Assembly (NCBI GenBank): GCA_020722885.1
Contig: DYJZ01000004.1
Span: 1 to 49,324 of the forward strand
Reading direction: 5' to 3'
Length of the DNA stretch: 49,324 nucleotides
From: Thermoanaerobaculum aquaticum
Lineage (GTDB): Bacteria; Acidobacteriota; UBA4820
Shown here: in pieces, positions 1 through 49,324 of the stretch
How the letters are laid out: each line of letters begins with the position of its first letter
Numbering within the stretch: the first letter of the stretch is position 1
Program-made: the position numbers and the translations under genes
The notes under the pieces: generated by a model
What the model was told of the DNA's origin: nothing
The model's input: only the letters and a program-made list of their open reading frames with translations
Database searches by the model: none

Positions 1-307
1 AATGGAGGTTTGCAAAAATTATTTAATCTTTTTGCGGTTTTTCCACTGCCATTTAGTTTAAGTAAGGACATTATCGTATAGCTTTGACAGGGGACTTATG
101 GAAATCGCTCGACAGGTTTTTTTCAAACACCAACCATCAAACCTGAAACCTTTAAGCCTGGCCTTTTTGAGAACCAATTGGAGAGCATAAAGACATATAC
201 AGGCATAAAAAGAGTGAGCCTCGTTTTCAAGCCTCCCTAAAATCCGTCCAGAATCCTCAATTTTTCAGGATTCCGTTTCCGCTTTCAGATTATCCTCGAC
301 AGCAGTG
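1..307 (+). mobile_element. Partial copy (A1) of a MITE-like repeat, cut by the window edge
   Basis: This gene-free stretch is a reverse-complement copy of the right-hand half of the intact element at 29137-29746. The first 54 bases match without a mismatch that I can see; later parts differ by scattered substitutions and by loss of an 18-base segment near position 55. Homology stops at CAGCAGTG (307), the same end as in the intact copy. The other half would lie before position 1. No ORF of note is present. The call rests on direct comparison within the window. Confidence 0.85.
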
Positions 308-369
308 AGAGACTATATCTACAATTTTTATTATTTGAAAACAAATTTCTAAGAGGTCAAATTCTGCCC

Positions 370-399
370 TTGAGTTTAACTCATTTGATAGTGTAAACT
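370..399 (+). promoter_or_regulatory. Candidate sigma-70 promoter for the HExxH protein gene
   Basis: TTGAGT and TAAACT are separated by 18 bases. The predicted transcription start falls within a few bases of the ATG at 408, and there is no Shine-Dalgarno sequence before that ATG, so the transcript could be leaderless. Hexamer matches are partial, so this is inference. Confidence 0.4.
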
Positions 400-407
400 T
401 AGAACCT

Positions 408-1607
408 ATGAAAAGGTTATTTGTCCTAATTTTTCTCTTTCTACTTTTTTCAAATCGGGGTTTTTCTACCGATATTGAAACCCTAAAGAAAGAGGTGGAA
501 AGCCTCAGGGTTCTTAAATTTAAAGAAAAGATACAGATTGAAAATGTTTCAAAAGATGAGATATCCAGAATAATGAATAAGGAAATCGAAAAAAAGTTCT
601 CTGAAAAAAAAATTGAAAACTATGAAGCGGCTTTAAAAGCTTTCTGGCTTATTCCAAAAAAATCGAGTTTAAAAGGGCTTCTTCAAAATATGATGGATAG
701 TCAGGTGGCTGGAATTTATGATCCTGAAACAAAGAAGTTGTATATCCTTGAAAACTCTTCAGAGGCAGAGGATGAGTTTTTTAACCTTTCAAAAGCAATG
801 AATTTAAGTGACATTTTCATTGTTCATGAACTTACGCACGCTGTTACAGATCAGAATTTTAACCTTGAAAAAAGTCTTAATCTTGAAGATTTAGAAAATG
901 AAGACAGACAGACAGCCGGACTTGCAGTGGCAGAAGGCGATGCAACTTTGGTCATGCTCAAATATCTTGCCAAAACTGTGAATCTCCAGTCTGAGGATAT
1001 TTCTCAATTTTCAGAAATAGTTGGAGATATGAGTTTTTACAGTGAGTTTATGGGTGAAACTTTTCCGAGAATATTGAGAGAAAATCTTCTTTTTGCTTAT
1101 GCGCAGGGATTTAAATTTGTAAATTTCATTTTGGAGAGTAATGGTTGGAAGAAGGTTAACAACCTTTACATCAATCCACCTCAATCGACGGAAGAGGTAA
1201 TTCATCCCGAAAAATATATTTATCAAAATGATAAACCAAAAAAAGTAACGATAAATTGTGAGGAATTAAAAAGGGAGGGGGGTCTTGAAAAGTTGTGGGA
1301 AGGAACATGGGGAGAATTTTCCACAAAAATTATTTTAAGAGAATGGGGCATAGAAGAAGATAAAGCAAATATTTCTTCAGCAGGGTGGGGTGGCGATAGA
1401 TATTTAGTATATAAAGACCAATCAGGGGAAATCCTTTTTTACTGGAGAACTTTGTGGGACAGCGAGAATGATGCTAAAGAATTTGAGAAAAGTGTTTCTC
1501 TAAAGAAGGGAGTAACCGTTTTAAGAAAAGTGAATGAAGTCATTGTTAGAAGGAGAAAGGCGGCTGAAAGCAATGGAAAAAGTGTTGCTGAAGACAAATT
1601 ACAATGA
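408..1607 (+). CDS. Secreted HExxH-motif protein, putative metallopeptidase of unknown function
   Basis: The 399-residue product starts with a hydrophobic signal-like segment (about residues 1-20), so it is probably exported. It has HELTH at residues 140-144 and a downstream EGDA whose Glu is at 176. This is the spacing of a gluzincin-type zinc site (HExxH plus a distal Glu). The HELTHAxxDQ signature recurs in uncharacterised bacterial proteins annotated only as hypothetical. Substrate and activity are unknown. The start is the ATG at 408, though no clear ribosome site precedes it. The 3' end overlaps purC by 35 nt, so the two are probably co-transcribed. Confidence 0.7.
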   Translation: MKRLFVLIFLFLLFSNRGFSTDIETLKKEVESLRVLKFKEKIQIENVSKDEISRIMNKEIEKKFSEKKIENYEAALKAFWLIPKKSSLKGLLQNMMDSQVAGIYDPETKKLYILENSSEAEDEFFNLSKAMNLSDIFIVHELTHAVTDQNFNLEKSLNLEDLENEDRQTAGLAVAEGDATLVMLKYLAKTVNLQSEDISQFSEIVGDMSFYSEFMGETFPRILRENLLFAYAQGFKFVNFILESNGWKKVNNLYINPPQSTEEVIHPEKYIYQNDKPKKVTINCEELKREGGLEKLWEGTWGEFSTKIILREWGIEEDKANISSAGWGGDRYLVYKDQSGEILFYWRTLWDSENDAKEFEKSVSLKKGVTVLRKVNEVIVRRRKAAESNGKSVAEDKLQ

Positions 1608-2469
1608 AGTGCCTCTTCGAAGTTCAGGAAAAGTCAGGGACATTTACGACCTTGGTGATTCCATTTTAATAGTTGTTACAGATAGAATTTCTGCTTTTGA
1701 TTTTATTCTTCCAAATGGGATACCTGATAAGGGAAGGGTTTTGAATCTTATTTCAGCATTCTGGTTTGAAAAGACAAAAGATATTATTGACAACCATTTT
1801 ATTTCCTGCGATGTTGATTTTCTCTCCGAAAGTTTAAAAAGGTATAAAAAAGAGTTAAGTGGAAGATTCACAATCGCAAAAAAGGCGAAGATGTTTCCTG
1901 TGGAGTGTATTGTAAGAGGATACCTTTCAGGTTCGGCGTGGCAGGAGTATAGAAAAAGTGGAACCGTATGCGGAATAAAATTAAAGGAGGGAATGGTTGA
2001 AAGCGAGAAATTTGTTAAACCCATTTTTACGCCATCAACGAAGGCTGAAAGTGGACATGACATTAACATTTCTTTTGAAGAGATGAAAAATGTTGTGGGA
2101 AGTGAAAACGCTGGAATTATTAAAGACGCAGCAATTAAACTTTATAATTTTGCCTCTTCCTATGCTCTTCAAAGAGGAATAATAATTGCCGATACCAAGT
2201 TTGAGTTTGGGGTTTTTAACGATGAAATAATTTTATGCGACGAAGTTTTGACCCCGGATTCCAGCAGATTTTGGCCTTTGGAAAGTTACTCAAAAGGTAA
2301 GCCACAGCCTTCTTTTGATAAGCAGTATGTTAGAGACTATCTTATAAAGATAGGATGGAAGAAGGAACCGCCTGTTCCTTCTCTTCCAGAAGAAGTTGTT
2401 TTGAAAACAAGCGAAAAGTACAGAGATGCATACGAAAAGATTACCGGACGGAAACTTACATATGGATGA
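1573..2469 (+). CDS. purC: Phosphoribosylaminoimidazole-succinocarboxamide synthase
   Basis: PurC joins aspartate to CAIR with ATP to give SAICAR in de novo purine synthesis, in the cytosol. The product shows the family's N-terminal SSGKVRDIYD block, VTDRISAFDF, the PVECIVRGYLSGSAW motif and KAESGHDINISFEE, and has the usual length of about 298 residues. The ORF track starts at 1534, but the ATG at 1573 fits the family N-terminus (MEKVLLKTNYNEV) and has purine-rich AGGAGAAAGG before it. It overlaps the end of the preceding gene and the start of rimI. No other pur gene is in the window, so this is a lone pathway member. Confidence 0.97.
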   Translation: MEKVLLKTNYNEVPLRSSGKVRDIYDLGDSILIVVTDRISAFDFILPNGIPDKGRVLNLISAFWFEKTKDIIDNHFISCDVDFLSESLKRYKKELSGRFTIAKKAKMFPVECIVRGYLSGSAWQEYRKSGTVCGIKLKEGMVESEKFVKPIFTPSTKAESGHDINISFEEMKNVVGSENAGIIKDAAIKLYNFASSYALQRGIIIADTKFEFGVFNDEIILCDEVLTPDSSRFWPLESYSKGKPQPSFDKQYVRDYLIKIGWKKEPPVPSLPEEVVLKTSEKYRDAYEKITGRKLTYG

Positions 2470-2941
2470 AAAGAAAGAAAAAGATCATTTTAAAGATGTC
2501 AATTTAAGATATATGGAAGAGAGGGACCTTTCTACTGTTTCTAAAATTGAAAATGAAACTTTTAAAGAACCCTGGCCTTATGAAGCTCTGGAATATGAGC
2601 TAAAAGAAAACCCATTTTGTCTTTCTTTTGTTCTTGAAAAAGGCAACAGGCTTATTGGATACGCTTTTCTACATATCTATGAGTTAAATTCTCACCTTGT
2701 AAATATTGCGATTGATAAAGATTTCAGGGGTAAAGGATTCGGCGAATATTTTTTGACTGAATTGATTAAAAATGCTGAGATGAAAAAGTGTGAAAGTATG
2801 GTTCTTGAAGTCAGGGAAGGAAACAGCGCGGCGGTAAATCTGTACCTTAAAAGGGGTTTTAAAATATTGAGAAAGCAAAAGAAGTATTATCACGACGGAG
2901 AAGATGCTTTGATAATGAGCCTATCTTTAAACCAAAGATGA
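2462..2941 (+). CDS. rimI: GNAT N-acetyltransferase, RimI-like
   Basis: A single GNAT domain of about 160 residues. RimI acetylates the N-terminal alanine of ribosomal protein S18, using acetyl-CoA. Visible features are the acetyl-CoA motif RGKGFGEYF, the VREGNSAAVNLYLKRGF block typical of RimI, and a C-terminal tyrosine pair (KYYHDGEDALIM) also typical of it. The ATG at 2462 lies inside the end of purC (8-nt overlap) and is preferred to the track start at 2426. The stop overlaps the next ATG as ATGA. Family membership is firm; S18 as the substrate is by analogy. Confidence 0.88.
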   Translation: MDEKKEKDHFKDVNLRYMEERDLSTVSKIENETFKEPWPYEALEYELKENPFCLSFVLEKGNRLIGYAFLHIYELNSHLVNIAIDKDFRGKGFGEYFLTELIKNAEMKKCESMVLEVREGNSAAVNLYLKRGFKILRKQKKYYHDGEDALIMSLSLNQR

Positions 2942-4545
2942 AAAGAGCGGAAGGCGAAAGACTTGTAGGATTAAATTTTTACCTGAAACTTCTAAAAAGC
3001 ATAAAGAGGTCTATAAGAGAAGTTCAGGGGCCCGAAGACAAAGAAATAAAGTCCTATTACCGTTCTTACTCATCCTACCTTGAAAAATGTAGAGTAAAAG
3101 AGTCTTCTATTCAAGAAATAATTGAATCGGCAAAGGAGACAAAAGTTCTTATTATCGGTGATTTTCATACTCTTTATCAGGCGCAGAGGCAGTTTCTGAA
3201 GGTTCTTGAATTTATGGAGGATATAGGGATAAAGCCGGTAGTCTGTTTAGAAATGGTTTATAAAAAAAACCAGGATCACCTTGAAGAATTTCTTAAAGGA
3301 AAAATGGGTGAAAAGGAATACATAGAAAAAACTGACTATTACGAGAATTGGGGATTTGATTTTTCAAGTTATAAAAAAATTTTAAATTATTTAAAAGCAA
3401 AGGGGCTTTTTGTTTACGGGATAAATAAAAATGGGTCTTTGGAGGAGAGAGATGAATTTATGGCAAAAGAAATTGAAGAGGTAAGGAAAAATCATCCTGA
3501 TGCCTTGATGGTAGTTTTTGCAGGTGACCTGCACCTTGCTAAAAATCATCTTCCAAAAAGACTTCTGGAAAAGGGTTTTAATTACACAATCCTATATCAA
3601 AACAGTGAAACGGTCATTATGAGGAAGTTAAAAAAGGGGGAAGACCCATACACCTTTTTCAAAATAGAAAAAAATGTTTTTCTTGTTAACAACACACCTC
3701 CCTGGATAAAAATGCAAAGCTATCTAACATATCTTGAACATGGGGTGGAAGCTTTTCATATGAGATATGGCTTTACTGAGTCTGAAGAGGATGGAGAAGG
3801 GATTGATTGCACTGTTACCGTTCAAAATTATATAAAGGCGTTAAAGGATGCTTTCAATCTCCACAATAAACCCGACGATGATTTTCAGGTTTACACAATG
3901 GAGGACCTTTCATTCCTTGAAAATTCATATTTTAGAAAAGAGCCCGGGAGAACCTACGCAAAAGTCATCAAAAATGACAGGTCATTATATTTAACTTTTG
4001 GGAAGATTATATACACTGTATTTCTCGATGTTAACCATACCGTTGAGGAGACAATGCACTACTTAATGGAAAAGGACCTTCCTGTTTCTTCGGTGGAGAG
4101 TGCATTCTGGGAAAGGGTTCACTATTTTGCGTCAGGGTATATAGCATCAAAAATAATTAACCCTTTAAGAGAAACTTTCAAAAAAGGAAGTTTGAAAGAA
4201 ATGCTTGAACGAATAAACTATGCTGCAACGGAGAAAGACAGGGAATATTTGAGGGTTCAGATCTCAGTCTGTATGTCTCTTTCTGATTTTTTCAAAAGTT
4301 TGCAGGAAGGAAGACTGACGAAACTCTCTCTCTCCGCTTTTGTTCAGGTTGACCTTCAGAACCTTTTTGAACTTTCAAGAGCAATTGGCTACCAGATAGG
4401 AGAGACGCTTTTTGAGAATTACTCGAAAGGTTTGCTTTCTGGAAGAGATATTAAGCATATAATTTTTACTGGCGAAGACCACTTCAAACAATGCTGGTCT
4501 ATTCTTGAAAAGATGAGGGATGAAAACATCTCCTGCATTAATTAG
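2938..4545 (+). CDS. ChaN/Tiki-like domain protein with a long uncharacterised C-terminal extension
   Basis: Residues about 60-240 resemble the ChaN-like (DUF399) haem-binding-uptake/Tiki fold: IIGDFHT after a beta strand, a VCLEMVYK strand, a YENWGF segment, and a second GDLH motif near residue 200. The remaining roughly 290 residues match nothing I recognise. They contain a YLTYLEHGVEAFHMRYGF region and an alpha-helical C-terminus. There is no signal peptide or lipobox, unlike the described Campylobacter ChaN lipoprotein, so a cytosolic location is inferred. It is joined to rimI by an ATGA overlap and sits 32 nt before uppS. Function is unknown. Confidence 0.7.
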   Translation: MKRAEGERLVGLNFYLKLLKSIKRSIREVQGPEDKEIKSYYRSYSSYLEKCRVKESSIQEIIESAKETKVLIIGDFHTLYQAQRQFLKVLEFMEDIGIKPVVCLEMVYKKNQDHLEEFLKGKMGEKEYIEKTDYYENWGFDFSSYKKILNYLKAKGLFVYGINKNGSLEERDEFMAKEIEEVRKNHPDALMVVFAGDLHLAKNHLPKRLLEKGFNYTILYQNSETVIMRKLKKGEDPYTFFKIEKNVFLVNNTPPWIKMQSYLTYLEHGVEAFHMRYGFTESEEDGEGIDCTVTVQNYIKALKDAFNLHNKPDDDFQVYTMEDLSFLENSYFRKEPGRTYAKVIKNDRSLYLTFGKIIYTVFLDVNHTVEETMHYLMEKDLPVSSVESAFWERVHYFASGYIASKIINPLRETFKKGSLKEMLERINYAATEKDREYLRVQISVCMSLSDFFKSLQEGRLTKLSLSAFVQVDLQNLFELSRAIGYQIGETLFENYSKGLLSGRDIKHIIFTGEDHFKQCWSILEKMRDENISCIN

Positions 4546-4577
4546 AAATTTGTGGTATTTTATTGTCTGGAGGCTTT

Positions 4578-5339
4578 ATGAAGAAATTGAAGCAGGAAGG
4601 GAAAACTGAACATCCTCTTCTAAAATTAATTGATCAAAAAAAGATTCCTGCGCATGTTGCAATTATAATGGATGGCAATGGTAGATGGGCAAAATCAAGG
4701 GGGCTCGAGAGAATTGAAGGGCACCGGGCAGGAATAGAAGGGGTTAAAGCTGCAGTTGAGGCTGCTCAGGAAACGGGTGTCAGGTATCTTACCCTTTACG
4801 CCTTTTCTGTAGAAAACTGGAAGAGACCGGAAAGTGAAGTAAAAGAACTTTTTAATCTTCTTGACCACTACCTCGAAAAAGAAAAGAATAGAATAGAAGA
4901 AGAGCAGATAAGATTCAGAACCATAGGACGATTAACCGATCTTCCACAAAAAACAAGAAAAAATCTTGAGGAAGTTCAAGAAAGAACCATAAATCACAAG
5001 GGACTAACCCTCACTTTCGCTTTGTCATATGGGGGTAGAGCGGAAATTTGCGACGCTATTTCAAAGATAGTTGATAAAGCGAAAATGGGAGAGTTTAATT
5101 CTGAAGTTACAGAAAAAACTGTTCAAAAATACCTTTACGCTCCTGACCTTCCTGATCCCGATTTATTGATAAGAACAAGCGGAGAATACAGAATCAGTAA
5201 TTTTCTTTTATGGCAGATAGCTTATACTGAGATAATTATACTTGATGTTCTCTGGCCTGATTTCAGGCAGGAACACTTTTATGAGGCACTTCTTGATTAT
5301 CAAAGAAGAGAAAGAAGGTATGGGGGCGTTTCTGAATAA
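4578..5339 (+). CDS. uppS: Undecaprenyl diphosphate synthase (isoprenyl transferase)
   Basis: A cis-prenyltransferase that extends farnesyl diphosphate with isopentenyl diphosphate to make the C55 carrier lipid for peptidoglycan and other envelope polymers. The motifs are complete: IIMDGNGRWAK with the catalytic Asp, GHRAGI, YAFSVENWKRP, and the C-terminal DLLIRTSGE with a WPDF block. The track begins at a TTG (4563), but the ATG at 4578 lies 5-6 nt after TCTGGAGG and is the better start. It heads the envelope cluster uppS-cdsA-dxr-rseP, a common bacterial order. Confidence 0.97.
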   Translation: MKKLKQEGKTEHPLLKLIDQKKIPAHVAIIMDGNGRWAKSRGLERIEGHRAGIEGVKAAVEAAQETGVRYLTLYAFSVENWKRPESEVKELFNLLDHYLEKEKNRIEEEQIRFRTIGRLTDLPQKTRKNLEEVQERTINHKGLTLTFALSYGGRAEICDAISKIVDKAKMGEFNSEVTEKTVQKYLYAPDLPDPDLLIRTSGEYRISNFLLWQIAYTEIIILDVLWPDFRQEHFYEALLDYQRRERRYGGVSE

Positions 5340-5360
5340 TCTCTCTGGAAGGGATCTGAA

Positions 5361-6161
5361 TTGAAGAGAATTTTAACAACATTGGTTCTTCTGCCGGTTT
5401 TTATTATTATCGTTGTCTCTAAGGAGATCTACTATTTTGCCTTATTGACATTAACAGGTGCGGTTCTGGCTGAATTAGAATATTTTAAAATAGTTGAGAG
5501 GATGGGCGTAAAAGTTTTTAAAACAGTTTCAATGCTCTGGACTTTATCTTTTCTCTGCGTTGCACTGTGGCCTCAATCTCTTCAACTTGAAATTCTTATC
5601 TCGGCTGGATTCCTTCTTTTTGTTATTACCTGTCTATTTTCTAAAATGTCTCCGAAAGAAATTTTCGAGTCAGTTGCGATGACACTTCTTGGGGTTTTTT
5701 ACATTGGTTTTTTTCTTGCCTATTTTATTGCTTTGAAAAGTCAGGGGGATGAGAGGGGAAAAGACCTTCTACTTCTTTTAACATTTACTGTCTGGGCTGG
5801 AGATACGATGGCTTATGTGGTCGGCTCTGCTATTGGCAAACATAAACTTGCCCCAAAAATTTCGCCGAGGAAAAGCTGGGAGGGTGCTGCAGCAAATGTT
5901 TTAATTAGTGTAATTACAGCATATATTTCAAGTTTGACTTTCATACAGAGAATAGATTTGAAAGATGCATTGATTCTCGGGATTCTTATTTCAATTGTCG
6001 GACAATTAGGAGATCTGTTTGAGTCTGTTTTGAAGCGAGCTGCAAATATTAAAGATAGTTCAAATATTCTTCCCGGACACGGTGGAATTCTTGATAGGAT
6101 AGATTCTCTTGTTCTTACTGCGCCAATTCTTTATTATTATCATCAGGTGGTTTTGAAATGA
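5361..6161 (+). CDS. cdsA: Phosphatidate cytidylyltransferase
   Basis: CdsA is an integral membrane enzyme that makes CDP-diacylglycerol from phosphatidic acid and CTP, the entry point to phospholipid headgroup synthesis. The product has several hydrophobic membrane segments and the C-terminal family signature PGHGGILDRIDS after GQLGDLFES. SPRKSWEGA matches the conserved cytosolic loop. The start is TTG at 5361, behind GGAAGGG; no upstream ATG is in frame. The stop overlaps the dxr ATG as ATGA. Length (266 residues) is normal. Confidence 0.96.
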   Translation: MKRILTTLVLLPVFIIIVVSKEIYYFALLTLTGAVLAELEYFKIVERMGVKVFKTVSMLWTLSFLCVALWPQSLQLEILISAGFLLFVITCLFSKMSPKEIFESVAMTLLGVFYIGFFLAYFIALKSQGDERGKDLLLLLTFTVWAGDTMAYVVGSAIGKHKLAPKISPRKSWEGAAANVLISVITAYISSLTFIQRIDLKDALILGILISIVGQLGDLFESVLKRAANIKDSSNILPGHGGILDRIDSLVLTAPILYYYHQVVLK

Positions 6162-7312
6162 CAATAAAACTTGCTGTTTTAGGCTCAACTGGAAGTATCG
6201 GTGAAAGCACGATAAAAGTTGTTAGAAGTTTAAAAGACAGAATTAAAATAGTAGGGCTTTCGGCTGGTAAAAACATAAACAGAATAATTGAGCAAATTAA
6301 GGAATTTTCGCCACTTGCTGTTTCGGTAAAGGACGAAGAGGATGCCAGAAAGGTGAAAAAGTTTTTTCCAAAACTTGAGATCTTTTACGGGGAACAGGGA
6401 AGTGTTGCAATAGCTTCAATGCCTGAAGCAAAAACAGTGGTGGCTGCAATAGTTGGAATAGCAGGGCTCCCATCCACATATAAAGCTGTAAAACTTGGTA
6501 AAAGAGTTGCTCTTGCCAATAAAGAGGCACTTGTTACTGCGGCAAGGATAATAACAAAATCGGCTCAAAAAAGCGGGGCAGAAATAATCCCTGTTGATAG
6601 CGAACACTGCGCTATTTTCCAGTGTTTGAGAGGTGAAAGCACAAAATTTGTAAGCAAAATAATGCTTACAGGTTCGGGAGGGGCGTTAAGAGATTTTCCA
6701 CTGGAAAAAATAAGCAATGCTTCTTTAAGCGATGTTTTGAATCACCCCACCTGGAAAATGGGAAGAAAAATAACAGTCGATTCTGCAACGCTTGTGAATA
6801 AAGGGCTTGAGTTGATTGAAGCTTCTTACCTCTTTGGAATTCCTCAGGAGAAGATTGAAGTTGTAATCCATAGAGAAAGTATTGTTCATTCCCTTGTTGA
6901 GTTTTTTGATGGCTCGGTAATGGCTCAACTTGCATCAGCAGATATGGCTTTACCGATTCAGTACGCAATAACTTTTCCAACAAGAATTGAGGGAGATGTA
7001 AAAAAACTTGATTTTGGTTCAATTTCAAAACTTAGCTTTGAGAAGCCTGACAAAAAGAGGTATCCCTGTCTTTCTCTTGCAAGAGAAGCCTTTGCAGAAA
7101 GTGAAGCGCACACGATTGCTTTCAATGCAGCAAACGAAGTGGCTGTAAAGGCGTTTATAGAGGAAATAATTTCTTTTGGAAAAATATATATGGTAATCAA
7201 GAAAGTTCTTGATAAAACAATTTCCTGCAGCCCCGAGTCTCTCGAGGAGATATTTTACATTGACAGAATATCAAGAGAGCTGGCGCAAAAATTTATTGCT
7301 CAGGGAGATTAA
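6158..7312 (+). CDS. dxr: 1-deoxy-D-xylulose 5-phosphate reductoisomerase
   Basis: Dxr (IspC) converts DXP to MEP with NADPH, the committed step of the non-mevalonate isoprenoid pathway, which ultimately feeds UppS two genes upstream. The NADPH-binding LGSTGSIGEST is at the N-terminus. NKEALV, the metal- and substrate-binding VDSEHCAIFQ, TGSGGALRD, and HPTWKMGRKITVDSATL follow in order. The 384-residue length is standard. It starts at ATG 6158 with a 4-nt overlap with cdsA and is followed by rseP after 2 nt. Confidence 0.98.
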   Translation: MTIKLAVLGSTGSIGESTIKVVRSLKDRIKIVGLSAGKNINRIIEQIKEFSPLAVSVKDEEDARKVKKFFPKLEIFYGEQGSVAIASMPEAKTVVAAIVGIAGLPSTYKAVKLGKRVALANKEALVTAARIITKSAQKSGAEIIPVDSEHCAIFQCLRGESTKFVSKIMLTGSGGALRDFPLEKISNASLSDVLNHPTWKMGRKITVDSATLVNKGLELIEASYLFGIPQEKIEVVIHRESIVHSLVEFFDGSVMAQLASADMALPIQYAITFPTRIEGDVKKLDFGSISKLSFEKPDKKRYPCLSLAREAFAESEAHTIAFNAANEVAVKAFIEEIISFGKIYMVIKKVLDKTISCSPESLEEIFYIDRISRELAQKFIAQGD

Positions 7313-7314
7313 AA

Positions 7315-8634
7315 TTGGCATTTGTTTTTAATTTCATTTTTTCTGCTATGGTATTTCTTTTTGTTCTTGGCATTCTCATTATAATACATGAATCGGGGCA
7401 CTACACCGCCGGGCGATTGCTAAATTTTTCAATAGAAGCTTTCTCAATAGGTTTTGGTCCAAAACTACTTGAAAAAAGGGGGAAGCACAATCTCTGGCAA
7501 ATAAGATGGATTCTTATTGGTGGTTTTGTTAAGTTCAGGGGAGAACTTTTTGAGGAAGAGGCAAAAGACGATCCCAGCTTTTTCTATAACAAAAAAAGGT
7601 GGGAAAGATTTATAGTTATGGTATCTGGAGTTCTTTTTAATATTCTTTTTGCATATTTTGTTTTTTCCTTTTTGACTTTTTATGGAATTGAAGAGTCTGT
7701 TTTAAGGGATAAACCACCTATAATCGGAGCGGTTGTCAAAAATTCACCGGCTGAAAAAGTTGGACTTTTAAAGGGAGATACAATTCTTTCTTTAGATGGA
7801 AGAAAAGTGAGAAATTGGGAAGAAGCAAGAGAAGAAATCTCCTCATTGATGCAAAAGGACTATGAAATTGAAATTTTGAGAGGGACACAAAAATTAAAAG
7901 TCACAATATCGCCGAAGATGGTTGAATTTCTTAAACAGCCTCTCGGAGATATTGGTGTTATTCCAGCTTTCCCTCCAGTCGTTGGGGGGATACAAAAGGA
8001 TTCTCCGGCTGATAGGGCAGGATTGAAGGTGGATGACGAAATTGTTTCCGTAAGCGGAGAAAAAATCAATTTCTGGGACGAGATTTCAATGCTTTTAAGA
8101 GATTCAAATGGAAATCCTGTAACCCTTAAGGTAAAAAGGGGAAACGGATACATTGACCTCAAGGTTGTTCCTCTTTATATACCTCAAGAGCAGAGATATA
8201 TGATAGGAATAACAGTTAAAGACACGCAGTTTGTAAGGTACAGACTACCCAAAAATTTTTTAAAAGCAGGTAGTATGATCCTTCAACAGGCGAGCCTTGC
8301 CAAAAGAACTGTTGAAAAGATCTTTGAGAGGAAAATCCCCTTAAAAGCCCTTTCTGCTCCGCCATCAATTGCCTATATTACAGGAAAGGTTGCAAGAACA
8401 GGTCTTTACAATTTGCTATTTCTTATGGGTGTCATTTCGTTTCAACTCGGTTTTTTCAACCTCCTGCCAATACCAGCCCTCGATGGAGGTCAAATTCTTG
8501 TGCTTGCAATAGAGGGGGCAATAAGGAGGGACCTGCCAGAAAATGTTAAGGAGTGGATTTTAAGGCTCGGATTTGGTTTTTTGCTGCTCTTTTTTTCCCT
8601 GATACTTTTTTTAGACCTTTTTAAATATGTTTAA
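7315..8634 (+). CDS. rseP: RseP-type site-2 membrane metalloprotease with two PDZ domains
   Basis: An S2P-family zinc protease that cleaves membrane-spanning substrates such as anti-sigma factors. HESGHY near residue 25 sits in the first transmembrane helix and supplies two zinc ligands; NLLPIPALDGG near the C-terminus supplies the third. Two PDZ repeats lie between them (about 130-200 and 220-290), each with a SPAxxxGL core. The start is TTG at 7315, two bases after the dxr stop, so translation is probably coupled. No anti-sigma partner is in the window. The gene is followed by about 530 nt of repeat-derived sequence before a terminator. Confidence 0.95.
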   Translation: MAFVFNFIFSAMVFLFVLGILIIIHESGHYTAGRLLNFSIEAFSIGFGPKLLEKRGKHNLWQIRWILIGGFVKFRGELFEEEAKDDPSFFYNKKRWERFIVMVSGVLFNILFAYFVFSFLTFYGIEESVLRDKPPIIGAVVKNSPAEKVGLLKGDTILSLDGRKVRNWEEAREEISSLMQKDYEIEILRGTQKLKVTISPKMVEFLKQPLGDIGVIPAFPPVVGGIQKDSPADRAGLKVDDEIVSVSGEKINFWDEISMLLRDSNGNPVTLKVKRGNGYIDLKVVPLYIPQEQRYMIGITVKDTQFVRYRLPKNFLKAGSMILQQASLAKRTVEKIFERKIPLKALSAPPSIAYITGKVARTGLYNLLFLMGVISFQLGFFNLLPIPALDGGQILVLAIEGAIRRDLPENVKEWILRLGFGFLLLFFSLILFLDLFKYV

Positions 8635-8791
8635 GTGCATTGATTTTAATATGTTAAGGTTGAAGATATTTTTTTATTTCTTTAAACACATCTGTCCAAA
8701 ATAAATTTTGACAGAACCATCTAAGAAGTCAAGAGGAAAAATATCAAGACTATTTAGAAATACTCCGTTGTGAGTGCTCACTAACCGTGTT

Positions 8792-8962
8792 ATTGCGAGT
8801 GCTTTTTCGGAGCCCTGTCTTGCGAAGCAATCTCCCTCTTTAAGACCCAACGCAGTCATTGCGAGTGCTACTTCGTAGTCCCCACTTACGAAGCAATTTT
8901 CCACTTTGAATTTTACGCAGTCATTGCGAATTCTACTTCGAGGCATTCTCCCGTGAAGCAAT
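8792..8962 (+). repeat. Three tandem ~66-bp units, each starting ATTGCGA and ending GAAGCAAT
   Basis: Units start at 8792, 8858 and 8923. Each opens with ATTGCGA and closes with GAAGCAAT, so the ends are inverted complements and each unit can fold back. Two related units occur in the intact element on the opposite strand (about 29500-29630). The sequence family is reminiscent of the ATTGCGA/GAAGCAAT palindromic repeats seen in other bacterial genomes. Confidence 0.75.
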
Positions 8963-9168
8963 CTTCCTCTTCCCAAACAAAGGAAGATCACTTCGTTTGC
9001 CATCCCTCGAAGCACCCCTCGTGATGACAATTATGGACTAGTAACAAAGGAAGATTACTTCGTCTGCGGATATCGCGCAGTGTTATTTTTATTAACTGTC
9101 AAGACTATTTAGAAATGTCCCCTAAACTAACTAACTAAAAATGTTCTGTCAACAGGTTGATTAGAAGA

Positions 9169-9203
9169 GGCTGTGGGAATTGCATCCACAGCCTTGTTTT
9201 TTT
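9169..9203 (+). terminator. Rho-independent terminator
   Basis: GGCTGTGG and CCACAGCC form a perfect 8-bp stem around a 9-nt loop, followed by TTGTTTTTTT. The orientation suits transcription on the + strand. It is probably the end of the uppS-rseP transcript, now about 530 nt downstream of rseP because repeat DNA lies between. It is not part of the repeat, since the intact copy lacks it. Confidence 0.8.
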
Positions 9204-9314
9204 ACCTTTTCTGAACACCCGCAGAGCTGAAATTGACTTCCATTTTGAGGCCATTTCTAATCAGTTTAAAATAGGACATTATTATGTAGTTTTGACAAAA
9301 AAGAACTGTAAAAT

Positions 9315-9344
9315 TTGACAGCAATTGACTCTTTGAGTTATCAT
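9315..9344 (+). promoter_or_regulatory. Candidate sigma-70 promoter of the rpsP operon
   Basis: A perfect TTGACA (9315-9320) is followed after 18 bases by TATCAT (9339-9344). It lies between the terminator at 9169-9203 and the rpsP start at 9381, as expected for an operon head. The TTG that opens the track's longer rpsP ORF is the -35 box itself. Confidence 0.6.
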
Positions 9345-9380
9345 ACAAAATTGACCATTTTAGAACGACGGAGGTGTAAT

Positions 9381-9632
9381 TTGTTAGCGATTCGTTTAAA
9401 GAGAGTTGGATTTAAAAAACATCCCCTTTATCGCGTGGTAGTTTCAGACAGCAGAAAAAGACCTACTGGAGAAGCGATTGATGAAATAGGAACTTACAAT
9501 CCCAATCCAGAGTCATCTGATGTCAAACTGAAACTTGATAGGGTTGATTACTGGTTAAAACACGGGGCGAAGCCCTCAAACACCGTCAAAAAACTCATTG
9601 AGATAGCGCGGGCAAAAAACAGTAGTTCTTAA
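9381..9632 (+). CDS. rpsP: 30S ribosomal protein S16
   Basis: S16 is a small-subunit protein needed for 16S rRNA folding. The product (LAIRLKRVGFKKHPLYRVVV, then DSRKRPTGEAIDEIGTYNP) matches the family throughout, with about 83 residues. The track's 105-residue form has a spurious N-terminus. The TTG at 9381 is 5 nt after CGGAGGTG and gives the canonical start. It opens the standard rpsP-rimM-trmD-rplS order; the khpA gene often found between rpsP and rimM is absent. Confidence 0.97.
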   Translation: MLAIRLKRVGFKKHPLYRVVVSDSRKRPTGEAIDEIGTYNPNPESSDVKLKLDRVDYWLKHGAKPSNTVKKLIEIARAKNSSS

Positions 9633-9641
9633 GGACTTGAA

Positions 9642-10145
9642 ATGGCTATGGTCGTTTCGGGCTGTTTCATAGCCCCAAGGGGATTTAAAGGTGAGACTTT
9701 TGTTGAGATTTATCAAAAAGATAGATTCTTACCAAAAGATGGTGAATTTGCCTATCTTAAAGAAGCAAAAGACTTTAACCCATTTTTGATTGAAAGGTTT
9801 TTTTCCTATGAAAAAGGATCTGTTTTGAAGTTTGCTGAAATTAAAACGAAGGAGGAAGCGAACAGATTGATAGGGAAAGAGTTTTTTCTTCAAAGAGAAG
9901 AGGAGACTGACTTTCTGGGAAAAGAGTTTTTAGGATTTGAAGTTTTCGACCTTAAAAGAGGGAAGATAGGTGAAATTTCAGACTTTGCAATTTTACATTC
10001 ATACATTCTTCTTTACTGTAATGGTAAAAGTGGCGGCTTTGAAATTCCTTTAATAAAAGATTTGGGCTTGAAACTTATAAGAGAGGAAAGAAAGATATTC
10101 TTTGATCTTCCCAGAGAATATCCGGGTGTTGACTATGAGAATTGA
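9642..10145 (+). CDS. rimM: Ribosome maturation factor RimM
   Basis: RimM binds S19 and assists 30S head maturation. The N-terminal beta-barrel carries APRGFKGE, equivalent to the conserved G-x-x-G-x-x-G-E motif, and a PRC-barrel-like C-terminal domain ([17 protein letters not shown]) follows. The sequence is divergent and slightly short (167 residues), but its place between rpsP and trmD settles the call. The ATG at 9642 is 6 nt after TAAGGAC; ATG 9648 is an alternative. It overlaps trmD by 11 nt. Confidence 0.9.
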
Positions 10146-10830
10146 TGTTTTTACCCTCTTTCCAGAGATGTTTGCTGGTCCCCTGAGCAACTCCATACTA
10201 AAAAGAGCCCAGAATAAAGGAGTGGTGGAAATAAGACTTCACAATTTTAGAAGGTTTGCAAAAGATAAACACCACACGGTTGACGACACACCTTATGGTG
10301 GAGGGGCGGGAATGGTTTTGAAGCCTGAGCCGATCTTTGATGCCGTTGAACAACTGAGAAAAAAAACAGGCTGGTTCCCTCTTTTCTATCTAAGCCCTAA
10401 GGGAAAAGTTTTTAATCAGAAAATTGCTCTGGAAATGTCAAAGATGGAAAGATTTGCCCTTTTATGCGGCAGGTATGAAGGAGTGGATCAAAGAGTAATC
10501 GATGGACTTATAGATGAAGAGATATCTATAGGGGACTATGTGCTATCGGGAGGTGAGCCTGCGGCAATTGTTCTGATTGATGCAGTAGTCAGATTGATAA
10601 AAGGTGCTCTTGGTGACGAAAAATCCTCGCAGGAGGAGAGTTTTTCAAATGATCTTCTTGAGCATCCACACTATACAAAACCGAAGGAATTTAGAGAAAT
10701 GAAAGTTCCAGAAGTTCTTATTTCAGGAAATCATAAGGAGATAAGGAAATTCAGAGAAAACACCTCTTATCAGATAACATTGAAGAGGAGACCAGATATG
10801 TTAAAATCTAAAGGAGAAGCAAATGGTTAA
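10135..10830 (+). CDS. trmD: tRNA (guanine-N1)-methyltransferase
   Basis: TrmD methylates G37 of tRNAs with SAM, preventing +1 frameshifting. It is a SPOUT-fold enzyme whose deep trefoil knot is formed by [13 protein letters not shown] and the [16 protein letters not shown] segment, both intact. [17 protein letters not shown] is also present. The start is the ATG at 10135 ([13 protein letters not shown]), inside the end of rimM; the track start at 10102 is too early. It overlaps rplS by 8 nt. Confidence 0.98.
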
Positions 10831-11173
10831 CATAAGAGAAACAGTAGAAAAAGAACAGATGAGAAGTGACATTCCGGACTTTAAAGCTGGTGACACCATC
10901 AAAGTGCATGTTAAAGTCAGGGAAGGGGACAAAGAAAGAATCCAGGTCTTTCAGGGGATTGTTATTGCCAGAAAACACGGAGGAATAAGAGAGACAATTA
11001 CAGTCCGCAAAGTTTCTTCGGGAATCGGGGTTGAAAGAGTATTTCCTTTGCACAGCCCTATAATTGACAAGATTGAAGTAGTGCAGGAAGGAAGGGTTCG
11101 CAGAGCCAAACTTTATTATCTTAGAGATCTCAAAGGGAAAAAGGCAAAAATAAGCGAACTCAGAAAAGAATAG
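10823..11173 (+). CDS. rplS: 50S ribosomal protein L19
   Basis: L19 lies at the 30S-50S interface. The 116-residue product has the family pattern: [20 protein letters not shown], then [13 protein letters not shown], then [13 protein letters not shown], and RRAKLYYLR at the C-terminus. The ATG at 10823 follows AAAGGAGAAGC and lies inside the 3' end of trmD. Eight nt separate its stop from rnhB. Confidence 0.98.
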
Positions 11174-11181
11174 CAGGAAAA

Positions 11182-11811
11182 ATGTCAGAGATTGAGGAAG
11201 CGCTCAACTTTGACAAAAATTTCTGGGATAAAGGATTTTATCCCATCGCCGGGATTGACGAAGCGGGAAGGGGGGCTTTGTTTGGACCAGTGGTTGCGGC
11301 GGCTGTTGTGATTTTAAAAGACAGAAAAATTCCTCCTCTCTGTGATTCAAAAAGTGTTTGCGCTAAAAGGAGAGAGGAGCTTTTTGAAGAACTTACAGTA
11401 AACGGACACCTTTTTTCGGTTGGGGTGGTTAATGCTGATGAGATAGACAGAACAAATATTTTAAATGCTACGCTAAAGGCAATGAAGATTGCTTTTGAGG
11501 GTTTAAAAACTCCTGCTGCAATTGCTTTAGTGGACGGATGTACCAAACCCCCACTGAAATGTAAGGTGGAAACTGTCATTAAAGGGGACAAACTTTCTCT
11601 TTCAATAGGGGCTGCAAGTATTGTTGCTAAAGTTTTTAGAGATAGAATGATAATGGAACTTGATCAAATGTATCCTGGATACGGGCTAAAGGAGAACAAG
11701 GGTTATGGCACAAAAAACCATATTGAAGCGCTCTATAAAAAAGGAGCAACGCCCTTGCATAGAAAGACATTTAAGCCTGTTTCAGAGATTGGTGGCTCGC
11801 TATGGCATTAG
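11182..11811 (+). CDS. rnhB: Ribonuclease HII
   Basis: RNase HII removes RNA from RNA-DNA hybrids and single ribonucleotides from DNA. The catalytic DEAGRG block (GIDEAGRGALFGPVV) is near the N-terminus, with further acidic residues in LVDGC and in ASIVAKVFRD. Length (209 residues) is normal. The stop codon lies inside the next gene (10-nt overlap), making this the last core gene of the rpsP operon and coupling it to the large TPR protein. Confidence 0.97.
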   Translation: MSEIEEALNFDKNFWDKGFYPIAGIDEAGRGALFGPVVAAAVVILKDRKIPPLCDSKSVCAKRREELFEELTVNGHLFSVGVVNADEIDRTNILNATLKAMKIAFEGLKTPAAIALVDGCTKPPLKCKVETVIKGDKLSLSIGAASIVAKVFRDRMIMELDQMYPGYGLKENKGYGTKNHIEALYKKGATPLHRKTFKPVSEIGGSLWH

Positions 11812-14800
11812 ATAAGAACAAAATAAAGGCTAATGTCACCAAGTTAGTAAGCCAGAAGAAGTATCAGGAGGCAATAAGGGAGCAGATCAAATTAGTAGAA
11901 GATAACCCTAAAGATATTCCAACCTTACAACAACTCGGTAATATCTATCTTATGGCAAATCAAAAAGAGAATGCTGTTCCACTGTTTATAAAAATAGCGG
12001 AGCTTTACCATAAAACAGGTTTTACTCCTAAGGCTCTTGCATCAATCAAAATTGCCCTCAGAGAAGCTCCTGATAACACGCAGGCGCAGGAGTTATATGC
12101 AACATTCGCAGAACAAACAGGACTTCAAAGAGATGCAATAGACGCTTACGAAAAACTTGTTGGTACCTACTCAATGTTGGGGCAACTTGATAAGGCAGAA
12201 TCAATTTTGGCAAAACTTCTTGAACTGAATCCCGACAATGTGAGATATCAACTGCAGCACGGTGACCTTTTAACCCGTCTTAACAGGAAAGAAGATGCGA
12301 TCCCCTCCTATCTGAAGGCTGCAGAGAATTTTGTTGCACAAGGTAAAATTAAAGAATCTGCAAAAATTTTCGCAAGTGTCCTGCAGATAGATCCAAAGAA
12401 GATTTCATCTCTGGAAAATGCTGTAAAGAGTCTGCTTAATCAAAATGAAGCTCAAAAGGCGCTTGAGCTTCTTGACATAGTTGTGGGGGGAAGGGAAGTT
12501 CCACCTATAATAAACGAATTAAAAGCCGATATTCTTATAAAGTTACAGGATTTTGATAGAGCAGAGGCTATTTTAAGAAAAGTTGCAGAAAAGGTTCCAA
12601 TTAGAGGTTCTCTACTCGGGAGATTTTTAAATCTCTTTATCGCCCAGAAAAAATTTGAAATTTTGATAAGGCTAATAAGTTCTCAAATTCCAAATGCAGA
12701 TGCATTGCACCTAAAAGAACTTGAGGGGGCATTTGAAGAGATACTGAATCAGAATCCAGGTGGCACAGAAGCTTTTGCTGGATTAATAGTCGTTCAGAGA
12801 AAAATTGGAAACAAGAGAAAGCTGCTTTCAACGCTTTCAAAATACAGCGATCTTCTTATAGAAAAAGGGGATTTTAAGGGAGCAGAAACAGTTGTAAAGG
12901 AAATGCTTGAGATTGCTCCAAACGAGATGCTATTGCTTTCCAAACTTGACGATATAAGGGATAAACTTGGCTATGAAAAGCCTGAAGTGGTTAAGAAAGA
13001 AGAACCTGAAATAGTAGTTATTGAAAAAGAAGAAGAGTTTAACCCTCCCAGGCGTGCCGATAAAGAGATTCAGAAAGAAATAGAACCTGATGTCGAAATA
13101 GAAGTTGAGGTAGAAGATATTTCAACTGAACTTCCTGTTGTTCAGACGAAAGAGGAAGAGAAAGAGGAGATTAAACCACTTTCTCCGGAACAAATTGAAG
13201 TGACTTCAACTTTTTCCGTGACTCCCATAATGGAAGAACATGTTGAAGAAAAAGAACCAATTTCTATTGAAATAGAGGATGAAAGCGAAACATCTGAACC
13301 ACAAAAAGAAATTAAAGAAGAGATTGAAGAAGAAGTGGAGGTAAAAGAAAAAGAAGAAATAGAAGGTGAGACTTCCTCTAAGGAAGAACGGCAGAGAGAG
13401 CTTGATGAAAGAACAGGAGCTACAATTCAGGAAAAATTTTCTGAAGCGCAGATATACTTGAAATATGGACTTGTAGAAAAAGCCATAGGGGAACTGCAGT
13501 CTGTATTAAAAATTGTTCCAGATCACATCCAGGCTCACCAAAAATTGATAGGAATATATAGACAGCTTGACAAGAAGGATAAGCTTGTAAGGCAAATAAT
13601 TAAACTTGCAAATGTTTTTAAGCAGCAAGGAGACATTGATACTTCAGAAAATCTGGTTGAAGAGGCGATGCAAATCGATCCAAACCATAAAGCCATTCTT
13701 GAATTTACCGAAAAAGGTGTGGTAAAGGAAGCAGCTCCTAAAAAGACTCCTCCCATTAAAGAACTTGATGCCCTTGCTGGTATAGTTAAAGGAAAGAAAG
13801 TTGAAACGCCACAAATTCCTGAAAAAGTTGATGCGGTCAAAGAAGAAGTCAAGATTGAAGAAAAAAAGGAAGAAATAAAAGAAGAGGCAAAAGAAATAGA
13901 AATTGACCTTGTTGCTGAACAAGAAAGTTCGCAACCCGAAAAACTTATAGCAATTGAAGAAGAAGATATCAAGAAAACCGTAGCAGAGGAAAAGGAAGAA
14001 GAATTTGTAAAATACGAAGAGCCGGAAAAGGAAGTGTCTTTATCTCTTGAAATTTCTCCTGAGGAAGTTGAGTTAAGCAATGAATTAAATGAAAAACTTG
14101 AAGAAGCAGAGTTTTATTTTGCTCAGGAGTTGTATGAGGACGCAAAAAGAATATGTGAGGATTTAAACAGCAAATTCCCGGAAGATGTCAGGGTAATTGA
14201 CCTTCTTGGAAGAATAAATGTGGAAATTGAGAGAACAAAAGAAGAAAAAACTGAACAGGTGGTTGCAGAATCTCAGGAATTGAAAGCTGAAGAAAAAAAA
14301 GATGAACTCTCTCTGCTGGACAAGGACCTTGTAAAAGGTCTCGGTGGAGTTATTCCTGTAGAGAGAAAGAAAACTCGGGTAAAAGTTACTTTAAAAGATG
14401 TTATTCCTGAGGATGAAAAATTAAAGGAAGAAGAAAAACCTCTTCAAGAGGAATCGGGAGAAGAATTTTATGATTTAGCAAAGGAATTGGGGGCTGCTCT
14501 TGAAGGGTTGGAAGAGACAGCGTCCGGTCTTTTTGATGAGGAAGGCGAGGAAAAATCAGCAGAAGAAATGTCATTTGAAGAGGTCTTCAAAGAATTTAAG
14601 AAAGGCGTTGAGAAAAAAGTTGCAGAAGAAGATTTTGACACTCATTACAACCTCGGAATTGCCTATAAAGAGATGGAACTAATTGATGAAGCAATTGGAG
14701 AATTTCAAATAGCTGCCCGTTCTCCAATGTACTTTGCTGATGCCTGCGCTATGCTTGGCAAATGCTTTCAAATAAAAAGAATGTATGATCTGGCTGAAAA

Positions 14801-14987
14801 ATGGTATAGAAAAGGGCTTGATTCAAGAGGGTTCCCTGAAGATGTTTACAACGGCCTGAAGTATGATCTGGCAGAGTTGCTTGAAGAGACTAACAGAAAA
14901 AAAGAAGCGCTTGAACTTTACAAGGAAGTTTACTCTTCCAATGCAAATTACAGAGAAGTTAAAGATAAAATTGCTTCTTTGAAATAA
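11802..14987 (+). CDS. Very large TPR protein with acidic low-complexity linkers
   Basis: A 1061-residue protein without signal peptide or membrane segment. TPR-type helical repeats fill residues about 10-395 (for example NPKDIPTLQQLGNIYLMANQ and PDNTQAQELYATFAEQTGL). Further TPR blocks lie near 540-640, 770-830 and 950-1061. They are separated by Glu/Lys-rich linkers (about 400-540, 650-770 and 830-945). This suggests a flexible scaffold binding several partners in the cytosol. The ATG at 11802 lies within the end of rnhB, so expression follows the ribosomal operon. It is convergent with ligA with only 15 nt between. Function is unknown. Confidence 0.85.
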   Translation: MALDKNKIKANVTKLVSQKKYQEAIREQIKLVEDNPKDIPTLQQLGNIYLMANQKENAVPLFIKIAELYHKTGFTPKALASIKIALREAPDNTQAQELYATFAEQTGLQRDAIDAYEKLVGTYSMLGQLDKAESILAKLLELNPDNVRYQLQHGDLLTRLNRKEDAIPSYLKAAENFVAQGKIKESAKIFASVLQIDPKKISSLENAVKSLLNQNEAQKALELLDIVVGGREVPPIINELKADILIKLQDFDRAEAILRKVAEKVPIRGSLLGRFLNLFIAQKKFEILIRLISSQIPNADALHLKELEGAFEEILNQNPGGTEAFAGLIVVQRKIGNKRKLLSTLSKYSDLLIEKGDFKGAETVVKEMLEIAPNEMLLLSKLDDIRDKLGYEKPEVVKKEEPEIVVIEKEEEFNPPRRADKEIQKEIEPDVEIEVEVEDISTELPVVQTKEEEKEEIKPLSPEQIEVTSTFSVTPIMEEHVEEKEPISIEIEDESETSEPQKEIKEEIEEEVEVKEKEEIEGETSSKEERQRELDERTGATIQEKFSEAQIYLKYGLVEKAIGELQSVLKIVPDHIQAHQKLIGIYRQLDKKDKLVRQIIKLANVFKQQGDIDTSENLVEEAMQIDPNHKAILEFTEKGVVKEAAPKKTPPIKELDALAGIVKGKKVETPQIPEKVDAVKEEVKIEEKKEEIKEEAKEIEIDLVAEQESSQPEKLIAIEEEDIKKTVAEEKEEEFVKYEEPEKEVSLSLEISPEEVELSNELNEKLEEAEFYFAQELYEDAKRICEDLNSKFPEDVRVIDLLGRINVEIERTKEEKTEQVVAESQELKAEEKKDELSLLDKDLVKGLGGVIPVERKKTRVKVTLKDVIPEDEKLKEEEKPLQEESGEEFYDLAKELGAALEGLEETASGLFDEEGEEKSAEEMSFEEVFKEFKKGVEKKVAEEDFDTHYNLGIAYKEMELIDEAIGEFQIAARSPMYFADACAMLGKCFQIKRMYDLAEKWYRKGLDSRGFPEDVYNGLKYDLAELLEETNRKKEALELYKEVYSSNANYREVKDKIASLK

Positions 14988-15002
14988 GAAAGTCTTTTTA
15001 GC

Positions 15003-17006
15003 CTATTCTTTTTGAAAAATAAGTTCGTAAAATTCATTTTCGCTAATAATTTTTATGTTCAATTTTTTCGCTTTCTCAAATTTTGAGCCGGGCTCCGCTC
15101 CAACCACAAGAAAATTAGTTTCTTTTGTGACAGAATCTGAAACTTTTCCTCCAAGCTCTTCAATAATTTCTTTTGCCCTTACTCTTGTCGTTTTTGAAAG
15201 AGTACCTGTAATAACAAAGGTCAAACCTTTCAAGGGACCTTCAGTTTTTTTTGTTCCCTCAAGAGTTAGCCCGGCTTCTTTTAATCTGTCGATGAGTTTG
15301 ATATTTTCTTCAATCCTGAAAAACTCAATAATTTCTTTAGAAACTTTTGGTCCAATGCCTTCTATTTTGATCAAATCTTCTTCCGATGCTTTTTTGAGCA
15401 GGTCGATAGAATGAAATTTTTCAGCAAGTATCTTTGCAGTTTCAACTCCCACCATTCTTATCCCGAGAGCGTAAAGAATCCTTGCATAGGCTCTTTTTTT
15501 ACTTTTCTCTATTTCTTCAATAAGGTTTTTAGCCGATTTTGCTCCCATTCTATCAATTTCTGATAACTCTTTTTCTTTTAAGAAGTAAATATCAGAAATA
15601 CTATTTAACTTACCCGATTCTACAAGCTTATCTACAAGAATCTTTCCGAGTCCAGAAATATCCATAGATTCTCTTGAAGCAAAATGCCTTATAGCTTCCT
15701 TCAATTGGGCTTTGCAGTTTTTATTTGAGCACCTTTTTATTGCTTCATCTTCAGACTTATGAATTCTACCGCCACATACAGGGCAGGTGTCAGGAAAGAC
15801 AAAATTTTTTGAATCATCAGGACGTTCTTCAGGAAACACACGCACGAGGTAAGGAATTACTCCACCCGCTCTTTCTACTAAGACAGTATCATTAACCCTT
15901 ACATCTTTTCGCTTTATTTCGTCTTCATTATGGAGAGAGACCCTTGAAACAATTACCCCTCCAATTTTTACAGGATCAAGGATTGCAACAGGGGTAAGGG
16001 CTCCGGTTCGTCCAACCTGAACAACGATGTCTTTTATTTTTGTCTTTGCCTGTTCTGGAGGAAACTTGTAAGCGATAGCCCATCTCGGCGATCTGGCAGT
16101 AGAACCCGCTCTGTTCTGCAGTTCAATAGAGTTTAACTTTATAACAATACCATCTGCGTCATAGGGAAAAGAGGCTTTGAGAGTTACCATCTCACTATAA
16201 AAATCTGCTATTTCCTTTCCATTTTTTAGTATTCTCGAGAAGGAATCAACAGGAAAGCCCCATTGCCTGAGAAGATTAAGACATTCAAAATGAGTGGGTG
16301 GGATTTCTGATGAGCAAACCATAATCTGATAAACAAATAAAGAAAGTGGTCTCTGAGCAGTGACTGAAGGGTCAATCTGTCTTAAACTGCCTGAGGCAGC
16401 ATTTCTCGGATTTGCAAAAACTTCAAGCCCTTCTTCTTCTCTTTTTTCATTAAATTCTTTAAATTCCTTTATTGGCATATATATTTCGCCTCTTACAACC
16501 AGATTTCCATTTTTGAATGAGATTTCTTTTGGAACATCTTTAATATGAAGAGCATTTTGTGTTACATCTTCTCCAGCAGTTCCATCACCCCTTGTTGCTG
16601 CCCTTATAAGTTGACCATTTTCATAAAATAGTGCAACTGAAAGCCCATCAAACTTCAATTCACCAACGAATTCAAGGTCATCTCTTTCCACAACCTTTTT
16701 TAACCTTATCAGCCAATCATTCATTTCGCCTTCGCTATAAACATTTTCAAGGCTTAAAAGCGGAGAGGGATGAACAACAGGAGAAAAACCTTTTGAAACT
16801 GTTCCGCCAACCACTTCGGTGGGGGACTTTTTAGAGGCGAATTGAGGATATTTCTCTTCCAATTCTTTTAATTCTTTTTCGAGAAGGTCATACTCGTAAT
16901 CACTTATTAGAGGAGCATTTTCTTCGTAATATAGCGTCCTGTGTTTTTCTATCTGCTTCCTGAGATTTTCAATTTTTTCTCTAATAATATCTTTGTCTTC
17001 TTCCAT
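15003..17006 (-). CDS. ligA: NAD-dependent DNA ligase
   Basis: LigA seals nicks in DNA using NAD+ during replication and repair. Domains in order: Ia (HRTLYYEENAPLISDYEYD, NAD binding), adenylation domain with the KFDG lysine in VGELKFDGLSV (residue 118 from this start), OB fold, a four-cysteine zinc finger (CPVCGG and CSNKNC), helix-hairpin-helix repeats (IEGIGPKVSKEI), and a C-terminal BRCT domain (LKGLTFVITGTL). I chose the ATG at 17006, which has AGAGG at good spacing. A TTG at 17021 overlapping the kinase stop is an alternative. It is probably co-transcribed with the kinase and aroC. Confidence 0.97.
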   Translation of the reverse strand: MEEDKDIIREKIENLRKQIEKHRTLYYEENAPLISDYEYDLLEKELKELEEKYPQFASKKSPTEVVGGTVSKGFSPVVHPSPLLSLENVYSEGEMNDWLIRLKKVVERDDLEFVGELKFDGLSVALFYENGQLIRAATRGDGTAGEDVTQNALHIKDVPKEISFKNGNLVVRGEIYMPIKEFKEFNEKREEEGLEVFANPRNAASGSLRQIDPSVTAQRPLSLFVYQIMVCSSEIPPTHFECLNLLRQWGFPVDSFSRILKNGKEIADFYSEMVTLKASFPYDADGIVIKLNSIELQNRAGSTARSPRWAIAYKFPPEQAKTKIKDIVVQVGRTGALTPVAILDPVKIGGVIVSRVSLHNEDEIKRKDVRVNDTVLVERAGGVIPYLVRVFPEERPDDSKNFVFPDTCPVCGGRIHKSEDEAIKRCSNKNCKAQLKEAIRHFASRESMDISGLGKILVDKLVESGKLNSISDIYFLKEKELSEIDRMGAKSAKNLIEEIEKSKKRAYARILYALGIRMVGVETAKILAEKFHSIDLLKKASEEDLIKIEGIGPKVSKEIIEFFRIEENIKLIDRLKEAGLTLEGTKKTEGPLKGLTFVITGTLSKTTRVRAKEIIEELGGKVSDSVTKETNFLVVGAEPGSKFEKAKKLNIKIISENEFYELIFQKE

Positions 17007-17017
17007 AACCTTCCTCT

Positions 17018-18325
17018 TCAATGATTGTATGGAATTTTTACTTTGAAGTGAGCTCCTTTTTCTTTATGAATTAGCAATATTTCACCTTTATTGGCTTCGA
17101 TAAGTTTTTTTACAATTGACAATCCAAGACCGGTTCCTTCTGGCTTGGTTGTGAAAAATACATCAAAAATTTTATCCCTTATTTCCTCAGGAATTCCAGG
17201 CCCGTAATCGATAAAATCTACTTCTGCCACTTTATCTCCGAAAAACAAATTTATATCAATCTTATTCTCTCCTTCTGATGCCTGAATTGCATTCAGAAGC
17301 AGGTTTGAGAAGATTATTCTAAGCATATTCTCATCTCCAGAGACTTCCCTCTCTTCTCCGCTTTCAGAAATAACTAATTCAATACCGTTTTCTTTTGCCT
17401 CTTCTAAATAGGTAAGACAGGTTTCTTTCACAAGGCTTTTTAAATTAACACTTCTGAATTCTGGCTCAAGAGGCTTTGAATACATAAGGAAGTCTCTCGT
17501 CAGTTTTTCAAGCCTCTTAATTTGATTAAGCATGGGTTTAATGGAGCCAAAAAGTTCCTCCTTATCGGTTCCTCCTTTTAATCCTTCTTCAAGCAACTGG
17601 ATGTTTAGTTTAAGAGTATTTAGAGGATTTTTTATTTCATGAGCAAGTCCTGAACTTAAAAGTCCAAGATATGAAAGTTTGTTTTGTTCCTCCGCTTCCT
17701 TTTGAATGATGCGGCTTTTTCTCAGGAGTTTTACTACATAAAGGAATGAAATAAACAGCATAAAAAATATCAGCGAAAGAAGAGTCGTGAATTTAAAAAT
17801 CATCTGCTTTCTAAAATCTTCTGCGAGCTTCAAAAGAACCTGGTCACTTATGTTTAGTACGGCTGTTCCCATTTTGCCCGGTGCAAGCTGGATGGGAACC
17901 TCAATCGGAACTTTGTTTCTTATTTCAACGCGAGATTGTCCTAAAGGAGGACCTTGAATCCCTGTTCCTGCAATAATTCCTCCCTGTCTTAGATAATCTT
18001 CCTGATGAATCAATTTTCCATCAGAGTCATAAATCTCGAGTGAATCAAAAATCTTCTTGTCAACCATAAACTGATTTAGCCTTGTTGTAACGATTTTTTC
18101 AAACTTAAATCCTTTGGCAATCTCAGTTTCAGGGATATTGGTGGTCATTTTTTCAAGTTCTGACCTGTAATGTTCAAGAGTTTTGAATACTTCTTTTTCA
18201 CCTAAGTCTTTTATAATAATGTAGCCGCCGGATGTCAGAATAGCAATAAAAAAGAGAGCAAAAAGAAGAGAAGCAATTATAAGTTCCTTCCTGAAAGCCT
18301 TTTCTGCAGGAGATTGTTTGTTCAT
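17018..18325 (-). CDS. Membrane sensor histidine kinase
   Basis: The 435-residue protein has an N-terminal transmembrane helix (LLFALFFIAILTSGGYIII), an extracytoplasmic region of about 150 residues, and a second helix near 185-205. The kinase core follows: the H-box LAHEIKNPLNTLKL with the phospho-accepting His, the N-box NLLLNAIQAS, and the ATP-binding DYGPGIPEEI and GTGLGLSIV motifs. It resembles NtrB/AtoS-type kinases. There is no response regulator in the window, so it is an orphan here. The ATG overlaps the aroC stop as ATGA. The signal sensed is unknown. Confidence 0.92.
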   Translation of the reverse strand: MNKQSPAEKAFRKELIIASLLFALFFIAILTSGGYIIIKDLGEKEVFKTLEHYRSELEKMTTNIPETEIAKGFKFEKIVTTRLNQFMVDKKIFDSLEIYDSDGKLIHQEDYLRQGGIIAGTGIQGPPLGQSRVEIRNKVPIEVPIQLAPGKMGTAVLNISDQVLLKLAEDFRKQMIFKFTTLLSLIFFMLFISFLYVVKLLRKSRIIQKEAEEQNKLSYLGLLSSGLAHEIKNPLNTLKLNIQLLEEGLKGGTDKEELFGSIKPMLNQIKRLEKLTRDFLMYSKPLEPEFRSVNLKSLVKETCLTYLEEAKENGIELVISESGEEREVSGDENMLRIIFSNLLLNAIQASEGENKIDINLFFGDKVAEVDFIDYGPGIPEEIRDKIFDVFFTTKPEGTGLGLSIVKKLIEANKGEILLIHKEKGAHFKVKIPYNH

Positions 18326-19452
18326 TTCGTTAACCTTTTCTTGTAATTTATAAAACTTGCCTTTACATCTTTTAATGAGTCTGAACCAAATTTCTCAAGG
18401 TAATTATTCATAAGAACAATTGCAAGTAACGATTCGCATATAACAGCGACAGGGGCTAAAGAGGTGGTATCACTTCTTGGAAATTGCGGACTTTCAATTT
18501 TCCTTGTTCTCAAATTTAGATGAGATTTTATATTTTTTGAGGAAGGGAGAGGCTTAGCAAAAACGGTAGCTTCAATATCTTCACCATTTGAAATGCCTCC
18601 TTCAATTCCTCCTGCAAGGTTTGTCTTTCTTTTGAAAAAAAACTTCCCATCATTTTGAATACGATCTTGAGCCTTTGAGCCTTCAAGAAAAACCGCTTTT
18701 TCAATATCTCCAATTAAAACCCCTTTAACAGAAGGAATGCTCATTAAATAATAAGCTATCTGTGCGTCAAGCCTTTTATCCCAGTTTGTGTAACTTCCAA
18801 TTCCAGGAACAACTCCACTTGCACAAACCCAGATTTTTCCTCCTAAAGTTTCGCCTCTCATTTTCAGGTTTTCAATTAGTTTTACTGCTTTGCTTAGTTC
18901 TTTAGAGTCAGCAAATGGGAATTCAGCTTTAAGTTTTCTTGCCTCCCTAAAAGTGATGCTTTTTGATGAAATAAGATTACCCACCTGAGTAATTGCTGAA
19001 GCAAAAGAAACATCAAATTGTGAAAGAAACATTTTTGCTATTGCGCCAGCGGCTACTCTTGCAGCAGTTTCTCTGCCACTTGCTCTTTCAATTACATTTC
19101 TTGTTTCTTCAAACCCAAATTTTATGGCTCCATTTAAATCAGCGTGCCCTGGGCGGCAGGTTAAGATATCCGTTTGAAGTTCAGATATCTCTTTATCGGT
19201 TAGCCCTTTATATTCACTGTTCAGAATTGAAATTACAACTGGGGCTCCTGTGGATAGTCCTTTGCGAACCCCGCCAAGAATCTCAAAATCCTCATTTTCA
19301 ATTTCCATTCTCGAACTTCTGCCGAGACATTTATCTCTTCTTTGAAGTTCTTTCAAAAGAAAGTTTTTATCTATCGGTATTCCTGCAGGAACACCCTCTA
19401 CAATCACAGAAAGAGACTTACCGTGAGATTCTCCACCTGTAAGAAAACGCAT
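18322..19452 (-). CDS. aroC: Chorismate synthase
   Basis: AroC forms chorismate from EPSP, the last step of the shikimate pathway, and needs reduced FMN. The N-terminus MRFLTGGESHGKSL is canonical, and RPGHADLNGAIKFG, the RASGRETAARVAAGA signature and the C-terminal FPRSDTTSLAPVAV are all present. The ATG at 19452 is about 5 nt after TGGAGG. It heads a leftward unit with the sensor kinase and ligA. No other aro gene is nearby. Confidence 0.98.
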   Translation of the reverse strand: MRFLTGGESHGKSLSVIVEGVPAGIPIDKNFLLKELQRRDKCLGRSSRMEIENEDFEILGGVRKGLSTGAPVVISILNSEYKGLTDKEISELQTDILTCRPGHADLNGAIKFGFEETRNVIERASGRETAARVAAGAIAKMFLSQFDVSFASAITQVGNLISSKSITFREARKLKAEFPFADSKELSKAVKLIENLKMRGETLGGKIWVCASGVVPGIGSYTNWDKRLDAQIAYYLMSIPSVKGVLIGDIEKAVFLEGSKAQDRIQNDGKFFFKRKTNLAGGIEGGISNGEDIEATVFAKPLPSSKNIKSHLNLRTRKIESPQFPRSDTTSLAPVAVICESLLAIVLMNNYLEKFGSDSLKDVKASFINYKKRLTK

Positions 19453-19468
19453 TAAACCTCCAGATTAA

Positions 19469-19496
19469 AATATACATCAATTCTTATAATATTCAA
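19469..19496 (-). promoter_or_regulatory. Candidate sigma-70 promoter for aroC
   Basis: On the minus strand TTGAAT (19496-19491) and TATATT (19474-19469) are 16 bases apart, just upstream of the aroC ribosome site. Matches are partial. Confidence 0.45.
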
Positions 19497-19531
19497 AAAC
19501 TTTTTCTCTATTTTTTAAAAACTCCCTCTGT

Positions 19532-19537
19532 TATAAT
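19532..19537 (+). promoter_or_regulatory. Candidate -10 box for the YfhO-like gene
   Basis: A perfect TATAAT lies 38 nt before the ATG at 19575, in the divergent gap with aroC. The -35 region at the right distance is only T-rich, so this call is weak. Confidence 0.4.
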
Positions 19538-19574
19538 AGTAAATTAAATTTTTGCTTTATTGGAAGGTTATTTG

Positions 19575-21626
19575 ATGAAGGAAAAGTTATCACCAAAGAG
19601 CAAAAAAGATATAGATAAAAAAAAGGAACAAAAAATAAAAGGTGGAAAAAGATTTCTTTATGCAACACCTTTCATTTCAATGATACTTCTTGTTTCTTCC
19701 GTTTACACCTTTTTTTCGCTTTTAGCAGGGAAAACCTTTCTCATTGGACTTGATTTTAAGAGGCTTTTTCTTTTTAGAATTGACTATTTAAAGGAATCCA
19801 TTGCAGGTGGTAATGGAATTCCCGGTTGGTATTCGAGAGAATTTTTGGGGACTCCCTTCTGGTCAAACATTCAGAACTTTCCTTTAATACCTACAAGATT
19901 TGTTTTTTATGTTATGGATACAGCCCATGCTTACGCCATTGTTGTACTTATCTCAGCTTTACTTAGTGCAGTTTTCACATATCTTTATACAAGAAAATGC
20001 GGATTAAATCCTGTTGCATCTGCCGCTTCGGGGTGGACATTTGCCTGCTCGGGATTTTTTGCCTCAAGAATATGGGTTGGTCATTTGAGTTTAATAGAAT
20101 CATTCTTTTCACTGCCTTTGCTCCTCTGGCTTACAGAGAGTTTTTTTAGCCATAAGCAGGGGGAGAAACAATCATCCATTTTTTTTGTTGCAATTGTATT
20201 ATCAACTTTCCTTATTTCTCTTTCCGGTCATCCACAAATTCCTTTTTATGCGATTGTAACAACAGTTTTATATGTTCTCTGGAAGGAAAGGAGCAGTCGC
20301 TCCTATATTCTTCTTGCAGGAATGGCATCAGGGATTTTATCCTCTCTTGTTTTGTGGTATCCCTTCATAAGACTTGTTTTAAGAAGTACGAGAGTTCTGA
20401 ATCTTAATCCCCCAGAAAACAACATTTTTTTTCCATATGGAAGATTGAAAGCATTCCTCCTGCCATGGGCGGATGGCTGGACAGGGCTTCCATCACGAGG
20501 CGCAACAGATACTTTTACAAAATACCCCAACAATGGTTTTTTCTGGGACACAATATGTTATTGCGGTGTAATGCCACTTATTATGATTTTGTTGGTAGCA
20601 CTCTTTTATTTTTTTAAAAAAAGGATGCCCGGGAAAAAGAGCCTCTTTTTTGGTTTAATTTCGATTATTTCAATAATTACAGCGTTTCCTTTCACAAAAA
20701 TATTTTACGATAAAATCCCTTTAACACTTTTCAGGAGTCCATCAAGGCAAATCTACATAGTTTCATTTTGCATTGCTCTTGGTTTTGGTTTTTCAATTAA
20801 TTATTTCCTGGAAATTTTTGGTGAGAAGAAGATAAAAAAATGGGCTTTTGCCCTGATTCTCATAATGCTTGCGCTCCATTTTTACGATTTAAGAAAGCAT
20901 GACAGGTATTTCGTTGGGGTTGCATTGCATGGCAGGGGACTACCCTGTGCAGAATTGAAAAGTTACCTGAAAGATACTGTAAAGGACGGGAGGGTAGCGA
21001 TAGACTATCCTTTATTTCTTGAAGAAAACAGAAAATATGATGATGTTGGTTTTTTTGATTCAATTGTTCTTGCCTCTACTTACAAATCTGTTTTAGAAAT
21101 GATTGGAAAAGATCCTTCAGAGAATCTTGAAGAACTCTTTAGCTCAACACTGAAAGTTGATGTTCTTAAAAAATTATGTGCAAGAGTTGTGGTAAGTAGT
21201 CTTGAAAGGAAAGATTTGCCTTTTGTTGCAACCATAGAGGAAAAATTCAATGTCTATGAAGTTCCCGATTCAGACCCCCGTGTTTCTTTTGTTTCAAAAG
21301 AGAGACAGGATAATCAGAATTCAAGAGTCCATTATAAAAGAATTTCAGGTGACAAAATTGAAATTGAAGTTGATGAAAAAACGGATGGTTTTTTAAAAAT
21401 AGTTGAATCTTATGATACAGGCTGGACTTCTTATATTGATGGCTTAAAAACTCCGATTGAAAAGTTAGATGGTTTTATGATGAAAGTAAATGTGCCTGAA
21501 GGGAATCATAAGGTTATTCTTGAGTATAAAACACCCGGCGCAGTTGAAGGAGCGGTAATGTCTGTTTTTGGGATAGTTCTTTTTATTAGTATTTTGGTCT
21601 ATGGAAGGAAGAAAAAGATAATATGA
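19575..21626 (+). CDS. YfhO-family multi-spanning membrane protein
   Basis: About 12 hydrophobic segments occupy residues 25-450, followed by an extracytoplasmic domain and a last helix near the C-terminus (VMSVFGIVLFISILVYG). The ending SYDTGWTSYIDGLKTPIEK, then VPEGNHKVILEYKTPG, is the hallmark of the YfhO family, GT-C-like proteins linked in Firmicutes to glycosylation of envelope polymers. The N-terminal cytosolic tail is very Lys-rich. The ATG at 19575 follows GGAAGG; the TTG at 19560 is less likely. A glycan-related role is inferred from the family and from the hydrolase gene that follows. Confidence 0.85.
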   Translation: MKEKLSPKSKKDIDKKKEQKIKGGKRFLYATPFISMILLVSSVYTFFSLLAGKTFLIGLDFKRLFLFRIDYLKESIAGGNGIPGWYSREFLGTPFWSNIQNFPLIPTRFVFYVMDTAHAYAIVVLISALLSAVFTYLYTRKCGLNPVASAASGWTFACSGFFASRIWVGHLSLIESFFSLPLLLWLTESFFSHKQGEKQSSIFFVAIVLSTFLISLSGHPQIPFYAIVTTVLYVLWKERSSRSYILLAGMASGILSSLVLWYPFIRLVLRSTRVLNLNPPENNIFFPYGRLKAFLLPWADGWTGLPSRGATDTFTKYPNNGFFWDTICYCGVMPLIMILLVALFYFFKKRMPGKKSLFFGLISIISIITAFPFTKIFYDKIPLTLFRSPSRQIYIVSFCIALGFGFSINYFLEIFGEKKIKKWAFALILIMLALHFYDLRKHDRYFVGVALHGRGLPCAELKSYLKDTVKDGRVAIDYPLFLEENRKYDDVGFFDSIVLASTYKSVLEMIGKDPSENLEELFSSTLKVDVLKKLCARVVVSSLERKDLPFVATIEEKFNVYEVPDSDPRVSFVSKERQDNQNSRVHYKRISGDKIEIEVDEKTDGFLKIVESYDTGWTSYIDGLKTPIEKLDGFMMKVNVPEGNHKVILEYKTPGAVEGAVMSVFGIVLFISILVYGRKKKII

Positions 21627-21680
21627 AAATTAGAATTTTTAATTTAATTTTGATAAAGTAATAACTGGAGAGAAGAAAGT

Positions 21681-22661
21681 ATGAAGAGATCACTTTTTTT
21701 TGCTTTAGTTTTTCTTTTTACTCTGAAAACGACAGATATTTTAGAGCAAACAAAAGTTACACTCGGTTTGTACCCCCAAATTGGTGTTAACTGCCATATT
21801 CCCAAAGAGCAGGACCTTGATTTGATTAAAGAGGCTCAAATTGGATGGATAAGGATCGACCTTACCTGGAATATTGTAGAACCAAAACCAAAGCAGTACC
21901 GGTGGGATATGGTTGACAGGGTTGTTAAGAATGCTGAAGAAAGAAACATAGACATTCTTGCTATTCTTGGCTACTGTCCTGAATGGGCGGCTTTAAACGG
22001 AAACATTCACGATCCACCGAGAGATGTGGAGGAATGGGAAGAGTTTGTAAAGACAATAGTAGGAAAATACAAAGGAAGGATAAAGTATTGGACACTCTGG
22101 AACGAACCAAATAGCAGAACATTTTTTAGGGGGGATATTGATCAGTTCATTGAAGAAGTTTTTATTCCAGGCATTAAGGCAGCAAAAGAGGCAAATCCAG
22201 ATGCAAAAATTGTTGGTCCAGACCTTGCTCACCTGAAAGGGGCAAAATGGGATTTCTGGCTTGAAGAGATATTGAAAAGAGCAGGAAGTCAGATTGATGT
22301 GATTTCTCACCATTGTTATAAGAGTAAGCCTAAAAAAGTAAAAAGAAACCTTCAAGGGTTTGTTCCTCCCTGGGAACCTCCTGCGGTAAAAAAGATCCTT
22401 CAAAAAACGGGATGTGACCATAAACCATTCTGGTTGACGGAAGTTGGTTTTCGGTCTAACAAACTCGGAGATGACAAACAGGGGGAGTATCTTGGAAAAT
22501 TTCTTGAACTGAATGAAAAAATGGGCTGGATAGACAAAGTTTTTATATATGAGTTAAGAGATTCACCTTTGGAGCCTGGCTACGGAATTGTTAGCAATGA
22601 CAGAAGTCCAAAACCAGCTTATTTCAGGATAAAGGAATATATAAACAAAAGGCTTTTATAA
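21681..22661 (+). CDS. Secreted glycoside hydrolase-like protein, clan GH-A TIM barrel
   Basis: A signal-like hydrophobic N-terminus (SLFFALVFLFTL) precedes a TIM-barrel domain. The WTLWNEPN motif supplies the Asn-Glu acid/base pair of clan GH-A. FWLTEVGF near residue 254 supplies the candidate nucleophile Glu, so both catalytic residues are present. The N-terminal IGVNCHIPKEQDLDLIKEAQ region resembles GH39/GH5-like bacterial proteins. The substrate cannot be read from the sequence. The gene lies 54 nt after the YfhO-like gene and 20 nt before the bactofilin, which suggests an envelope or exopolysaccharide role. Confidence 0.82.
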   Translation: MKRSLFFALVFLFTLKTTDILEQTKVTLGLYPQIGVNCHIPKEQDLDLIKEAQIGWIRIDLTWNIVEPKPKQYRWDMVDRVVKNAEERNIDILAILGYCPEWAALNGNIHDPPRDVEEWEEFVKTIVGKYKGRIKYWTLWNEPNSRTFFRGDIDQFIEEVFIPGIKAAKEANPDAKIVGPDLAHLKGAKWDFWLEEILKRAGSQIDVISHHCYKSKPKKVKRNLQGFVPPWEPPAVKKILQKTGCDHKPFWLTEVGFRSNKLGDDKQGEYLGKFLELNEKMGWIDKVFIYELRDSPLEPGYGIVSNDRSPKPAYFRIKEYINKRLL

Positions 22662-22681
22662 GCTTTTTGGAGCGAACCAAT

Positions 22682-23020
22682 ATGGCTTTGATATTTGGAA
22701 GAAAAAAGAAAGAAGAGCCCCAATTTTCTGAATTTGGGCAGGATTCTCATTTTGAAGGTGAAATTAATTCAAAAAACCTTCTTATCATAAATGGAGTAGT
22801 TAAAGGCATCTTAAAAGGTGAAAAAAGTATTGAAACTGGTGATAAATCTCAAATTGATGCAAGAATGGTTTGTAGTAATGCTATTATAAAAGGAGGTTTT
22901 AAAGGAGACATAGATGCTGAATATGTCTTAATAGGTGGAACAGCGAGAGTTGAAGGACAGATTAAGACAAAAAAAATAAAAATAGAAAAGGGGGCTGTTT
23001 TCAACGGCAGAATCTTATAA
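22682..23020 (+). CDS. Bactofilin family cytoskeletal protein
   Basis: Bactofilins form short right-handed beta-helix subunits that polymerise without nucleotide and localise envelope enzymes. The 112-residue product has the expected pattern: a short basic tail (GRKKKEEP), then repeating hydrophobic beta strands with Gly turns (FEGEINSKNLLIINGVVKG, then GGTARVEGQIKTKKI, then GAVFNGRI). The ATG at 22682 is about 10 nt after TTGGAG; the TTG in the track is upstream of that site. Adjacent envelope genes suit a scaffold for cell-wall or polysaccharide enzymes. Confidence 0.92.
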   Translation: MALIFGRKKKEEPQFSEFGQDSHFEGEINSKNLLIINGVVKGILKGEKSIETGDKSQIDARMVCSNAIIKGGFKGDIDAEYVLIGGTARVEGQIKTKKIKIEKGAVFNGRIL

Positions 23021-23022
23021 AA

Positions 23023-23646
23023 ATGTTATTTTATGCAATTTCAGATAGAAGCCTTGACAAAAATAGTTCTTTGTATCTCCAACTAAAAAAATATATTTCA
23101 CTTGGTGTTAACTGGATTTTAATAAGAGAAAAAGATCTAAATGACAAGCAGATATATTTGAATGTCCTGAGAATTGCTCCCTATGCAAGAGAGAAAAATA
23201 TAAAACTGTTTGTAAGTGGAAGGGCTGACATTGCTTATTTAAGTGGGGCTGACGGTGTCCACCTTCCATCAGATTCTATTTTAGTGAGCGAAGTGAAGAA
23301 AAAGTTCAAGAAACTGATTGTTGTAAAAAGTTGTCATTCAGTAGGCGAAATAAAAAGAGCAGAGAAGGAAGGTGCCGATGCGGTAACCCTGAGCCCCATA
23401 TTTGAGCCCCAATCAAAAAAGGGGTTGCTTAAACCAGCTGGCATTGAGTATCTTATTAAAGCGATTGCAACTTCAAAAATTCCGGTAATTGCACTGGGAG
23501 GGATTTCAGAGAAAAACATTCTTTCTGTTTCCAGGACCGGTGTTTATGGTATAGCAGCAGTGAATTTTTTTAATGAAATTGACAGAAGAAAGTTTCATAA
23601 AATAAAAGAGATTGTTAAAGAAGGGAGAATAAATGAAAAAAAATAG
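23023..23646 (+). CDS. ThiE/TenI-like TIM-barrel protein
   Basis: The fold signature is clear: ILIREKDL, GADGVHLPSD, KSCHSVGEIKRAEKEGAD, LSPIFEP with SKKG, and PVIALGGIS, matching the thiamine phosphate synthase/TenI superfamily. Two conserved ThiE positions look altered: the usual ND after the third strand is SG (VSGRAD), and GQxD after GVHL is PSDS. The SCHS motif is more TenI-like. It may therefore be a divergent thiamine phosphate synthase or a TenI-type isomerase. No other thiamine gene or TPP riboswitch is near. It overlaps the next gene by 14 nt. Confidence 0.75.
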   Translation: MLFYAISDRSLDKNSSLYLQLKKYISLGVNWILIREKDLNDKQIYLNVLRIAPYAREKNIKLFVSGRADIAYLSGADGVHLPSDSILVSEVKKKFKKLIVVKSCHSVGEIKRAEKEGADAVTLSPIFEPQSKKGLLKPAGIEYLIKAIATSKIPVIALGGISEKNILSVSRTGVYGIAAVNFFNEIDRRKFHKIKEIVKEGRINEKK

Positions 23647-24823
23647 CAAAGAAAATTCACAAACTTTATGTATTCACTCTGGAGGTGAGCCTGATCCGGT
23701 TTATGGAGCGGTTATGCCACCTATTTATCAAACTTCAACTTTTACTTTTAAGTCTGCAGAGCAGGGTGGTAGAAGATTTGCAGGAAAAGAAAAAGGATAC
23801 ATTTACACAAGACTTGGCAATCCCACAATAAATGCTCTCGAAAACGCTGTAGCATCTCTTGAATGTGGAAAGTATGCATTAGCAACATCAACAGGAATGT
23901 CCGCGGTCTCAACGATATTTTTTGCACTCTGTTCGGCAGGGGACCACATCGTTGCAAGCTCTGCCCTTTACGGAGCAACGAGGGTTTTTCTTGAAAATGA
24001 GCTTCAAAGGTTTGGAATTACCACCACATTTGTTGACACAAGCCGTAAAAAAGAGGTTGAGAAGGCATTTCAGAAAAACACTAAAATATTATACATTGAA
24101 ACTCCAACCAATCCAACTCTTAGAATTTCTGACATTAAATGGTGTGCAGATTATGCTCATAAACATAAGGCAATTCTTGCTGTTGACAATACTTTTTTAA
24201 GTCCAATTCTTCAAAAACCACTTCTTTTAGGTGCTGACATTGTTCTTCACTCTGTAACAAAATTTTTAAATGGCCATTCAGATGTGGTAGGTGGCATAAT
24301 TGTTTTCAACGATGAGGATTTGAAAGAAAAGGTCTCAAAGACCCTTAAGCATTTAGGTGGAACAATGGATCCCCATCAGGCGTATCTTGTTTTTAGGGGA
24401 ATTAAGACGCTTGCTCTTAGGGTTCTCAGCGCTCAGGAAAATGCCAGAAAGGTTGCGAAATTTCTTAAAAATCATAAGGCTGTTCAGAAAGTAATTTACC
24501 CAGAATTTGAAAAAGATCCAGAAATTAAAAAAGTAATCAAAAAGCAGATGAATGGCCCTGGGGCACTTATCTCTTTTGAATTAAAGGGAGGTTTTGAAGC
24601 GGGGAAAAAACTTCTAAATAGTGTAAAAATTATGACACTTGCGGTTTCTCTCGGAGGAGTTGAAAGTTTGATTCAACATCCTGCTTCTATGACCCATTCG
24701 GGAGTAAAAAGAGAAGAAAGGATTAAAGCGGGAATAACAGACGGCCTTGTAAGGCTTTCGGTTGGTTGCGAATCATTCGAAGATCTAAGTGAAGATTTGA
24801 AAAGGGCACTTGAAAAGGTTTAA
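23633..24823 (+). CDS. Trans-sulfuration PLP enzyme (cystathionine gamma-synthase / methionine gamma-lyase family)
   Basis: The 396-residue product has the Cys/Met-metabolism PLP fold: YQTSTFTF, the GYIYTRLGNPT phosphate-binding segment from the partner subunit, STGMSAVST, YIETPTNPTLR, and the PLP lysine in HSVTKFLNGHSD. The C-terminal SLGGVESLIQHPASMTHS is typical. Family members act as cystathionine gamma-synthase, gamma-lyase, O-acetylhomoserine sulfhydrylase or methionine gamma-lyase. The position equivalent to the catalytic Cys of methionine gamma-lyase (LYGC) reads LYGA, which argues against strict MGL activity. The exact reaction is unresolved. It ends convergent with tatD. Confidence 0.88.
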   Translation: MKKNSKENSQTLCIHSGGEPDPVYGAVMPPIYQTSTFTFKSAEQGGRRFAGKEKGYIYTRLGNPTINALENAVASLECGKYALATSTGMSAVSTIFFALCSAGDHIVASSALYGATRVFLENELQRFGITTTFVDTSRKKEVEKAFQKNTKILYIETPTNPTLRISDIKWCADYAHKHKAILAVDNTFLSPILQKPLLLGADIVLHSVTKFLNGHSDVVGGIIVFNDEDLKEKVSKTLKHLGGTMDPHQAYLVFRGIKTLALRVLSAQENARKVAKFLKNHKAVQKVIYPEFEKDPEIKKVIKKQMNGPGALISFELKGGFEAGKKLLNSVKIMTLAVSLGGVESLIQHPASMTHSGVKREERIKAGITDGLVRLSVGCESFEDLSEDLKRALEKV

Positions 24824-24825
24824 AG

Positions 24826-24956
24826 GCAAGAGCTTTTGATGCCCTTGCATTTTAAAAAAATTGAAATTATATTATTAGTAACTCGGTAATTGTGTAGCGA
24901 TTTTAGTAACCGAGTCCCTCCAAGGGCGGCGGAATACCCCCCCATTCCAGCCGCCC
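24826..24956. other. Three successive hairpins in a convergent gap; terminator-like
   Basis: Between the PLP enzyme (+) and tatD (-). Hairpin 1: GCAAGAGC with GCCCTTGC (24826-24848, one mismatch), then ATTTTAAAA. Hairpin 2: ACTCGGT (24881-24887) with ACCGAGT (24909-24915). Hairpin 3: GGGCGGCGGAAT with ATTCC-A-GCCGCCC (24924-24956), 12 pairs and one bulge, followed by ATTATTTT. Hairpin 3 is unusually GC-rich for this region. It could terminate the + strand gene; I see no T-run serving the minus strand. Confidence 0.5.
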
Positions 24957-24984
24957 ATTATTTTCAATCAAAGTAGGGATGGCT

Positions 24985-25737
24985 TTATTTGAGTCTGAAA
25001 AACATAATTGAGTTGTCAAGGGTTTTTTGAAAGAAATCTTCTTCATTTCTGGAGAGAAATTGAGCAAGAAACTTTGCTGTTTCTTTTACAAACAAAGGTT
25101 CGCACCTTTTTCCTCTAAAAGGAACTGGAGCCAGATAGGGAGAGTCTGTCTCAATAAGCATTTTGTCCTCCGGAACTATTTTTGCAGCCTCTTTTATTTT
25201 GTCTGCGTTTTTAAAAGTCACTATTCCTGAGAAAGAGATATAAAATCCTGCTTTAAGAAATTCTTCAGCCTCTTTTACCCCGTATGTGAAACAGTGAATA
25301 ACAACAGGAACTTTAACTTCTTTAAGTAACGCCAGAGTATCATCAAAGGAGTCTCTTGAATGAATAATTAATGGAAGATTGAACTCTTCTGCCATGATAA
25401 TTTGTTTTTCAAATGCCATTATTTGCTCTTCTTTTGTCGAAATGAAATAGTGATAATCAATACCTGTCTCACCGATTGCGGAAACCCGTTTTGTGCTTAA
25501 AAATTTTTTGAGAAGTTCGGTTGATTCTTCGTTTAAAAATTTTGCATCGTGAGGTGAAAAGCCGAGAGCAACAAAAATATTAAATTTGCCTGCTATTTCT
25601 ATGCTTTTTCCCCATTCGTCTGGCGAGGCAGCAACTGTGACCATCTCAATATTATTGTTTTTTGCCCTCGAGATAACACCATCAAGGTCCTTTTCAAAGT
25701 CATCCATTGCAAGGTGGCAGTGAGTGTCAAAAAGCAT
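24985..25737 (-). CDS. tatD: TatD-family metal-dependent hydrolase
   Basis: TatD enzymes are TIM-barrel, two-metal DNases. The N-terminal metal ligands are in FDTHCHL, the metal-binding Glu in GETGIDYHY, and further His ligands are in IIHSRDSFDD and VIHCFTYG. ETDSPYLAPVPFRGKRCEP is the family C-terminal signature. I chose the ATG at 25737, which gives the canonical MLFDTHCHL start with AAGG 5 nt before; the TTG at 25749 is inside the upstream gene. It is the last gene of a leftward unit. Confidence 0.94.
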   Translation of the reverse strand: MLFDTHCHLAMDDFEKDLDGVISRAKNNNIEMVTVAASPDEWGKSIEIAGKFNIFVALGFSPHDAKFLNEESTELLKKFLSTKRVSAIGETGIDYHYFISTKEEQIMAFEKQIIMAEEFNLPLIIHSRDSFDDTLALLKEVKVPVVIHCFTYGVKEAEEFLKAGFYISFSGIVTFKNADKIKEAAKIVPEDKMLIETDSPYLAPVPFRGKRCEPLFVKETAKFLAQFLSRNEEDFFQKTLDNSIMFFRLK

Positions 25738-25738
25738 T

Positions 25739-26749
25739 TTACCTTTCAAAGAGGGTTTTCACCTTTTCAAAAACATCATATTCCGTTATTAATCCCATAC
25801 AATTACCGTGAGAGCATAAATCACCCTTGCATTCTTTGAAGATATTATTTTTGTAGACGATCCTGGCAAGAGTTCCATAAGGTTTATTTATAACCGGATT
25901 TGTCGTGCCTATAACTGTTACGGTTTTTATTCCCGAGATTGCAGAAAGGTGCATAAGTCCTGTATCAGCCCCTATAAAGAGAGAGGAATTCAAAATTACA
26001 GCCGCTGTTTTCATCAAGCCAGAGGGTTCTAAAATGGTAAATTTTCTTTCCATTTTTTTTTCAAATTCCTTTTCATCTGGACCATAAGAAAAAACGGATT
26101 TTAGATTCATTTCTTTTTCGAGCAATTCGGCAAGTTTGTTGAACCTGAAAAGGGGCCACCTCTTGAATCTTTGTTTCCTGCTTGCCCCTACAAAAAGAAA
26201 GGCGAAGTTTCCCTTTTGAAGATTGTTTTTTTTCATAAAATCTTCTGCGAAATTTATTGCCTCATCAGAAAGATAGGGGTTAAAAAACTTATCCTGTTTA
26301 GGAGGTGTAATTCCAATCTGTTTTAGGGCAAAATTGTATCTTTCAAACCTCGAAATGAAAGGAGTATCTCCGCAATCAATTTTTTCCTTATAAAAAAGGT
26401 GGGAAAATTCCTTTGAAAATTTCCTCGGATAACCGAATTTTTTCCGGGACTTTGAGAGTGAACAAATAATTGCTGATTTAAAAATTCCGTGTAGATCAAG
26501 AGTCAGATCAAACTTTTCACTTCTGAGTTCTGAAAAAAATTTTTTCAAAGTAAAAGGATTTAAGTTTTTTCTTGGAAAAAGGATAACTCTGTCATAATAG
26601 GGGAACAACCTTGCAGTTTCCAAAAATCTATCCTCTGTTAAAAACACAACTCTTTGTAAATTTTCTTTTAAAGATTTAAGAGCAGGAACCGCTCTTATAA
26701 TATCACCCATAGAGGAAAGACGGATTACAAGAACACTACTTATTCCCAT
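25739..26749 (-). CDS. Family 9 glycosyltransferase (heptosyltransferase-like)
   Basis: A GT-B fold enzyme of the LPS heptosyltransferase family. The N-terminal VLVIRLSSMGDIIRAVPALKSL is the classic start of the family. The donor-binding C-terminal half shows FLFVGASRKQRFKRWPL and IGADTGLMHLSAISGIKTVTVIG. Family members transfer heptose or related sugars to lipid A core, so an outer-membrane glycolipid is implied, though sugar and acceptor are not determined. I prefer the ATG at 26749 over the TTG at 26758. The pepD stop is 14 nt upstream, and tatD starts 1 nt after this stop. Confidence 0.9.
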   Translation of the reverse strand: MGISSVLVIRLSSMGDIIRAVPALKSLKENLQRVVFLTEDRFLETARLFPYYDRVILFPRKNLNPFTLKKFFSELRSEKFDLTLDLHGIFKSAIICSLSKSRKKFGYPRKFSKEFSHLFYKEKIDCGDTPFISRFERYNFALKQIGITPPKQDKFFNPYLSDEAINFAEDFMKKNNLQKGNFAFLFVGASRKQRFKRWPLFRFNKLAELLEKEMNLKSVFSYGPDEKEFEKKMERKFTILEPSGLMKTAAVILNSSLFIGADTGLMHLSAISGIKTVTVIGTTNPVINKPYGTLARIVYKNNIFKECKGDLCSHGNCMGLITEYDVFEKVKTLFER

Positions 26750-26763
26750 AAAGCACAAGGAGA

Positions 26764-28215
26764 CTACTTCTCTTTTGCCAGATCGAGAAGAATCTCCTTA
26801 AGAAATTTGTAGGTCCTATCCACAGAAGAGATTGAAACATACTCATCTGGAGAATGAGCATTTTTAACAGTTGGTCCCAAGGAAATCATATCAAGACCTG
26901 GAAATTTTTCTCCAAACAATCCGCATTCAAGACCTGCGTGAATTGCTTTTGCCATCGGTTCTTTTCCAGATAATTTTTTATAGCTCTTTTTGGCTTGAAG
27001 AAGAAGTTCAGATTTTAAATTTGGAGTCCATCCGTGATATGTTCCTGAACTTGTGGCTTTGGCTCCTGCGAGTTCTCCTAATATTCTTACTCTTTCAACA
27101 GCCCATTCCATTCTTGAGGTAATATTTGACCTCTGGGAAGTAATAATATTAAGTTTCTTCTCTTCAGTTTCTATTATTGCAAAATTTGTTGATGTTTCAA
27201 CAAGACCTGCTATTTCCCTGTCGTAGGAAATGACTCCGTGAGGGATTGAAAAAAGAAGGTTGAGCACTTTTTTCTTTGACTTTTCAGAGAATGGCTTTAG
27301 TTCTGCTTTTTGCAAATCTTTTATTTTTATGGTCACTCCCTCATCAACATTTCTCAATTCAAATTTCATTGTGGAATTCAAGGTTTTTATTATTTTAGAA
27401 ACAGCAGGCAGAGAATGAGCATCCATAAAAATTGCTGCGAATGCTTCTCTCGGAATGGCATTTCTCTTTGAACCACCCTGAAGAGAAGCTATCTGATATT
27501 CAATTCCCTTGTCAGAGAGAGTTTTCAAAACCCTCGCCAGAATCTGGTTTGCGTTTCCTCTTTCTTCGTGGATATCTGCACCAGAATGTCCGCCCCTCAA
27601 ACCTGAAACTTTGATCTGGTAGCATTTACCTTTACTGTCTTCCCTTGAAATATTGAGGGTTAAAACAGTGTCGGTGCCACCTGCACAACCAATATAAATA
27701 GCGCCCTCTTCCTCAGTATCAAGATTGATTAGTTTTTTACCGGTAACAAAGTCTCGAGAAAGGGAATTTGCTCCTTTAAGTCCTCTTTCTTCATCAACTG
27801 TAAATAGTAGTTCGAGAGGACCGTGTTTTGCCTTTTTATCATCGATCAGGGAAAGAGCCATAGAAACACCAATTCCATTGTCTGCTCCAAGTGTTGTGCC
27901 GTCAGCTTTCACAATATCACCCTGAACGATCAGTTTTATTGGATCTTTTGTAAAGTCGTGCTTTGTTCCACTGTTTTTTTCGCAAACCATATCAAGATGC
28001 CCCTGAAGTATTACAACAGGACTTTTTTCAAAACCTTTTGTTGCAGGAACCTGTATGACAACATTGCCAACTTTGTCCTTTTTAAATGGGAGATTGTGAT
28101 TTTTGGCTACATTTGCCACAAACTCTGAAGCTTTTTCCTCCATACCGCTTGGTCTCGGAATCTTTGATAGTTCTTCAAAATAATGCCAGACAAATTCAGG
28201 TTCTTTGTTGATCAT
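26764..28215 (-). CDS. pepD: Aminoacyl-histidine dipeptidase (PepD, M20 family)
   Basis: A cytosolic zinc dipeptidase of the M20 family that cleaves Xaa-His and other dipeptides. The N-terminus (FEELSKIPRPSGMEEKASEF) and VILQGHLDMVCEKN, with the first metal-binding His and Asp, are PepD-specific. TLGADNGIGVSMAL gives the bridging Asp, VDEERGLKGA the catalytic and metal Glu, and HAGLECGLF and SLGPTVKNAHSPDE the C-terminal block. Length 483 is normal. It has the best ribosome site of the region, TAGGAGG six bases before the ATG. Confidence 0.95.
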   Translation of the reverse strand: MINKEPEFVWHYFEELSKIPRPSGMEEKASEFVANVAKNHNLPFKKDKVGNVVIQVPATKGFEKSPVVILQGHLDMVCEKNSGTKHDFTKDPIKLIVQGDIVKADGTTLGADNGIGVSMALSLIDDKKAKHGPLELLFTVDEERGLKGANSLSRDFVTGKKLINLDTEEEGAIYIGCAGGTDTVLTLNISREDSKGKCYQIKVSGLRGGHSGADIHEERGNANQILARVLKTLSDKGIEYQIASLQGGSKRNAIPREAFAAIFMDAHSLPAVSKIIKTLNSTMKFELRNVDEGVTIKIKDLQKAELKPFSEKSKKKVLNLLFSIPHGVISYDREIAGLVETSTNFAIIETEEKKLNIITSQRSNITSRMEWAVERVRILGELAGAKATSSGTYHGWTPNLKSELLLQAKKSYKKLSGKEPMAKAIHAGLECGLFGEKFPGLDMISLGPTVKNAHSPDEYVSISSVDRTYKFLKEILLDLAKEK

Positions 28216-28280
28216 TTTATCCTCCTAAAAAACGGTGAACAATAAAATGGAATTATCCCACAATTTACAATAAAAATAAA

Positions 28281-29087
28281 TTACTGATGGGTTCTTGCCC
28301 ATTTATCTTCTATATCGTCATAGAGTAAAATCTGCTCCCCTGCCGTTTCTTGAAGCGACTTCTTATAAATATCAACAAAATCTGGATGTTGCTCTTTTTG
28401 GATGAAAACGAGAAAGTGTTCATGGGCTTTTTGAAGTTCGTTTTTCTTTAAATAAAGTTGAGCAAGATAAAAATAGATATCGTTTATGGTGTATGGCGAA
28501 TTACTTAAAAAATGTGATGGGCTCTTACTTTCAAGCAACTCTTTTGCCTTTTCCAAAAATTTAAGAGATTCATCGTACTCTTTTTTTTCATAAAGAAGTT
28601 TTCCTTTAAGGTAACAAACAGTTTTTTCTTTGTCAGGGAAATCAATTTTTTGAAGGAGAGAAAGATACTCTTCTGACCCTTTAAAGTCTTTAGTTATTCG
28701 GCAAAGTGAGTTTAGAGCAATTATAAATGAAATTGTATTGGGTGAGAGCTTCTGAGCCATTTTGTATGCTTCAATTGCCTCCTTGAATTTCCAGCCATCC
28801 CAGTATGTCTGTCCGAGAGAAGCCCATCCGTCAACTCTTTCAGGGCCAATCTCCAGAGCTTTTTTGTAGTAAAAAGCCCTTGCCGAGGTTAAATCATTTA
28901 TCTCCTCAGGAAGCTTAGGACAACAGAAAGCACCATTTTTTAGAATGTAAAGGGAGTTGTCATTGTTGACTCGATGTGCACAGAGAACCCTCTTTTTAAA
29001 CTTTTTTTCTTTGTCTCCAAAATCAAAACAACAGCCTGTAAAAAGAAAAAGAAGGGATAAAATTGCCGCAAGTTTCCTTAGTGACAT
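28281..29087 (-). CDS. TPR lipoprotein
   Basis: The N-terminus MSLRKLAAILSLLFLFTGC has a basic start, hydrophobic core and lipobox LFTGC, so the mature protein is probably lipidated at that Cys. Residues about 75-250 hold TPR-like repeats (GWASLGQTYWDGWKFKEAIEAY and YFYLAQLYLKKNELQKAHEH). I moved the start from the track's 29117 to the ATG at 29087, which follows GGAGGTTGTT. The partner is unknown; pepD lies downstream after 65 nt. Its promoter abuts the mobile element at 29128. Confidence 0.85.
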   Translation of the reverse strand: MSLRKLAAILSLLFLFTGCCFDFGDKEKKFKKRVLCAHRVNNDNSLYILKNGAFCCPKLPEEINDLTSARAFYYKKALEIGPERVDGWASLGQTYWDGWKFKEAIEAYKMAQKLSPNTISFIIALNSLCRITKDFKGSEEYLSLLQKIDFPDKEKTVCYLKGKLLYEKKEYDESLKFLEKAKELLESKSPSHFLSNSPYTINDIYFYLAQLYLKKNELQKAHEHFLVFIQKEQHPDFVDIYKKSLQETAGEQILLYDDIEDKWARTHQ

Positions 29088-29105
29088 AACAACCTCCGCA
29101 AAGTA

Positions 29106-29134
29106 ATTATACTCCAAATATTTAATACTGGTAA
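29106..29134 (-). promoter_or_regulatory. Promoter of the TPR lipoprotein, -35 box inside the target duplication
   Basis: On the minus strand TTACCA (29134-29129) and a perfect TATAAT (29111-29106) are 17 bases apart, followed by the GGAGG site and ATG at 29087. The -35 hexamer lies within the 9-bp direct repeat that flanks the mobile element, so the insertion sits immediately upstream of this promoter. Confidence 0.6.
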
Positions 29135-29136
29135 GT

Positions 29137-29746
29137 CACTGCTGTTGAGGATAATTTGAAAGTGGAAACGGAACCATGAAAAATTGAGGGTTCTGGACGA
29201 GGTTTTTGGAGGCTTGAAAACGAGGCTCACTGTTTTTAGGGCTGTATATGTCATTATGCTCTCCAATTAGTTCTCAAAAAGGCTCGGCTGATAGGTTTCG
29301 GGTTCAATGGGTGGTGTTTAAAAAAAAACCTGTCGAACAATTTCCATAAATCCCCTGTCAAAGCTATATGATAATTTCCTCTCTTAAACTAATTAGAAAT
29401 GTTCTTTAAAATGGCAGTGGAAAAACCGCAAAAAGATTAAATAATTTTTGCAAACCTCCATTGAACCACCCCTTTAAGGCTTTCCGTTTCGGCTTTGTGA
29501 GAGAGGAAGATTGCTTCGGGGGGCTTTCCTTCGAAGGAGCGCTTGCAATGACTGCATTGTTTTTTAAAGAGGGAGATTGCTTCGTAAGAGAAGGCTTCAA
29601 AGGGGCACTCGCAATGACAATTTTAGAGAGGGGCTCGCAATGACACGGTTAGTGAGCACTCGCAACGGAGTGTTTCTCAATAGTCTTGACATTTTTCTTC
29701 TTGACTTCTTAGATGGTTCTGTCAAAATTTATTTTGGACATATGTG
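29137..29746. mobile_element. Intact 610-bp MITE-like insertion with 9-bp target duplication
   Basis: The perfect direct repeat CTGGTAAGT lies at 29128-29136 and 29747-29755. The enclosed DNA is the element: its left half (29137-29462) is the reverse complement of copy A1 (1-307) and its right half (29600-29746) of copy B1 (8687-8840). Homology with those copies stops exactly at the two duplication boundaries. The ends, read inward, are CACTGCTGTTGAGG and CACATATGTCCAAAA: imperfect inverted repeats sharing CAC, TGT and ATAA positions. There is no transposase ORF; short track ORFs here are artefacts. It must move in trans, if at all. It holds two ATTGCGA/GAAGCAAT palindromic units. Confidence 0.8.
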
Positions 29747-29843
29747 CTGGTAAGTGTATTAAAACAAATCGGAAAATGGTTTTCAGTAACTTCATTAAAT
29801 TACCTTATTCCAGAAAATTTCAGATAATATATTCAAACGAGAT

Positions 29844-29872
29844 TTGCCTTTTTATCTCTCTTGGCTTAAAAT
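29844..29872 (+). promoter_or_regulatory. Candidate sigma-70 promoter for the aminotransferase gene
   Basis: TTGCCT and TAAAAT are separated by 17 bases, about 70 nt before the ATG at 29941. It lies outside the mobile element, in the 195-nt gap that follows it. Confidence 0.5.
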
Positions 29873-29940
29873 GAACTCTATGCGTCTTTGTGTCTAAATA
29901 ATGAAATATTGAAGGAAAGGTTTTTTTGAGGGGTACAAAA

Positions 29941-31128
29941 ATGTTATCAGAAAGAGTTAGTAAAATTGGGGTATCCCCCACTTTAAAAATTAGTGCAAAA
30001 GCTCAGGAGTTGAAGAAAAAGGGCGTTGACATCATTGATTTTTCAGTAGGGGAGCCTGATTTCCCAACACCCGAGCCCATAAAGAAAGCGGGAATAAAGG
30101 CAATAGAGGAAAATTTTACAAAATATGTGGCAAATGATGGAATTGCAGAACTTAAAAAAGCAATCATTGAAAAACTTGAAAAAGAGAACAATGTTAAATA
30201 CAAAGAAAAAGAAATAATAGTTTCTCCCGGAGCCAAAAATTGCCTTTTCAATGTTGCTCTTGCTCTTTTTCAGGAGGGAGATGAGGTAATAATTCCTACG
30301 CCGTGCTGGGTTTCTTATCCTGATCAGGTTAAAATAGCAGGGGCGAAACCAGTTTTTGTAAAAACAAAAGAAAAAAATGATTTTAAAATGGGAATAAGCG
30401 ATTTAGCAAATTCTATAACGAATAAAACAAAAGCGCTTATTCTGAACTACCCGTGCAACCCAACAGGCGCAGTCTATTCGAGAGAGGAACTTGAGGAAAT
30501 AGCATCGCTCTGTTTGAAAAAAAATATCTGGGTCATTTCTGATGAGATATATGAAAAACTAATTTATGATGGAGAAAAATTTACATCATTTTCTTCTCTT
30601 AATGAGGATATCAGGTCGAAAACTGTTTTGATAAATGGATTTTCTAAGGCGTTTTCTATGACAGGGTGGAGGCTCGGTTATGCTGCAGGTCCTGAGGAAA
30701 TAATTTCTGCCTGTTCCAGAATCCAATCACATAGCACATCCAATGCCACTTCTTTTGTTCAGAAAGCAGCTGTTACAGCGCTCAAATCGTGCTTTAAAGA
30801 AGTTGAAATAATGAGGAGTGAATTTGAAAAAAGAAAGAATTTTGTTGTCGAAAGGTTGAGGAAGATTAACGGTGTGTCGGTTTCTAATCCAGGAGGTGCT
30901 TTTTATGTTATGCCCAACATTGAAAAATTTCTATCTAAAAAATATAACGGTGAAATGGTAAAAGATACTTATGGCATTTCATATTATCTCTTGAATGAAG
31001 CAAATGTTGCTGTTGTTCCTGGCGAGGCTTTTTTTGCACCTTCCCACATCAGAATTTCCTTTGCAACTTCAATGAAGAATCTTGAGGAGGGTCTTGAAAG
31101 GATGGATAAGGCTCTCCAGAAACTTTGA
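29941..31128 (+). CDS. Aspartate aminotransferase-like class I PLP enzyme
   Basis: A fold-type I aminotransferase of the aspartate/aromatic subgroup Igamma. Visible are VDIIDFSVGEPDFPTPEP, NYPCNPTGAVYSREELEEI, the PLP-contacting SDEIYEKLIYDG, the Schiff-base lysine in NGFSKAFSMTGWRLGY, and an Arg near the C-terminus (SHIRISFATS) that binds the substrate carboxylate. Length (395 residues) is typical. The ATG at 29941 follows TTGAGGGGT at good spacing; the TTG at 29926 is upstream of that site. Substrate could be aspartate, or a related amino acid. It is monocistronic, with the mobile element upstream. Confidence 0.93.
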   Translation: MLSERVSKIGVSPTLKISAKAQELKKKGVDIIDFSVGEPDFPTPEPIKKAGIKAIEENFTKYVANDGIAELKKAIIEKLEKENNVKYKEKEIIVSPGAKNCLFNVALALFQEGDEVIIPTPCWVSYPDQVKIAGAKPVFVKTKEKNDFKMGISDLANSITNKTKALILNYPCNPTGAVYSREELEEIASLCLKKNIWVISDEIYEKLIYDGEKFTSFSSLNEDIRSKTVLINGFSKAFSMTGWRLGYAAGPEEIISACSRIQSHSTSNATSFVQKAAVTALKSCFKEVEIMRSEFEKRKNFVVERLRKINGVSVSNPGGAFYVMPNIEKFLSKKYNGEMVKDTYGISYYLLNEANVAVVPGEAFFAPSHIRISFATSMKNLEEGLERMDKALQKL

Positions 31129-31233
31129 AGATATTAGTTTCAGGGAAAATGTTAAAAAGCCAATATGGTATAGAACAAACAAGGATTTTACAAATATATT
31201 TAAATTCGTAAAGGGGGTCATAAGGAGCTTCTT

Positions 31234-31354
31234 ACCGATTTGACATCAACGGTAGGCAAATCAATTTCGACCGTAGGCTGGGATACATATCACAGCCTAA
31301 GCGAGGATAGGTATCTTCGGCTACGGATTCTTAAACGACGGATGTCAAATTGGT
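31234..31354. repeat. 121-bp palindromic element with 14-bp inverted ends and internal hairpins
   Basis: ACCGATTTGACATC (31234-31247) pairs with GATGTCAAATTGGT (31341-31354): 14 pairs, one of them G-T. Inside, TAGGCTG-GATA pairs with TATC-CAGCCTA (31274-31299), and CCGTAG (31271-31276) can instead pair with CTACGG (31321-31326), continuing into GGATAC/GTATCT. The region lies in the convergent gap between the aminotransferase and the transglycosylase. It may be a small non-autonomous repeat, a structured RNA, or a two-way transcription end. I see no second copy in the window and no T-run. Confidence 0.6.
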
Positions 31355-31379
31355 TTGAATTGCGACTCTCTGGCTAAAT

Positions 31380-32006
31380 TTATAGAGTAGGATAAATTGT
31401 TAAAATCTTTGCCACATAGTTTCTAGTTTCTGCTATATCAGGAAGACCTTCCGCATCTTTGACCCTTTTGAGCCCTGCGTTGTAGGCTGCAAGTGCGAGG
31501 CCAAGGTCTCCACAACATTCATCAATCAAATGCTTCAAATATTTAACCCCTGCAGAAATATTCTCGTATGGATCAAAGACATTTTTGACCTTGTAATCTT
31601 TCTCAACAGAAGGCATCAATTGCATAAGCCCTTTTGCCCCTTTAGGGGAAATGGCTCCGGGATTGAAATTGGATTCAACTTTGATGACTGCAGCAACGAG
31701 TTTAACATCAAGACCCTCCTTCTGGCATACCTTTGCGATTATTTCTCTGTAAGGAATTTCAGCTGGAAGGCTTTTTTCTGGCTCTTTCTCGCTGGGAGGG
31801 GGAATGTAGCCTGAGTAACTTTTCACTATTTGGTCTTTTGGACATCCCATTTTATTCCCGCCGGGAAGATAAAGAGTGACAAAATCATCGTTAAACTCTA
31901 TCTTCTCAGCCACAATGGTTTTTTCGGAAGCAAAAACGACAAGTTCCATTGAAAAAGTCGAGAAAGATAAAACAAATAAGAAGCCAAGAAGGATCATTTT
32001 TTTCAT
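31380..32006 (-). CDS. Lytic transglycosylase (SLT domain)
   Basis: The product starts with a signal-like segment (MILLGFLFVLSFSTFSMELVV) and ends in an SLT lysozyme-like domain (residues about 85-205). Catalytic Glu111 is in VIKVESNFNPGA, followed by SPKGAKGLMQLMPS, ENISAGVKYL and ALAAYNAG, the four family blocks. It should cleave peptidoglycan to 1,6-anhydro-muropeptides in the periplasm. A short N-terminal segment after the signal (EKIEFNDDFVTLYLPGG) resembles a small beta-domain. Its ATG shares a base with the upstream stop (TAATG), so it is coupled to the unknown gene. Confidence 0.93.
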   Translation of the reverse strand: MKKMILLGFLFVLSFSTFSMELVVFASEKTIVAEKIEFNDDFVTLYLPGGNKMGCPKDQIVKSYSGYIPPPSEKEPEKSLPAEIPYREIIAKVCQKEGLDVKLVAAVIKVESNFNPGAISPKGAKGLMQLMPSVEKDYKVKNVFDPYENISAGVKYLKHLIDECCGDLGLALAAYNAGLKRVKDAEGLPDIAETRNYVAKILTIYPTL

Positions 32007-32815
32007 TACATTAAATCTGCAAGAGTTCCAAAAAACCTATCAGAACCACCCTTGGCGGTCACAATGTACATTTTGTCAATAAGAAGATTTGGAACATCTT
32101 CCGGCTCGATGTTTTTGTAAATTAAAGAAATCGTGCCAGACATAGCCCTTTCCTTCTGAAGAAAAGTTATAAGTGTCCTCGCAATTTTGTAATTTATTTT
32201 CCTTGTTTGTTCTTTTGATGAGGCGGTGTTCTTGCCGGTCAACTTTCCAAGTGCGCTTAACCAGAACGAAGGTTTCTTGGGGGGAACCCCATTGTACTTT
32301 TCAAAGAGCGAGGAAAACTTTTTTTGGTTTCCCGGTGGAACATACTCCAAAACGGCAAGCGAGGGTGAAGCTGGATCTGAAGTCAAATAGAGAGCGGTAT
32401 AAATTCCAGGTTTATCCCACTTAATTGATAAGTCAATTGGCTCAACGGCTGAGCCGTGGACAGCCCCATACCTCGGGTCTATTCTGAATAAGACATTTTC
32501 CTTGATTGACAAAAGAGCATCCTTAAGTCTCTTTGAGAAAGGAATTATAGCTCTGCTTGCCTCTGAACTTGAAGAGACAATAATAAAGGTTTCAAGAGTA
32601 TCACTCAAAGTTTCCAATTCGTCAAGGCAATAAATCGAAATATGGACAGGTGAATTTAGCCCGTCGCCTGCCCAGAGACACTCAAGTTTGAATTCCTTAA
32701 GAAAGGAGGCTCTCGGAAGATAGCCCTTTCTAACATCTCTTTCGTGCTGATTCAATATCACAAGAAAATCATCGAGCGGAAAGTTGTCAATTCTTAAAGT
32801 TGAACCTTCTGCCAA
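32006..32815 (-). CDS. Unknown protein, translationally coupled to the transglycosylase
   Basis: I do not recognise this family. It is 269 residues, without signal peptide or membrane helix. The N-terminus (STLRIDNFPLDDFLVILNQHERD) and a long mixed alpha/beta body rich in short hydrophobic strands (VHISIYCLDEL, YTALYLTSDPA) are visible, ending in VPNLLIDKMYIVTAKGG. The start is TTG at 32815, seven bases after TGGAGG, a strong ribosome site. It sits between tsaE and the lytic transglycosylase, all leftward, with a TAATG junction to the latter. An envelope role is possible from context only. Confidence 0.75.
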   Translation of the reverse strand: MAEGSTLRIDNFPLDDFLVILNQHERDVRKGYLPRASFLKEFKLECLWAGDGLNSPVHISIYCLDELETLSDTLETFIIVSSSSEASRAIIPFSKRLKDALLSIKENVLFRIDPRYGAVHGSAVEPIDLSIKWDKPGIYTALYLTSDPASPSLAVLEYVPPGNQKKFSSLFEKYNGVPPKKPSFWLSALGKLTGKNTASSKEQTRKINYKIARTLITFLQKERAMSGTISLIYKNIEPEDVPNLLIDKMYIVTAKGGSDRFFGTLADLM

Positions 32816-32843
32816 TCAAAAACCTCCAGATTTACAATATGAA

Positions 32844-33275
32844 CTAAATGTTCAAATTTGTCAAATAAGCACTTCTTCTTCCCTTATTAAAACAAAAATT
32901 GATTTTTAATGTTTCTCTTCCACAGTTTTCGAATATTTTTTTCCCTGCCTCAGGCCATTCAACAATAACGAGAGATTGCTCGCTTAAAATCTCTTCAAGC
33001 CCGAGTTCTTTTAGTTCGCTCTCTTTTTCTATTCTGTAAAGGTCTATGTGATAAACACTTTTGCCGTGATGTAGATATTCCTGCACTATGGTGAAAGAGG
33101 GGCTTTTTACTGTATCTTCAGGAAAACCGAGAGCCATTATCAAATATCTTGTAAAAGTAGTTTTTCCGCTCCCCAGATCCCCGGAAAGCAGAATTAGCTC
33201 GTTGCATTTAATTTTTTTTGCAATTCTGCTGGCTAACTTTTTTGTATCGTTGAGTGTTTTAAGCTCTATAACCAT
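32844..33275 (-). CDS. tsaE: tRNA threonylcarbamoyladenosine biosynthesis ATPase TsaE
   Basis: TsaE is the ATPase of the TsaB-TsaD-TsaE complex that makes t6A37 in ANN-decoding tRNAs. The Walker A motif SGDLGSGKTTF, then KSPSFTIVQEY, VYHIDLYRI and VIVEWPEAG (Walker B region) appear in the family order. Length 143 is normal. It overlaps the end of nnr by 17 nt, a frequent pairing in bacteria. TsaB and TsaD are not in the window. Confidence 0.96.
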   Translation of the reverse strand: MVIELKTLNDTKKLASRIAKKIKCNELILLSGDLGSGKTTFTRYLIMALGFPEDTVKSPSFTIVQEYLHHGKSVYHIDLYRIEKESELKELGLEEILSEQSLVIVEWPEAGKKIFENCGRETLKINFCFNKGRRSAYLTNLNI

Positions 33276-34818
33276 TTCTTAATAATGATTCTGCTACTGG
33301 AAGAAAATCTGCAACCTCAGAAGCAAAAATTCCGTTCCCTTTCTGTTCATAAACAAGTTGAGCCGATAGACCATGCCAGAAGGCAGCTGCTGAAGCAGAA
33401 TCGAAACTGTCAGGTTTCCTTGCAAGAAGAGCTCCAATAATACCGGTAAGGACATCACCCATTCCCGGACCAGCCATATACCCGCCGCCGGTTGTGTTGA
33501 TTCTTAAGAATCCATTTTTATTACAAACTAATGTTCTATAGCCCTTAAGTAGCGTCGTTAGCCCCTTTTCCTTGCAAAATTGCCTGATAAGGGAGTATCT
33601 GTCTCTAAGAACATCTTTTGAACTTAAATTTACCATTCTTCCAAATTCACCGGGGTGTGGGGTTAAAACTCTCTCGCCATCAAAATATTTTAAAGCATCT
33701 CTATTTTTTTCAAAAGCATTTACCCCATCCGCATCAAAAACTGCAGGGGTTTTCAGATTTTTATAAAGGAAGCGAACCAGTTCTGATGTATCCTTTTGTG
33801 TTGAAAGGCCGGGTCCAATGCAAACAGCGTCAACATTTTTTGAAAAGGACAATATTTTTTCTAAAGAATTTAAAGAAATGGTCCCTTCCTCTGTTTCTTT
33901 AAGTGGAAGGGTCATTGCTTCTGGAACTGCGGTGGTAACAAAATTAGCAAGAGATTCAGGAATACCAACTGTAACGAGTCCTGAACCTGCCCTTAAAGCG
34001 CCTTTTGCCGTTAAAATTGCTGCTCCCGGTTTTCCCCTTCCCCCTGCAATGATGAGGGTGTGCCCCAGAGTCCCTTTATGGATGGTGTTTTTCCTTTCAG
34101 GAAAAAATTTCCTTACAAAATCGAAGTCTATTGTTTCTGCAGATGGGGAAACCTTTTCAAATCCCTTTTCAGAAAGCCCTATGTCAACCCTGACAACTTT
34201 TCCGCAGAACTCCTCGCATTCAGGGGAAACAAGTGGTAATTTGAGTCCTCCCAGGGTGACGGTCAAATCTGCTTTTATGGCTACTCCCTGAGGAAAAAAG
34301 GAATCTCCACTCAGTCCAGAGGGAATGTCTATTGAAACGACATAACCGGAAAAATCGTTAATTAAATTTATAATTTCTTCATATATACCTGATACCTTTC
34401 CTCTTGTGCCTGTTCCAAGTATTGCATCAATTATAAGTGAACTCTTGCCTGAGAGGTGTTTCAGGTTTTCTGGGAAGCCGTCAGAAGAAGAAGAGTAAAA
34501 GATTTCACCTAAAACGGAATATCTCTTTGCCTGAACCTTAGCATCTTTTGACAGTTCCTCAAAATCTCCTATAACAAACAGAGATGGATTAAAGCCAAGG
34601 TGACGCAAAATTCTTCCTGCCGCAATTCCGTCCCCCCCGTTGTTTCCCTTTCCAGCCACAATCAGGCAATTTTTTATAACTTCTTCTGGAAAATTTGATA
34701 GTATCTCTTTTACAACCGCTTTTGCCGCATTTTCCATAAGCACAAGAGAGGGGATTTTTCCCTCTTCTATGGAGATTCTATCAATTTCCTGCATCTCTTT
34801 TGAAGTGTATATCTTCAT
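33259..34818 (-). CDS. nnr: Bifunctional NAD(P)H-hydrate repair enzyme (epimerase/dehydratase)
   Basis: This protein repairs hydrated, inactive NADH and NADPH. The N-terminal YjeF_N epimerase domain (about 1-215) shows MENAAKA, AGKGNNGGDG and the VSIDIPSGLSGD loop. The C-terminal ADP-dependent dehydratase domain (about 220-515), of ribokinase fold, shows IIAGGRGKPGAAILTAKGAL, IGPGLST, LTPHPGEFGRM and the catalytic GPGMGDVLTGIIGALLA. Both halves are intact and full length (519 residues). It is in a leftward unit with the cNMP-binding protein upstream (21 nt) and tsaE downstream. Confidence 0.96.
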   Translation of the reverse strand: MKIYTSKEMQEIDRISIEEGKIPSLVLMENAAKAVVKEILSNFPEEVIKNCLIVAGKGNNGGDGIAAGRILRHLGFNPSLFVIGDFEELSKDAKVQAKRYSVLGEIFYSSSSDGFPENLKHLSGKSSLIIDAILGTGTRGKVSGIYEEIINLINDFSGYVVSIDIPSGLSGDSFFPQGVAIKADLTVTLGGLKLPLVSPECEEFCGKVVRVDIGLSEKGFEKVSPSAETIDFDFVRKFFPERKNTIHKGTLGHTLIIAGGRGKPGAAILTAKGALRAGSGLVTVGIPESLANFVTTAVPEAMTLPLKETEEGTISLNSLEKILSFSKNVDAVCIGPGLSTQKDTSELVRFLYKNLKTPAVFDADGVNAFEKNRDALKYFDGERVLTPHPGEFGRMVNLSSKDVLRDRYSLIRQFCKEKGLTTLLKGYRTLVCNKNGFLRINTTGGGYMAGPGMGDVLTGIIGALLARKPDSFDSASAAAFWHGLSAQLVYEQKGNGIFASEVADFLPVAESLLRNGYRA

Positions 34819-34839
34819 TTTACTGATGAGGGGGAAATA

Positions 34840-36618
34840 TCAAAATCCCCCCGACATAAGTCTCCATTGAATTATCTTGAGGTTTATTTCCCTCAATCTC
34901 TGCGTTAAAATCCTGCAAAGTATTGAAAGAAACTGATACGCAGATTCGATGTCAACGGATAGTATTTCATTAAGAACCTGTCTTGATATTGTAAGAACAG
35001 TAGTTCCATTGATATGTGCCTTTGCGTCTGCAGATCGAGACTCATTGTCTATAAGCGCCATTTCTCCGAAGAAATCGCCTTTTTCAAGTATCGCCAGAGC
35101 TTCTTCTCCTGCTCCAGGAATATTCTTTGTTATTCTGACCTTGCCGTCGAGGATTATATAGAGCTTATCACCGGGGTCTCCCTCTCTGAAGATAAGGTCG
35201 TCTTTGTTGTAAAGTTCCTCTCTGGAAAAAGCAGCCAGAAGTCTGAGTTCTTTTGAAGAAAGACCTCTGTCCTGAAGAAGCTGTATTTTTCTGTCAAGTT
35301 CAATGGATATTGATTTTGAACGTGAAATCTCTTCCTGACTCAAAGGTGGTTTGGGAGAAGCGGTGCTTCCTTCAAAAAAAGTCTTAAGAAGGTTATTTGC
35401 CTCTCTTGTTCTTTTGGAAAGAGATTTCCAGAACTGCCAGTAAAAATGGACTGCCACTTCCTTGCTTTTTTCAAAAAGATGCTCAAGGCCGCTTCTTTTC
35501 ACAGCAAAAAGCTGGCAATCCTCTTCGCATACGGCTTCGGCGCTTCTTGTGGCAGGATCTATAAAATTCATTTCACCGAAGAAATCACCTTCCGTTATAC
35601 GGGACAAAATCTGCTCTCCAAAAGGAGTCTCCTTTTTAATTTTAACCGAACCTTTTTCCAGAAGATAAAGGTCATCTCCCTCGTCATTTTCATCAAAAAT
35701 TACTTCTCCAGCTTTCAGGGAAAGTTCCCTTACCTTTTTTGCTATTGTAAAAAGATTTTCGTCACTCATTTCTTTAAGCAGAGAAAAGAACCTCAGTCGA
35801 AGAGCAAGATTTAAAAGGTCCTGTCTGATGGATTCCTCCACCTTCGGCTTCATCAGTTCCTTTACACCCTTGATTCCCGATTTTCCAAGAACTGATTCTT
35901 TTTCAAGGTCAAGTTTCTGGACGCACCTGTTGAAAAGTTCAAGCCTGCTTTTTGCAAGGTCGTTTCTTTCCACTCTGTTATGAATACCAAGTTTTTCAAG
36001 AAGGTACTTGAATTTTTCGTGAATTTCAGAAGGGCTCTGCCTGTGAGCTGCATTGTCAAGAATCATTGAATCGACTATTGAATTCAAAGCCGCCTTATAA
36101 TTTTTAAGATAGAAAAAAGCCCTCCCTAAAAGAGAGTGAGCTTCTGAGAGGAAAGGATCGACGGAAATTGCAAATTTCAGTTCTTTTATGCAATTTGCAA
36201 AATCGTTGTTTTTGTAGTAGGTTCTGGCAAGTTCGAGACGGGCAAAAGAGTTGTTTGGATTGTGGAAAAGGGCAAGTTTGAAGCACTCCTGTGCCTTTGT
36301 CTCTAAACCTTTGCTCAGAAAAATTACTCCCATTGAAGTAAACTGACTCGAAAGGCTGTCTCTTCTTGTTCTTTCATCTTTGAATCTGTCAAGAAGCCTA
36401 TTTTTTTCCTCATCCTCTTTTTCTTTAAGAAGATTTCTTGTTTTTCCAAGATTTATCTTGAGTGCAAGACTTTCGGGGTAAATTTTTATTGCTCTTTCGT
36501 AAAGTTTTATCGCCTCCTCATATTTACCCTGCGAAGCGAACTGATTTGCCATTTCGCAGAAATCTTCTGGTCCCAGGTCAAAATCAACGGGTATTTTCTT
36601 GTCCTTCTTATTATCCAA
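34840..36618 (-). CDS. TPR protein with two cyclic-nucleotide-binding domains
   Basis: TPR repeats fill the N-terminal part (about 15-230; for example MANQFASQGKYEEAIKLYERAI). Two cNMP-binding domains follow (about 270-400 and 445-570). Each has a complete phosphate-binding cassette with Glu and Arg: FGEMNFIDPATRSAEA and FGEMALIDNESRSADA, so both should bind cAMP or cGMP. There is no DNA-binding helix-turn-helix, so it is not a CRP-type regulator. The track's start at 36666 has no ribosome site. The TTG at 36618 lies 6 nt after CTGGAGGAAG, and the promoter at 36638-36666 would lie inside the longer form. The effector partner is unknown. Confidence 0.88.
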   Translation of the reverse strand: MDNKKDKKIPVDFDLGPEDFCEMANQFASQGKYEEAIKLYERAIKIYPESLALKINLGKTRNLLKEKEDEEKNRLLDRFKDERTRRDSLSSQFTSMGVIFLSKGLETKAQECFKLALFHNPNNSFARLELARTYYKNNDFANCIKELKFAISVDPFLSEAHSLLGRAFFYLKNYKAALNSIVDSMILDNAAHRQSPSEIHEKFKYLLEKLGIHNRVERNDLAKSRLELFNRCVQKLDLEKESVLGKSGIKGVKELMKPKVEESIRQDLLNLALRLRFFSLLKEMSDENLFTIAKKVRELSLKAGEVIFDENDEGDDLYLLEKGSVKIKKETPFGEQILSRITEGDFFGEMNFIDPATRSAEAVCEEDCQLFAVKRSGLEHLFEKSKEVAVHFYWQFWKSLSKRTREANNLLKTFFEGSTASPKPPLSQEEISRSKSISIELDRKIQLLQDRGLSSKELRLLAAFSREELYNKDDLIFREGDPGDKLYIILDGKVRITKNIPGAGEEALAILEKGDFFGEMALIDNESRSADAKAHINGTTVLTISRQVLNEILSVDIESAYQFLSILCRILTQRLREINLKIIQWRLMSGGF

Positions 36619-36637
36619 TTTCTTCCTCCAGGGGGAT

Positions 36638-36666
36638 AGTTTAGTGTATAACCTACCTTCAGTCAA
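36638..36666 (-). promoter_or_regulatory. Sigma-70 promoter for the cNMP-binding TPR gene
   Basis: On the minus strand TTGACT (36666-36661) and TAAACT (36643-36638) are 17 bases apart, immediately before the GGAGG site and TTG start at 36618. This supports the shortened start. It is divergent from the promoters at 36682 and 36767. Confidence 0.65.
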
Positions 36667-36681
36667 CTGGTTTATACAAAC

Positions 36682-36710
36682 TTGACAAAATCGATTATAG
36701 AAGGTATAAT
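36682..36710 (+). promoter_or_regulatory. Consensus sigma-70 promoter P1 for the surface-protein unit
   Basis: TTGACA (36682-36687), exactly 17 bases, TATAAT (36705-36710): a full-consensus match in both hexamers and spacing. Transcription would begin near 36717 and reach an AAAGGAGGTG sequence at 36726-36735. Confidence 0.8.
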
Positions 36711-36766
36711 AAAATAGTGAAGTAGAAAGGAGGTGTTTGAAAGAAAATTGAAAAACAAAATACCCC

Positions 36767-36795
36767 TTGACTTTTGCTTTACTCTTAGATATAAT
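36767..36795 (+). promoter_or_regulatory. Near-consensus sigma-70 promoter P2 for the surface-protein unit
   Basis: TTGACT (36767-36772), 17 bases, TATAAT (36790-36795). It lies 85 bases downstream of P1 in the same direction, giving a tandem pair. Transcription would start near 36802, about 45 nt before the small ORF. Confidence 0.75.
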
Positions 36796-36845
36796 CCCGA
36801 ACGTGGTGAAAGGTTTATCCCTTATTTATGGAGGAGGGAAGAGAA

Positions 36846-36983
36846 ATGGTGAGACTGATAAAGAAAGAGATAAGGTCGAGAAAATGGCCGAATGTAAGAG
36901 GAGATCCGAAGCAGGTTTTAAAAATTCAAACGAAGTTGGTCCTGTTAAGTTTTTTAGATGAAATGAAGGAGGTAAAGAGATGA
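36846..36983 (+). CDS. Small basic 45-residue ORF coupled to the surface-protein gene
   Basis: This ORF is too short for the supplied track. It starts at an ATG 7-11 nt after GGAGGAGGG and runs without interruption to a TGA that overlaps the next gene's ATG as ATGA (36980-36983). The product is strongly basic (starts MVRLIKKEIRSRKW, ends FLDEMKEVKR), soluble, with no signal peptide. It lies within the transcript of P1 and P2. It may be a real small protein, or a leader whose translation opens the ribosome site of the large gene, which lies inside it (GAAGGAGG). I recognise no family. Confidence 0.55.
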   Translation: MVRLIKKEIRSRKWPNVRGDPKQVLKIQTKLVLLSFLDEMKEVKR

Positions 36984-39900
36984 AACAGATTAAAAGGTAC
37001 TGGTTTTTAGGGGTCGTAGTAATTATGGCCCTTCTCTTTGCCGGGATGACTTTTGCAAAAGAAAAAGGGCAGCTCCCGAGCAGAGAGGAATTTCAATCAA
37101 GGCATGTCAGTCAGAACATTGCCAGAAGAGCGCACGATGTTACTTTAAGCCGTGAAGACTTCAAAGCCAATCCTGATTTTAGCCGTCCTGCGTTTAAAGA
37201 GTTTCAGAAAGCGGTTAATGCTAAAAAAGGTATTCCCACTCCTGAAAGTCTTTGCGATAACGGCTACTACTGGATGGGCGGTCCTGCATGGACTGCAGAT
37301 ACCGATGGAAATGCGATTGTCTGGGGTGCAGGTGGCAACCTCTATTTTGCAAGTGCCAGCGATCCAACCCACCCCGTTGAATGGTGGTGGGGCGATGTTC
37401 CTTTAAGAATTCGTATTCACAATGGTATTGCCCTTGTTTTTTCTTTGTTTTATACCTATTCTTTTGATGTATCGGATCCTTTAAACCCGATGTGGCTTTC
37501 CTATGGTCCAGGTGCCTATTTCGGATTTCTTGATGCCTATCCAAGCCCTGATGATTCATACTGGATTCTTACAGACTGGGCTTATTCGGGGGGGTTGACG
37601 GTATGGGATCCTGCAACTTACGAGTATGTATGGGATGTTGTTCCATTCAATGGAGGATGGTTCTGGGATATTCACATCGACGATGAACAGAAAGTTGCCA
37701 TCTGCGGTGATTGGTGGAGTGGTTACTATGAGTTCTGGGATGTTTCAGACCTTATGTGTGCTCCACCAACATACATTGGTTCATTTGAGGATTATGGTAG
37801 TATAGGTAATTATGGTCAATTCAATACAGGTTTGATTTTCTACAAAGATGAATACCTTTATGGTAACTTTGAAGCGTGGCAGAGCTACAACTGGATACTT
37901 ATGAACTGGGTTTTTGGATGGCCAACCTGGCAGGATGATGCTTCGTGGATTTCCATTTACCATGTTCCAAATCTGCACGATCCTGCAAACAACTACTATG
38001 TAAGGGTTCAACACGACGATTCCTACGATGTTGTTTCAATGAAAAGAGCGGATAATAATATTCTTCTTACCCACTACCAGAACAGAGTAGGGCTCTGGAC
38101 CGACCAGTTTGAAACCCATTTGAAATCAGGATTTTTCGGAACAACTGCAGGTTATGCTACGCTCGATGGAGCCTATATCGGCGGTGCTGGTGTTGTAGCC
38201 TGTCAGGAAGGCGGGGCGAGATTTTTTGCTGACGCTTCGGGTGGAACTTTCCAGAATACCGGAGAATACTGGACAGGTGGTCTTGCTCTGGATGTAATTC
38301 CCAATGGCAACTACCTGTATGTTCCAAGCGGATACGCGGGTCTTGGAATAATTGATAACACAGACCCCACTTATCCAGTTACTTACAGCCACCTCTGGGA
38401 TTTCACAGGTGGAGCAGGTATATGGTATGCGGCTGTCTCCAATGATGGTAATTATGTTTATGTTACCACAGATAATTCACAATATGTGTGGGTTATCGAT
38501 GTTACCGACAAGCTGAACCCAAAAGTTGTTTCAACAACAAATCCCTACGACACGGGTGGTGCAATAGTTCAAAGACTCATTATGCTCGGTGATATGCTTG
38601 TTATAGGTACCACCAATTCCGTCCAGCTTGTTGATGTAACTAATCCTTCTGCTCCCGTTTTAATTGACGAAGAAATATTGCTAAATGGTGGTGGGGCAAC
38701 AATGGTCAAATCTTTTGACCATCCATCTTACCCCGATCAACTCTTCCTTGCTGTAACAAGCGACGATGGTTTTCTTTACACCTTCTACTTTGACGGCGCA
38801 GCACTTACTGATTCAGGTTCGGTCAATTTAGGTATTCCTCTATTTGATGTTGTAACTGTTGGACAGATGGCTTATGCTACAAATGCAATTGGAACTATCT
38901 ATCCCGCTAGAATGCTGTCGCTTTCTCCAAACATCTATTTTGATCTTAACAGAACCGGTGTAACAGACCTTCCTGGGCATTATAACTGGTCTGACATGGC
39001 ATACCCCCCATTTGATCGGACGAGACTTGCACAGATAAATAGTCAATATATCGCTGTATATGGGGATCACTTAGTTTATCATTATCCAGCAATATTTGTA
39101 GTGGATGTTGGAACAGATCCTTTAGCTCCTCACTATGTTCCCTCCTTTCCTCCGCAGCCTGGTGTTATGCCCATTGATTTTCTTACTGGAATGAACTCTC
39201 AGGGTGACTATGTTTACTACGCAACTGACTGGTTTGGAACTGGTGCTCTCTCGTTCCATCCCGATGTTGATATGCCAACGGTTGTTTCAGGTCCTACCAT
39301 AACGCCTCCTGCGGTTTCTGATGTTGCCGGGCACCTTCCTGACCCAACAGGTGGCTGGCTCCAGGGAACGGTTAAACTTTCTGTTACAGTAAGCGACACC
39401 ACAACAGCAATAACCAAAGTTGTATTCAAATTCTATGATGGTAAGAGACACAGATGGCAAACAATAAAAACTATGACCTCAAGCACTCCTGCTGGACAGA
39501 ACGGTGTTTATGAATATAACTGGGATACGACAAAATGGATTTATATAGGAACAGGTCCTTCACCGATAAGAGTTGAAGTAACAGATTCTGGGTGCAACAC
39601 CTTAATCTATGATACACCTTTAACCTACGCCATCAATCTGCCTCCATCCTATGAAATTATCTGGGATCATGGCTGCAATGAACCTCCAGTGGGCGGTATT
39701 TGTGATCCTGCTGGCGCATGGATAGTGTGCGGTGACCTCTGCTTCAAGGTTTCCGGCTATGTGCGTGATGACGCAGAACCTTACCACAACGAAGCACCTG
39801 CGGATACTCAACCTATTGACGATGTAAGCCAGATTGCCTACAGAATTGACGGCGGCTCATGGGTTCTTTATCCCGTTCCAATTGGTCTTCTTGACGGCGA

Positions 39901-40921
39901 TGCCAATCCATGGTGGGATCAGTACATCTGTATTGACACGACAGCACTTGCTGATGGTTCTCACACACTTGAAATAAGAGTTGCAGACGACTGTGGACTT
40001 CATGGTTATAAAGATCTTAACGGACAGTCTTCCTGGACATTTACCGTTGACAACGATGGGCCTCAGCCTTACATAACTGCCCCAATGTCTGGTGACATTG
40101 TAAAAGGTTCCGCAATAAGAGTTGCTGCAAAAATGCATAATGAATTAGCCGCAAGGCCGGTAAATCTAGTAAAATTCTACCTTGATTCAACTGACACCAC
40201 CACCATTCCTCAGATAATTGCAACAGGAACATTGATTGGTTCAGCAACAACAAAGGATGAATCTGGCGAATTTTCCTTCACCTGGGACGCCACCAGTGTT
40301 CCTTACGGTGACCATATTCTTACGGCGGTTGTGTGGGAAAGCGGTTCCTGCAGCTGCGGACCATATAGAACCCCAATTGTTTCCTTCAACCTTGTTTCCT
40401 ATGTCTCAATGACCGTTACCGCCACAGCGGCTCCAGCATCCGGAAACGCACCGCTTGCAACAGTTCTTGCTGCCTCAGTAACAGGTGGACAGGAACCTTA
40501 TACCTATGCATGGGATTTCGGTGACGGACAGACGGGAACAGGCAATCTTATAACCCACACCTACACCACTGCTGGGTCTTATACTGCTACAGTTACGGTA
40601 ACTGACAACACCGGAGCAACAGCAACAGGTTCAGTTGCAATTACCGTAAGTGGTAATGTAATTGAAAATCCTGTAATTACAAGCGTAACAAAGGCAACCA
40701 ACCCCTTCAGACTGCACATCTATGGTTCAAAATTTAAACCAGGTTGCGTTGTAAAGATTAATGGTGTTGCAGTTCCTTATGTAACCTACAAAGACTCAAC
40801 CCATGTTGTAGCAAAGAAAGGTGCAGCACTAAAAGCAATGTGCCCGAAGGGTGTGACTGTGAAAATCACAGTTGAAAACCCTGATGGCGGTGTGTCCAAC
40901 GAATTTTCCTACACACGCTAA
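36980..40921 (+). CDS. Large secreted protein: LVIVD-type propeller, Ig-like domains, PKD and IPT/TIG
   Basis: A 1313-residue exported protein. The signal peptide is residues 1-26 (WFLGVVVIMALLFAGMTFA). Residues about 80-770 hold repeated DVSDPLNPMWLS, DVTDKLNPKVVS and DVTNPSAPVLID strings, the LVIVD repeat pattern of beta-propeller surface proteins. About 775-1140 look like Ig-like domains (VSDTTTAITKVVFKFYDG; DNDGPQPYITAPMSGD). A PKD domain follows at about 1145-1224 (YTYAWDFGDGQTGTG), and an IPT/TIG domain at the C-terminus. No membrane anchor or sorting motif is seen. Consensus promoters and a strong terminator suggest high expression. A surface or adhesion role is inferred. Confidence 0.88.
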   Translation: MKQIKRYWFLGVVVIMALLFAGMTFAKEKGQLPSREEFQSRHVSQNIARRAHDVTLSREDFKANPDFSRPAFKEFQKAVNAKKGIPTPESLCDNGYYWMGGPAWTADTDGNAIVWGAGGNLYFASASDPTHPVEWWWGDVPLRIRIHNGIALVFSLFYTYSFDVSDPLNPMWLSYGPGAYFGFLDAYPSPDDSYWILTDWAYSGGLTVWDPATYEYVWDVVPFNGGWFWDIHIDDEQKVAICGDWWSGYYEFWDVSDLMCAPPTYIGSFEDYGSIGNYGQFNTGLIFYKDEYLYGNFEAWQSYNWILMNWVFGWPTWQDDASWISIYHVPNLHDPANNYYVRVQHDDSYDVVSMKRADNNILLTHYQNRVGLWTDQFETHLKSGFFGTTAGYATLDGAYIGGAGVVACQEGGARFFADASGGTFQNTGEYWTGGLALDVIPNGNYLYVPSGYAGLGIIDNTDPTYPVTYSHLWDFTGGAGIWYAAVSNDGNYVYVTTDNSQYVWVIDVTDKLNPKVVSTTNPYDTGGAIVQRLIMLGDMLVIGTTNSVQLVDVTNPSAPVLIDEEILLNGGGATMVKSFDHPSYPDQLFLAVTSDDGFLYTFYFDGAALTDSGSVNLGIPLFDVVTVGQMAYATNAIGTIYPARMLSLSPNIYFDLNRTGVTDLPGHYNWSDMAYPPFDRTRLAQINSQYIAVYGDHLVYHYPAIFVVDVGTDPLAPHYVPSFPPQPGVMPIDFLTGMNSQGDYVYYATDWFGTGALSFHPDVDMPTVVSGPTITPPAVSDVAGHLPDPTGGWLQGTVKLSVTVSDTTTAITKVVFKFYDGKRHRWQTIKTMTSSTPAGQNGVYEYNWDTTKWIYIGTGPSPIRVEVTDSGCNTLIYDTPLTYAINLPPSYEIIWDHGCNEPPVGGICDPAGAWIVCGDLCFKVSGYVRDDAEPYHNEAPADTQPIDDVSQIAYRIDGGSWVLYPVPIGLLDGDANPWWDQYICIDTTALADGSHTLEIRVADDCGLHGYKDLNGQSSWTFTVDNDGPQPYITAPMSGDIVKGSAIRVAAKMHNELAARPVNLVKFYLDSTDTTTIPQIIATGTLIGSATTKDESGEFSFTWDATSVPYGDHILTAVVWESGSCSCGPYRTPIVSFNLVSYVSMTVTATAAPASGNAPLATVLAASVTGGQEPYTYAWDFGDGQTGTGNLITHTYTTAGSYTATVTVTDNTGATATGSVAITVSGNVIENPVITSVTKATNPFRLHIYGSKFKPGCVVKINGVAVPYVTYKDSTHVVAKKGAALKAMCPKGVTVKITVENPDGGVSNEFSYTR

Positions 40922-40940
40922 AAAAGACCAGCTTCGTTGA

Positions 40941-40970
40941 AAGGGCGGCCTGATGGCCGCCCTTTTTTTT
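40941..40970 (+). terminator. Strong Rho-independent terminator after the surface-protein gene
   Basis: AAGGGCGGCC pairs perfectly with GGCCGCCCTT around a 4-nt loop (TGAT), followed by a run of eight T. It lies 19 nt after the stop codon and separates this unit from the cyclase operon. Confidence 0.95.
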
Positions 40971-40987
40971 ACCCTTCTCTTCTATGT

Positions 40988-40993
40988 TATAAT
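40988..40993 (+). promoter_or_regulatory. Candidate -10 box of the cyclase-ftsY-rib operon
   Basis: A perfect TATAAT lies 18 nt before the ATG at 41012 and just after the terminator. The -35 position falls in the terminator's T-run and is not consensus. If used, the transcript would begin at about the GGAGGAG ribosome site, leaving a very short leader. Confidence 0.4.
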
Positions 40994-41011
40994 TTGTTTT
41001 GGAGGAGTTCA

Positions 41012-42601
41012 ATGCCCTGCCTTTTATACAGGATTGGAGAGGAAGAACATGAATTTGAAATAAAATCAGATTCCGTTTCAATTGGAAGAATGGAAGGAAA
41101 TGACCTTATCCTTTTCGATCCGACCATATCAAGAAAGCACTGCCAGATTGAAAAAAGAGATGTTGGTTATTTTTTGAAAGACCTTGGTTCAAGAAATGGC
41201 CTTTTTGTGAACGATGAGAGAATTTCTGAAAAACTCTTAAAAGATGGTGATTTAATCAGGGTGGGCAGTTTCCCATTAAAATATGTAGAGGATACTTCTG
41301 AAAGGGTTTGCATTACTGAAGGCGACGGTAGAAGTGATATGGCTGAGGGAACTGTAATGAGATCCCTTCAGGAAGTAAGGGAAATGCTGAAAGGAGAGTT
41401 GAGCGGAGGGGATGCTGCAAAGGTAAAAACGCTTGAATTAAGCAAACTTCAGCGTAACCAGAAAATCCTGTCCAGTTTGGCTGATGTTTCTAAGGAGTTG
41501 ATCGAAGCGGTAACATATGAAGAGGTCCTTGAAAGAGTAATGCAGATAATCTTTGAACAGGTTCACGCCGAAAGAGGGGTGATTCTTCTTTACGATGAGA
41601 AATCGAAACAACTTATTCCAAAGATCATCAGGCAGGCAAATCAAAATCAGGATACAATAAGAATAAGCCAGACCATCGCAAAAAAATCGTTTGACGACAG
41701 GGTGGCAATACTCTGCCACGATGCGCAGACTGATGAAAGGTTTCAGGCAGGAGCGTCAATACGGCTTCTTGGTATAAGATCGGCTCTTTGCGTTCCCTTG
41801 ATGGTTGAAGACAGAGCAATAGGGCTCATATATGTTGACACTCCATTGCGTGTTAAAGCGTATGGTGATTTTGAACTTGATTTACTCTCAGCTCTTTCTG
41901 GTCTTTGTGCCATTGCAATCCATCAGGCGGGGCTGAGGACAAAGCTTGAAGAGGAAAAGCTTGCCAAATCAAGGCTTGAAAGGTATCACTCTCCGAGCGT
42001 GGTAAGAAGAATTCTTGAATCAACCTCACAGGAGCCTGTTCTTGAAGCGAGAGAGCTAACGGCAACTATTCTTTTTGCCGATTTGTGCGGGTTTACATCT
42101 ATGAGTGAAAATATGGAGCCGAAGGATGTTGCAAAAATATTAAATGGTTTTCTTTCTCGAATGACGGATGTAATTTTTGAAAATGAGGGAACCTTAGACA
42201 AGTTCATAGGTGACTGCGTTATGGCTATTTTCGGTGCTCCTGTTAGCAGTGAAGACCACGCCGAAAGGGCAATAAAATGTGCTCTCGGAATGAAGAAAGC
42301 GCTGAAGGAATACAACCTTGAAAACAGTGATAAAAGAGAACTTGACTTCAGGGTTGGTATAAACAGCGGTAAGATAGTTGCCGGGGACATCGGAAGTTCA
42401 CGCAGAATGGAATACACTGTATTAGGCGAAGTGGTAAATATTGCTTCAAGACTTCAATCCTATGTTGCGAAACCGGGGCAGATAGTTATAGGAGAAAATA
42501 CCTACAATATGACAAAAGGAAAATTTAAAACTGAAGAAATAAGAGATGTGCAGGTAAAAGGTATATCTAAAACTCTTACCGCTTACGAGGTACTGGAATG
42601 A
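41012..42601 (+). CDS. FHA-GAF-class III adenylate/guanylate cyclase
   Basis: The 529-residue protein has an N-terminal FHA domain (about 1-95; IGRMEGNDLILFDPTISRKHCQI, then DLGSRNGLFVN) that should bind phospho-threonine. A GAF domain follows (about 155-305), then a class III cyclase domain (about 340-529). Metal-binding Asp357 (FADLCGFT) and Asp401 (DKFIGDCVMAIFG) are present, as are GINSGKIVAGDIG and the YTVLGEVVNIASRLQ transition-state block, so it should be active. The Lys in DKFIGD favours ATP. The ATG at 41012 follows GGAGGAG; the track's upstream start runs through the terminator. The stop overlaps the next gene as ATGA. Confidence 0.93.
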   Translation: MPCLLYRIGEEEHEFEIKSDSVSIGRMEGNDLILFDPTISRKHCQIEKRDVGYFLKDLGSRNGLFVNDERISEKLLKDGDLIRVGSFPLKYVEDTSERVCITEGDGRSDMAEGTVMRSLQEVREMLKGELSGGDAAKVKTLELSKLQRNQKILSSLADVSKELIEAVTYEEVLERVMQIIFEQVHAERGVILLYDEKSKQLIPKIIRQANQNQDTIRISQTIAKKSFDDRVAILCHDAQTDERFQAGASIRLLGIRSALCVPLMVEDRAIGLIYVDTPLRVKAYGDFELDLLSALSGLCAIAIHQAGLRTKLEEEKLAKSRLERYHSPSVVRRILESTSQEPVLEARELTATILFADLCGFTSMSENMEPKDVAKILNGFLSRMTDVIFENEGTLDKFIGDCVMAIFGAPVSSEDHAERAIKCALGMKKALKEYNLENSDKRELDFRVGINSGKIVAGDIGSSRRMEYTVLGEVVNIASRLQSYVAKPGQIVIGENTYNMTKGKFKTEEIRDVQVKGISKTLTAYEVLE

Positions 42602-43449
42602 AAAAGTTGTTGACCCTTCTTTTTGTTCTAACTGTTTTGTTTTTAGGCTGTGCTGTAAAAGAAACAAGACTTCCATCAAAAGGTGCCGGGTCTTTTACAG
42701 CCACCGATGAATACAAGCCTTTGCCGGGAGATGAAAACATTAAAAGTAGCGAGGTGGCTTACAATCTTTCTCTTGAATATGCAGGAGCGAGAAATATGCC
42801 TGCGGCACACCACTACCTTGACCTTGCAATGAAGATCGAACCACACGCAAAATACTCATACACTAAAGGTATTTACTACATTGGTGAAAAAAAGTATGAA
42901 AGGGCACTTGCCTGGCTCAATAAAGCTGAGATTCAGGAGGTCGGTGAACTTCAGGCAAGAATGGACATTTTAAATGCTGAGGGGATAGCGCTTTTAAATC
43001 TAAAGAGATATGAAGAGGCAAAAAACAAATTTAGAGAGATAATCAACTCTGAAGCGCCAATCTCAAAATTTAATGCCTACTACAACTTAGGTCTGGTTTA
43101 TCTTGAAGAAGAGAGCTTTAACGATGCTGAAAACTCATTAAGAAAAGCTGCTGAAGAAAACCCAAATGATTACAGAGTTTATGTGAAACTCGGCAAGGTT
43201 GCGCTTTCCAGAGGGGACTATCTATCTGCCTATGGAGATTATCAAAAAGCGTCAGATTTGATAGAAGGATACTACAGCGTTATACAGACAGATGGACCTG
43301 AGATCTACTACTATCTTGGTGAAAGCCTTGTGAAACTTGGAAAAATAGAGAAGGGCAGGAACTGTTTTCTCAAGGTAATTAAAATTGCTCCTGAGGGACA
43401 GTATGGGTTAAAGGCGAAGGAAATTCTTTCAAAACTTCCAGTAGAATAG
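42598..43449 (+). CDS. TPR lipoprotein
   Basis: The N-terminus MKKLLTLLFVLTVLFLGC carries a lipobox (LFLGC), so the protein is probably lipidated and held at the inner face of the outer membrane or on the inner membrane. TPR repeats cover about residues 55-275 (YNLSLEYAGARNMPAAHHYLD; YYNLGLVYLEEESFNDAENS). Length is 283 residues. It is PilF/PilW-like in layout, but no pilus genes are nearby. It is coupled to the cyclase by an ATGA overlap and followed by ftsY after 8 nt. Confidence 0.88.
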   Translation: MKKLLTLLFVLTVLFLGCAVKETRLPSKGAGSFTATDEYKPLPGDENIKSSEVAYNLSLEYAGARNMPAAHHYLDLAMKIEPHAKYSYTKGIYYIGEKKYERALAWLNKAEIQEVGELQARMDILNAEGIALLNLKRYEEAKNKFREIINSEAPISKFNAYYNLGLVYLEEESFNDAENSLRKAAEENPNDYRVYVKLGKVALSRGDYLSAYGDYQKASDLIEGYYSVIQTDGPEIYYYLGESLVKLGKIEKGRNCFLKVIKIAPEGQYGLKAKEILSKLPVE

Positions 43450-43457
43450 GACTAAAA

Positions 43458-44330
43458 ATGTTTGGAAAAATATGGCAGGGACTGAATAAAACAAGGGAGA
43501 CCTTTGGCAGGGCAATAGATGCTGTTTTCAGGGACAAAAAGGAAGCTGCAAAAACCATAGAAGAGCTTGAAGAAACATTGATTCTTGCCGATATTGGTGT
43601 TTCAACAGTGGAGAAACTTTTAAAAGATTTGATGAAAGAAGACGAACCTAAAAAAGCGCTTGTAAGGAGAATTAGAGAGATTCTTTTAAGCGCAAAAAAA
43701 AGTTCTGAATATGTTGAAAAACCTCACATACATATTTTTGTTGGGGTTAATGGAGCAGGAAAAACGACAACCATAGGGAAAATTGCAAAGAAAAGAAGGG
43801 ATTCTGGTGAAAAAGGAATAATTGCTGCCTGTGACACATTCAGGGCTGCGGCTTCAGAACAACTTGAAATCTGGGCTGAAAGAAGTGGTACCGAAATTGT
43901 CAAACAGATGGAGGGAGCGGACCCAGCCGCTGTGGCTTTTGATGCTGTTTCAAAAGCAAAGGCGAAAAATTATGATTTTTGTCTTATTGACACTGCGGGG
44001 AGGCTTCACACTAAGCACAACCTTATGGAGGAACTTCAGAAAATTTCGAGGGTAACCTCAAAGGCGTTTCCAACGGCTCCACACGAGATAAGTCTTGTTC
44101 TCGATGCAACTACCGGACAGAATGGGCTCAATCAGGCTAAAGAATTCGTTTCAAAAATCAAAGTTACCGATCTCATACTTACTAAACTTGATGGAACTGC
44201 AAAAGGAGGAATTGCTCTTTCAATTGTAGATGAATTGAAAATACCGATAAGTTATGTGGGTGTTGGTGAAAAAGTTGATGACCTTGTTCCCTTTTCTCCA
44301 GAAGAGTATGCCGAAGGACTTTTTGAGTGA
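43458..44330 (+). CDS. ftsY: Signal recognition particle receptor FtsY
   Basis: FtsY is the SRP receptor GTPase that delivers ribosome-nascent chains to the translocon. The N domain (about 1-85) precedes the G domain with GVNGAGKTTTIGKIAK (G1), DTFRAAASEQL, DTAGRLH (G3), TKLDGTAKGG (G4) and GVGEKVDDLVPF. The acidic A domain found in some species is absent, leaving the 290-residue NG core, which is common. The stop overlaps the ribD start (TGATG). Confidence 0.98.
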   Translation: MFGKIWQGLNKTRETFGRAIDAVFRDKKEAAKTIEELEETLILADIGVSTVEKLLKDLMKEDEPKKALVRRIREILLSAKKSSEYVEKPHIHIFVGVNGAGKTTTIGKIAKKRRDSGEKGIIAACDTFRAAASEQLEIWAERSGTEIVKQMEGADPAAVAFDAVSKAKAKNYDFCLIDTAGRLHTKHNLMEELQKISRVTSKAFPTAPHEISLVLDATTGQNGLNQAKEFVSKIKVTDLILTKLDGTAKGGIALSIVDELKIPISYVGVGEKVDDLVPFSPEEYAEGLFE

Positions 44331-45436
44331 TGTCTAAAAATTTTCCTGAAAAAAAGTTTATGGAACTTGCAATCTCCCTTGCCAGGAAAAGCGAGGGGAA
44401 AACCCATCCCAATCCCTGTGTTGGTGCGGTTATTGTAAAAAATGGCAGAATTGTTGGAAGGGGATTTTATTCAGGGTTTGGAAAAGACCATGCGGAGGTG
44501 GAAGCGATAAAGGATGCTGGAAGTAGGTCGAGAGGAGCAGACCTGTATGTTACTCTTGAACCCTGTCAGATATACGGCAAAACTCCTCCCTGCACGAAGG
44601 CGATAATAGAAAGTGGAATAAAAAGGGTTATAATGGGTGTAAGAGACCCAAATCCTGAAGTGAGCGGTGGTGGAGTGGAAGAACTTAGAAAAAACAAAAT
44701 AGAAGTCTATGAAAATTTTATGGAAAATGAATGTTTAAATGTTGATAGACCCTACCACATTTTTTACAGGAAAAAAAGACCATATATCCATTTGAAATGG
44801 GCTCAATCGCTTGATGGTGTTACTGCTCTTCCCGATGGTGGATATTTGAGTTCAGAAAAGGTGCTCAAAAGAGTTCACAGGCAGAGATTTATATCAGATG
44901 CGATATTGGTGACTTCCGGAACGATTAAAAGAGACAGACCAAAGCTGAATATAAGGCTCTTTAAGAAGAATAAGAAAATATTGCGTGTGGTTCTTGATGT
45001 TAAAGGGGTTGATTCTTTTCCGGAGGAGTTTTTGAAAACTGCTGAAAAGGATGGAGAGATTATAATTTTAAGACCGCCTTCTTTGAAAAGCATTGTGAGT
45101 AGAATAGAGGGGGAGAATATAAAGACACTCTTTTTCAAAAGCAGTCGAGATTATAAAGAAATGATTTATGAGCTCCTAAAATATTTGAGAGAGAGAATGA
45201 TTATTTCTCTATATGTTGAGGCAGTCGGGAATTTGAGCGCGGTTTTAATAGAAGAGAATCTTGTTGACAGAATATCAGTTGATGTCTCTCTAATGCTACT
45301 CGGCAAGGGTAATGCTCCTCCACCTCTTGGATTTCCCTTAAGCAAAAAAGTTGATTTTTCAGATTGCAGGATTGAAAAAGCTGGGAGAGATGTAATTTTT
45401 TCGTTAGAGGTAGATGGAAAGTGTTTACTGGAATAG
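44330..45436 (+). CDS. ribD: Bifunctional riboflavin deaminase/reductase RibD
   Basis: RibD performs the second and third steps of riboflavin synthesis, deamination then NADPH-dependent side-chain reduction. The deaminase domain (about 1-145) has the zinc site HAEVEA and PCQIYGKTPPC. The reductase domain (about 150-369) has HLKWAQSLDG and a SDAILVTSGTIKRDRPKLNIR segment, and is somewhat divergent towards its end. I use the ATG at 44330; a GTG at 44327 is possible. It overlaps ribE by 16 nt. The operon runs ribD-ribE-ribBA with no FMN riboswitch. Confidence 0.95.
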   Translation: MSKNFPEKKFMELAISLARKSEGKTHPNPCVGAVIVKNGRIVGRGFYSGFGKDHAEVEAIKDAGSRSRGADLYVTLEPCQIYGKTPPCTKAIIESGIKRVIMGVRDPNPEVSGGGVEELRKNKIEVYENFMENECLNVDRPYHIFYRKKRPYIHLKWAQSLDGVTALPDGGYLSSEKVLKRVHRQRFISDAILVTSGTIKRDRPKLNIRLFKKNKKILRVVLDVKGVDSFPEEFLKTAEKDGEIIILRPPSLKSIVSRIEGENIKTLFFKSSRDYKEMIYELLKYLRERMIISLYVEAVGNLSAVLIEENLVDRISVDVSLMLLGKGNAPPPLGFPLSKKVDFSDCRIEKAGRDVIFSLEVDGKCLLE

Positions 45437-46050
45437 TCAAAGAAACTGGTATTTTAGAGAACATAGTAAAAAAAGGGCGGGGAAGCGAAATTACGGTAAA
45501 ATGCAAAAAAATATTAAAAGAAATAAAATTAGGGGATAGTATAAGTGTGGATGGAGTTTGCCTTACGGTTTCTTCCTTTACAAAATACTCTTTTTCTGCA
45601 TACGCCAGCGAGGAGACACTCAAAAGGACAGCATTAAATTCTTTAAAAAAAGGTTGTTATGTGAATCTTGAGCCGGCACTGAAGCCAGGCGATTTTCTCG
45701 GTGGGCATTTTGTTCAGGGACATATTGAAGGTATTGGCAGGATTGTTTCCGTGGAAAGAAAGGGAGATGAGGCAGAGGTAAAAATAAAAATTCCGGAAGA
45801 ACTCCTTAAAAATGTAATACCAAAGGGTTCTATTGCCATTTCAGGAGTAAGTCTTACAGTGTCCAGAATAGAAGGAGATATAATTACTGTATTTCTTGTT
45901 CCCCAGACTCTAAAATCAACCAATTTGAACAATCTTGGTAAGGATGCGCCTGTAAATATTGAAACAGACATAATTTGTAGAACTGTAGTCTCATTTCTTG
46001 AAAAGAAAGACAATCTTTCAATAAAAAAACTCATCGAAGAAGGGTATTAA
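45421..46050 (+). CDS. ribE: Riboflavin synthase alpha subunit
   Basis: RibE (RibC in some naming) dismutates two 6,7-dimethyl-8-ribityllumazine molecules to riboflavin. It is a duplicated barrel. The first half starts [10 protein letters not shown] and holds [11 protein letters not shown]; the second holds [13 protein letters not shown] and [11 protein letters not shown]. Length 209 is normal. The start is GTG at 45421, inside the end of ribD, which gives the exact canonical N-terminus. ribBA follows after 4 nt. Confidence 0.97.
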
Positions 46051-46054
46051 TAAT

Positions 46055-47257
46055 ATGGCAATTGTTTATATTGAAAAAGCTATTCAGGATATCAAAAAGG
46101 GTAAGATGCTTATTATTGTTGATGATGAAAACCGTGAGAATGAGGGAGACCTTTTTATGCCCGCAGAGAAAATTACGCACAAAGAAATTGCCTTTATGGC
46201 AACTTATGGAAGAGGGCTTATATGTCTTTCTATGACAGGTGAAAGGCTTGATGAACTTGAGATTCCCCTTATGGTTGATAACAACACATCAAGTTTTCAA
46301 ACGGCATTCTGTGTTTCAATAGAGGCAAAACATAAAACCACAACTGGAATTTCAGCTTATGACAGGGCTGCTACAATTCTCACTGCAATAGATCCCAAGA
46401 CAAAACCATCTGATCTTGCCCGTCCAGGACATATCTTTCCCTTAAGAGCAAAAGAAGGAGGTGTTTTGAGAAGGCCAGGGCAGACGGAGGCGTCTATTGA
46501 TCTTTGCAAAATAGCGGGGCTGTATCCGGCAGGTGTAATCTGTGAAATAATGAAAGATGATGGAACGATGGCACGTCTTCCAGATTTAAAGAAATTTTCC
46601 GTAAAACACGGAATCAACATTGTTTTAATAGCAGACTTAATTAAATATAGATTGAAAAGGGAGATTCTTGTAAAAAGAGTTGCTCAGCCAAAACTTCCCA
46701 CAAAATTTGGTGAATTTAAAATTATTGCCTACGAGACGGAACTTTCCGATAAGACGCATATTGCTCTCACTATGGGGAGTTGGAGAAAAGGGGAGGAAGT
46801 GCTTGTAAGAATGCACTCTGAATGTTTAACCGGTGATGCTCTTTTCTCTTTAAGGTGTGATTGCGGTGCTCAACTTGAATGTGCAATGAAGAGAATTGCA
46901 AAAGCAAAAAAGGGAGCGATTGTTTACCTCAGGCAGGAGGGAAGAGGGATAGGGCTTTTAAATAAGATAAGGGCGTATGAACTTCAGGACAGGGGAATGG
47001 ATACCGTAGAGGCAAATGAGGCTCTCGGATTTAAGCCAGATGAAAGAGATTATGGTGTGGGCGCACAGATTTTGAGGGATCTTGGAATAACGAAGGTAAG
47101 GCTTTTGACCAATAACCCTAAAAAACTTGCAGCACTTTCGGGGTTTGGTATAGAAATAGTTGGTTCTGAATCTATTGAAATTCCTCCCAATCCTGTCAAT
47201 TTTGGTTATTTAAAAACAAAAAAAGAAAAAATGGGGCACAAACTTAAAAAAGTGTAA
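46055..47257 (+). CDS. ribBA: Bifunctional DHBP synthase / GTP cyclohydrolase II
   Basis: The N-terminal RibB domain (about 1-200) makes the four-carbon DHBP from ribulose 5-phosphate; its [11 protein letters not shown] and [10 protein letters not shown] acidic and binding loops and [11 protein letters not shown] are intact. The C-terminal RibA domain (about 205-400) opens the GTP ring: [21 protein letters not shown] has the three zinc Cys, and [10 protein letters not shown] the catalytic Arg. Both domains look complete. With RibD and RibE this gives all of the pathway except lumazine synthase (RibH). Confidence 0.97.
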
Positions 47258-47258
47258 G

Positions 47259-48218
47259 ATGGAGAATCTTATTGAAATAAAGAATTTGAGGGTTGGATTT
47301 GAGAAAGGAGGGAAGTTTCTCGAAGCTCTTAAAGGTATCTCTTTTTCTGTTAAAAAAGGAGAAAAGCTTGCTATTGTTGGAGAATCGGGATCCGGAAAAA
47401 CTCTACTTGCGCTCTCAATCTTAAGACTTATTGAACCACCGGGAAAAATTACCGATGGAGAAATAATATACAAAAAAGAAGATTTACTGAAACTTTGGGA
47501 AGAAGAGGTGAGAAAAATAAGAGGAAAAGAGATTGCGATGGTTTTTCAGGAGCCTCTTTCTTCTTTAAACCCTGTTCTGACTATTGGTTATCAGGTTGCC
47601 GAACCTTTTCTTATTCATACAAAAATTGGGAAAAAAGAGGCGATTGAAAAGGCAAAAGAACTCCTTAAGCTTGTGTCAATTTCTGATGTAGAAAGAGTTG
47701 CATCGGCTTATCCTCATGAACTCTCCGGGGGGATGAGGCAGAGGGCAATGATTGCAATGGCTCTGGCTCTCAATCCAGAGATTTTATTGGCTGATGAACC
47801 CACTACAGCCCTCGATGTTACTTTGCAGGCACAATTTCTAAATCTTTTAAACGATCTTGTGATGGGGTTTTCTCTTACACTGATATTGATTACCCATGAT
47901 TTTGGCGTGGTATCTGAAACCTGCGACAGAGTGGTGGTTCTCTACGGAGGAACGATCTGTGAAGATTCACCAAAAGTGGATATCATAAGAAGCCCACTTC
48001 ATCCTTACACCAAGGGTCTTTTAAACTCGATTCCCAAAAGTGGGGAGAAGGAACTAAAACCCATCAGGGGACAGGTTCCTCCGATTGGTAGATTTCCATC
48101 GGGATGCCCCTTCAGAGATAGGTGCGATAGTGCTTTTGAAAAATGCTCTAAAAAAATGCCTCAATTGAAGGAAATTGGAAATGGGCGTAAAGTTGCCTGT
48201 TTCCTTTATGGAGAATAG
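47259..48218 (+). CDS. Opp/Dpp-type ABC transporter ATP-binding protein (OppD-like)
   Basis: An ABC ATPase of the peptide/nickel class. Walker A GESGSGKTLLAL, Q-loop VFQEPLSSLNPV, signature LSGGMRQRAMIA, Walker B EILLADEPTTALD and the H-loop His in THDFG are all present. The C-terminal oligopeptide/dipeptide domain with a cysteine cluster (FPSGCPFRDRCDSAFEKC) marks the OppD/DppD subfamily, whose cysteines can hold an Fe-S cluster. Start 47259 is 2 nt after ribBA. Permease and binding-protein genes are not in the window, so substrate is unclear. Confidence 0.94.
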   Translation: MENLIEIKNLRVGFEKGGKFLEALKGISFSVKKGEKLAIVGESGSGKTLLALSILRLIEPPGKITDGEIIYKKEDLLKLWEEEVRKIRGKEIAMVFQEPLSSLNPVLTIGYQVAEPFLIHTKIGKKEAIEKAKELLKLVSISDVERVASAYPHELSGGMRQRAMIAMALALNPEILLADEPTTALDVTLQAQFLNLLNDLVMGFSLTLILITHDFGVVSETCDRVVVLYGGTICEDSPKVDIIRSPLHPYTKGLLNSIPKSGEKELKPIRGQVPPIGRFPSGCPFRDRCDSAFEKCSKKMPQLKEIGNGRKVACFLYGE

Positions 48219-49199
48219 ATGGAGATAATTCTTAAAGTTGAGAATTTGAAAAAGGCTTTTGGAATACGCAAAGGAATTTTTCAAAGGAAAATTGGAGAGG
48301 TGGGCGCTCTTAATGGTGTAAGTTTTGAAGTTTTTGAAAAAGAGACATTTGGTATTGTAGGAGAATCGGGGTCGGGGAAGTCAACGCTCGGGAGAATTAT
48401 CCTGCGATTGGAGGAGCCTGCAGAAGGCAAAGTGATTTTTCTTTCCAAGGACTTTCTTTCTTTAAAAGGGAAGGAATTGAAAGAGGCAAGAAGGAATCTT
48501 CAGGTGGTTTTTCAGGATCCATCATCTTCTCTTGATCCTAAAATGAAAATTGGCAAAAGCATTGAAGAACCTCTTTTGATTCAAAAGATTGGTGGGAAAA
48601 GGGAAAGAAAAGAGATTGCCCTTTCTCTTCTTGATAAAGTTGGGCTTGATAGGTCATTCTACGACAAATACCCTTTTGAACTTTCAGGAGGGCAGAAACA
48701 GAGAGTTGGAATAGCAAGAGCAATAGCTCTTAAGCCCAAACTGATAATTTGTGACGAGGCGGTTTCAGCCCTCGACCTTTCTGTTCAGGCGCAGATTTTG
48801 AATCTTCTAAAAAAACTTCAGGAGAAAGAAAATGTTTCCTACATTTTTATAACCCATTCCCTGAGTGTTGCAGAGTACATAAGCCATAGGGTGGCTGTAA
48901 TGTATTTAGGTAGATTTGTTGAAATGGGAAAGGTTAAGGACATTTTTAATAATCCTCTTCATCCTTACACAATGGGGCTTATGGCAGCGGCTCCTTCACT
49001 TGAAATTTCAAAAAAAGTGGAAAAGAAGGTAATAGAAGGCGAAATTCCGTCAAATGTAAATCTTCCGAAAGGTTGCCTGTTTCATCCGAGATGTCAATTT
49101 AAGAAGGAGATATGTGAGTCGTTAGAACCTCAATTGAAAAATATTTCTGGGGACCATTTTGTTGCCTGCCATTTTGCAGGAAAAATAAATAACAATTGA
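48219..49199 (+). CDS. Opp/Dpp-type ABC transporter ATP-binding protein (OppF-like)
   Basis: The partner ATPase to the previous gene. Walker [14 protein letters not shown]-loop [12 protein letters not shown], signature [12 protein letters not shown], Walker [14 protein letters not shown] and THSLSVAEY are intact. A C-terminal peptide-transporter domain with cysteines ([18 protein letters not shown]) follows. The ATG is directly adjacent to the preceding stop (TAGATG). The gene's stop codon overlaps the -35 box of the tRNA-Leu promoter. Confidence 0.94.
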
Positions 49200-49224
49200 C
49201 ACTTTCTAATAATAAATTTACAAT
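49196..49224 (+). promoter_or_regulatory. Sigma-70 promoter of tRNA-Leu, overlapping the oppF-like stop codon
   Basis: TTGACA (49196-49201), 17 bases, TACAAT (49219-49224), with the tRNA 5' end at 49234 and so a leader of only a few bases. The TGA stop of the ATPase gene (49197-49199) lies within the -35 box. Confidence 0.75.
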
Positions 49225-49233
49225 AATTTCTAT

Positions 49234-49320
49234 GCCGAAGTGGCGGAATTGGCAGACGCGCTAGATTCAGGGTCTAGTATCCGCAAGGATGTGGGGGTTC
49301 AAGTCCCCCCTTCGGCACCA
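49234..49320 (+). tRNA. tRNA-Leu(CAG)
   Basis: GCCGAAG and CTTCGGC form the acceptor stem, followed by an encoded ACCA end. The anticodon stem CTAGA/TCTAG holds loop TTCAGGG, giving anticodon CAG. A long variable arm (TATCCGCAAGGATGT) identifies a class II tRNA. The T arm is GGGGG-TTCAAGT-CCCCC, with the normal TTC. It is a complete gene that ends 4 bases before the window end. Confidence 0.98.
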
Positions 49321-49324
49321 CTTA

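Follow-up and report, generated by a model that had tools for sequence, protein, structure and literature searches.

The 610-bp segment at positions 29137–29746 of the window (the whole of contig C87, 49,324 bp, from the 107-contig draft assembly of the host genome, 1,903,546 bases long and 91% complete) raises the question of what kind of mobile element it is and which enzyme carried it there. A preliminary description had taken it for an undescribed-looking, MITE-like element moved in trans by an unknown transposase that makes 9-bp duplications. As judged from sequence comparison, its non-autonomous nature and 9-bp duplications, and with them a probable movement in trans, are well supported by many copies, their differing repeats and an autonomous relative. 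On the contrary, neither "undescribed" nor "unknown" is supported, because the ends, the 9-bp duplication and leftover N- and C-terminal codons point to an IS4-family (DUF4372-type) transposase. We consider it very probable that the element is a MITE, namely an internally deleted derivative of an IS4-family IS of the DUF4372 + DDE_Tnp_1 type, moved in trans.

The 610-bp element and its copies in the host genome

The element, which lies on the forward strand and belongs to the larger, palindrome-bearing class of its family, is adjoined without gap by a perfect 9-bp direct repeat, CTGGTAAGT, read directly at 29128–29136 on the left and at 29747–29755 on the right, just as first described. Its termini read CAC, and the imperfect inverted repeats starting with these letters were confirmed, being approximately 10 bp long in the family (CACTGCTGTC / CACATCTGTC; 7–8/10 in the consensus), with extra changes at both ends of the 610-bp copy. 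Rfam gave a sub-threshold match only, and as a single strand the sequence did not fold better than its shuffled versions (z −0.19).

Searching the 610-bp sequence against its own genome retrieved 64 matching stretches, full-length copies at 78–87% identity among them, and the right-end sequence CTGTCCAARATAAATTYTGACA occurred 65 times with at most 3 mismatches (0 for the reversed control). Thirty-two copies, 123–670 bp in length and with both ends in common, could be paired by their right and left ends; several right ends stayed unpaired, either at contig ends or by loss of the left end. The expectation that copies elsewhere would each carry a 9-bp repeat of their own was borne out in 20 of the paired copies (perfect in 16, with one mismatch in 4), the repeat length being exactly 9 and the duplicated sequence, 73% A+T, being different at every copy. 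Random re-pairing of the flanks gave none in 2000 shuffles. No clear duplication was seen in the other 12, which may be copies altered by age or recombination. Short length, lack of a functional transposase, dispersed copies, terminal inverted repeats and target-site duplications of constant length, the hallmarks of a MITE, are all found in this family.

Dispersal through ordinary segmental duplication or recombination, instead of transposition, has next to no probability. Duplications or one end are indeed missing in some copies, which indicates that recombination or decay acts on the family; however, the sites of the 20 copies are unrelated to one another, with the 9-bp duplications placed exactly at the common ends, and for most copies these duplications refute such an origin.

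Two further copies lie in the window, both on the reverse strand. The first, at 1–307, is cut by the contig start and is 84% identical to positions 1–326 of the element. The second, at 8687–9066, is a right-end-only remnant with a rearranged palindromic interior and no left end, followed by a short related stretch at 9236–9302; it was previously delimited at 8840, whereas it actually extends to about 9066. Both partial copies had been said to define the ends of the element jointly with the 610-bp copy. This stands for the left terminus of the copy at 1–307, a true boundary, and for the right boundary of the copy at 8687, but the other limit of the former is merely the contig edge, as for other copies in this draft genome. 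The IS-derived left parts of 26 longer copies show pairwise identities of 62–94% (median 85%), thus the family is not a fresh burst.

Some copies touch neighbouring features. On contig C10 of the host (G000), a 607-bp copy with a perfect 9-bp duplication (locus L002, 177–1538 and 1501–2107) overlaps the end of an ORF of 453 aa, at its 3' side, and provides its final codons and stop (...NVHKTAHLPKINFDRSI), so that the insertion changed the C-terminus of the protein. Three right termini, at C11:1–81 (L095), C67:15155 (L096) and C92:1–60 (L088), are fused to another repeat (CCCATCTTCTACAGTTGTG...), which is found also elsewhere, at a contig end, and is perhaps a second mobile element. In the window, a promoter-like TTGACT-16-CAAAAT at 29701–29728, a consensus match only, points outward from the right end of the 610-bp copy toward the aminotransferase gene at 29926.

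Transposase remnants and full-length relatives

As stated earlier, no ORF of transposase size is present; only N- and C-terminal remnants of the gene are found in the copies. In the 610-bp copy, the segment at 29137–29352 (reverse strand) derives from the parental IS4-family element, namely from its 3' end, comprising the terminal repeat CACTGCTGT..., a non-coding 3' region and the end of the transposase gene, and its 216 bp are 82% identical to the deletion derivative L097. It includes, at 29267–29296 on the same strand, a translated C-terminal remnant, TYQPSLFEN-stop, which recurs in many copies and resembles residues 356–395 of a full-length IS4 transposase; the codons upstream of it are frameshifted here. 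At the opposite end, 29693–29746 (reverse strand), the 54 bp reading inward CACATNTGTCCAAAATAAATTTTGACA carry the terminal repeat and are 89% identical to the 5' end of an IS in a member of the same family (G003), where the sequence runs on into a ribosome-binding site and ATGAACAA, with AAAGGAGGCTCAACC-ATGAACAA reached at a contig end.

Deletion intermediates connect these two segments. In the copies C22:10911 (461 bp, perfect 9-bp repeat GTTTTAGTA) and C74:12825 (469 bp), reading from the right terminus, the IS 5' end is followed by a ribosome-binding site and the first ≈37 codons (MNNYSSVLGQTLGLIPKAEFYE... and INKFSSVFGQILQLFPKAEFYE...), then the sequence jumps to the last ≈28 codons (FTYRDLWKSLDRFF...QPSLFEN) and ends at the left terminus. 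The N-terminal peptide of ≈37 codons matches PF14294 DUF4372, with which one type of IS4-family transposase begins (E 1.6e-5; with the C74 peptide, the match is just over the curated cut-off). Likewise, a full-length IS4 transposase used as query against the host genome matched residues 5–37 and 356–395 only, that is, the pieces of the gene retained in the copies; all host copies have lost the catalytic part.

Full-length relatives were found in other genomes. Genome G012, of the same order, holds an IS of 1387 bp coding for a 402-aa IS4 transposase and flanked by a perfect 9-bp repeat, GGTCCAAGT; its ends CACACCTGTCCAAGAT / CACTGCTGTCCAAGAT (in longer reading CACACCTGTCCAAGATGACA / CACTGCTGTCCAAGATAATC) are the same as those of the MITE family. 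This is the autonomous element, with the same ends around a transposase gene, that had been looked for, and it is a relative of the family, not its immediate parent. In G009, also of the same order, a 1325-bp element has the ends CACTGCTGTCCGG / CACTACTGTCCGG and the 9-bp repeat ACCTTGAGT. A 404-aa transposase lies between the left end CACTCTTGTCCAAAATAAATTT and the right end CACTGCTGTCCAAAATAA in G195, where the contig stops at the site of the duplication, which is unreadable. The transposases of G012 and G195 match NF033592 (IS4 family) above the cut-off, and show Y(2)R(3)E(6)K and D65D102E / D65D101E, with YREK and DDE spacings as described for the IS4 family (PMC2266710). In Table 1 of that work (De Palmenaer 2008), subgroup IS4Sa is given ends CA------T and duplications of 8–10 bp. 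The MITE ends CACTGCTGT / CACATCTGT and the 9-bp repeats agree with these values, and by ends and duplication length the family would be placed in an IS4Sa-like subgroup.

These evidences allow the transposase type to be named with good confidence as an IS4-family DDE transposase of DUF4372 + DDE_Tnp_1 organisation. In the proposed mechanism, internal deletion of an IS4-family IS would have left non-autonomous copies retaining both ends; the IS transposase, acting in trans, would recognise the two ends of ≈10–20 bp and cut the target with a 9-bp stagger, giving rise to the 9-bp duplications as copies spread around the genome. Mobilisation was presumably effected by the transposase of the family's own parent.

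That parent was not recovered: the host assembly contains neither an intact IS4 transposase of the DUF4372 type nor its catalytic core. This is what could be expected if the MITE had been moved by another, undescribed transposase family with, by coincidence, duplications of 9 bp, a reading that we regard as very unlikely and strongly disfavoured, since copies hold codons from both ends of an IS4 transposase gene and full-length IS4 elements of the same order share the ends and the 9-bp duplication. Returning to the IS4-derived origin, the lack of an intact parent in an assembly that is 91% complete suggests that the MITE family is probably old and orphaned; alternatively, the parent may lie in the unassembled part.

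Two candidates for an autonomous element were rejected. The sole DDE_Tnp_1 gene found in the host genome, coding for a 387-aa transposase (C105; L071:1258–2421), showed no MITE-like ends around it and does not match the remnants in sequence. On C7, the 1.25 kb that separate two right ends contain a MITE of 280 bp, a gene of HIT type and a right end that has diverged, but no transposase. An exact-pattern scan of GTDB genomes for the ends identified one other genome only, the Acidobacteriota isolate USDE_maxbin.008, with the IS at a contig end, and no match to the remnant peptide was found in plasmid records. In congeners the neighbourhood of the insertion lacks conserved synteny, so that no empty site could be identified.

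Length classes and REP-like palindromic units

The copies form a series of lengths. The smallest form, of 123 bp, consists of the ends alone; forms of ≈280 bp join the IS 5' leader to the 3' end; forms of 411–469 bp include the 461- and 469-bp copies, in which gene start and end are both retained. In the larger forms, mostly of 472–670 bp, only ≈54 bp of the leader are left, the gap being filled by REP-like palindromic units, whose number tracks the length of the element and explains a large part of the differences in length within this class. In the 610-bp copy the array of units (TCATTGCGAG ... GAAGCAATCT type) lies at 29494–29644, with direct repeats at spacings of 66 and 26, in agreement with the recurrence of internal palindromes noticed earlier.

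Of the unit core TCATTGCGAG the genome contains 212 occurrences, some of them outside the MITE (e.g., at 8840–9066 of the window), and a literature search by the letters of the unit gave only unrelated matches among those listed. Such palindromes inside the element, together with Y1_Tnp genes in a congener (G002) and in the family member G003, could speak for a REP/BIME-like family spread by RAYT (Y1 transposase), the 9-bp repeats being incidental. As an account of how the whole element moves, this is extremely unlikely: no Y1_Tnp (PF01797, RAYT) gene was matched in the host genome, and palindrome-free members of 123–290 bp keep the ends, three of them with a 9-bp duplication. Moreover, no RAYT elements are known that produce 9-bp duplications. 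The RAYT route may have been the origin of the palindromic units, not the mover of the element, which we continue to attribute to an IS4-family transposase. The REP-like units appear to have been acquired secondarily, not as part of the IS, and their number to have been altered by duplication or recombination. A more far-reaching reading, which we hold to be unlikely, would make the MITE the vehicle that captured and dispersed the REP-like units of this genome, IS4 ends and palindromes spreading together and the palindromes being retained for some function, for instance in ending transcripts or stabilising mRNA.

Comparison with known systems

The existence of the element is confirmed, but its kind is well known: it is a relic of an ordinary IS4-family transposon. 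Its recognition explains the high-copy repeats at which the assembly of an Acidobacteriota genome breaks, identifies the type of transposase responsible and provides clear deletion intermediates from IS to MITE; this is of value for annotation, while the mechanism itself is no surprise.

With IS4Sa-like members of the IS4 family (DUF4372 + DDE_Tnp_1; NF033592) it shares the CA ends, the T at position 9, the 9-bp duplication and the N- and C-terminal transposase remnants, and it differs from them in being devoid of a transposase, nearly the whole gene having been deleted, and in having gained palindromic units. The IS231-derived mobile cassettes of Bacillus cereus (MIC231, IS4 family), as far as they are cited in PMC2266710, are similarly non-autonomous, bear IS4-family ends and are moved in trans, but belong to another IS4 subgroup and host, the likeness being drawn from that citation and general knowledge rather than from an alignment. 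BrickBuilt of Porphyromonas gingivalis (PMC4596501) is likewise a MITE with repeated interior units and ends like those of a resident IS family; its ends, however, are IS5-like, its tandem repeats are 23 bp long, it has no remnant of a transposase and its duplications are inconsistent, whereas the family described here retains transposase codons and a constant 9-bp duplication.
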